Source: Flavobacteriaceae bacterium
GTDB lineage: Bacteria; Bacteroidota; Bacteroidia; Flavobacteriales; Weeksellaceae
Reading direction: 5' to 3'
DNA length: 34,024 nt
NCBI GenBank assembly: GCA_018260565.1
Contig: JAGLAZ010000016.1
Location: forward strand, 1 to 34,024
Positions 1-34,024 of this stretch are shown here, piece after piece. The notes beneath the pieces are model-generated. The model made no database searches. It worked only from the letters and a program-made list of their open reading frames with translations, and was not told the DNA's origin. Numbering within the stretch: the first letter of the stretch is position 1; each line of letters starts with the position of its first letter. The position numbers and the translations under genes were made by a program.

Positions 1-125
1 AATTTAATATTATAACTGTATTTTGTGTCCAGAAATTAATTACGCTATTAGGTTTGATAGAATAAAAAGAGTTGATTTTGTCTGTCATTCGGATAAAATG
101 CTATGAAATATACTGACACTGATTA
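1..125. other. Left edge, no gene recognised
   Basis: AT-rich sequence with stops in all frames. A short open stretch reaching a stop near 62 could be the tail of a gene cut by the window edge, but nothing in it is recognisable. This part lies outside the inferred prophage, on the host side. Confidence 0.4.
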
Positions 126-160
126 TTGCTATGGCAGAATTTCATATTTTATTAACTTTG
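126..160 (+). promoter_or_regulatory. Possible Bacteroidota-type promoter
   Basis: TAACTTTG at 153-160 fits the TAnnTTTG -7 box and lies 17 nt before the ATG at 178. A TTG at 126-128 is 24 nt upstream, slightly farther than usual, so the -33 part is weak. Confidence 0.4.
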
Positions 161-177
161 TGTAAATCAATCGCATC

Positions 178-623
178 ATGAATAAACAAACAGCATTTGA
201 AAAATTAAAGGCTATGGCAAATGAGCCACAAGACAGTCTAAAAAAATTCTTGGCAATAGAAATATTAACTCACGATGAGCCACTTGATTTTTCTCTTTGG
301 CAGACTTATTTTAACTTCTATTAGAGATAGAAAAGCAATCTCAAGCAACTACAGATAATATTGCAAAAAAAGACGAACATCTAGAGGAGTTGCAGTTTAA
401 TATAATGGATTTAATTGCGCAATATGAGGAAGATAGAATGGTACGATTAAAGTTGAGTGGAAATACAGATTTCGTGAAGGAAAGAAAACTTGAAAATCTT
501 ACACTTTTTCAGAATAATATTTCTCATGCAAAAATTGATACTAAAAGAGTAAAGGAAGTTTGCTTAAATAATAATGTAGTCATTCCAGCTGAAAATTACT
601 TCCGACCATCTGCAAGACAGTAA
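178..623 (+). pseudogene. Small host gene, apparently broken by a frameshift
   Basis: From the ATG at 178 a 48-residue reading frame (starting MNKQTAFEKLKAM) ends at a TAG at 322-324. A second frame opens after a stop at 312-314 and runs through a Glu/Lys/Gln-rich, probably coiled-coil stretch to a TAA at 621-623 (ending FRPSARQ). The switch point is within about 15 nt and the two halves read like one ~148-residue protein, so one indel in a single gene is the simplest reading. Two adjacent genes, the second starting at TTG 390, remain possible. I recognise no family. It lies outside the inferred left attachment site and has a plausible promoter at 153-160. Confidence 0.45.
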
Positions 624-648
624 CGCATTTTATAAATAAAAACTAAGC

Positions 649-679
649 AAAAAAAATCAGGAACGTTAGCGCCTGATTT
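649..679 (-). terminator. Minus-strand intrinsic terminator
   Basis: A perfect 8-bp stem, AAATCAGG (654-661) with CCTGATTT (672-679), encloses a 10-nt loop. Read on the minus strand it is followed by eight T (complement of 649-656), a good intrinsic terminator. No minus-strand gene now lies just upstream. This suits the terminator of a minus-strand tRNA whose body was displaced by integration (see 718-737). Confidence 0.6.
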
Positions 680-717
680 AGTCCCTAATAATGTTAAATT
701 GCTATTTTACAGCCTTA

Positions 718-737
718 TTTGTAGACCCACAGGGACT
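718..737 (-). other. Candidate left attachment core (tRNA 3'-end-like)
   Basis: Read on the minus strand, the 20-mer is AGTCCCTGTGGGTCTACAAA. This resembles the 3' half of a T-stem plus acceptor end. The T-loop that should precede it is missing, so only a 3' fragment would be present, as expected at the junction of a prophage inserted in a tRNA gene. It sits between a broken host-like gene and the first phage gene, with an orphan minus-strand terminator 39 nt downstream. The matching copy and the intact tRNA would lie beyond the window, so this is an inference. Confidence 0.3.
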
Positions 738-773
738 ATAATAATGTCGCTGTCTGTCGCTATATGTCTATTT

Positions 774-858
774 TTACGGATGTTTAGGAGATTGTTAAAT
801 TTTATTCATGGACCACAATTGCCCACCTCGGAAACTATTACGGACGAATTACGGACGA
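774..858. repeat. TTACGGA repeats near left prophage end
   Basis: TTACGGATG occurs at 774-782 and TTACGGACGA occurs twice at 838-847 and 849-858, exactly 11 bp (one helical turn) apart. A palindromic version lies at 3232-3247. The position beside the putative attachment core suits arm-type sites for an integrase or excisionase, or operators for the neighbouring gene. The 624-876 region holds no gene. Confidence 0.4.
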
Positions 859-876
859 CTTAAAATCGTATAATAC

Positions 877-1104
877 ATGCACGGCATAATCCACATACAC
901 ACTAAAGAGCAATCCGAAGCGGGACATCAATACGTTACCGCAAGTTTCGTGGGGGCTACGGATATTTTCGAGATGTACCCGGAATACCCGGAACTTTTAG
1001 AAAAGTTGGAAATTGGCGAGCAGTATGATGTTACATGGCGGCTGCGTTCTGAAAAAGGCAAAAAAAGAATCCATACCGTGATATGGATTCTTGAGGTTTT
1101 TTAA
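877..1104 (+). CDS. Small beta-rich protein of unknown function
   Basis: A 75-residue protein starting at ATG 877, the first phage-side gene at the left end. It looks like a small beta-barrel: alternating hydrophobic strands, a central acidic loop (YPEYPELLEKLEIGEQ) and a basic stretch near the end. Its second half (EIGEQYDVTWRLRS) resembles that of the 79-residue protein at 2886-3125 (QIGEVKRVTMHLKS), so the two may be distant paralogues flanking the repressor cassette. It converges on the gene ending at 1101 and shares a terminator with it. I cannot assign a family, and no TAnnTTTG box is evident upstream. Confidence 0.6.
   Translation: MHGIIHIHTKEQSEAGHQYVTASFVGATDIFEMYPEYPELLEKLEIGEQYDVTWRLRSEKGKKRIHTVIWILEVF
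1061..1102. terminator. Bidirectional terminator inside gene ends
   Basis: A perfect 11-bp stem, AAGAATCCATA (1065-1075) with TATGGATTCTT (1082-1092), has a 6-nt loop. Six T follow on the plus strand (1097-1102) and a run of A (1061-1066) gives T on the minus strand. The hairpin lies within the last codons of the plus gene and just beyond the stop of the minus gene, so it can end both convergent units. Confidence 0.75.
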
Positions 1105-1907
1105 TCCAACCTCCAAACTCTTCGTGTCAATTCTGTCTCTTTTTTTGAAGTGAAAATCTTAGCCTTTATAAATTTTTTAGCTTCTAAATAGTAAGCATAC
1201 TCTTTATTCGGGACTTCAAATGATTCTCCTACCTCCAAAGCATTTAATAGAATCAACATTTCTCCAACCTTTGATTTTTTAGAGTATTTTATCTTGTCAG
1301 TAACCCCCGCATCTTCTTTTAGATTTCTTTTATTAGTATAGGTAATATGGCATCTTTTATAGATAATTTGCTTCCTTTTTTTATTAGGAATTAATTTTTC
1401 TAAATCATCTAAAGACGCTTCAAAATTATTAGATAACACCTCTATTTCATGAGCGGACCAATAATCAGTTCTTTTTGTCACTCCTAAATCATACGCCATA
1501 GTTCCTATTGAACTAACAGTTCTTCCGAGGTATATCGCAATTTCTTTATTTGTCAAAACACCATAATTTTCCACTAAATATTCAATTTCCTCTTGATCCC
1601 ATAGATTTTCGGCATACGGTATTTTTAATTTATTTCTTTTTAAAGAAATAGCCTGCACAGACCTATTCATCAATTTTGCAAGGTCTTGATTGTTTAGGTG
1701 TTTATTTTTAATTAGCGTCTTAATTTCTTCGGGCGTCCAGCTTTGTATATCCTTTTTTGCGTGTACAATTCCTAATTCCGCACGTTTTATTTTAACAGCT
1801 TGATATGACCTACCTGTTAATTCTGATACTTCTCTATTGCTTAATTCTTCATTCTTAAGAGTAGCAATTTCACTATCCTTCCATGGGTTGCTATACTGAT
1901 TACTCAC
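1101..1907 (-). CDS. Four-repeat Myb/GcrA-like DNA-binding protein
   Basis: 268 residues from a GTG start that overlaps the upstream repressor gene by 8 nt, so probably translationally coupled. Four tandem helix-turn-helix units begin at W9, W57, W103 and W150 (spacing 46-48). Most follow the plan W-x3-E-I-x2-L, then an LT/LM turn, R-S-x2-A-[VI]-x2-K-R and L-G-I. This resembles SANT/Myb-like or GcrA-like recognition helices; the fourth unit is degenerate. The last ~75 residues form a basic alpha/beta tail of unknown fold. Last gene of the repressor cassette. Likely a sequence-specific DNA binder acting with the XRE protein, either as transcription regulator or as a replication/recombination accessory. 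The family match is by motif only. Confidence 0.55.
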   Translation of the reverse strand: MSNQYSNPWKDSEIATLKNEELSNREVSELTGRSYQAVKIKRAELGIVHAKKDIQSWTPEEIKTLIKNKHLNNQDLAKLMNRSVQAISLKRNKLKIPYAENLWDQEEIEYLVENYGVLTNKEIAIYLGRTVSSIGTMAYDLGVTKRTDYWSAHEIEVLSNNFEASLDDLEKLIPNKKRKQIIYKRCHITYTNKRNLKEDAGVTDKIKYSKKSKVGEMLILLNALEVGESFEVPNKEYAYYLEAKKFIKAKIFTSKKETELTRRVWRLD

Positions 1908-2169
1908 GCTTACTTAATTTATCCATTGCTTCGTTAAATATTTCGCTTAAATCTGTTTTGGAATCTTTGTCCTCAAAAAAGAAGTTCACGCCCACCGCCT
2001 TTGCAATGAGCAGGAATTTCTCTAAGGATGGCATGGTGGTTAGGTTGAAGTAAAGGGCGATATTAGTTTGGCTAATACCGCTTTCTTTACTTATCTGATA
2101 ATTTGTGATGCCTTTACGCTCGGCTATGAGCCGGAGCATAGTGACAAATGCTTTGCTCTCAACTTTCAT
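1900..2169 (-). CDS. XRE (Cro/C1-type) HTH repressor
   Basis: 89 residues from ATG 2169; an in-frame TTG at 2178 is a less likely start. Residues ~18-65 form a typical HTH_3 domain: ITNYQISKESGISQTNIALYF contains the turn and the recognition helix, followed by PSLEKFLLIAKAVGV. The short acidic tail has no peptidase domain, so it is not a LexA/CI self-cleaving repressor. It sits in a cassette of four minus-strand genes with a strong promoter at 2769-2799 and inverted repeats around it. This makes it the best candidate for the lysogeny repressor and a possible target of the KilAC antirepressor at 24361-25080. Confidence 0.75.
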   Translation of the reverse strand: MKVESKAFVTMLRLIAERKGITNYQISKESGISQTNIALYFNLTTMPSLEKFLLIAKAVGVNFFFEDKDSKTDLSEIFNEAMDKLSKRE

Positions 2170-2171
2170 TA

Positions 2172-2414
2172 TTAGCAAACCTCGAAATTACCATACTTTT
2201 TATTTCTTCGTAACTTTTCGTTAGCGATTTCTTTGCGGTCTCCAATACCGAAAACATAATGAAGCTGCCCTTTTTCGTGCATGGCTCTTACGACTATTTG
2301 ATCTTCTTCTGAATGCTTAGTAATGCCGTTTACGTGACAAACGCCCGCTGTCTTGTCGTAGTTCTCTAAAGTGAAAAGACTTTCTCCGTTGGTGTAGATA
2401 GTTACTTTTTTCAT
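2172..2414 (-). CDS. Small unknown protein of repressor cassette
   Basis: 80 residues beginning MKKVTIYTNGESLFTLEN, with an N-terminal beta-rich half and a basic C-terminal part (EIANEKLRRNKKYGN). It lies between the 111-residue first gene of the cassette and the XRE gene, all co-directional with short gaps, so it is probably co-transcribed. No family recognised and no signal peptide or membrane segment. Confidence 0.6.
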   Translation of the reverse strand: MKKVTIYTNGESLFTLENYDKTAGVCHVNGITKHSEEDQIVVRAMHEKGQLHYVFGIGDRKEIANEKLRRNKKYGNFEVC

Positions 2415-2430
2415 GACTTTTATATGTTAT

Positions 2431-2766
2431 TTATTTAACGAAAAATTGTTTAGAATATTCTCTCGCAGGCTTAGCACAAGCATACTCTGCCTTCTCAACC
2501 GCTTTATTAAGCTCTCTGATAAAGGCAAATTCGCTTTTTAGTATCTTATTTACCATTACCTTACTTAAGTTCTCAAAGTGTTCAAAAACAACTTTAAAAA
2601 AGAATTTCTTTGAATTGATAATAGGAAATCCAACTCTCTCATTTAGAGCAACCATTTCGTTGAATCTATTTTCAACCATTATCCTATTCTTAGTAAGCAT
2701 ATTTAGTATTAAATCATTCATGGCTTCAAAATTACAGTGAGTTGGTTTGTCTCTCACTTTTGACAT
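2431..2766 (-). CDS. Unknown first gene of repressor cassette
   Basis: An open frame starts at 2853, but a strong promoter (TTTG at 2796-2799, TATCTTTG at 2769-2776) lies inside it. The working start must therefore be ATG 2766 (111 aa), directly after the -7 box and so leaderless, or ATG 2721 (MNDLILNM, 96 aa) with a ~45-nt leader. The protein is mostly helical and basic, with FFFKVVFEHFENLSKVMVNK in the middle and a Lys/Arg-rich end. No recognised domain. As promoter-proximal gene of the immunity unit it may be regulatory, which is inferred from position only. Confidence 0.55.
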   Translation of the reverse strand: MSKVRDKPTHCNFEAMNDLILNMLTKNRIMVENRFNEMVALNERVGFPIINSKKFFFKVVFEHFENLSKVMVNKILKSEFAFIRELNKAVEKAEYACAKPAREYSKQFFVK

Positions 2767-2768
2767 GA

Positions 2769-2799
2769 CAAAGATAGTAATATATTCATCACTAACAAA
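2769..2799 (-). promoter_or_regulatory. Promoter of the repressor cassette
   Basis: On the minus strand: TTTG (complement of 2796-2799), exactly 19 nt, then TATCTTTG (complement of 2769-2776). This is a full match to the Bacteroidota TTTG-N19/21-TAnnTTTG promoter. Two nucleotides separate the -7 box from ATG 2766. TGACATGACA (2761-2770) overlaps the -7 box and may be a repressor half-site pair. Confidence 0.75.
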
Positions 2800-2820
2800 T
2801 ATGTTACCATATAAATATAT

Positions 2821-2881
2821 ATGACATTTGTCATATTCATTAAACCTCAACAATGTTACATTCTACAACAATTAAATTGTT
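2821..2881. promoter_or_regulatory. Inverted repeats between divergent genes (operator candidates)
   Basis: ATGACA-TT-TGTCAT at 2821-2834 is an inverted repeat, and its half-site ATGACA recurs at 2764-2769 on the promoter. AACAATT-A-AATTGTT at 2867-2881 is a second 15-bp palindrome directly before ATG 2886. Both lie between the repressor promoter and the plus-strand gene, where a lysogeny switch would have operators. Which protein binds is unknown. Confidence 0.45.
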
Positions 2882-2885
2882 ATAA

Positions 2886-3125
2886 ATGGTAACTTTTGTT
2901 AGACCTATACTTGTTCATGAAATTTCCGAAGGGTATATAATTGCAACCTTCCCCGAAGAGCGCAATTATAAGCACATGTTTAAAATCCAGGTTACAAATC
3001 CCGAGGATATAAACAAATTTCAAATAGGCGAGGTTAAACGGGTAACCATGCATCTTAAATCTCAAGAGGATTTTTCTGTGCGTCTTGAGATACACAGCCT
3101 TGGGCATCGGTGGTATGGAATATGA
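2886..3125 (+). CDS. Small beta-rich protein divergent from repressor cassette
   Basis: 79 residues, starting MVTFVRPILVHEISEGYIIATF. It probably forms a small beta fold. Its second half (FQIGEVKRVTMHLKS, then a hydrophobic strand) resembles the 75-residue protein at 877-1104. It is the only gene transcribed rightward from the immunity region, in the place of a cro-like gene, but it has no HTH. It ends shortly before a hairpin at 3129-3149. I see no clear TAnnTTTG box upstream. Function unknown. Confidence 0.6.
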   Translation: MVTFVRPILVHEISEGYIIATFPEERNYKHMFKIQVTNPEDINKFQIGEVKRVTMHLKSQEDFSVRLEIHSLGHRWYGI

Positions 3126-3128
3126 AAA

Positions 3129-3149
3129 AAGGCACTGATAATGTGCCTT
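3129..3149 (-). terminator. Intrinsic terminator
   Basis: AAGGCAC (3129-3135) pairs with GTGCCTT (3143-3149) around a 7-nt loop. On the minus strand six T follow, so it can stop late-operon transcripts that pass 3263. On the plus strand the T run is weak but it may still end the 2886-3125 transcript. Confidence 0.6.
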
Positions 3150-3231
3150 AATTGTGTGCGAATGTTCCTTATACGAGTTGAGTTCTTTATTAAAGGGACT
3201 TTAAGAAGGATTTTTGATGTTCCTTATTTAA

Positions 3232-3247
3232 TTACGGATTTCCGTAA
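3232..3247. repeat. TTACGGA-TT-TCCGTAA palindrome
   Basis: A 16-bp inverted repeat with 7-bp arms in the 3126-3262 intergenic stretch. The arm is the same TTACGGA found three times at 774-858, so the motif brackets the whole regulatory region. Possible protein-binding site. Confidence 0.45.
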
Positions 3248-3262
3248 AATAGTATTATGGAT

Positions 3263-3307
3263 TTTTGAATAATACACCACCCGGTTTGAGTGGTGTATTA
3301 TTCAAAA
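3263..3307. terminator. Long perfect hairpin at the late-operon end
   Basis: An 18-bp perfect stem (3263-3280 with 3290-3307) and a 9-nt loop (CCGGTTTGA). The stop codon of the last late gene (3298-3300) is inside the right arm. Neither side has a T run, so it may be a 3'-end stabiliser or processing hairpin, with termination completed at 3129-3149. Confidence 0.65.
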
Positions 3308-3651
3308 TTTTGTATCCACTTTAAACAGTGATCCTTTTCAAATCTTTCAAGTAGGCGTACCAATCTCCACCCCTCTTTAGTAAGGGTTTCGGCCAGTTGG
3401 TTTTTCCCCAATACGCTGCTGATTGTCTCGCCTTGTCGTCCAAATTTATAGCCGAATGCCGTGATAAGCCTTGCGTTCCACATCGCCCTAAATTCAGAAT
3501 TTGCCCAAATATCAATGTTCCGGGCGGTGTTGTAGAAGTACCCAGCGGTATTGCCGTACTTATTCCGCACATACCGCCTGTTAATTACCGTTAAAGGAAT
3601 AATAAGCAAACTCGCAACGCCCAAAAGGGCAAAACTTGTCAAATTTCTCAT
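3298..3651 (-). CDS. Last late gene, membrane-anchored unknown
   Basis: 117 residues. One N-terminal hydrophobic segment (residues ~5-23, FALLGVASLLIIPLTVI), then Arg-rich soluble sequence with aromatic residues. The start overlaps the upstream stop as ATGA (3648-3651), so it is translationally coupled. The soluble part is similar in style to small Bacteroidota prophage proteins of unknown role. Final gene of the tail/lysis transcript. Confidence 0.6.
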   Translation of the reverse strand: MRNLTSFALLGVASLLIIPLTVINRRYVRNKYGNTAGYFYNTARNIDIWANSEFRAMWNARLITAFGYKFGRQGETISSVLGKNQLAETLTKEGWRLVRLLERFEKDHCLKWIQNFE

Positions 3652-4079
3652 GGTGTGGTGCGTATTTCCCAGTCTGTGGAATTTAAATTATAAACTGTCT
3701 TTCCTGGAATAGGATTTCCTGCGTTATCCTTAATAGGATCATTTTGCACATAAATGAGAAATGCGTTTTGGAAAAGCAGTTTTTCCCGCTCAAAATACGT
3801 AATGCTGGCAGGTATTGACTTGCCCAGCATCTGTATTAGTAGATTTATCTTCTCTGATTCTATTAAAACAGATTTAGAATTGATTTGCTGAAGGTAAATA
3901 CCCTCAACATCCTCTCCCTCTGGATTTTTTGTGATAGTCTTTTTCTCTACATAATCTGTAATGAGAGCCTGATACCCATTAGGTACTTGCCGAGGCTCCA
4001 TTTGCATTACTATTCTTCCGTATTTGTTCTCCCGGGCATCGTAATGCACCGCGTCTGATTTCGTTTGTATTTGATACAT
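3648..4079 (-). CDS. Unknown tail-module protein
   Basis: 143 residues, no signal peptide or membrane segment. Mixed alpha/beta with a PEGEDVEGIYLQQINSK turn region and a C-terminal end (NSTDWEIRTTP). It lies in the chain of overlapping genes after the endolysin, between a discoidin-domain protein and a membrane protein. This region in such phages often encodes tail-fibre accessory or chaperone proteins. No family recognised. Confidence 0.55.
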   Translation of the reverse strand: MYQIQTKSDAVHYDARENKYGRIVMQMEPRQVPNGYQALITDYVEKKTITKNPEGEDVEGIYLQQINSKSVLIESEKINLLIQMLGKSIPASITYFEREKLLFQNAFLIYVQNDPIKDNAGNPIPGKTVYNLNSTDWEIRTTP

Positions 4080-4085
4080 AATGAA

Positions 4086-4529
4086 TTAATTTAAATAGTG
4101 CGTTTTACCTTGAGAAGTTTCAACATATGTTCCCGATACAGCGGAATCAAATATTGTAGTCCAATTTTGACCGTCTTCTGAAATTTCGGTTTTACAGTTA
4201 TACTTCCTTCCATCCCCCCAATAATGCCAAACGATAACCTTTTCCGCCAGCTCTATAGCCCCTAAATCTATTATCACAGGTGCCGTTATATCACAATAAT
4301 CATCTGTGTTGGTATTTCCATTATTAACAGAACTTATAGTTCCATAAGGTACTTGTCCATCTGTTTTGACAGGCTTATTTAGCGCTAAATTTTGGTTGCC
4401 GAAAAAAATTTTTATCTCTACAATATGAGAGTAATCATTAGCGTTACTACCATTAATAGTTTCGCGTAAATACCTCATTTTTTTTCCTTTTCTTTCTGTA
4501 TTTAGCGAATCATTCCTCAAAAATATCAT
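4086..4529 (-). CDS. F5/8 type C (discoidin-like) domain protein
   Basis: 147 residues starting at ATG 4529, overlapping the previous stop by ATGA. Residues ~48-147 show the discoidin/F5-8C pattern: NLALNKPV, a DGNTNTDDY-like segment, VIIDLGAIELAEKVIVWHY, then TEISEDGQNWTTIFDS and a final GTYVETSQGK strand. This galactose-binding fold commonly binds glycans. The protein is encoded downstream of the endolysin with other small tail genes, so it is probably a tail-associated adhesin or a decoration that recognises host surface sugars. An alternative start at M18 (4478) is possible. Confidence 0.7.
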   Translation of the reverse strand: MIFLRNDSLNTERKGKKMRYLRETINGSNANDYSHIVEIKIFFGNQNLALNKPVKTDGQVPYGTISSVNNGNTNTDDYCDITAPVIIDLGAIELAEKVIVWHYWGDGRKYNCKTEISEDGQNWTTIFDSAVSGTYVETSQGKTHYLN

Positions 4530-4873
4530 GACAATTCGCCTTTTAAATAAAAATTATCGGTTCCATTCTCCTTTATTAGCGTAGCTGTTTTTCCTGCACC
4601 CAGTACCACTTTCCCTGCATTTAGCTTGAAAGCCGTGTTACTAGTAGCAAAGGTTATATTATCTACATCTGCAATAACGGCTATTTGGAAACCGTCTGGC
4701 AGGCCTGTGGGCACCGTAAGCGTAATGGACGCGGTACTTATTATAGTAGCATTCCTATGTGATTCCCCCAGGACTGTATTACCCGACAGTTTTATTTGCC
4801 GGGAATAGTCCCTATTTTTCATATCCGCACCGATGGCCTGCACCAATGCGGTAAGCCTCTGTGCTAAAGTCAT
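4526..4873 (-). CDS. Small tail/adhesin protein with docking-like N-terminus
   Basis: 115 residues. The first ~19 (MTLAQRLTALVQAIGADMK) closely match the first 19 of the upstream gene product (MTLQQRLQAFAQAVAADIK). The rest is beta-rich and Thr/Ala/Gly-rich, like fibre shaft or head domains (VVLGAGKTATLIKENGTDN). Start and upstream stop overlap as TAATG at 4873, and its stop overlaps the discoidin gene. Likely a minor tail-fibre-type protein; inferred from composition and context. Confidence 0.6.
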   Translation of the reverse strand: MTLAQRLTALVQAIGADMKNRDYSRQIKLSGNTVLGESHRNATIISTASITLTVPTGLPDGFQIAVIADVDNITFATSNTAFKLNAGKVVLGAGKTATLIKENGTDNFYLKGELS

Positions 4874-5364
4874 TACGCTTTCGCAGTGTTATATACAGCT
4901 ACCAAATCTGTGTCTGGATTCCCAAGTTCTACGCTTCCATACGCATCAATATTGGTGCGTGCCTGCTGCTTTTCTGCTGCCGTGCGGTTATCCGCTTGGG
5001 TATAACTTACCCTATTCCCTACGGCAGTGGTTAGAGCGGCAGCACTATTGCCATCAGCGGTTATCCTGTCCTCAATTTCTTTTAAAGTGTCCAAGGCAGA
5101 AGAAGCGCCGCCCAAAATGTCGGATTTTATACCCGCCACCTTTTGGTCTATCTTACTGGATGAATAGGTGCTGGTGGTGCTGGCTGTGGTGTCGTTTATT
5201 ACGGCACTTCCACCAACCGCACTTTTGACCTCGTTAATTGCACCTACGAGGTTGGATTTCTCCGTGGTAGAAAGATTTGCAAGGTTTCCCTGCTTTGCAA
5301 AGAGGGATTTAATGTCTGCGGCAACTGCTTGTGCGAATGCCTGTAGCCTTTGTTGTAAGGTCAT
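4873..5364 (-). CDS. Tail-fibre-like protein
   Basis: 163 residues. The N-terminal helix MTLQQRLQAFAQAVAADIK is shared with the next gene. It is followed by Ser/Thr/Ala-rich segments and a coiled-coil-like stretch (KQGNLANLSTTEKSNLVGAINEVKSAVGG) found in many phage fibre proteins. The tail (AAEKQQARTNIDAYGSVEL) is also typical of fibre C-termini. ATGA overlap with the upstream gene at 5361-5364. Probably a small trimeric fibre or fibre adaptor; no enzymatic motif seen. Confidence 0.6.
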   Translation of the reverse strand: MTLQQRLQAFAQAVAADIKSLFAKQGNLANLSTTEKSNLVGAINEVKSAVGGSAVINDTTASTTSTYSSSKIDQKVAGIKSDILGGASSALDTLKEIEDRITADGNSAAALTTAVGNRVSYTQADNRTAAEKQQARTNIDAYGSVELGNPDTDLVAVYNTAKA

Positions 5365-5843
5365 AATTTTGATATTTGATAATAATTTTCAAGATCGAAG
5401 TCTATATTTTCCTCCCCTCCATAGTGTACTTCGATAATACTATTAGAAAGGCTCACCTGCACCTCCACGCTTTCAGTTTTTACAGAAAAATTCTGTAATT
5501 CTGTAATTTCTGTGCAATTATTACAGCCACACGGCTCCGAAACAATTTTAAATTCATCCCATAAAATAGCCGTCCTATTGCCGTTTATCCGTGCAAAATA
5601 TTCAGCGACATACGAACCATTCGGATAGGCTTTAAAAAGGTTGTAGTCCACAGTCAAGATGTTGCCGTTAAGGCTCAAACCATTGTCTACGCTTAGCCTC
5701 TTCTCAACACCCGAAAAGTTTCGCCGCCTCACTTCCACCTCGAAATCCGAGAACGCCTCCACACCTTCAAAAGTGAGGTTCAAGGGCGTGAAATCGGTTC
5801 CCGAAAGGAAGCATTGGGATATTTTGGTTAGGTTGCAGCTCAT
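5361..5843 (-). CDS. Unknown tail-module protein
   Basis: 160 residues from ATG 5843, chosen because it overlaps the amidase stop as ATGA; an in-frame ATG at 5885 lies within the amidase gene. The predicted structure is mostly beta, with an Ig-like look: alternating strands such as FEVEVRRRNFSG and NGSYVAEYFARING. A CGCNNC cluster near residue 119 could bind metal. It opens the set of small genes after the lysis cassette. Function unknown; a structural or adhesin role is inferred from neighbours. Confidence 0.55.
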   Translation of the reverse strand: MSCNLTKISQCFLSGTDFTPLNLTFEGVEAFSDFEVEVRRRNFSGVEKRLSVDNGLSLNGNILTVDYNLFKAYPNGSYVAEYFARINGNRTAILWDEFKIVSEPCGCNNCTEITELQNFSVKTESVEVQVSLSNSIIEVHYGGEENIDFDLENYYQISKL

Positions 5844-6481
5844 AAACCTTTTAGCATTGCTATAAGTTCTGGTTGCGGGTGGCAATCGGATTTATCAGGG
5901 CGGTAACTCGTATGTGTCCAAATACCATGATACCCTTTCAAAGCTTTTGCATTGAAATCAAACATTTCAGGGAAATACTTTTTTGGTATTTGGTGTTTTT
6001 CCGAGAGATATATTATTAATTCTTTTACTGAATTGATTTGTTCCTCGGTATATTTCTCATATCCGTAATAACCTCGATAGCCATTTGGATATAATGCTAC
6101 ATTTTCAGGAGCAACCTCTTTGCCGGTCCATGTGATCCATTTCCCTTCTTTGTTTTTTACTAAACCACCCCAAGAATCTATCTCGATACCAATAGACAAT
6201 TGGTTCAGCCTTGTATTGGTTACATTGGAACCCATCTGGTTAAGCATGGACTGCTTTATACCTAAGTGATGAATCCAATATTTATCCTCCACAACTCGGG
6301 TAACCTCCCCGTTCCTATCAATAATGTAATGGGTTCCAACCCTTTCGGAATTTGAATCCCACCATGCAATGTCATTTTCCACACCAGCACCACTCATTGT
6401 ATGATGAAGTACGATAATCTTTTTTTGTGTTTCTTCCTGAAAATATTGATTTTTCGGAAGCGTTTTTTCAGCTATATTCAT
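5840..6481 (-). CDS. N-acetylmuramoyl-L-alanine amidase endolysin
   Basis: 213 residues, Amidase_2 (T7 lysozyme/PGRP-like) fold. It cleaves the amide bond between MurNAc and L-Ala in peptidoglycan. Visible signature: IVLHHTMS with the first zinc ligand at H26 or H27, THYIIDRNGEV at 50-60, and H190, K197 and C200 in WTHTSYRPDKSDCHP. These correspond to the T7 lysozyme set H17, H122, K128 and C130. No signal peptide, so it needs a holin. It follows the two holin candidates and the small lipoprotein, which completes a lysis cassette. Confidence 0.9.
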   Translation of the reverse strand: MNIAEKTLPKNQYFQEETQKKIIVLHHTMSGAGVENDIAWWDSNSERVGTHYIIDRNGEVTRVVEDKYWIHHLGIKQSMLNQMGSNVTNTRLNQLSIGIEIDSWGGLVKNKEGKWITWTGKEVAPENVALYPNGYRGYYGYEKYTEEQINSVKELIIYLSEKHQIPKKYFPEMFDFNAKALKGYHGIWTHTSYRPDKSDCHPQPELIAMLKGL

Positions 6482-6499
6482 GCGTTTTGAATTAATTTT

Positions 6500-6673
6500 T
6501 TAAATCCTTCTTATTAAAATAAATGTGATTAAGTTTAGTGCTGCCTTTACAACACGCTTTGTTTTTTCTTGCCTTTCGATGCGTTTTTGAGCCATCTCGG
6601 GCGTTTCTTGTGCGGGTGGAATGGTTGCACATGAGGTTAAAAATAGTGCTGAAATGAGTAGTACATGCTTCAT
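6500..6673 (-). CDS. Small lysis-cassette lipoprotein (spanin-like candidate)
   Basis: 57 residues, start ATG 6673 overlapping the upstream stop as ATGA. N-terminus MKHVLLISALFLTSCA is a lipoprotein signal with lipobox LTSC (Cys15). The mature part begins ATIPPAQETPEMAQKR, is rich in Pro, Gln, Lys and Arg, and ends in a hydrophobic stretch (ALNLITFILIRRI). Its place between the holin candidates and the amidase suggests an outer-membrane spanin subunit or a lysis regulator. The hydrophobic end would also allow a single-gene (u-spanin-like) topology. Family not recognised. Confidence 0.6.
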   Translation of the reverse strand: MKHVLLISALFLTSCATIPPAQETPEMAQKRIERQEKTKRVVKAALNLITFILIRRI

Positions 6674-7032
6674 AGCAGCGCATTTTGAATAAATAATGCG
6701 ACCTTTGAAATAACCACCACGGCCAAGGATGCAAGCGTGATAATTTTGATTACCCCCTCCTTCGTGCCGGTGTTATTACGTAAGATTAAAAGCAGGATTA
6801 GACAGTTGGTAGTAAATTCCAAGGTTCCAAGGGTCGCGTTATACCCGTGTATGAAGTCCCCACTTAGAAAGCCTCTTAGAAGGTATCCGCTTAGTAACAG
6901 ACACCATCCGCTCGCCAATACGACTATAAAATTTTTGCGTGACCATTTGTCTCCTTCGACGAACTTATCTCCAATAACATACGCCATCAAAACGTAAATA
7001 ATGCTATTTAGGATTATCTCCATTGTCTCCAT
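6670..7032 (-). CDS. Membrane protein, holin candidate
   Basis: 120 residues with about four hydrophobic segments (~5-20, 34-53, 67-85, 96-116), short loops and no enzymatic motif. It overlaps the upstream membrane-protein gene by 29 nt and the lipoprotein gene by 4 nt (ATGA), so expression is coupled. The position directly before the lipoprotein and amidase makes it a holin candidate; four segments are more than classical small holins have. Holin versus accessory (antiholin) role cannot be separated by sequence. Confidence 0.6.
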   Translation of the reverse strand: METMEIILNSIIYVLMAYVIGDKFVEGDKWSRKNFIVVLASGWCLLLSGYLLRGFLSGDFIHGYNATLGTLEFTTNCLILLLILRNNTGTKEGVIKIITLASLAVVVISKVALFIQNALL

Positions 7033-7438
7033 TGTCTTCTTCTGTTTTTTGAATTATATTTTGATTGAAAAATTTCTCTGCGAAACTTGTAATTGCTTTT
7101 ACAACTAAGTCAATGCACATACCGCACACAAAGCCTATAAAGCATATCTCTTCATATTCCGTCATGTCACTTTTCTTCGCGAAAAACGGCACCGCAAAAA
7201 CACCTAATATCATTCCCAGAAGCACCCGGGAAAAGAAATTATTATATCCTTTTTGCTTTGTGTAGATAAAAAAGAATACAGCCCCACCCATTGTTGCAGC
7301 GGCTATCATACCACGTGGTATTATTTCCTCCTTAAATCCTGCATACGCAAGCGTTGCGGGAATGGCCAGTAGACCAATATTCTTTGCGCTCGCCGCCAAT
7401 GGAGAAAGTCCCGCTAAAATTGTTGTTGTTTTTTTCAT
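7004..7438 (-). CDS. Membrane protein, holin candidate
   Basis: 144 residues with four hydrophobic segments (~18-34, 43-60, 72-88, 96-114) and a charged acidic C-terminal tail (KTEEDNGDNGDNPK). It is the first gene after the tail-tip protein and opens the lysis cassette. Length and topology suit a phage holin or a LydA-like membrane protein. It is paired with a second membrane protein, and such two-gene sets often act as holin and antiholin. No named family recognised with confidence. Confidence 0.6.
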   Translation of the reverse strand: MKKTTTILAGLSPLAASAKNIGLLAIPATLAYAGFKEEIIPRGMIAAATMGGAVFFFIYTKQKGYNNFFSRVLLGMILGVFAVPFFAKKSDMTEYEEICFIGFVCGMCIDLVVKAITSFAEKFFNQNIIQKTEEDNGDNGDNPK

Positions 7439-7442
7439 TTAA

Positions 7443-10400
7443 TTATTGTGTAAATTCATTTCCGGAGGCTTCGCCGCCTAATGCAGGATCCGATAAGTCT
7501 GGTATATCCATTAGGGTTGTTGGTATTTCTATTGTTAATGTGTTTACAGCTTTCCCGCCAACAATTCGGGCAATAAAAACCTCAATAATAAATACACCTT
7601 GTGGCTGGCTGTAATATCCACCCTCTTGATAGAAGGCATACCAACCGTCCACCACATTATCATATTTATCTTGTGTTTTCTTATAGCCTTCATATTGCTT
7701 GTTTATCTCACTTGATGGATTCTGTCCTGCATTATATTGCCAAGTATCGGTATCGGTGTTCATCACAATAAATGCAGAATTATAACGAAACAGCTTGTTG
7801 CTGATAAACTCTTTGAACTGTTCAATATTTGGAACCTCGGAATTGTTTTGCAGGCTAAGCAGCTTCATGAAAGTAAAACTTTCCGGTACCTCCGCTACAT
7901 AGTAGATTCCGTTTTGTCCAAGTGCATACACTTTCGTTCCGTCATCTTTATAAAAACTCATTTCCGGAAAACCATTAATCATTCCGATACGGATACCCAC
8001 TTGGCCGTTCACATGTCGCCAGATGTCTACCCCATCCCTACGCATCTCGCGTTTAGCCTTTCCCTCCAGCATTTTGTTGTAATCACCACCACCCCAGAGG
8101 AAAACCCCATTTTGGCTACTACCTAAACCTGTAATTCCCGCATTAGCTCCCTGATCATTACCTACTATCAAAGAGCCGGTTGCGATAGCGTTACCACTAA
8201 TAGTTGTAGAGCTTAGGAAATTGGTTTTATTTATTAAATTGTTGATGTTTTGTTGTTGGGCTTGTGTTATTCCTGAATAATTAGCAAGGGTTTGATTTGT
8301 TGTATTTAACTGATTCTGGAGATTTGCAGCAGCGGCTTGCGCTTGTGTCAAAACTTGTGCATCACCCGCTTGTGCGATTGCGCTCACCTGTCCAAGTGCC
8401 GGGCTATCGTTCGTGAAGGTTATTTTTCCCTTTAATTCCCCTGTATTGAGGTTAAATTGTGTTTTTCCTGCTGCATCTTGAATGATTCCGGTGCGTATCA
8501 AGCCCCCAATAATAGTCGTGCTCCCTATAGTAATACTTAGAATCCTCTCGCCATCTACCACAGAATGGAGTATCCCCAGTAAGTAGTAATAATGGTTCGG
8601 GTTTTCGTCAGTCTTATATTGGGTCTGGGAAAATTCTATGGTAGCATTGCCGGTTCCGCTCTTTGGGCATAGCGCAAAAACATATCTCCACCCGTTATCT
8701 GGAATGGTCACCATGTTTTCATCAATATGCCAAGTCTTTTCATTGGTGGCATTATGAAGCTCGCCTTGTAAATACTGTATCTTATTAGGATTATTCTCAG
8801 AGTTGGGCTGAAACACCACCGTACAGCTCAACTCCTGCGTCTGCGCTCCAACAGATAGCATTCCGGTCTCAATACTTCCGGGCTTTATCTTGCCACCATC
8901 AAAATACCCGTCCGGGTCAAAGATTTTATCCCGCAGCTCCTTAGTGGCATTATATCCTATCTTGCTAAAATTAAAGTTGGTGGCCTGTGTAAGGTTTAAT
9001 ATGGTGTTTATCTGCTGTTGCTGCATCACCATTTGGCTGCTGTAGGCTATTTGGTAGCTGTCAGCGATTACGATTTTCATATCAAAAGGAGTAGGTGTGC
9101 CATTTTGAATAAAATCACGGGTAACCTGCGTAACTCGGATCACTTTATCTATCCCAAGCGGTGTATCCTGCACTTTTAACAGATCCCCGATGTTGATGAC
9201 TTGCGGCAAGCCCTCCATAAAGCGTGGATCGGGCTGTAAATCGTAGGAAACCTTTGCTTGCTTTAGAATTTCAAATTGCGGTTGCGCTTTTGTTTGAAGT
9301 TCATTTTCTGCGTTTGTTTCGTAGGTATGAGGCATAATAATATCCAGTAGTACATACTCATCTCCTGCGTTTATCTGAAAAGCCGTAGAATCTGCATCCG
9401 GGAACTTTTGCCCGCTCTCGTTTTGGAAAGGGATTATTTCAAATTCTTTCGTTGCATGGTTGTACTTATGGACTTCAAACTGGTAACCCGCCAAATTCCC
9501 CTTATTGAATTTTATTTTAGCCGACGTTCCGGGGATTAGGTATTTGGTTGTGATGCCATCTGCCTCCTTTGCATTCAAATCGAAATCCATCGTGGTGTCT
9601 ACGAACTTTGTAAGCCCGGTAACGCTACCCACGACACCCGTCCTGCGAGGATATACCTCCTCGAAAGTAATGCTGCCTTCTTTTAATCCATTAGCGGCAA
9701 TTGCTGCTGCATCCTCTAAATATTCCGCGCCTGGCAACTTTAAAGTGCGTGAGCCATTTCTGTAGCCATTAGGCAAATTCTTATCGCCTCCGGAAACATA
9801 CAGACGATTAATCACGCCGCTCTCATCAACATTTCTGCGGGTTAGCGAATACAAACCTTTCCCCTTGCCATACGGGAAGGTTACGGGAATGGTGGAACCA
9901 AAATTACCCGTGTGTATCTTGAACTTCTCACCTTCATTCTTTACCCAAAACTCTGTCTTAAACTCGTTGCAAATTTTTTGCAATGCGCTGAGGCAGGTAT
10001 CATCGGAGAATGTTAGTGATTTGGTTTCTGTATTACCGGCAAGGGTACCAATTTCCCATTTAGAGGAAAACCGGGCCATGTTATTCTTAACCAATAAAAG
10101 GTAATGCTCCAAAGTTCCGATAAATGGAAATTCTGTATCGGTTTTGAAGCCGGTTGCATCTGCATTGAAGAATTTGCATCGTAATAGGTCGAACATCAAA
10201 CCTTGGCCTACAATGTCATATTCGTATCGGCTTTCATTAATTTTCTGTACAGTAGGAAGCTGATTAATCCGGTAAAAATCTCCAAATACAGTAAAGTAGT
10301 CATTAATGCGAATGTCCAACACAGAATTACTTACAACACGAAGCGTAACACTATCATCGGATAGCAATACTTTATTCTGCGTTGCCGATTGGATCGTCCG

Positions 10401-10463
10401 CATTCCACGCTCGATAAAGTCGAGGTGTGGCTGTCCGTTTCTATTGATTACAAACGCTCCCAT
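7443..10463 (-). CDS. Tail-tip hub protein (Tal-like)
   Basis: 1006 residues. N-terminal ~1-380 reads as a baseplate hub domain of the gp27/Tal type: FVINRNGQPHLDFIERGMR, then WEIGTLAGNTETKSLTFSDDTCLSALQKICNEF typical of prophage tail endopeptidase-like hubs. The middle contains Ig-like beta strands, a Gln/Asn/Ala-rich coiled coil (~700-775), and a C-terminal beta region (VGIRIGMINGFPEMSFYKDDG) like receptor-binding fibre ends. It overlaps the distal tail gene by 16 nt. Role: closes the tail tube tip, anchors fibres and contacts the host. No catalytic triad seen. Confidence 0.75.
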   Translation of the reverse strand: MGAFVINRNGQPHLDFIERGMRTIQSATQNKVLLSDDSVTLRVVSNSVLDIRINDYFTVFGDFYRINQLPTVQKINESRYEYDIVGQGLMFDLLRCKFFNADATGFKTDTEFPFIGTLEHYLLLVKNNMARFSSKWEIGTLAGNTETKSLTFSDDTCLSALQKICNEFKTEFWVKNEGEKFKIHTGNFGSTIPVTFPYGKGKGLYSLTRRNVDESGVINRLYVSGGDKNLPNGYRNGSRTLKLPGAEYLEDAAAIAANGLKEGSITFEEVYPRRTGVVGSVTGLTKFVDTTMDFDLNAKEADGITTKYLIPGTSAKIKFNKGNLAGYQFEVHKYNHATKEFEIIPFQNESGQKFPDADSTAFQINAGDEYVLLDIIMPHTYETNAENELQTKAQPQFEILKQAKVSYDLQPDPRFMEGLPQVINIGDLLKVQDTPLGIDKVIRVTQVTRDFIQNGTPTPFDMKIVIADSYQIAYSSQMVMQQQQINTILNLTQATNFNFSKIGYNATKELRDKIFDPDGYFDGGKIKPGSIETGMLSVGAQTQELSCTVVFQPNSENNPNKIQYLQGELHNATNEKTWHIDENMVTIPDNGWRYVFALCPKSGTGNATIEFSQTQYKTDENPNHYYYLLGILHSVVDGERILSITIGSTTIIGGLIRTGIIQDAAGKTQFNLNTGELKGKITFTNDSPALGQVSAIAQAGDAQVLTQAQAAAANLQNQLNTTNQTLANYSGITQAQQQNINNLINKTNFLSSTTISGNAIATGSLIVGNDQGANAGITGLGSSQNGVFLWGGGDYNKMLEGKAKREMRRDGVDIWRHVNGQVGIRIGMINGFPEMSFYKDDGTKVYALGQNGIYYVAEVPESFTFMKLLSLQNNSEVPNIEQFKEFISNKLFRYNSAFIVMNTDTDTWQYNAGQNPSSEINKQYEGYKKTQDKYDNVVDGWYAFYQEGGYYSQPQGVFIIEVFIARIVGGKAVNTLTIEIPTTLMDIPDLSDPALGGEASGNEFTQ

Positions 10464-11521
10464 AAAATATCTGCGTTTGTTTGTAGATTAGAAATTTCCT
10501 CTATGTTGCCGGCAATGATGATGTATTTTTCATCCTCCGGTGCAACCGAGTACGGTGTAGCATTATTGCCTTTCTCAAGCTTCAGGTTCTTTATTCGTAA
10601 ATTTCCTCCACCCTGAACGGTTCCAAAAATGTTAATGTTAAAATACATTGCCCATCCAAGCGTGAAAGTATGTACGTTAAGTCCGAAATTGTTAGGCTTG
10701 AACCTCTTGTCAAATTCGCCGTCCAAAGACCTTACTTGAACATCATAGTTTACATTCGGAACATCCGCACCGTCCCAAGAAAGAGTAAACACCTCGCCGC
10801 CTACTCCATAAATATTAGGTGATGAAAATTGGTTGTAATAGTTATCATAAAGTGTGAAAACCCCGCTATTAATATTACTTCCTTTTCCGTCGTTAGGAAA
10901 TCTCCATCCGGCACCGTTGCTCGTTCCGGGTAAAAAATTGCGCCCTTCAAATGCGTATCTACTAACATTCCTATTCGGCAAGATTTTCCCACCAATGCTC
11001 ACATTCCCGTTGGCAATATCCTTTGTGCCATTCCCATAAAAGATTTCAGTCTCCGAATTGCTGTTATATGAAAGATTGAGCGTTTCAGCAGTTGTATAGA
11101 GTATCTTTTTAATAGGATTAGGTTCTATCATTTTCAAATTGAAAACAGCCGCCATCTTTTCATCCTTAAATCTTTTTTCCAACTCTATTCCTTCAGCTAA
11201 ATAAATCTCGTAAGGCATAGGTCGCTTTCCGAATGGTTGAATAAGGAACCTTTGGGTGCCGGACTTCATAAATTCATCCTCAAATCGTTTAAAATTGGCG
11301 TATAAGTCCTCCCAGCTTTCGTCTATGATAAAGCAGTTCAATGTTATTTCACGTGCTTCATATTTGGGCTTTCTTAAGTCCACACTTTCACCATGATATT
11401 CCGCCCAATCATATTTTTGTACGGTCTTTCGTTTGAGCATACCAAAGCCCGAGGAACCCGCTACGAATACCCCGAAATCGGCGAAATACTGCCCATTAAT
11501 TGACCATACAACCTTCTTCAT
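10448..11521 (-). CDS. Distal tail protein (Dit) with inserted CBM-like domain
   Basis: 357 residues. The first ~145 match Dit N-terminal style: a short leading hydrophobic strand, a DWAEYHGESVDLRKPKYEAREITL beta-hairpin and QPFGKRPMPYEIYLAE. Residues ~180-332 look like an inserted carbohydrate-binding beta-sandwich, ending RIKNLKLEKGNNATPYSVAPED, a signature seen at the end of many CBM-like domains of phage tail proteins. The chain then returns to a short Dit-like end. This is the layout of 'evolved' Dits that help host-glycan recognition. It lies between tape measure and hub as expected. Confidence 0.7.
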   Translation of the reverse strand: MKKVVWSINGQYFADFGVFVAGSSGFGMLKRKTVQKYDWAEYHGESVDLRKPKYEAREITLNCFIIDESWEDLYANFKRFEDEFMKSGTQRFLIQPFGKRPMPYEIYLAEGIELEKRFKDEKMAAVFNLKMIEPNPIKKILYTTAETLNLSYNSNSETEIFYGNGTKDIANGNVSIGGKILPNRNVSRYAFEGRNFLPGTSNGAGWRFPNDGKGSNINSGVFTLYDNYYNQFSSPNIYGVGGEVFTLSWDGADVPNVNYDVQVRSLDGEFDKRFKPNNFGLNVHTFTLGWAMYFNINIFGTVQGGGNLRIKNLKLEKGNNATPYSVAPEDEKYIIIAGNIEEISNLQTNADILWERL

Positions 11522-11955
11522 TATCGTTTGAATATTTTTACCACTGCATTACCTTCTTTAACCACGTTCACGGTAGCATTATCTCCTTGCGTAACGAATA
11601 CCTTAACATCACCCTTAGCAATAATTTGAAGGTTTGAATTATGGCGCACATAGATTTCGGATACTTGAAAGCCGTCTACCTCGATGGTGATATTGCTATT
11701 TCCGAATATTCCCACACGCCTTGGATTATGTAAGGTTTTTTCAGCATCCACAAGCATATTGAGAGGCTCTACCATACCCTTGTAGGTGCGCATGATCTCC
11801 ACGCTTGGGAAATCGTTTTTAAACGCCCAATCCGAACCCGAGAAGTACATATCTACAAGCTGCTTGGCCTGCGTAAATCCCATGATTTTTTTTAGATGCC
11901 CCTCGCATATTCCCTTGTCTTTTGCAAGGATGCCTATATGTTTTCCTAATTTCAT
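11521..11955 (-). CDS. Conserved tail-tip region protein
   Basis: 144 residues. Helical N-terminal half (KKIMGFTQAKQLVDMYFSGSDWAFKND) and a repetitive beta C-terminal half (IFGNSNITIEVDG, IYVRHNSNLQIIAKG, VFVTQGDNATVNVVKEG), like a short beta-helix. Its place between tape measure and Dit is characteristic of Bacteroidota siphoviruses, where the role is unknown. It touches the Dit start at 11521. Probably a minor tail-tip component. Confidence 0.55.
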   Translation of the reverse strand: MKLGKHIGILAKDKGICEGHLKKIMGFTQAKQLVDMYFSGSDWAFKNDFPSVEIMRTYKGMVEPLNMLVDAEKTLHNPRRVGIFGNSNITIEVDGFQVSEIYVRHNSNLQIIAKGDVKVFVTQGDNATVNVVKEGNAVVKIFKR

Positions 11956-11966
11956 AATCTATTTTT

Positions 11967-14900
11967 TTAAGGGATTCCAGCCGCTCCGGCTGATACTTTT
12001 GAGTTAAGTTCTTTAATTTCTTTGTGGATATCCTTGATAGGGCGTGTGTTCATTTCTATCTGAACCCAGACCTGTAAGGCTTGCTTGAATGTTTGGTCGT
12101 CTTGCTTTTTCTGCAAGAGTATTTCAGCAACCATTACCCGCATGGCATTTATTTGCGCTTCCAGAGCCCCGGCTGTTTTTTCTGTAATTCCCTTGATATC
12201 GCCCTTCACACCTTGCGATTGTGCCGGGTCTTGCAAGTCTTTGAATATGTCAGCGTACGAGTTGATAAATTGCTGGCCTTGTGCTTGGGCTTGCGCCGCC
12301 ATAGCCTTTAATTCTGCGATTTCTGCTTCGGAAAGCCCATCAAAGCTGCCGGTTCCATCTGAGTTGAAACCCATGGATTGTAGCATCTTTTTACGAAGTG
12401 GCTCCAGTTGAGATTCTAAAGCTTTGTACAATTGGTTTTTTAACATGTTCTGAACCATGTTATTGACCACTTTATCTAAGGCCTGTGCGCCTGTCTCACC
12501 CTTTTTAAACGCCTCCAAAAGTGCATCGCCAAAGGCTTGAGCCATACCTTTGAGGTCAGTCTGCAAGACATCGTCAATAATGCCCTCCTTAAGCTTTGTA
12601 ATACTCTGTTCAATCCCGGTGATTTGAGCATTGTATTCGGCAATCTTGGCGGAATCTGCTTTCTTCTTGTTCTTTTCAAGGTTGGCCATCGTCTGGATGG
12701 CTATTTTCTGCTGCTCAAGGTTTTTAATCAAATCCCTTTGCCCATCATACTTTTGCGCTCCAATCGCTCTTTCCGCGGCGAAGGCAAGCGCATTATAACG
12801 GGTCTCCAATTCTTTGATTCCCGCAGCCTGTTGCTTGATAGCACGCTCCTTTTTATTGTCACCGGATAGCCATCCACTTAAAGCTTTTACTGCACCTGAT
12901 ACAATTTTTACTGCCGCCCCAACCATTCCGATTGCCCCCATCACTTTCCCTAAATTGTCCCCTGCTTCTTTGGCTTCTTGATAGATTTTTTTTTCTTCCT
13001 TAAAATCTTTAAAGCCCTGCATAGCCTCTTTAGTTCCTTCAATGGTGGCTCTTATGTTAGAGAGAATATCAACCATTGCGTTATTAGAGCTTATCCCTAA
13101 GTTTCCTAACACATTTTCTACATCGTTAATTAATCCCGACATGTCATCTAAATAGCCATTAGCGGCTTCTATTGCATTACCTAATAGAAGAAGCTTCTTT
13201 TCAGAACTTAGAGATTCATCCCCCAAAGATTTGACTCCATTCCTAATGGTTATGTAGGGATTGCGGTTTTGTAGGGTTTCGTTAATGCGCTTGATGAATT
13301 CGCCCAGTTGGATTTTTTCTTCAATTGATTTTGATTCGGATAGCCTCTGTTCAAGGATACCCCTAAACTGAATTAGCTGCCTGCTGGCCACCACATTCAT
13401 ATCAGTAAAAACCTCGCCCCAAGCATCCGATGCTTTGTAAGCCTCCATTGTTAAATCTGATATCTCCTTTGCCATAGAATCTTCAACAGCTGCTTTATCG
13501 GAGTCGTTAAGATTTAAATAAGCTTGACTTTCTCGGTTTTTTGCATGCCGTTTTTTTAGGTCAGAAATTTTCTTTTCAAAACTTTCGTGAGACGCTATCA
13601 TTTCAGCAAATCCCTTTTCAAGAATTTCTTCCTGCTGCCTTATTTCCTTATTAAGGATGTTATTTCTTTCTTGAATTTCCTTTTCTGACACGAAACGGTC
13701 ATTCGTTAAAACCGGCTTTGATTTTTCTTCGCTCAATTTGTCAATGAGTTCTTGCCCAGAATACTTGGATTTTAATTCCTCCAGCCTTTTATTAACGTTA
13801 TCAATGAACTTTTCTTTGCCATAGAAGTCGGCAATTTGTTCATTAATGCTATTAAGGTTCTTGGCTGTTTCCGGAGAGGATTTACCTTCCTCGTTTAATT
13901 GAGCAAGAGCATCACGTGTTCTTTTTAAATAATCAATATACTTTTCGTCCTTTCCAGTAAGCCCGGTTAAAGCATTGGCTTTAGCCTTATCGACACCTTG
14001 TTGTATGAGTTGGTCACGGAGTTGATATTGCTCTTCCATGTATTCCATTTCCTCATCAAAGGTTTTGATGGTAATTGCCTTTTCCGCTTCTGCCATTTGT
14101 TTTTTAAGAAGGAGCCATCTCTCGTTTAGCTTAGCGATTTTTTGTAATTGTCGAGAATCAGTTTTAGATCTTTCTTCCTCTACTTTTGACAGCAACCGCT
14201 GATACTCTTTTATAGAACCTTGAGCGTATTTTTCTTCTACCTTTTTATAGCTTTTTGGCTTTTCTTTTTGAATTTCCGTTTTTTTAGGCTCTGAATAGTC
14301 GTAATTTTTAAGGTTCCTATCAGCTTCCCGTATTTGTTGAATATACTTAGCGGCAAGTGGATTATTTTTTCCGCCAACAAGTGCGTCGATAGCCTTTTCG
14401 GCATCTTCTTTTTGTTTTTTCCAAAAGGATTTATTTGCAGTTGGAGGCTTAACATTGTTAATTTGAGACATGATACTGACAATATCATTTCTCACTGTAT
14501 TTAATTGGTTTTGCAACTGGTTTACATTCCAATTAGCAAAAATTTGACGCCCAATGTCAGACAACGAATTTATATCAAGGAGTTTATTTTTCGTTTTATC
14601 CTTGGCCTCCAATATTCTCTCAAGTTCCGCCTTTTGATTTTGGAGATAAACCTGCTGTTCTTGCAATGTCATATTAGACATCGCTTCTGCATTTTGAATA
14701 GCGATGTATTGGGCTTCCATTTTACCCAATTCTGAATTGACAACTTTTAGGGCATCTTCTGCATCCTTGGCCTCTGTCATAGAGAAAAAGCCAATATTTT
14801 CCTTATCATCTATCTCAGCAATAATAGCTTTTAACCTATTTGCCTCTTTTTGTGCAACCTTGATGTTTTGTACAAGAGCATTTTCTTCTTTTGCGTTTTG

Positions 14901-16238
14901 CGCCTTGGACAAAAGCTTTTCAATCTCAATAAGCTCCATTTTTTTGAACTTCTCAAGATCAATATTCTTTAAAACATTTGGATACATTTTTTGCAAAGCC
15001 ATATATGCTTTAAAAGAATCTTCTTTTAAACTTTTATCATTTCTTGCAACCTCAATATACTGTTGTGTTTTTGATTTAAAGTCAGATAAATCTTTTTTAG
15101 ATTTCTCCATTAAAGAATTAAGCTTCTCCTGAACGACAACCTGCTCGCTTGTGTTTTTCTGCCATACATACAATGCAGAACCTACGGCGACAATGGCCGT
15201 AAATAATAACACGTAGGGATTAGCCATCGTAACGGCATTCAAGGTTCCTTGTGCAACCGTTGCACCTCTCAAAACATTGATAAGGTTTTGGAATCCCGCA
15301 ATGGCATTCATAGTAACACTTCCTGCCTGCGCTTGTGAAGCCAATAGCACGGCTATTCTATATGCTCCGTAAGTAGATACTAAGACCGTTAATACATCTA
15401 TAACAGTCTGGTAGTTTTCTACTAAAGCGGTTATTGCTCCAATGCCTCCTGAAAGAATACCCTCTTGAGATTTTCCAATGTCATTAAGCATCCTATCCCA
15501 AGCATCCCCAAGATTGGAAACCTGCCCGGATAGCGATTTGCTTGTGTTTTCCATCATATTGAAAAACATCCCACCCTGATTCGTAAGGTTGAATAACGCC
15601 TGCTTTGTTTGCTCAAAGCTAATTTGCCCATTGGATGCCAGTTTGGAAACCTCGGAACTTGATACGCCTAAAACTTTCGCAAGTTCATCAGCCATCGGTA
15701 TTCCCGCCTCCATAAACTGTAAAAGTTCCTCACCTTGTAGCCTACCTTTTGCTTTAACTTGACCATAAATCATGTTAATTCGTTCAAGTGGTACACCAAC
15801 TCCAGCCGCAATATCCCCCATTCTTTTGAGGGTATTAACCACTTCATTTGCCGGAACTTGAAACGCAAGCAGTTGTTTTGCCCCTGCGGAGACCTCTTGG
15901 AAGGAAAAAGGAGTTTTTGCCGCTAAATCGGACATTTGAGCCATTAAATCCTTTGCAGCTGTACTGCTTTTCAGCATTGTAGCTAAGGCGATTTCCGTTT
16001 TCTGAAACTCTCCTCTTACATTTATAATCTCCCTAACTAGACCACCCAAAGCCTGTGCGGAAAAGTAAGCACCTATGCCAGCAGCAAGATTTTTAAACCC
16101 ACTCTGCATCTCATTCGTGCGCTGCATGGTATTGCGGCTAAGCGCATCAATTTCTTGGCGCATTTGCGCAACGGATGCCTTCAATTGTTGGTAGTCAATT
16201 GTGGCGTTAAAATGTAAAGCTCCTTGGGTGTTATTCAT
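11967..16238 (-). CDS. Tail tape measure protein
   Basis: 1423 residues. The N-terminal tape-measure domain is clear: LKASVAQMRQEIDALSR, then FQKTEIALATMLKS, SDLAAKTPFSFQEVSAGAKQLLAF and a GVPLERINMIYGQVKAKGRLQGEELLQF segment. A hydrophobic Val/Ala/Leu-rich stretch follows around 280-370. The remainder is mostly long coiled coil, with a second hydrophobic/Ala-rich region and a Gln/Ala-rich C-terminal end. It sets tail length (about 0.15 nm per residue would give roughly 210 nm) and leaves the tail during DNA injection. It overlaps the chaperone gene by 8 nt. No sheath gene is seen, which supports a siphovirus. Confidence 0.9.
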   Translation of the reverse strand: MNNTQGALHFNATIDYQQLKASVAQMRQEIDALSRNTMQRTNEMQSGFKNLAAGIGAYFSAQALGGLVREIINVRGEFQKTEIALATMLKSSTAAKDLMAQMSDLAAKTPFSFQEVSAGAKQLLAFQVPANEVVNTLKRMGDIAAGVGVPLERINMIYGQVKAKGRLQGEELLQFMEAGIPMADELAKVLGVSSSEVSKLASNGQISFEQTKQALFNLTNQGGMFFNMMENTSKSLSGQVSNLGDAWDRMLNDIGKSQEGILSGGIGAITALVENYQTVIDVLTVLVSTYGAYRIAVLLASQAQAGSVTMNAIAGFQNLINVLRGATVAQGTLNAVTMANPYVLLFTAIVAVGSALYVWQKNTSEQVVVQEKLNSLMEKSKKDLSDFKSKTQQYIEVARNDKSLKEDSFKAYMALQKMYPNVLKNIDLEKFKKMELIEIEKLLSKAQNAKEENALVQNIKVAQKEANRLKAIIAEIDDKENIGFFSMTEAKDAEDALKVVNSELGKMEAQYIAIQNAEAMSNMTLQEQQVYLQNQKAELERILEAKDKTKNKLLDINSLSDIGRQIFANWNVNQLQNQLNTVRNDIVSIMSQINNVKPPTANKSFWKKQKEDAEKAIDALVGGKNNPLAAKYIQQIREADRNLKNYDYSEPKKTEIQKEKPKSYKKVEEKYAQGSIKEYQRLLSKVEEERSKTDSRQLQKIAKLNERWLLLKKQMAEAEKAITIKTFDEEMEYMEEQYQLRDQLIQQGVDKAKANALTGLTGKDEKYIDYLKRTRDALAQLNEEGKSSPETAKNLNSINEQIADFYGKEKFIDNVNKRLEELKSKYSGQELIDKLSEEKSKPVLTNDRFVSEKEIQERNNILNKEIRQQEEILEKGFAEMIASHESFEKKISDLKKRHAKNRESQAYLNLNDSDKAAVEDSMAKEISDLTMEAYKASDAWGEVFTDMNVVASRQLIQFRGILEQRLSESKSIEEKIQLGEFIKRINETLQNRNPYITIRNGVKSLGDESLSSEKKLLLLGNAIEAANGYLDDMSGLINDVENVLGNLGISSNNAMVDILSNIRATIEGTKEAMQGFKDFKEEKKIYQEAKEAGDNLGKVMGAIGMVGAAVKIVSGAVKALSGWLSGDNKKERAIKQQAAGIKELETRYNALAFAAERAIGAQKYDGQRDLIKNLEQQKIAIQTMANLEKNKKKADSAKIAEYNAQITGIEQSITKLKEGIIDDVLQTDLKGMAQAFGDALLEAFKKGETGAQALDKVVNNMVQNMLKNQLYKALESQLEPLRKKMLQSMGFNSDGTGSFDGLSEAEIAELKAMAAQAQAQGQQFINSYADIFKDLQDPAQSQGVKGDIKGITEKTAGALEAQINAMRVMVAEILLQKKQDDQTFKQALQVWVQIEMNTRPIKDIHKEIKELNSKVSAGAAGIP

Positions 16239-16455
16239 TTCCGAATTGTTGAATCATAAGGGCAGTAAAGTCCTCTGATGATTGCTCTTTTAGGTCAAAA
16301 ACCTTTTCTTTTGGTTTAGTTTTTTTTGTGTCTTCTGTGTCGTAATTGGGAGTATCTATAAGCATTCGCTGCACCACCGCCCAATCCGGGTATTCAAGTA
16401 AATAATCTAATGTCCAGCTATAATGGTGGCATATTTGCCCCATGATGCCGTACAA
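16231..16455 (-). CDS. Second tail-assembly chaperone frame
   Basis: 74 residues if begun at TTG 16455, or 70 from ATG 16443 (MGQICHHYSWTLDYLLEYPD). It lies just before the tape measure gene, the usual place of the lambda T-type chaperone extension. Its frame is -1 to the upstream gene and stays open back to a slippery heptamer at 16521-16527. It is therefore more likely to be made as a C-terminal extension of that protein (total about 219 aa) than alone. Basic middle (KKTKPKEK). Confidence 0.55.
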   Translation of the reverse strand: MYGIMGQICHHYSWTLDYLLEYPDWAVVQRMLIDTPNYDTEDTKKTKPKEKVFDLKEQSSEDFTALMIQQFGNE

Positions 16456-16460
16456 TGACT

Positions 16461-16889
16461 TTAATCCTCCACCTTGGTCACTTGTGTTACCCGGCTTCTC
16501 ATTATCAAAGTAGAGGCGATAAAATTTGGCAGATCAGCATGGCCGATAATATCTACTGCCATGGTTTTCAACTCCGTGGCGTTAATGTTGTCAAGGATAA
16601 AGTCCTCCATTTCATCCACCTTCGCAGCGTTTTTATAATCCTCCACAAACGCTAAGGCTAATATTCTTGCGCACTTTTTTGCGTTGGTATTGACGATGTT
16701 AAACTGCTCATCGTGCATCTTTTGAGGATCATCGCCGGACAACACACCTTCATCCACAACAATATCCACGGATACTCTTGCAATGGCTAAGAGCCGGCGC
16801 AAATTCATTTTCTGAATTTGAAGCAATTGCCCTGCTATTTCATAGGTTTTACCTTCACCTAACAAAAGGTCTAATTCTTTTTCTTCCAT
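16461..16889 (-). CDS. Tail-assembly chaperone (lambda G-like)
   Basis: 142 residues, helical and acidic (MEEKELDLLLGEGKTYEIAGQL, then a DEGVLSGDDPQKMHD loop). Length, charge and position between the major tail protein and tape measure fit the G protein that coats the tape measure before tube assembly. Codons 121-123 (CCA AAT TTT) contain a -1 slippery site that would join it to the next frame. Upstream is a hairpin (16899-16916) that may lower its expression relative to the tail tube protein. Confidence 0.65.
   Translation of the reverse strand: MEEKELDLLLGEGKTYEIAGQLLQIQKMNLRRLLAIARVSVDIVVDEGVLSGDDPQKMHDEQFNIVNTNAKKCARILALAFVEDYKNAAKVDEMEDFILDNINATELKTMAVDIIGHADLPNFIASTLIMRSRVTQVTKVED
16521..16527 (-). 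promoter_or_regulatory. Candidate -1 ribosomal frameshift site
   Basis: On the minus strand the heptamer reads A_AAT_TTT in the frame of the 142-residue chaperone, an exact X_XXY_YYZ slippery pattern. After a -1 slip the frame stays open through the end of the next gene at 16231. The predicted fusion is about 219 residues. This mirrors the G/GT chaperone system of lambdoid tails. Confidence 0.55.
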
Positions 16890-16898
16890 AGGAAAATA

Positions 16899-16916
16899 CC
16901 CCGCCCGAAAGCGGGG
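16899..16916 (-). terminator. Attenuator-like hairpin after major tail gene
   Basis: CCCCGC (16899-16904) pairs with GCGGGG (16911-16916), loop 6 nt, with A/T-rich flanks extending the stem around a one-base bulge. On the minus strand it is followed by TATTTTCC, a weak T tract. It fills the 33-nt gap between the tail tube gene and the chaperone gene, so it is likely a partial terminator. Confidence 0.55.
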
Positions 16917-16922
16917 ATTTTA

Positions 16923-17429
16923 TTATGCTACTTTTTGAAACATTCTCCAACGCTTCTCTCCCGCCTTTTTAGGCTGCCCAATATTGCAGGTTACCTCAAC
17001 ACCTTGGAGGTGATTACGACCGATAGATTCAGTTAGTTTTGCCGTTACTGTTACATAGGCGAAGATGTGTCCGAATCCAACCTTTGGCGTAATCTTTAGG
17101 CTTCTTTCCATGGTGGGAGTGGTATCTGGTGCATCCCATGTCTGTGCTGCTCCAGTGCCGGTGATTGTTCCTCCAAATAAGGTTACCATTGTGTTTAAGT
17201 CCGGATTGGCGATGGTAAAGGTGAACGTCTGGCTACCTCCTTTACTGGTAGAGAACCATGCAGCATCTATTTCTTCAACAAAAAATTCTTTCTTATCGGC
17301 ATCCGCCGTACTAAATTTTGCGGAATCTTCTTCCGTCCAACCTAAGGTTGCCCATGCTGTACCTACACCACCATCTGCTGCGAGTGGTGATAATTCTATC
17401 TTTTCAAGACCGTGATTTGCTTGTCCCAT
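16923..17429 (-). CDS. Major tail (tube) protein
   Basis: 168 residues, beta-rich, Gly/Thr/Ala-rich. Strands such as GGSQTFTFTIANPDLNTMVTLFGG and SLKITPKVGFGHIFAYVTVTAKL resemble siphovirus tube proteins. It lies directly after the tail-completion gene and before the chaperones, the conserved position. The downstream hairpin fits a gene that needs high expression. Each tube ring would be a hexamer; this is family knowledge, not visible here. Confidence 0.8.
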   Translation of the reverse strand: MGQANHGLEKIELSPLAADGGVGTAWATLGWTEEDSAKFSTADADKKEFFVEEIDAAWFSTSKGGSQTFTFTIANPDLNTMVTLFGGTITGTGAAQTWDAPDTTPTMERSLKITPKVGFGHIFAYVTVTAKLTESIGRNHLQGVEVTCNIGQPKKAGEKRWRMFQKVA

Positions 17430-17432
17430 TGT

Positions 17433-17837
17433 TTAATTATTAAAGAGATTAATTTTTATTCTGTAATTGATGTATGAGGCTTTTTCCGACTGTTCCTCAA
17501 AGTCTTGTATATGTTCTACATAGAAGTTGTAATTCTTCCCGAACTGATCATTAAGTTGCCTAAGCACTATTTCAGCTAATTCCTTCATCCTTACGTTATC
17601 AGGCATGTGTTGAATTAAACCGTTGATATTTACCGTCTTAAATGGTACATAAACATTAACATTTAAAACTCCTTTCTGATGATACCCGTATGCCGTTAAT
17701 GGCAGCGTGTTCACCACAATATCCTCTAAGATGCTTCCCGCAGGCCTTCTATCCCTATAAATATCCCCTGAAATAGAGGCTCTAATTGGCATAAGATGGT
17801 TTACAAGAATATCCTTAGCGTTATATATGGTCTGCAT
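17433..17837 (-). CDS. Tail completion/terminator-like protein
   Basis: 134 residues, alpha/beta, beginning MQTIYNAKDILVNHLMPI. It overlaps the gp10-like gene by 17 nt. The sequence has a KTVNINGLIQHMPDNVRMKELAEIVL segment and ends SEKASYINYRIKINLFNN, the beta-hairpin style of lambda U-like tail terminators. Assignment rests on order (gp10-like, this gene, major tail). It would cap the tail and join it to the head connector. Confidence 0.55.
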   Translation of the reverse strand: MQTIYNAKDILVNHLMPIRASISGDIYRDRRPAGSILEDIVVNTLPLTAYGYHQKGVLNVNVYVPFKTVNINGLIQHMPDNVRMKELAEIVLRQLNDQFGKNYNFYVEHIQDFEEQSEKASYINYRIKINLFNN

Positions 17838-18255
17838 TTCTCAACTGTCTTAAAAGTTTAGGAATTTCCCTTTCGGCTAACTGTTCAGCTGACGTTGCTA
17901 CATTTAAGCCTCTACTTTCAACATAAGCTGCGTAGTTCATTCCAGACACAACAATTAAAGCTGCACCGGTAGGATGTTGTTGTGCCAATTCGTGCGCTAA
18001 GGCTGATGCCTTTTGTCCTCCCTCCCCAGGTTGTATAAATTGACTCTGTATCATACCGTTTACTACTGTTATATAACCGGCTGATCCTCTAAGGTTTCCT
18101 GATTGGTCATTATAGGCTCCGTTTCTACGCATTTCAATGACGCACTCCTCTCCCACGTAGTTTAAAATCCTAACAGATTTATTTTGGACTTCTTGAAGAA
18201 ATCGCGTGAGGATTGAATCAATGATTGGCATGTTAAATTCCGGTTCTATACCCAT
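17821..18255 (-). CDS. HK97 gp10-like tail component
   Basis: 144 residues. RRNGAYNDQSGNLRGSAGYITVVNG is the familiar gp10-like pattern (an arginine-linked NLR..GY turn after a helical start). It continues with MNYAAYVESRGLNVATSAEQLAE, also typical. This group lies between head closure and tail terminator genes and participates in tail completion or neck assembly. The start overlaps the upstream gene by 10 nt. Confidence 0.75.
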   Translation of the reverse strand: MGIEPEFNMPIIDSILTRFLQEVQNKSVRILNYVGEECVIEMRRNGAYNDQSGNLRGSAGYITVVNGMIQSQFIQPGEGGQKASALAHELAQQHPTGAALIVVSGMNYAAYVESRGLNVATSAEQLAEREIPKLLRQLRNADHI

Positions 18256-18566
18256 ATCCTTATGTGCAACTGGTCTTTCCTAAAAGTCTTAACCGATGTT
18301 AATAATCGAATAGAGTTTCCATCTACCACCTTAACTGTTGATCCTTTGGGTATTTCTCTTGTACCTAACGGACAATAGATTACCCCGGATGATTTGAAAG
18401 CTATTCCATCGTTACCGATTATCTCGGTTTCAGGCGTTATTTCATCTCGGCATTTCCCAACACTAATCCACTTTTTTTCTTGTTCTTTAAAGTCGCCAGT
18501 AATAGGGTCATATTCCGCCTTACCTTCATGCTTATAGAACAGGTCGTATGGATACTGAATTACCAT
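18246..18566 (-). CDS. Head-closure (head-tail joining) protein
   Basis: 106 residues, almost all beta: YDPITGDFKEQEKKWISVGKCRDE, then FKSSGVIYCPLGTREIPKGSTVKV. Length and beta-barrel character fit the SPP1 gp16/HK97 head-closure family. It overlaps both neighbours, with the connector upstream and gp10-like downstream, exactly the expected order. No alternative suggested. Confidence 0.65.
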   Translation of the reverse strand: MVIQYPYDLFYKHEGKAEYDPITGDFKEQEKKWISVGKCRDEITPETEIIGNDGIAFKSSGVIYCPLGTREIPKGSTVKVVDGNSIRLLTSVKTFRKDQLHIRIWV

Positions 18567-18880
18567 TGGTTTGTGATGTCTTTAATTCCATTTTTAGACT
18601 CCAGCTTATCAGGAAGATTTAACTTTTTCGCTAAAAACTTGTAGTATTCTTGGATGGCATCACGATCAAAAGAGATTGAATACCCACCCTCTGAAACACT
18701 TTTTGGCATAACCAATAGTTCCGGAATGTTGTCATAATAAAACCTGTCTAAATCAACTTCTATTGTGAGCGAATCACAATAATTGATGTTTAATTTGGCA
18801 AGCCTTACCTCAAGTTCAGCCTGGGGAATTGTTATCCCCCAAGTCTGTAATCTTGATTGTACAACCTCTCCGATGGTCAT
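18560..18880 (-). CDS. Head-tail connector (adaptor) protein
   Basis: 106 residues. A helical protein beginning MTIGEVVQSRLQTWGITIPQAELEVRLAKLNIN, then an acidic loop and a basic C-terminal helix with KKLNLPDKLESKNGIKD. It starts exactly at the major capsid stop region (18880) and overlaps the head-closure gene. Size, position and helical nature fit the SPP1 gp15-type adaptor that binds the portal ring. Sequence similarity is weak, so this is mainly by synteny. Confidence 0.6.
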   Translation of the reverse strand: MTIGEVVQSRLQTWGITIPQAELEVRLAKLNINYCDSLTIEVDLDRFYYDNIPELLVMPKSVSEGGYSISFDRDAIQEYYKFLAKKLNLPDKLESKNGIKDITNQW

Positions 18881-19953
18881 TACTTCAACTTAGTCTTTAG
18901 AATAAGCTTCTGCTTCACGTTGTTCAATACTGGAGTAGCGAATGCTAAACCTTTTGTCAACACCTGCATTGGAGCCGCCTTTGCTATCGTTGAAACAAGG
19001 ATGAACTCATTCGTGGTCGTCTTTGATGTCTCGTTCAGGTCGATACTTGCCTCCGGAGAAATGGTATACTGCGTAGTACCAAAATCCATGGTTCCTGAAA
19101 GATGGATGTTACCCAGCTCCCAACCGCTCATAGAGGTCAACACCCCATCTTTACCCTCATCATTGATATAAGATTCCCATATCTCGATGACCGGTAGGTT
19201 TTGAGCCGCTAATGCAGAATTAACTTGCGCAAGAGTTGGCGTCTGTGCCAATCCTAAAGCGTTTTGAGCAAAAGAAGCCGTAAATTTCACCACGCTTGGA
19301 GATGCGGCAAATTGGTTAAACGTGGATAAGTCCATCATCGCCCGCATATACCTAAAACCTTTCGCCATGGCAATCTTTTGGATGTCCTGCAATTCTTTTA
19401 TAGGATTAAATGTTTGTGCGTTGGCAGGAGCGAACCAGTCTAAAGATGCTTCCACCACTTGTACGCTGAAATCCACACGAATACCACCTTCGGCCTCGTA
19501 GTAGCCTTTAGATAGTAAGGATTTAGCCATATACTCCATTGTGGCGTTCACAGAATCTACAACGAAAACCGAATCGTCGTAAATCTTGTTCACCAATTGA
19601 AGCTTTACACTCTGATTGCCCGGGTTGTTCCGTACAGCGTTTCTAAGGTCGTTGAGTCTGAAGAAATCCCTCTCGGTTTTCCTTCTACCTACCTCCACCT
19701 TCGGCATTTCGCCTTTGATTGCCTCGGCCTTCTCACGAGCTCTAAGAACCACATCAGAATCCATAGCCACAATAGGAGCCTTGACTTTTGCCCCGGTCTC
19801 GCCCTCAAGGCTTCCAAAGGTTAAGTCGGTTTTGTATTCTGTCGGGAAATGGATTCTATATTTCAAATCACCCATCGGGTTTGCGTTAAGGATAGCCCCT
19901 AAATCTTCATTCCTAAACTCAGGAATAATGTTATTTAATAATGTATCTGCCAT
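18880..19953 (-). CDS. Major capsid protein
   Basis: 357 residues. GKVM-like N-terminal arm (ADTLLNNIIPEFRNEDLGAIL), an extended segment with KTDLTFGSLEGETGAKVKAPIVAMDSDVVLRAREKAEAI, a DWFAPANAQTFNPIKELQDIQKIAMAKGFRY central helix and a long C-terminal beta region. This matches the lambda E-type/HK97-fold capsid proteins of Bacteroidota phages. It follows a scaffold and a decoration gene and precedes the connector, as expected. No protease domain is fused. Confidence 0.85.
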   Translation of the reverse strand: MADTLLNNIIPEFRNEDLGAILNANPMGDLKYRIHFPTEYKTDLTFGSLEGETGAKVKAPIVAMDSDVVLRAREKAEAIKGEMPKVEVGRRKTERDFFRLNDLRNAVRNNPGNQSVKLQLVNKIYDDSVFVVDSVNATMEYMAKSLLSKGYYEAEGGIRVDFSVQVVEASLDWFAPANAQTFNPIKELQDIQKIAMAKGFRYMRAMMDLSTFNQFAASPSVVKFTASFAQNALGLAQTPTLAQVNSALAAQNLPVIEIWESYINDEGKDGVLTSMSGWELGNIHLSGTMDFGTTQYTISPEASIDLNETSKTTTNEFILVSTIAKAAPMQVLTKGLAFATPVLNNVKQKLILKTKLK

Positions 19954-19956
19954 GGT

Positions 19957-20334
19957 TTAGTAAGATTTAAGGGTTGGTATTTCTGCCTTTATATACGCAA
20001 ACCCCGCCTTTTCTATATCAGGAAGAGCGTCTAAGCGAACTGTGGCGTCTATTACTATCGGAGCGGATGTGTAATCCTCAATGGGCACAGCGTAACGCAC
20101 AAGACCAACCGCACCTTTTACGTTAGTTGCAGTAAGCACAGCATTAATCACTTTGTATTTGCCATCTGCTGCTTTTACCACCAATGTACCGCCGGGGATA
20201 ATCCCGTCTGTGAATCTTGCCTTTGCGTCCACGTTGTCGATATTGACAAGGCCGCCTGGAAGTGTTGCGATAACGAAAGAGCCATCGAATACGACAATCT
20301 CCCTCCTACCGGATGTTTTTTTAATGTTATTCAT
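19957..20334 (-). CDS. Capsid decoration (head-stabilising) protein candidate
   Basis: 125 residues, beta-rich: DAKARFTDGIIPGGTLVVKAADGKYKV and GAVGLVRYAVPIEDYTSAPIVIDATVRLDAL. The pattern TDGIIPGGTLV is common in lambda-D-like or head-fibre-type decoration proteins that follow the scaffold. Its position right before the capsid gene supports this. It might alternatively be a minor structural protein. Confidence 0.6.
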   Translation of the reverse strand: MNNIKKTSGRREIVVFDGSFVIATLPGGLVNIDNVDAKARFTDGIIPGGTLVVKAADGKYKVINAVLTATNVKGAVGLVRYAVPIEDYTSAPIVIDATVRLDALPDIEKAGFAYIKAEIPTLKSY

Positions 20335-20971
20335 TTGAATTTTGCTTTGATGCTATAAACGCCTTAACCTCTGGAGAAACCTCACCGGACTTTGCAGCCT
20401 CGCCGAATTGTGGCGGTGTTTGATTTTTAAGACTTTCAATATTCAACGATTGCAGATAGGCATCTTCATCGGCTTTAAGCTCTAAAGCATACGCCTCTAA
20501 TTGCTCATCATTCTCAAACTCTGCCTTAATTCTACCTTTGTAGAAAGTTTCCTTAACTCCTAAATCTTTTAGTTTGGATGTTAATTTTTCGGCGTTTGTT
20601 TGTTGAATCTTTTCCGTCTTGATGGAAAGAACTTCCTGCTTCAAATCCTTAATGGCTTGCAGCAATTCATTTTCAGCCCCCTTATCATTCCCATTTTCGC
20701 CCCCTTTAGATGGTTCAGGTTTTTCAGGTTCCGGAGCTTTGGTTTCCAGCTTGTCCTTTAATCCTTTAATTTCTTTTTGTAGGGTTCGGTTTTGGTCTGA
20801 AAAGGACTGTAGAACCTTTAAGTCCGTTTCCAAATCATCAACCTTTGATTGAATCTCACTTTCCTCTATTCCTGACCGCTCTATTTTATCAGCATAGGCT
20901 TTCAGAATTGTATCGCTTAACCCCAAATCTTTGTATTTGGTTTTCAACGCTGTTAGGATAATTTCGTGCAT
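20327..20971 (-). CDS. Capsid scaffolding protein
   Basis: 214 residues, highly charged and helical. A coiled coil runs about 40-80 (DLETDLKVLQSFSDQNRTLQ then LKDKLE), followed by a Pro/Glu/Lys linker (~80-98) and another helical region. Composition, length and location directly upstream of decoration and capsid genes fit the SPP1 gp11-type scaffold. First gene of the capsid transcript; a TAnnTTTG box lies 26 nt upstream of the start. Ends with SNE and overlaps the next gene by 8 nt. Confidence 0.7.
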   Translation of the reverse strand: MHEIILTALKTKYKDLGLSDTILKAYADKIERSGIEESEIQSKVDDLETDLKVLQSFSDQNRTLQKEIKGLKDKLETKAPEPEKPEPSKGGENGNDKGAENELLQAIKDLKQEVLSIKTEKIQQTNAEKLTSKLKDLGVKETFYKGRIKAEFENDEQLEAYALELKADEDAYLQSLNIESLKNQTPPQFGEAAKSGEVSPEVKAFIASKQNSNE

Positions 20972-20996
20972 TTATATAATGTTATTATTACGCTTA

Positions 20997-21004
20997 CAAA
21001 ATTA
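20997..21004 (-). promoter_or_regulatory. Promoter for scaffold/capsid unit
   Basis: TAATTTTG on the minus strand fits TAnnTTTG, 25 nt before ATG 20971. The 26 bp at 20998-21023 match (22 identical positions) a sequence at 32435-32460 near the other structural promoter. No clear TTG at the -33 position. Confidence 0.55.
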
Positions 21005-21048
21005 AAGTAATACTTTAGGTAACATTCGTTAATTCATTGATAAAGTGT

Positions 21049-21056
21049 TATTTTTG
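21049..21056 (+). promoter_or_regulatory. Promoter for the rightward three-gene unit
   Basis: TATTTTTG fits TAnnTTTG, 20 nt before ATG 21077. Together with the minus-strand box at 20997-21004 this makes a divergent promoter pair in the 105-bp gap. The -33 element is not evident at the usual distance. Confidence 0.5.
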
Positions 21057-21076
21057 TATTCATAAACGGTTTATGA

Positions 21077-21346
21077 ATGCAAAACTTGATGTTTGATAAA
21101 AAAATTGGGGAATTGACGGTCGGCGAGATGCTAATTTTGTCAAACCAGATGGGCATGGTAAAAAAACCGACCTTGACATTATCCGAGTTTTGCGAGATTG
21201 CAGGAGCCGATTATAGAAGGGTCAAAAAACTAATAATGAATAAGCTGTACCCGGAGGAAATGCTGGTGTATGGGTATAAGAATTACCGAGGTGGTAAGAT
21301 TATGTTTTACACCGATAAGGTATTAGAATATTTAAAACAAAAATAA
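21077..21346 (+). CDS. Small DNA-binding-like protein
   Basis: 89 residues. The N-terminal GELTVGEMLILSNQM motif is common in Bacteroidota phage regulators. LTLSEFCEIAGADYRRVKKLIMNKLYPEEMLVYGYKN looks like a winged helix-turn-helix of the excisionase/DNA-binding class. It is the first gene of a three-gene plus-strand unit divergent from the scaffold gene, so it may control the shared promoter region. Function inferred; no close family named. Confidence 0.5.
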   Translation: MQNLMFDKKIGELTVGEMLILSNQMGMVKKPTLTLSEFCEIAGADYRRVKKLIMNKLYPEEMLVYGYKNYRGGKIMFYTDKVLEYLKQK

Positions 21347-21351
21347 TATAT

Positions 21352-21555
21352 ATGGCATCATCAAATAATGCAAGTTCATCCGGTATTGGCTTTGGTGGAC
21401 TTTTAGCAATCCTTTTTATAGGATTAAAATTAGGCAAGGTTATAGACTGGTCTTGGCTGTGGGTACTCTCACCAATATGGATACCTTTTGCATTTGTGCT
21501 AATGTTTATACCTATTCTTGGTATAGGATATTTAATTAAGAAATCTTTAAAGTAA
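21352..21555 (+). CDS. Small two-segment membrane protein
   Basis: 67 residues with a polar Ser/Asn start and two hydrophobic segments (~12-30 and ~35-60) containing a WSWLWVLSPIWIPFAF motif. Small proteins with this motif are common in Bacteroides/Flavobacterium phages and are often labelled 'transmembrane Fragile-X-F protein', without known function. It is co-directional with its neighbours, with only 5-nt gaps before it and 3 nt after. Confidence 0.6.
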   Translation: MASSNNASSSGIGFGGLLAILFIGLKLGKVIDWSWLWVLSPIWIPFAFVLMFIPILGIGYLIKKSLK

Positions 21556-21558
21556 TAT

Positions 21559-21792
21559 ATGGATCAATTCGATTTTGGCAACTTCCTATTAGAGAATGGC
21601 TTTGCCTACACCAATTATGGTACACACTGTTTATATGAGAAAAGTATGGATGGCGTGGATTACGCAGTAAATCATCAGGGCGATGTCTTCACGCATAATA
21701 AGAGCGGTGAAGGTGACAACCTAAAGGTAGATGTAAAAGTGCCTAAAACAAAAGCGGAAGCCGACAAATGGTTCAAGGCTTATGTAAAATAG
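21559..21792 (+). CDS. Small acidic unknown protein
   Basis: 77 residues, mixed alpha/beta with a KSMDGVDYAVNHQGDVFTHNKSGEGDN loop and a C-terminal helix (KTKAEADKWFKAYVK). Third gene of the plus-strand unit, ended by the terminator at 21795-21825. No membrane segment or motif. Confidence 0.55.
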   Translation: MDQFDFGNFLLENGFAYTNYGTHCLYEKSMDGVDYAVNHQGDVFTHNKSGEGDNLKVDVKVPKTKAEADKWFKAYVK

Positions 21793-21794
21793 AA

Positions 21795-21825
21795 AAAGAC
21801 TGGTTAAAGCCAGTCTTTATTTTTT
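21795..21825. terminator. Bidirectional terminator
   Basis: Perfect 9-bp stem AAAGACTGG (21795-21803) with CCAGTCTTT (21810-21818), 6-nt loop, then six T on the plus strand. On the minus strand it is followed by TTTTTC. It separates the plus-strand unit from the convergent gene ending at 21817. Confidence 0.8.
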
Positions 21826-21999
21826 ATCCAATTCAAATTTTAATTTATCAACCTCATTTTGGAGGCTGTCATTTTCTTTCCCTATTCGATGCAGGGTCTT
21901 TTCTTGTAGATTGTAGTTTATCTCTAATTCCTCATACTTTTTTGAAGGCACGCATGAGATGAGCAGGAACATGATTAAAAAGCTGGTTAGTTTAAGCAT
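21817..21999 (-). CDS. Small coiled-coil lipoprotein
   Basis: 60 residues. MLKLTSFLIMFLLISC is a lipoprotein signal (Cys16). The mature protein VPSKKYEELEINYNLQEKTLHRIGKENDSLQ continues as a coiled coil, like the N-terminal regions of OmpA-family lipoproteins. It overlaps the upstream gene by 13 nt and ends at a bidirectional terminator. A periplasmic spacer or superinfection-exclusion role is possible, but it is outside the lysis cassette. Confidence 0.6.
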   Translation of the reverse strand: MLKLTSFLIMFLLISCVPSKKYEELEINYNLQEKTLHRIGKENDSLQNEVDKLKFELDKK

Positions 22000-22301
22000 G
22001 TATTATAGAGGTTTGGGATCATTACATCTAACACCCGACGAAGGTTTAATTCTAAGGCTGGATGCTTGCCTTCTAATTCCAGTACAATGAGGGTGAAGAG
22101 TTTTGTAATGGCTTCATATGCCGCATATTCGGATTTCCTTGTAAATTCAGGAACGAATTTGATTAGTTCCTTTTGTATTTCTCCCGTGTAGACGCTGGTA
22201 TCAATTGCCCGAAGCAACTCAATGGGTAGCGCCAAAAAGCAATACTGATATGGAGACGCTTTGTCATCATAGATGGCCTTATCTTCTATGGAGAGGTGCA
22301 T
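21987..22301 (-). CDS. Unknown helical protein of the island
   Basis: 104 residues, helical, Leu/Glu-rich, no membrane segment or motif: SPYQYCFLALPIELLRAIDTS and KHPALELNLRRVLDVMIPN are typical stretches. It starts 8 nt after a terminator hairpin (22309-22335) for the upstream lipoprotein gene, so it must be read by read-through or from an internal promoter. It is coupled by overlap to the small lipoprotein gene at 21817. Confidence 0.5.
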   Translation of the reverse strand: MHLSIEDKAIYDDKASPYQYCFLALPIELLRAIDTSVYTGEIQKELIKFVPEFTRKSEYAAYEAITKLFTLIVLELEGKHPALELNLRRVLDVMIPNLYNTCLN

Positions 22302-22303
22302 AA

Positions 22304-22335
22304 TAAAAAATCCGTCTCAGTTAAAAGACGGATTT
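22304..22335 (-). terminator. Terminator of the lipoprotein gene
   Basis: Perfect 10-bp stem AAATCCGTCT (22309-22318) with AGACGGATTT (22326-22335), loop 7 nt. On the minus strand it is followed by a T tract, ending 8 nt before the next start codon (22301). Confidence 0.75.
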
Positions 22336-22345
22336 GCTTATAATT

Positions 22346-22750
22346 TTAATTCTTCACCAATCTTAAATCCACAACATCAGCAGGTGCACTTTCCTTATAC
22401 ATGGAGACTTCTGCATTAGTACCCGTCATGGTTTTTATGTTAATTATAGACTTACCATAAGTAGGTGAAGTGGTTACCACTTGTGAATTGTTATCGTATT
22501 TATAGGTTCCACCATCAGGGGTTCCCATATAATTTGTGGTATACGTTCCATCGCTTTTTAGATTAATATAATAATTGAGCATCTGCATAGACTGCCATGC
22601 ACCGGCAGCATTTTTATATTCATTCATTTTCCAATTACCAACAACATCATATTTAGGCTGTGGGGTTGTGGAAGTAGCTTCATCTCTTGAACAACTCGTT
22701 ACAGAAACCGCTGTTAAAGCCAAAAAAGAGAAAAATAATATTTTTTTCAT
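22346..22750 (-). CDS. Lipocalin-like surface lipoprotein (moron gene)
   Basis: 134 residues. MKKILFFSFLALTAVSVTSC gives a lipoprotein signal with lipobox TSC (Cys20). Residues SRDEA after Cys carry Asp-Glu at +3/+4, similar to the lipoprotein export signal that sends Bacteroidota lipoproteins to the cell surface. The rest is a small beta-barrel of lipocalin style (VVGNWKMNEYKNAAGAW, LKSDGTYTTNYMGTPDGGTYKY). It has its own promoter (22767-22774) and terminator, the design of a moron gene expressed from the prophage. A surface shield or host-fitness role is inferred. Confidence 0.7.
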   Translation of the reverse strand: MKKILFFSFLALTAVSVTSCSRDEATSTTPQPKYDVVGNWKMNEYKNAAGAWQSMQMLNYYINLKSDGTYTTNYMGTPDGGTYKYDNNSQVVTTSPTYGKSIINIKTMTGTNAEVSMYKESAPADVVDLRLVKN

Positions 22751-22766
22751 GGATTAAAAATTTGAC

Positions 22767-22774
22767 CAAATATA
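22767..22774 (-). promoter_or_regulatory. Own promoter of the lipoprotein gene
   Basis: TATATTTG on the minus strand, 16 nt before ATG 22750, fits TAnnTTTG. No clear TTG at -33. It lies just after the stop of the RHH gene. Confidence 0.55.
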
Positions 22775-22783
22775 ACTAAAATA

Positions 22784-22969
22784 TTAATTGTTTGATGATT
22801 TTTCATCCTCCAATCTTACAAGATGCTCAATAAGATGGGTTTTAGTCATTTGCTTTCGCTCTGCTACTCTACTCAGTATTTCTAAAAAAGACTCGGTAGT
22901 ACGCATAGAAAATCCAACTTTTTTAATTAAAATTTTATTATTTGTTGATTCTTTGTCTGGTTTTTTCAT
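22784..22969 (-). CDS. Ribbon-helix-helix DNA-binding protein
   Basis: 61 residues. The stretch KILIKKVGFSMRTTESFLEILSRVAERKQMTKTHLIEHLVR fits the RHH fold: a strand of alternating residues, a helix, a turn (KQMTKTHL) and a second helix. Proteins of this kind bind DNA as dimers, inserting the ribbon into the major groove at short palindromes. The start ATG 22969 follows the -7 box by four nucleotides (near-leaderless). Its promoter and the divergent one at 23094-23125 each hold TGTATATACA, so it is probably autoregulating and controls the antirepressor operon. Confidence 0.7.
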   Translation of the reverse strand: MKKPDKESTNNKILIKKVGFSMRTTESFLEILSRVAERKQMTKTHLIEHLVRLEDEKSSNN

Positions 22970-22973
22970 GCAG

Positions 22974-22981
22974 CAAAGATA
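22974..22981 (-). promoter_or_regulatory. Promoter of the RHH gene
   Basis: TATCTTTG on the minus strand (TAnnTTTG), four nt before ATG 22969. The palindrome TGTATATACA (22990-22999) lies in the spacer upstream of it. The -33 region has TTACC instead of TTG. Confidence 0.55.
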
Positions 22982-22989
22982 TAATTTTA

Positions 22990-23111
22990 TGTATATACAC
23001 GGGTAAATACCTATGTTAATGATTGTATATACCTATGTATACAAATTATTCTCGTTGATAATCAACAACTTATAACATTTTTTATTAAAAGTCTTGTTTT
23101 ATGTATATACA
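22990..23111. promoter_or_regulatory. Operator array (TGTATATACA family)
   Basis: TGTATATACA palindromes at 22990-22999 and 23102-23111, TGTATATAC at 23024-23032 and TGTATACA at 23036-23043. TACCTATGT also repeats at 23008-23016 and 23030-23038 (22 bp apart). The two full copies sit inside the spacers of the divergent RHH and DUF2693 promoters, where a bound protein would block polymerase. The RHH protein next door is the natural candidate. Confidence 0.65.
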
Positions 23112-23125
23112 CTGGTATATATTTG
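23094..23125 (+). promoter_or_regulatory. Promoter of the antirepressor operon
   Basis: TTG at 23094-23096, 21 nt, then TATATTTG at 23118-23125, a full Bacteroidota-type promoter. The palindrome TGTATATACA (23102-23111) is in the spacer. ATG 23145 is 20 nt downstream of the box. Confidence 0.7.
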
Positions 23126-23144
23126 CATCATAATAATACAACAC

Positions 23145-23459
23145 ATGACAACATTTAGAAGCACAGTATTTCAGAGAGCATATAGCTTAATGAGAAAAAC
23201 AGGTAAAAGTTTTGCGGTTTGTCTTTCAAAGGCTTGGCAGCTTTACAGGCTCGCAAAGAAAATGCGAAATGATATAGTTGAGTTTACCTATGAGAAAGCA
23301 GACGGCACACTTAGAAAGGCGGTAGGCACTTTAAAAGATGTAGGGCAATTTGTAAAAGGTACTGGCAACCCTGCGACCGACAAAGTATTTCACTACTGGG
23401 ATTTAGAGCAGGCAGGTTTTAGATGCTTTAAAATAGAAAATTTAGTAACAATCAAATAA
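23145..23459 (+). CDS. DUF2693 SH3-like barrel protein
   Basis: 104 residues from ATG 23145; an upstream in-frame ATG at 23094 falls on the promoter. The N-terminal part is basic and helical (RAYSLMRKTGKSFAVCLSKAWQLYRL). The C-terminal part is the DUF2693 pattern: IVEFTYEKADGTLRKAVGTL, a loop, then FHYWDLEQAGFRCFKIENLV. This family is common in Bacteroidota phages and plasmids, function unknown. First gene of a five-gene plus-strand operon ending with the antirepressor. Confidence 0.75.
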   Translation: MTTFRSTVFQRAYSLMRKTGKSFAVCLSKAWQLYRLAKKMRNDIVEFTYEKADGTLRKAVGTLKDVGQFVKGTGNPATDKVFHYWDLEQAGFRCFKIENLVTIK

Positions 23460-23467
23460 TCATAAAA

Positions 23468-23800
23468 ATGAAACTATCAAACAGAGACAGCCTCGTTGTG
23501 TCAATATTAAAGGATGCAATCATATTCCAAAGAATTTCCAACGCTATGTTTAGAGCGGTTAACGCCTTCAATAATGGCATGAAGGATTTTGAGCCTGAAC
23601 AGCACTATTCCGGACTTTCCAACGCCTTGCAAGTCTTAGGTATAGATGATAGCCATGAAATCAGAGACGAATTAGTCGAGGTGTTTCTACAAGACCTCGA
23701 AAAGGATAGCGAAGTTTCTGCCGATGCGGCAGCTTTAGACATCTTTTACAGATGGGCATTTCTAATCAAAGATTTTTATACCACAAAATTATCAGCGTAA
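23468..23800 (+). CDS. Unknown helical protein, paralogue A
   Basis: 110 residues, helical. It is a clear paralogue of the protein at 24026-24358: both have a D-A-[IV]-I-F-Q-R-I-S segment near residue 16, an N-A-L motif in the middle, D-E-L about residue 67 and end in [KL]-SA. Function unknown. It lies between the DUF2693 gene and a 70-residue gene, in an operon under a promoter with an RHH-type operator. Confidence 0.6.
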   Translation: MKLSNRDSLVVSILKDAIIFQRISNAMFRAVNAFNNGMKDFEPEQHYSGLSNALQVLGIDDSHEIRDELVEVFLQDLEKDSEVSADAAALDIFYRWAFLIKDFYTTKLSA

Positions 23801-23802
23801 CC

Positions 23803-24015
23803 ATGACAGCATCAGCATCTAACACCTCAAGAAACCGTAATAAACTGCACAAAATTGTGCAACTCTCTAAAAAGGATAAACAAGCTTTAGAATTTGAACC
23901 ACAGGCTGACACTTTAATTAAAGCTAAAGAAAGAGCGCAAAAGGCATACAGGTTTATAGTAGAGAACGGGCTTCTACACGAATTTACAGACTACATCAAT
24001 TACAAAACAGCTTAA
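23803..24015 (+). CDS. Small basic unknown protein
   Basis: 70 residues from ATG 23803; an earlier in-frame ATG at 23752 overlaps the upstream gene too far to be favoured. Basic N-terminal part (SNTSRNRNKLHKIVQLSKKDK) and helical remainder (KAKERAQKAYRFIVENGLLHEF). It is flanked by the two paralogues A and B. No family recognised. Confidence 0.55.
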   Translation: MTASASNTSRNRNKLHKIVQLSKKDKQALEFEPQADTLIKAKERAQKAYRFIVENGLLHEFTDYINYKTA

Positions 24016-24025
24016 AAATATACAA

Positions 24026-24358
24026 ATGACACTTTCCGAAAACAATCAAATGGCAATTAGAGTATTAGCAGATGCCGTGATATTTCAAAGAATATCTTAC
24101 TCCCTTCAAAGAGCCGCAAGTGCTTTAAATTTAGCAAACGGCGAAGAATTTATCCCAGAACGAGGGTACAAAGGCGTAAATAATGCCCTTGAAATGATTG
24201 GCGTAACTGACCCCCACCTAAAAGATGAATTATTTAGCATTTTCGCATCAACTACCTATGATGAATGGGATGTAGACCATGATGAACTGGCCAATAAAAT
24301 TTTTATGGACTGGATTCTTCAAATCAAAGAGCATTACACATCTAAAAAATCCGCATAG
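24026..24358 (+). CDS. Unknown helical protein, paralogue B
   Basis: 110 residues, same length as paralogue A at 23468, with shared motifs DAVIFQRIS, NALEMIG, KDELFSIF and an end IKEHYTSKKSA. The C-terminal half is more acidic (DEWDVDHDELANK). It is separated from the antirepressor gene by two nucleotides, so probably co-translated. Function unknown. Confidence 0.6.
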   Translation: MTLSENNQMAIRVLADAVIFQRISYSLQRAASALNLANGEEFIPERGYKGVNNALEMIGVTDPHLKDELFSIFASTTYDEWDVDHDELANKIFMDWILQIKEHYTSKKSA

Positions 24359-24360
24359 TT

Positions 24361-25080
24361 ATGGAAGAGTTAATAAAAATAACAGAGCAAAACGGCGCAA
24401 AAGCCGTAAGCGCAAGAGAATTGTATGATTTTTTGGGATACAATAAAGCGCATTGGGCAAAATGGTATCGTAAAAATATTGAAGAGAATGAATTTGCTTT
24501 TGAGAATGTTGATTTTCAGACCTTCACCCTTGATGTGAACGGTAATTCTACCAAAGATTTTGCCTTATCAATTGACTTTGCAAAAAAGCTATCAATGATG
24601 GCTCGAACTGAAAAGGGTGAAGCAGCCCGCCAATATTTCATTCAGAAAGAAAAGGAGGCCTTGCAGAAGTCTACATTTGAAATACCCCAATCCTTTGCAG
24701 AGGCTTTGCGTTTGGCGAGTGAACAGGCAGAGCGTATAGAATTACAGGCGATAGAGCTGAAAAAACAGGCTCCAAAAATAGAATATGTAGATACGGTTTT
24801 ACAATCCAGCAGCACCTATAACATCAACCAAATAGCAAAGGAATTGGGAATGTCTGCGGTTACTTTGAACAAAAGGTTAAATGATATGGGTGTACAATAC
24901 AAGCAGAACGGCTCTTGGCTATTGTATCATAAATACCAAGACAAAGGCTATACAAAAACAAAAACGCATACCTACACAGATAGCCACGGCAATACCCAAA
25001 GTAATATGCAGACCGTCTGGACAGAAGAGGGCAGGCTATTTATCCACCATCTTTTTAAAGAGAAGCAAAAGAGCGCATAA
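24361..25080 (+). CDS. AntA/KilAC-domain phage antirepressor
   Basis: 239 residues. Residues ~1-100 are an AntA/AntB-type domain (SARELYDFLGYNKAHWAKWY, then DFALSIDFAKKLSMMARTEKG). Residues ~140-235 are a KilAC DNA-binding domain (SSSTYNINQIAKELGMSAVTLNKRLNDMG, then KQNGSWLLYHKYQDKGYTKTKTHTY). Antirepressors of this layout relieve phage repressors, usually by protein contact, to trigger the lytic programme. Last gene of the plus-strand operon with a strong terminator at 25086-25110. The likely target is the XRE repressor at 1900-2169. Confidence 0.85.
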   Translation: MEELIKITEQNGAKAVSARELYDFLGYNKAHWAKWYRKNIEENEFAFENVDFQTFTLDVNGNSTKDFALSIDFAKKLSMMARTEKGEAARQYFIQKEKEALQKSTFEIPQSFAEALRLASEQAERIELQAIELKKQAPKIEYVDTVLQSSSTYNINQIAKELGMSAVTLNKRLNDMGVQYKQNGSWLLYHKYQDKGYTKTKTHTYTDSHGNTQSNMQTVWTEEGRLFIHHLFKEKQKSA

Positions 25081-25085
25081 AGACA

Positions 25086-25110
25086 AATCCCCGGTAATTC
25101 GGGGATTTTT
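25086..25110 (+). terminator. Intrinsic terminator of the antirepressor operon
   Basis: Perfect 8-bp stem AATCCCCG (25086-25093) with CGGGGATT (25100-25107), 6-nt loop, then T residues. It starts 6 nt after the stop codon. On the minus strand the T run is weaker. Confidence 0.8.
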
Positions 25111-25127
25111 TATCATTATGTTTTACT

Positions 25128-25343
25128 TTATTCCTCCAATAGCGTAACATTGTATTCTTCGTCAATCTCAATAATGCCATTACAATTCTTTATTGCTTGA
25201 AAAACTTTATCTTTATAACTATCGTTTTTCAATATGAATGAGCGGTAAAAATCAGTACCAAAACACAAACTTATTCGTATTGTGTCATCTGGATCGATAA
25301 TATATTCAATAATTCGGACATTGTTTAAATTTATAATAATCAT
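25128..25343 (-). CDS. Small unknown beta-rich protein
   Basis: 71 residues, beginning MIIINLNNVRIIEYIIDPDD, probably mostly beta. It has its own TAnnTTTG box (25360-25367) 16 nt upstream. It is the last minus-strand gene of the right-hand structural block before the island. No family recognised. Confidence 0.5.
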   Translation of the reverse strand: MIIINLNNVRIIEYIIDPDDTIRISLCFGTDFYRSFILKNDSYKDKVFQAIKNCNGIIEIDEEYNVTLLEE

Positions 25344-25359
25344 ATTGTTATGTTTAAGT

Positions 25360-25367
25360 CAAATATA
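25360..25367 (-). promoter_or_regulatory. Promoter-like box before small gene
   Basis: TATATTTG on the minus strand, 16 nt before ATG 25343. The -33 region reads TTA at the right distance instead of TTG. The intervening 25344-25454 gap also has an A/T-rich inverted repeat, TATTAAAAT...ATTTTAATA. Confidence 0.5.
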
Positions 25368-25454
25368 CTATTAAAATGGTTATTTTAAGACTACTATTTT
25401 AATATCATTGAGGCTTTTGATATTCTTTTATTTACACAAGTTCCGGGGATATTT

Positions 25455-25793
25455 CTATTTGTTATCTGCAATAAAGTTTTGCAAGGTGTGAACGTACTTG
25501 CATGGCGCATAGGTAACCTCGCATCCGTCTACAATACCAACTTCGTCCATTTTTTCCAACCTAAACTCAAACTTATCAAATTGGTAGAGTCTTAAGGTCT
25601 CATTGTATTCAAAATTTAACCTACTTAGAGTATCAGCATTAATTCCAAGCGGCTTTAAATCTGCATAGGGAATGTAATTAACAGATTGGAAACCTCTATC
25701 TATTTCACAAAATTCATCTTCTAATGATTTGATAATATGAATTTGCCCTTTATATTCAACGAAATTCCCTATTCTTAATTCTTTCGCTTCCAT
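25455..25793 (-). CDS. Conserved Bacteroidota phage protein, unknown
   Basis: 112 residues. ELRIGNFVEYKGQIHIIKSLE at the start and APCKYVHTLQNFIADNK at the end match a common small protein of Bacteroidota phages with an RIGN..V..KG opening and a YVHQLQN ending. Function is unknown. It starts at ATG 25793, overlapping the upstream stop as TAATG. Confidence 0.65.
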   Translation of the reverse strand: MEAKELRIGNFVEYKGQIHIIKSLEDEFCEIDRGFQSVNYIPYADLKPLGINADTLSRLNFEYNETLRLYQFDKFEFRLEKMDEVGIVDGCEVTYAPCKYVHTLQNFIADNK

Positions 25794-26197
25794 TATTGTT
25801 TAACAGCCTCAAGTCCGTTTTTATTTATTACCCAAGTCTTTTCTCCCATGTCATTATAATATTCAACAACCGGAGTTTTTTCAATATCATCAAAATAAAT
25901 CTTTGCGGGATTTAAGGATGGATAATCTTCCGAATCAAATGGAACTAATTTGATGTTTTTATTAGCCAGAATTTCTTGTTTATCAACATAAACTCCGATT
26001 TCATGATTTGGGTCAATATATGCTTTTGCATTTTTACTCACCTCATATAAAGAGCGTATTACGCAATTTCTCGCATATTTTTTCACCCGTATTTCATCCT
26101 CTATTATGAGTTCATTAAATAATTTTTCTTTATCCGATGTACAAAACTCTTTATTTTCTCTTAGGATATTTATAAGCTTTTCTAAAGGTGTTTCCAT
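25793..26197 (-). CDS. Unknown protein after MuF gene
   Basis: 134 residues from ATG 26197 (METPLEKLINILRENKEF); a GTG at 26212 also opens the frame. TATATTTG lies five nt before ATG 26197, so a leaderless start from a local promoter is possible. Alpha/beta, acidic, with YFDDIEKTPVVEYYNDMGEKTWV near the end. No motif recognised. Between the head-morphogenesis protein and a conserved small protein. Confidence 0.5.
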   Translation of the reverse strand: METPLEKLINILRENKEFCTSDKEKLFNELIIEDEIRVKKYARNCVIRSLYEVSKNAKAYIDPNHEIGVYVDKQEILANKNIKLVPFDSEDYPSLNPAKIYFDDIEKTPVVEYYNDMGEKTWVINKNGLEAVKQ

Positions 26198-26211
26198 ACT
26201 CAAATATACCA

Positions 26212-27270
26212 CTAATTCAGAAACTTACGATTGTTTTCTATAAATTCAGGCTTCCGTTTCCAGTTCTTCATCTTTTCAGCATTTTCATTTACCCAGTTGG
26301 TAAATTGAGGAGGCAAATCACCAACATAATTAGCAGATTTTTCGGGCGGTTCGTTACGCCCTGAATTAATCTCTTTTATTAATTCTGAATTTGTCTTTAA
26401 AATGCTGGTTCTGAAACATTTACATCCCACATGCCATTTACTCCATTTAAAATCTTTGCGGTACCTACCTTTTAACTCGTCGCAGATGTCGTAGATTTTA
26501 TGCGATGGCGACAAATGTATTTCCACCCCCACCACGTCATTATTCTGCTCTAATCTTAGCTGTTCCGCTTCACGATAGGCCGTATTAATCTCATTGGCAG
26601 CAAGCCTCAAGGCGTTCTTATGTGCCGAGCGATACACACCCTGCCCGGGCTTGTATGCTTTAGCCGCTTTGGAAAGTTTCAGGTTCCCATGCTTATCTCT
26701 TACCTTTCTGTATAAAGCCTCCGGATTGTTTAAAAACTTCTTAATATCTCTTGCTAATTGTTGCGCTGAAATACCGTCCTTTAACGCTAAATCAATTGCT
26801 AATTCAATGTTTTCTTGCGCCTGTTTCCCAATATCCCACACACGCTCTGAAATGGTAAATTTACCAGCTTTCCTGTGCTGAAAAGCGTCTAATGCGGTTT
26901 GATTATGGCTTTGTTGTGCAAGCTTCTTTAACTCTCTTGTATATGCTTCAGGTTTAAGTCTGTTTTTTATTTTATCAAGTGTAGCCTGTTTGACAGCATT
27001 TGCCTTTAGATTGGCTAACTCCCATTCTTCTGCATTACCGATTTTGATGAGCGCCGTTAAATCTTTGATGTACTTTAAAAATATATCATCTGCATACTTT
27101 TGAAGATTATTATGCTTTTTAAACTGAAATAATTCTTCACTTAATTGCGCTTTAACAGCTATGACAGAGATACTTTGGATTAAATCTTCAAAGATTTTTT
27201 CCATGCGCTTCAAGTAAAGGTTTAACCTTCTGCGATGCCTTCCGTCAAAATCGTCAGTAATATCTTTCAC
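26212..27270 (-). CDS. MuF-like (SPP1 gp7) head morphogenesis protein
   Basis: 352 residues, mostly helical. The conserved MuF region is visible near 230-300: LAANEINTAYREAEQLRLEQ, then PSHKIYDICDELKGRYRKDF and WSKWHVGCKCFRTSIL. That matches the family's R..N.AY.EA and H..C.C plan. It follows the portal gene as in SPP1. It is packaged in small copy numbers and assists head assembly and DNA ejection in known members. No toxin domain is fused. Confidence 0.8.
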   Translation of the reverse strand: MKDITDDFDGRHRRRLNLYLKRMEKIFEDLIQSISVIAVKAQLSEELFQFKKHNNLQKYADDIFLKYIKDLTALIKIGNAEEWELANLKANAVKQATLDKIKNRLKPEAYTRELKKLAQQSHNQTALDAFQHRKAGKFTISERVWDIGKQAQENIELAIDLALKDGISAQQLARDIKKFLNNPEALYRKVRDKHGNLKLSKAAKAYKPGQGVYRSAHKNALRLAANEINTAYREAEQLRLEQNNDVVGVEIHLSPSHKIYDICDELKGRYRKDFKWSKWHVGCKCFRTSILKTNSELIKEINSGRNEPPEKSANYVGDLPPQFTNWVNENAEKMKNWKRKPEFIENNRKFLN

Positions 27271-27276
27271 AAACTA

Positions 27277-28623
27277 TCAAGCTGTAAAATCATTGGCGTT
27301 GGTTAGCTCCATACGCATGTTAGCCTCGTCTTGTATCTGCTTTATCATTGTTTTTGGGTCTTTAACGCCAACCATTTTCATAGTATATTCTTGAGAATAC
27401 ACGGGCTGATTCCCATTGGCTTCCATGGCGAATTTCACTAAAGCCTCTTCATTATCAATTTTGAAAAGGTTTATTTGCGGTTCAATATTTAGTTCTAAAT
27501 TCCTCCAAGCCGGATTAAGGAAGGTTAAAAAGGATTTGAACACGTTTATCTGCCTCTTAAGGTTTGAAATGTACATTGGCATCCGCTTCATCGCCTTTAA
27601 ATGTGGCCCGATAAACATACTGGCACCATTTCCAGAAGCGAGGATATTGGCTACCGAAATAATATTCTCAAATGAGAAGTCCGGTGTCGCTGTAAATGAG
27701 CGAATGACTTTTTCTAAGCGTTGGATTTCTTTTTCAATGGATTCTGTTGCATTAGGCTGATTTACAAATTCTGCATCTGCATTTTCACCTAATTGAAGGA
27801 CACGACCGCTTTTATCTTTACTTAATTGACCGGTTACCGTGCCTCTTAACTTTAAAATAGGAAATGCGAACCTGTCATTACTTTCTGCTGAATTTGAATA
27901 GATGGCCTCTAATCGTTCTATTGCCGGCTGAACGCACTCCCATTCAGTCTCCGGATAAGGGAAATAGACTACTGGGATTTTACCGTAATCATTTTTTTTG
28001 ATAACTGGTGTGAGATCATTGGTAAAAGTTATTATTTCTTCATCCGTATAAACTTCAAATATAGTATCATCACCCACTTTAAACTCCCTGCTAAAAGAGG
28101 TCATATTACCGTTATTATCAAACATAGGATACAGATTATACTTATCTGGTGTCAGAAGCTTTATATAGACTTTTCCGGGCGAATTAAAGCCGTAAATATC
28201 ATTTTCTTCTACAATAGAATATGTAAGTATCGCACATTCAGTGTATTTGGAACAGTTCTCTGCAATCTCCTTGTAAATATCCTGCATCTTGAGGTTATCA
28301 TGAAGCCTGATAAAAGCATCATAAAGAGTTGTGTCCTCTGAATTGTTGATGTATGAAACAGGTTTTCCGAATAAGAAGGTTACAGCTACTGTTGTGATCT
28401 CCTGCTGGTAAGGTAACCCTATGCGGTTTAATGGTACGGTTATGGTTCTTTTTCTCTCGATACTATTTTCATCTATATAGTCTGTAAGCACATCCCTATC
28501 GGGATATTTAAGAATATTTGTAAATATCTCGTGTTTTTTTGGGTCGTACTCATTTTTAAACTTTTTAATATCCGGAAGCTCTCTACCTCCTTTATACCTT
28601 TCTATTTGTTCTGCTGTTGTCAT
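27277..28623 (-). CDS. Portal protein (SPP1 gp6-like)
   Basis: 448 residues. The start, YKGGRELPDIKKFKNEYDP then NRIGLPYQQEITTVAVTFLFGKPV, fits the SPP1 gp6-like family. The middle contains KIPVVYFPYPETEWE and FENIISVANILASGNGASMF, and the C-terminal part is acidic with helical segments. The protein forms the dodecameric ring at one capsid vertex that the terminase docks on. Order (terminase, portal, MuF) supports it. Confidence 0.85.
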   Translation of the reverse strand: MTTAEQIERYKGGRELPDIKKFKNEYDPKKHEIFTNILKYPDRDVLTDYIDENSIERKRTITVPLNRIGLPYQQEITTVAVTFLFGKPVSYINNSEDTTLYDAFIRLHDNLKMQDIYKEIAENCSKYTECAILTYSIVEENDIYGFNSPGKVYIKLLTPDKYNLYPMFDNNGNMTSFSREFKVGDDTIFEVYTDEEIITFTNDLTPVIKKNDYGKIPVVYFPYPETEWECVQPAIERLEAIYSNSAESNDRFAFPILKLRGTVTGQLSKDKSGRVLQLGENADAEFVNQPNATESIEKEIQRLEKVIRSFTATPDFSFENIISVANILASGNGASMFIGPHLKAMKRMPMYISNLKRQINVFKSFLTFLNPAWRNLELNIEPQINLFKIDNEEALVKFAMEANGNQPVYSQEYTMKMVGVKDPKTMIKQIQDEANMRMELTNANDFTA

Positions 28624-28624
28624 A

Positions 28625-29920
28625 TTATAATAATGATGCTATTTGTTGGAGGTTGTTATTTATTGGTTTCTGCAACTTTAAAAACGCATACCGTACACTG
28701 TCAATCCCATGGTTAAAATCGTCTTTTGGTATGCCGGCTTTTTTGTTGCTCCATGCGTAATTTCTCAATTCTTTTTTTAGGTTATTGCTTTCTGGAGTTA
28801 CAATTATTTTATACTCCAACATAGACATAATAGACGCAGTAACAATTCCCGGTTTTTTGTTTGTACCTTCTATATTTAATCCTTTTTTCCTTAGTTCATC
28901 AATTAGTCGAGGTTCTGCTGAATCAGCAACAATCAAATCATTTGGCTTATCAATAAGTGACTTATTAAGAACAAATAAATCTTCTGTTGACAGCTTATTT
29001 GTTCCATAATACTTTTCTGCTACATAAACTAATTTTCTTTTGTGATCGATAGCGACCTTAAAGAGTGTATCGGGGTCTAATGTAAATCCATAATCTTGAC
29101 CATAACAATAAGGCAATGAGGTGTCAAATGTACCTTCCTCCCAATTCTCAAAGATTACTCCATCTGCTACATCTGCCCACCTGCCAATTATTTTATAGGC
29201 GTACTTAGATTTATTGAATAAAGATTTGTTTAGAACGCCATTAATAGTGCTTGACTTAATACTTTCCTCTTTAATAGTCTCAACCTGTTCAATAAACTTT
29301 TCCGAAAGATTCTCAATATTATTCAGGTAAGTGGTATGGATGTGCAATACATCAGGGTGTGTAGAAATCTGGACATCTACTCCATCAATTTCAACGATCT
29401 TGTGTGTATTCTCTATGTACTTTTTATAAATGAAATGCCCCGAGTTAGTTGGATTTAGTATTAATATTATTCGCAGCTGTTTATTTTTTTGCCGAATAGA
29501 GAGCATCAACTTTTCAAAATCCTCCTCACTCTCCCATTCTTCCATCTCATCGCCTACAAAGGTTGTAATACCTTGGATTGATTTTAGGTTTGCAGTCTGG
29601 TTTCCTGATGATGTTTTAATTCCCTTAAAAAGGATAACGCTTCCAGAAAACTTGTTTATTATTTCGTTGTTTGTTACAGTGAAATATTGACCAGTATTTT
29701 CTAATGCTATTTTTTCTTCGAACTCCGGTATGATTGATATTCTCGCGGAGGTCATGGTGTACCTGCTGAACAAAACCTTATGTTTTTCCTCAAATGATAA
29801 CCTTTCAATAAAGGTCGTTGCATTAAATGATTTTGCAGACCCTCTTCCACCTGTAAGGATAATTACAAAATGCTCTACATCACTATAAAGTGGATCATAT
29901 ACCTTCTGTGTTTTTATCAT
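28625..29920 (-). CDS. terL: Terminase large subunit
   Basis: 431 residues. Walker A GGRGSAKS at 24-31; Walker B-like TTFVGDEMEEW with D124/E125. The nuclease region has three spaced acids: D276 in GQDYGFTLD, D333 in VADSAEP and D407 in FNHGIDSVRYAF. This is the Terminase_3/PBSX-type pattern. It drives DNA translocation into the prohead and cuts concatemers. The start overlaps the small subunit by 26 nt. Packaging strategy (cos or pac) cannot be told from the sequence. Confidence 0.9.
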   Translation of the reverse strand: MIKTQKVYDPLYSDVEHFVIILTGGRGSAKSFNATTFIERLSFEEKHKVLFSRYTMTSARISIIPEFEEKIALENTGQYFTVTNNEIINKFSGSVILFKGIKTSSGNQTANLKSIQGITTFVGDEMEEWESEEDFEKLMLSIRQKNKQLRIILILNPTNSGHFIYKKYIENTHKIVEIDGVDVQISTHPDVLHIHTTYLNNIENLSEKFIEQVETIKEESIKSSTINGVLNKSLFNKSKYAYKIIGRWADVADGVIFENWEEGTFDTSLPYCYGQDYGFTLDPDTLFKVAIDHKRKLVYVAEKYYGTNKLSTEDLFVLNKSLIDKPNDLIVADSAEPRLIDELRKKGLNIEGTNKKPGIVTASIMSMLEYKIIVTPESNNLKKELRNYAWSNKKAGIPKDDFNHGIDSVRYAFLKLQKPINNNLQQIASLL

Positions 29921-30347
29921 TTGTGTTGTTTCCTTGAAGCCATGAGGAGATTGGAACGTTGCCCTCCCCTGTTATTTCCAATTGAGTTTTTAAACCTTCG
30001 TCGCCTTTAAATAGGTGCATCATATTTGGAATCATTGAAGCCCTTGTCCTATAATCAACCTTTCTTTTTACGAACTTTCCGTCAATAATATTGCCATCTT
30101 TGTCCAACTCGGGTTCTAATATTATTCCAGCCAACAGCAAGGTGGTAGCAAGGTTATTTATTTCATTGAATGTTTTCCCCCGATACGCCTGTTTAACCTC
30201 CTCTAATGCTGGATTCGCCTTAATCCTTCTCCACACTGTGATATACTCAACACCAAGCTTGTCAGCCGCTTTTGTCGGCTGTCCGTTTGTTTCAATTAGT
30301 GCTTGTGCAAGGTCATCATCGGAAAAGGTTTTATAATTTGTCGCCAT
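29895..30347 (-). CDS. terS: Terminase small subunit
   Basis: 150 residues. The N-terminal half is a helix-turn-helix: DDDLAQALIETNGQPTKAADKLGVEYITVWRRI. It resembles small-terminase DNA-recognition domains. The middle has acidic helices for oligomerisation (RGKTFNEINNLATTLLLAGIILEPEL). It overlaps the large subunit and follows the ParB-like gene. It recognises the phage DNA packaging site. Confidence 0.75.
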   Translation of the reverse strand: MATNYKTFSDDDLAQALIETNGQPTKAADKLGVEYITVWRRIKANPALEEVKQAYRGKTFNEINNLATTLLLAGIILEPELDKDGNIIDGKFVKRKVDYRTRASMIPNMMHLFKGDEGLKTQLEITGEGNVPISSWLQGNNTNDKNTEGI

Positions 30348-30360
30348 GTAACATTTTATT

Positions 30361-31080
30361 TCATAAAGTATCTAATAAATCAGCAAATTCTTCACCTTTG
30401 ATATACTTTGTGTCCCCGGATAAATGAAATCTTTCCAAAAAAAACACCTTGTTTTCATAAGTAGAAAAGGATAGTGTAAAACTTGGGTCTCCTTCATAAG
30501 TAGCACCTTGTTTTACTTGTTCTTTTATACTTTTTACATGTTCCTTTTTGGCTTCTGAATCTTCTTGTGTTGACTCTTCTTGGTCATTATTTTGTTTAAT
30601 CTTTTCTGCCTGTGGTTCAAATGTTGGAATTTCAATATTGACATCCTTTGGGGCTTCAATTTCGATCATTGAAAGATCAATATCATCAAGCCCGGCTAAA
30701 CGAAGGTCTATATCCGTTGCCATTAATGCAAGTTTCGAATAGTCCATCTCCCCCTGCACAGCCTTAGAATTGAAAAAGATGTTTAATTCCTTTTCTTTCT
30801 TTAAATCAACATTAATGACTTCAACCTTTATTTGGTAGTCATTTTCCTTTGTCTGTTGATTATATTTGTTTATTTCGTCAGCAATGCCAAGCTTTTGATG
30901 CCCGCTTACAAGATTTGTAGTTTGTTCATTCCAAACCATTCCCCCAATAATACCATTCGCTTTAATATTTGCTTTTAGGGATTTGCGAGCTTCCTCGGTA
31001 ATCTTTCTTGGGTTATAGTCGGCTGGCGTTATTTGAGACCTCCAAATAGTGCGGGTTTCAGACTGCTTTACTTTGCTCAT
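30361..31080 (-). CDS. ParB-like N-terminal domain protein (IbrB-like)
   Basis: 239 residues from ATG 31080. The ParB/sulfiredoxin-like fold is clear: IWRSQITPADYNPRKITEEARKSL, GIIGGMVWNEQTTNLVSGHQKLGIADE (GHQ-type motif), then KKEKELNIFFNSKAVQGEMD. The second half is acidic, with a Gln/Glu-rich linker. It overlaps a PAPS-reductase-like gene; such pairs (E. coli IbrA/IbrB type) recur in phages without a settled function. The ParB-like domain may be nuclease- or nucleotide-using. Confidence 0.75.
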   Translation of the reverse strand: MSKVKQSETRTIWRSQITPADYNPRKITEEARKSLKANIKANGIIGGMVWNEQTTNLVSGHQKLGIADEINKYNQQTKENDYQIKVEVINVDLKKEKELNIFFNSKAVQGEMDYSKLALMATDIDLRLAGLDDIDLSMIEIEAPKDVNIEIPTFEPQAEKIKQNNDQEESTQEDSEAKKEHVKSIKEQVKQGATYEGDPSFTLSFSTYENKVFFLERFHLSGDTKYIKGEEFADLLDTL

Positions 31081-31756
31081 ATTCGTATTCAAATAATATT
31101 CTTTCAGCATCTGGAAATTCAGCAAATACTTTTTGCAGATCAGATGGATAATTCTTTTTGCACCATTGTAAAAAGGAAATATTTGTGACGTCAGTTCCTT
31201 GACTTTGTGTGTTCCCTATATTTCCGTAGTGGATAGGTTCGATTAACCTATTCTTTTTGATGTATGCCAAAACTTGCTTATTACTCCAGTCGGCTAATGG
31301 ATAAACCTTTTTGCTTTTCTCATTCGTTATGCTATCTGGATATGTATTCAGCATTAAACGCCTATTTAAGCTGTCATTTTTCTTGAAGCCAAACACAGAC
31401 CACTCAATACCCGTTTGCTCCCTTACCTTATCGTTAATTTTAGATAAGTTCCATTGAGAGAAATTAGCTTCAGTCGCACCAAATGCCCCATGCTTTTTTA
31501 AATTGTAATAGGCATAGTGCGGCGTTTGAATAAATTTTGCGTTTGGATATCGTTTTTCAGCGTAATGTATGTACCTATTTATGTGTTCTAAATTCGGCAC
31601 AACATACATGTAAACACATTGTATAGTTTTGAAATGAGGAGAAAGCAAATTCAAAAGCGCTATGCTGTCTTTACCGGCTGCACTATGAAACAGTATAACC
31701 CTATCCGTTTTTTTGGATAGGGCATGAATACTGTTATGTGTCGCTTGTAAGCTCAT
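31058..31756 (-). CDS. PAPS-reductase-like PP-loop ATPase (IbrA-like)
   Basis: 232 residues. PP-loop motif FHSAAGKDSIALL at 23-35 (a variant of SGGKDS). Other features: YPNAKFIQTPHYAYYNLKKHG, KVYPLADWSNKQVLAYIKKNRL (typical for PAPS reductase/DndC-like family), and a C-terminal HYGNIGNTQSQGTDVTNISFLQ region. PP-loop proteins adenylate or activate substrates; this branch includes DndC and IbrA. It overlaps the ParB-like gene by 23 nt and a 43-residue gene at its start (TAATG). It may act in DNA or RNA modification; substrate unknown. Confidence 0.75.
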   Translation of the reverse strand: MSLQATHNSIHALSKKTDRVILFHSAAGKDSIALLNLLSPHFKTIQCVYMYVVPNLEHINRYIHYAEKRYPNAKFIQTPHYAYYNLKKHGAFGATEANFSQWNLSKINDKVREQTGIEWSVFGFKKNDSLNRRLMLNTYPDSITNEKSKKVYPLADWSNKQVLAYIKKNRLIEPIHYGNIGNTQSQGTDVTNISFLQWCKKNYPSDLQKVFAEFPDAERILFEYEYEQSKAV

Positions 31757-31887
31757 TAGCCTAACACTCGGCTTCTACGCTTTCTTGCTGCGTCTTTAGC
31801 ACGTGAACGGCCGGCGATGTAGTCAGATTTAGTTTTGTAGTACTCTTTCTTACCCCCGGACACACGGACTGCATAATTTTCTGGCAT
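31756..31887 (-). CDS. Tiny basic protein before PAPS-reductase-like gene
   Basis: 43 residues: MPENYAVRVSGGKKEYYKTK, then SDYIAGRSRAKDAARKRRSR and a VLG end. Very Lys/Arg-rich, probably nucleic-acid binding. Its TAA overlaps the next ATG by one base (TAATG at 31756), so the two are coupled, which supports it as a real gene despite its length. Family not recognised. Confidence 0.6.
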   Translation of the reverse strand: MPENYAVRVSGGKKEYYKTKSDYIAGRSRAKDAARKRRSRVLG

Positions 31888-31898
31888 TGTGTGAATTT

Positions 31899-32348
31899 TT
31901 AAGTTAAACCATTGTGCGATACAACCTCTTTAATACCGAGAAGAAAAAATATAGGCTTATCTTCATCAGGAAGATCTCTATATTGTTGCCACTCGTTATC
32001 GAGGTCATGTAAATCAAAATCAGCATTAAGCTCTGCAACCGTTTCTTCGTCCAAAGTACATAGACCCAATTCGCTTAATTTCACATCAAGAAACCAACTA
32101 CCGCTATAATTGGTAAATCTTGCATATTGTGTCTGCTTTATAGCATCTTCAATATCAATCTCTTTACCTTCTGCCTGGTCTTTTTCTTGTTGCTCTCTAA
32201 TTTTCTTATCAAAAAACATTGAAATATAAACATCAGAAAAAGTTCTTATCTCAGCCCTTTTTTTGCCATTCAGTATTTCTAACGCATTTTCTTTTTTCAT
32301 TATCAGCCTATAAGCTTCATGCTCTTGGCCGTTTATTTCTATAATCAT
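31899..32348 (-). CDS. ASCH-domain-like protein
   Basis: 149 residues from ATG 32348, because the promoter at 32380-32387 excludes a longer frame beginning at 32390. MKKENALEILNGKKRAEIRTFSDVYI resembles the ASCH core (K.E..E.I..G.K..E.R). A W-aromatic strand (YSGSWFLDVKLSELG) and the end PIFFLLGIKEVVSHNG fit its remaining strands. ASCH proteins bind RNA, but the molecular role here is unknown. First gene of the transcript that continues to the terminase genes. Confidence 0.55.
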   Translation of the reverse strand: MIIEINGQEHEAYRLIMKKENALEILNGKKRAEIRTFSDVYISMFFDKKIREQQEKDQAEGKEIDIEDAIKQTQYARFTNYSGSWFLDVKLSELGLCTLDEETVAELNADFDLHDLDNEWQQYRDLPDEDKPIFFLLGIKEVVSHNGLT

Positions 32349-32379
32349 CGAGTGATTTTTGGTGAATAAATTACTTCTA

Positions 32380-32387
32380 CAAATATA
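32380..32387 (-). promoter_or_regulatory. Promoter for ASCH/IbrAB/packaging unit
   Basis: TATATTTG on the minus strand, 31 nt before ATG 32348. The -33 region is A/T-rich, with TTA at the usual distance. Upstream lies a repeat pair (32406-32460), so this may be a regulated promoter for packaging and structural genes. Confidence 0.55.
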
Positions 32388-32405
32388 CAAATTTAATTAT
32401 CAATA

Positions 32406-32460
32406 AATAACTTTATTTCAATTAGTTGAGGGAGGTTACTTAAATAATAACTTTAATTTT
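32406..32460. repeat. Repeats upstream of the packaging promoter
   Basis: AATAACTTTA occurs at 32406-32415 and 32446-32455, exactly 40 bp apart. The 26 bp at 32435-32460 match 20998-21023 (other strand), at the scaffold/capsid promoter, in 22 positions. Activator-binding sites shared by the structural promoters are possible. Confidence 0.4.
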
Positions 32461-32468
32461 TTCCTCCC

Positions 32469-32852
32469 CTATTCCAACGGCTTATACTCCACCTCAAAAT
32501 CCCCGTAGTTAATTCCACCAGCCTCGTAGGATTTTACGAGTTCCACAATAGACACAATCTCGTTCGGCTGCTTTTCCAAGATGAAATCGTAAGCCTTAGC
32601 GGTTATGTTGTACATATCTTGCCCGGATATGGGTGCAAGGTTGGAGTCTTCCTGTTCTATTAGGCCATGGTTTCGGTATTCTCTTTCATGTTTGCGTACC
32701 AGCTTGTCCAATTCCTCGAAAGTCCTTTTAAGATGAAATTTGAGCTCGCGCTTAGGCTCGGTGGTTTCCTCAAGGGCGTCTAAGATGGGTATGAGGGATT
32801 GCGCTATGTAGGCCGCTCTGTTGTATGTTATCTTTGCTTGGAGGTTGTTCAT
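32469..32852 (-). CDS. Unknown helical protein
   Basis: 127 residues, helical and charged (ETTEPKRELKFHLKRTFEELDKLVRKHERE), ending in EVEYKPLE. No motif or membrane segment. It overlaps the upstream gene by 4 nt. It is the last gene before the packaging promoter, so it belongs to a separate transcript from the right. Confidence 0.5.
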   Translation of the reverse strand: MNNLQAKITYNRAAYIAQSLIPILDALEETTEPKRELKFHLKRTFEELDKLVRKHEREYRNHGLIEQEDSNLAPISGQDMYNITAKAYDFILEKQPNEIVSIVELVKSYEAGGINYGDFEVEYKPLE

Positions 32853-33298
32853 GATTTTACGAGTACTGCGGTTCTTTCTTTATCGAAGGTGCGGGATTGG
32901 GCATTTTTATACTCTATAATATATTTAGACCCGACAGAATATATTTTAGTTCCTTTTTCCCCTATTGTAAATGGCGGCTCAGGAATTGGATTCTCCCAAT
33001 ACACTTTAGTTTCGAGTGCTGAATGAAAGGATTCGAGGGGCGATATAAAAGAGTCATCAATAAGGCTGTCTCTCGACGATTTTATACCGTAATTTTTATA
33101 GAAAGTATGCAGGATATTAAATTTATGCACCAACGGCTCGCATATTTCTTCTGTGAGGTCATTTACCATACCCAGTACCTCGTAACCCTTCGTCAATAAT
33201 CTGAATGAGGTCATATCATCGTATATGCTGCCGTTCTCTTCCAATTCCACCAGCATCCCATCCTTTTTGAGGACGCCTATTATTTCAAGTGTTTTCAT
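32849..33298 (-). CDS. Unknown protein
   Basis: 149 residues, alpha/beta, beginning MKTLEIIGVLKKDGMLVELEENGSIY. The C-terminal segment has PIPEPPFTIGEKGTKIYSVGSKYI and a terminal basic/acidic beta region. It overlaps both neighbours (33285-33298 and 32849-32852). Function not recognised. Confidence 0.5.
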   Translation of the reverse strand: MKTLEIIGVLKKDGMLVELEENGSIYDDMTSFRLLTKGYEVLGMVNDLTEEICEPLVHKFNILHTFYKNYGIKSSRDSLIDDSFISPLESFHSALETKVYWENPIPEPPFTIGEKGTKIYSVGSKYIIEYKNAQSRTFDKERTAVLVKS

Positions 33299-33578
33299 CT
33301 TTAAGCTCTTCTATGTCGATTTTATTAAAATAAACGTTAGTTTCAAAGGGAGGCGTTAATCCAAGGTTTAACTTGCTTCCAAATATTTGCATGAAATGCC
33401 ACGCTTGAAACTTTATATATCCGTTTTCGTCTATCTTATCCTCAATTAATGTTTTCGCTTCACTCCCTATACAAGAATAGAAATCATACATTATTTTTAT
33501 CCCCTCTTTGCTCAATTTGACATAAACAGAGTCATTCAAATTGAACTTTACCAGTTCGTGGTTATTTGTAGGTTTCAT
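33285..33578 (-). CDS. Conserved Bacteroidota phage protein, unknown
   Basis: 97 residues. YIKFQAWHFMQIFGSKLNLG is the core of a common small phage family in this phylum (VKFQ.W.FM.IFG), usually annotated as hypothetical. No function known. It overlaps the 149-residue gene by 14 nt and follows the 97-residue gene by four bases. Confidence 0.55.
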   Translation of the reverse strand: MKPTNNHELVKFNLNDSVYVKLSKEGIKIMYDFYSCIGSEAKTLIEDKIDENGYIKFQAWHFMQIFGSKLNLGLTPPFETNVYFNKIDIEELKDENT

Positions 33579-33582
33579 ATTA

Positions 33583-33876
33583 TTATTTAGTTAAAAGTTC
33601 ATCAACCATATTAATTGCCTTATCCAAATATTCTTTAGAAGATTTACGAACGCCATCCCTCCATTTGTTTGACCTAAGGTTAATCGTAACGGTTCGACCG
33701 CTGGATGCCGCTTTTGCAGGCATGGCAGTCTTTCGTGATTGTAAAGATTCCAATACTGCTTCCCCATACTGAGACCTCTCATAATGTTCTTCTAATTCCA
33801 CCTGCCCCGCCCATTTACCCGCCTCAAAGGCAAGTTCCATTACACAGGCTAATTCTTTTTTCTCTAAATGATTCAT
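33583..33876 (-). CDS. Unknown helical protein
   Basis: 97 residues, helical and charged: MNHLEKKELACVMELAFEAGKWAGQ, then a basic stretch ending in KEYLDKAINMVDELLTK. No motif recognised. The start overlaps the stop of the gene at the right edge as ATGA (33873-33876). Confidence 0.5.
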   Translation of the reverse strand: MNHLEKKELACVMELAFEAGKWAGQVELEEHYERSQYGEAVLESLQSRKTAMPAKAASSGRTVTINLRSNKWRDGVRKSSKEYLDKAINMVDELLTK

Positions 33877-34024
33877 TTCCTTTTCGTTAATAGTTCCCCG
33901 CTCACTCCCGACTCTACAACAATTTCTCTGCGTTTAATAGCCTTTGCTTTTTCGAGAGCCTTTTGGGCTGCTGATTTTTGGCGTTACTGCTGCGTGGGAA
34001 TAGAAGGCCTACATATCCTGATGG
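33873..34024 (-). CDS. Partial gene at right edge, frame unclear
   Basis: The minus-strand frame ending at the TGA 33873-33875, which overlaps the next start, reads QKSAAQKALEKAKAIKRREI then VVESGVSGELLTKRK. It has a stop (33984-33986) upstream and no ATG. Another frame runs in from the edge as SGYVGLLFPRSSNAKNQ and stops near 33918. The two together look like one basic protein with a frameshift around a run of A (33976-33980), or two overlapping genes. Low confidence. Confidence 0.3.

Follow-up and report, generated by a model that had tools for sequence, protein, structure and literature searches.

A probable secondary-immunity cassette with a putative ribbon-helix-helix repressor in a RAP44-like Bacteroidetes siphophage

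A compact gene group with an antirepressor operon at its core probably forms a self-contained unit of secondary immunity in a RAP44-like siphophage of the Bacteroidetes, held by a putative ribbon-helix-helix (RHH) repressor via three predicted operators, O1 to O3. The window, which is the whole stretch of 34,024 nucleotides analysed here, represents the entire contig C38 of a siphophage related to the Riemerella phage RAP44. This explanation was chosen on the basis of gene order, predicted operators, promoter boxes, terminators, and the replacement of the repressor in its slot by an HTH repressor.

Organisation of the cassette

The cassette consists of a lipoprotein gene and the RHH gene, followed by a divergent operon, and is enclosed by two hairpins. 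The RHH gene and the antirepressor reading frame are both present as described in the original prediction. The following features were assigned:

22308-22335, bidirectional terminator-like hairpin at the left cassette edge
22346-22750, minus strand, lipocalin-like lipoprotein behind the RHH gene (weak profile match)
22784-22969, minus strand, 61-aa putative ribbon-helix-helix repressor (sub-threshold CopG-type similarity)
23145-23459, plus strand, WYL_2 protein (PF10902), at the head of the operon (E 1.4e-21)
23468-23800, plus strand, p110a, 110 aa, function unassigned, paralogue of p110b
23803-24015, plus strand, 70-aa protein (p70), open reading frame
24026-24358, plus strand, p110b, 110 aa, 40% identity to p110a
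24361-25080, plus strand, antirepressor with AntA (PF08346) and KilAC (PF03374) domains (Pfam; PHROG 63, E 2.8e-59)
25085-25108, bidirectional terminator-like hairpin at the right cassette edge

The operon thus reads WYL_2, p110, p70, p110, antirepressor. Both Pfam scores of the antirepressor exceed the curated cut-offs, with 62.9 bits for PF08346 and 118.8 bits for PF03374. The cassette lies on the strand opposite to the flanking late genes, and it is not followed by genes for recombination or replication. A search of the cassette against Rfam gave sub-threshold matches only. The p110 gene is duplicated around the 70-aa gene, and its homologues adjoin antirepressors in several phages. A second regulator, of the XRE type, is encoded at the left end of the contig (1900-2178, minus strand).

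The putative RHH repressor

The 61-aa protein has no significant match in Pfam, PHROGs, NCBIfam, or the PDB, and a PF01402 search of its own genome did not report the frame. Homologues were found neither in 320 genomes of the family nor in IMG/VR, INPHARED, or the GTDB representative species genomes. When 11,740 open reading frames were compared with a profile of four CopG-type sequences, the protein ranked first with an E-value of 0.1, above Arc of phage P22, and one member of the profile gave an E-value of 0.05. The pattern of an N-terminal strand and two helices in the protein can be aligned with a PF01402 protein from the prophage G199, which is itself a bona fide member of the family (E 4e-7 to the model). 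The alignment score is 57, compared to 25.3 ± 4.8 for shuffled sequences (P<1e-4); BLASTP returned no alignment. In the shuffle test, a P-value of 0.02 was obtained for Arc, and no similarity to Mnt was detected. A single-sequence monomer prediction with AlphaFold2 yielded one helix with a mean pLDDT of 85.6 and a pTM of 0.48, which is uninformative without an alignment.

Judged by these sequence comparisons, the protein likely belongs to the RHH repressors. The frame is the best match among the 11,740 to the CopG-type profile, but a significant match to a curated model is absent.

Predicted operators and promoters in the divergent gap

The gap between the RHH gene and the operon comprises 175 bp. 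The original prediction had placed the 10-mer TGTATATACA in the spacers of both divergent promoters. The exact copies at 22990-22999 and 23102-23111 were recovered, and they are located in the two spacers. Only three exact copies exist in the 1.87-Mb genome, two of which lie in the gap and the third within a coding gene on contig C7. If up to two mismatches are allowed, the window contains 30 sites, compared to 21.3 ± 5.2 expected, so that enrichment is not clear; for this reason, weight was placed only on the exact copies and the extended dyad.

The real repeat unit is an 18-bp dyad, TATATAC-N4-GTATATA, present in three copies in the gap. Promoters were assigned by the flavobacterial sigma-A -7 box, TAnnTTTG at positions -12 to -5 (PMC9723704). 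A sigma-70 scan is uninformative for this phylum. The gap contains exactly one TAnnTTTG per strand, and both face outward. The predicted elements are arranged as follows:

22974-22981, minus strand, predicted -7 box of the RHH gene promoter, TATCTTTG
22992-23009, predicted operator O1, TATATACACGGGTAAATA, one mismatch, at positions of about -40 to -23 in the RHH promoter
23026-23043, predicted operator O2, TATATACCTATGTATACA, one mismatch, between both promoters
23104-23121, predicted operator O3, TATATACACTGGTATATA, no mismatches, in the spacer and the first four bases of the operon -7 box
23118-23125, plus strand, predicted -7 box of the antirepressor operon promoter, TATATTTG

The start-to-start distances between O1, O2, and O3 are 34 and 78 bp. 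O1 and O3 each overlap one of the two divergent promoters. Relative to the operon promoter, O3 extends from approximately -26 to -9, with its second half covering the beginning of the -7 box. The partial copies originally noted at 23024 and 23036 are present in the sequence but are not separate copies, since both are halves of O2. The -7 box of the RHH gene is positioned 4 nt upstream of the ATG, which puts the predicted transcription start at about 22969, the A of the start codon itself. The RHH mRNA is therefore predicted to be leaderless. The same distance of 4 nt between the repressor -7 box and the ATG is found in the HTH-controlled cassettes of G132 and G115.

Four sites genome-wide match the dyad with no more than one mismatch, three of them in the gap. 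At two mismatches there is no excess (24 sites genome-wide vs 26 for a reversed control), hence the signal resides in the near-perfect dyad sites. The repeats could simply reflect an AT-rich promoter or represent DNA elements on which no repressor acts, as the GC content of the gap is 24%. This is very unlikely, given that three dyads arose in none of 20,000 composition-preserving dinucleotide shuffles of the gap. Likewise, the exact 16-bp direct repeat of the gap was reached in none of 5,000 shuffles. The observation of repeats at both divergent promoters is thus not only confirmed but stronger than first stated.

It is improbable that a different protein, for example the HTH protein encoded at 1900-2178 or a host regulator, recognises the sites and that the small RHH-like frame is incidental. 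The weakness of the RHH assignment and the presence of the second XRE protein in the window speak for such a binder. On the other hand, the sites cluster only at this gene and the divergent operon promoter, as would be the case for a local autoregulator. In addition, G115 encodes its homologue of the HTH protein (1900-2178) approximately 16 kb away from its cassette, whose control region is devoid of the operator. An RHH protein that acts on its own control region is the preferred reading. The operator pattern had no match in IMG/VR, and at up to one mismatch it was absent from 1.62 Mb of related loci without the RHH gene.

Related cassettes in other phages and prophages

The prophage G199 and the window are collinear to either side of the cassette, from a PAPS-reductase-like gene to the tail genes. 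In its slot between the lipoprotein and the WYL_2/p110/antirepressor genes, an HTH_3 repressor replaces the RHH gene. The lipoprotein homologue occupies the same place in G199 and also adjoins the antirepressor cassette in RAP44-like prophages. An HTH repressor is likewise part of the cassette in G132, G115, G005/G008, and IMG/VR contigs. The HTH-controlled cassettes (G199, G132, G115, and G008; L118-L122 from IMG/VR) resemble that of the window in operon genes, position, divergent repressor, and outward-facing TAnnTTTG promoters. They differ in their Cro/CI-type HTH repressor and in their control regions, which do not contain TATATAC-N4-GTATATA.

In G115, the same cassette is found in an unrelated phage backbone. 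RAP44 lacks a cassette at the insertion point seen in the window and carries a related one elsewhere, without a repressor gene. Taken together, the cassette appears to move. The RAP44-type operon of Riemerella phages shares with the window a small gene followed by an AntA/KilAC antirepressor, the lipoprotein neighbour, and the orientation opposite to the late genes; instead of a repressor gene, however, it has a structured leader RNA upstream. Between G132 and G115, the slot repressors share 27% identity, in contrast to 88% for the adjoining WYL_2 proteins. This contrast and the fold swap in the slot would match selection for new immunity specificity.

Over-represented dyads were also found in HTH cassettes, with three of seven regions clearly exceeding the shuffles (G199, G128, and L142). 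A general three-operator rule for these cassettes was dropped, since the remaining regions apart from L140 are not significant. In the HTH-controlled antirepressor locus L140:4945-5215, ACATTATAATGT occurs in three copies, one of which runs up to the start of the operon -7 box TATCTTTG; the layout is similar to that of the window, while the operator word is different. A further observation in G199 concerns its head morphogenesis protein (L030:1681-3771), which contains an extra internal segment of approximately 350 aa, starting with Cys and ending with ...WGSNC. The segment looks like an intein and is absent from the homologue in the window (26212-27270).

A probable second switch resembling P22 immI

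In G199, a separate HTH repressor is divergent from the recombination/replication (early) operon, approximately 20 kb from the cassette. With two repressors in this collinear prophage, the cassette repressor is not the sole repressor there. The early region and main repressor of the phage itself were found neither on the contig of the window nor in the rest of the assembly; on the other contigs, the search for the main repressor gave only a weak match, which lies in chromosomal surroundings, and a RAP44-like exonuclease was not found.

The RHH protein might instead be the main lysogeny repressor of the phage, having displaced an HTH repressor, with no separate primary switch. The CI-like HTH proteins in the same slot of relatives, the lack of another complete early switch on the contig, and the many other KilAC-type antirepressors that adjoin a divergent HTH pair resembling a main switch would agree with such a role. 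It is nevertheless unlikely, considering that G199 has a slot repressor as well as a second one divergent from its early operon. Moreover, the cassette is located in the late region with no recombination or replication genes after it, and in RAP44 the integrase and XRE/repressor genes are found in a separate region. The preferred reading remains a second switch, as originally proposed. This proposal is supported in part, since it fits the anatomy of predicted operators at both promoters, an antirepressor in the operon, and two repressors in G199.

The immI region of Salmonella phage P22 is described as a region of secondary immunity with a modulating effect on the primary region (PMC11016777). 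It is situated between gene 16 and gene 9, with sieA and mnt transcribed leftward, arc and ant rightward, and the operators in between. Several features are shared with the window: a repressor gene that diverges from the operon of the antirepressor, operators (predicted operator-like sites in the window) at the promoters of the shared region, a location among late genes, and a cell-envelope gene behind the repressor, namely sieA in P22 and the lipoprotein in the window. A separate candidate primary region is seen in the collinear G199. The parts themselves differ. The P22 antirepressor consists of P22_AR_N/C, that of the window of AntA and KilAC, which are different Pfam families without similarity. 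Mnt and Arc match PF03869 strongly, whereas the 61-aa protein does not. Furthermore, the operon in the window has WYL_2 and p110 genes and no Arc gene, no sar-like RNA was seen, and the P22 operators differ in sequence. Because the antirepressor is unrelated and the PF03869 match is missing, the cassette is regarded as analogous to immI, and homology is not claimed. The two repressors of G199 support a second switch with an immI-like layout.

Proposed mechanism

In a lysogen, the RHH protein would occupy O1, O2, and O3, probably as two dimers per 18-bp site. Binding at O3 would block the promoter of the WYL_2-p110-p70-p110-antirepressor operon, and binding at O1 would repress the RHH gene itself. 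Entry of the DNA into a cell that lacks the RHH protein, or a drop in the level of this protein, would allow the operon to fire. The antirepressor would then disable an HTH repressor, which may be the main one of the phage itself or that of a resident prophage. Once the RHH protein accumulates, the expression window would close. Binding, repression, autoregulation, the antirepressor target, the response at infection, and independence from the main repressor are all inferred from the arrangement of genes and sites. Since a repressor of 61 aa has no room for a sensor domain, arrival of the DNA or dilution may be a likelier means of control than a ligand.

On a broader scale, it can be tentatively suggested that Bacteroidetes phages carry a mobile AntA/KilAC secondary-immunity cassette with exchangeable controllers, converging on the logic of P22 immI. 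These controllers would mostly be HTH repressors; an RHH-type orphan would take their place in the window and, in the RAP44 branch, an antisense-like RNA with a pseudoknot. In the literature searched for antirepressor cassettes with an RHH protein or from Bacteroidetes, this arrangement is not described. The cassette offers a repressor-operator system that is compact and testable, from a phylum whose phage regulation has received little study, and it shows a P22-immI-like layout built of unrelated antirepressor parts. A further suggestion is that, within such a cassette, a repressor of one fold can be exchanged for one of another while the adjoining genes are retained, which would be expected under selection for new specificities by heteroimmunity.

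A pseudoknotted RNA upstream of RAP44-type antirepressor operons

Directly upstream of the antirepressor operon, RAP44-type phages and the prophages G309, G310, and G311 contain a pseudoknotted RNA of approximately 160 nt, which may exceed the cassette of the window in novelty. None was seen in the window. The RNA was located at eight loci:

L069:13722-13881 (RAP44)
L064:4103-4266
L202:1224-1387
L199:132-291
L094:6419-6578
L095:7398-7557, minus strand
L032:4976-5139
L099:7404-7569, minus strand

The RNA has its own TATATTTG promoter and a T-run. In the alignment, 98.5% of the pair cells are paired, and double changes occur in 20 of 41 pairs. The covariation is 0.531, compared to 0.181 for shuffled alignments (reached in 0 of 500) and at most 0.074 when the structure is slid. 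One of the sequences served as the template for drawing the structure, so the slid control favours it; the count of double changes is not explained in this way. No Rfam family matches the RNA significantly.

In all eight sequences, which represent five variants, the 5' arm is a copy of the first 12-13 nt of the downstream reading frame, beginning at the TG of its ATG. The 3' arm is consequently antisense to that start. The RNA is a candidate antisense or attenuator RNA, or alternatively a mobile RNA with target duplication. The gene preceding the antirepressor shows a near-identical N-terminal peptide (TTAPTANNSS) and DNA, with the rest of the protein differing. Genes of this type are present in both antirepressor operons of RAP44 (L069:13884-14213 and L069:30087-30407, the latter on the minus strand) and in L095, L094, and L099.
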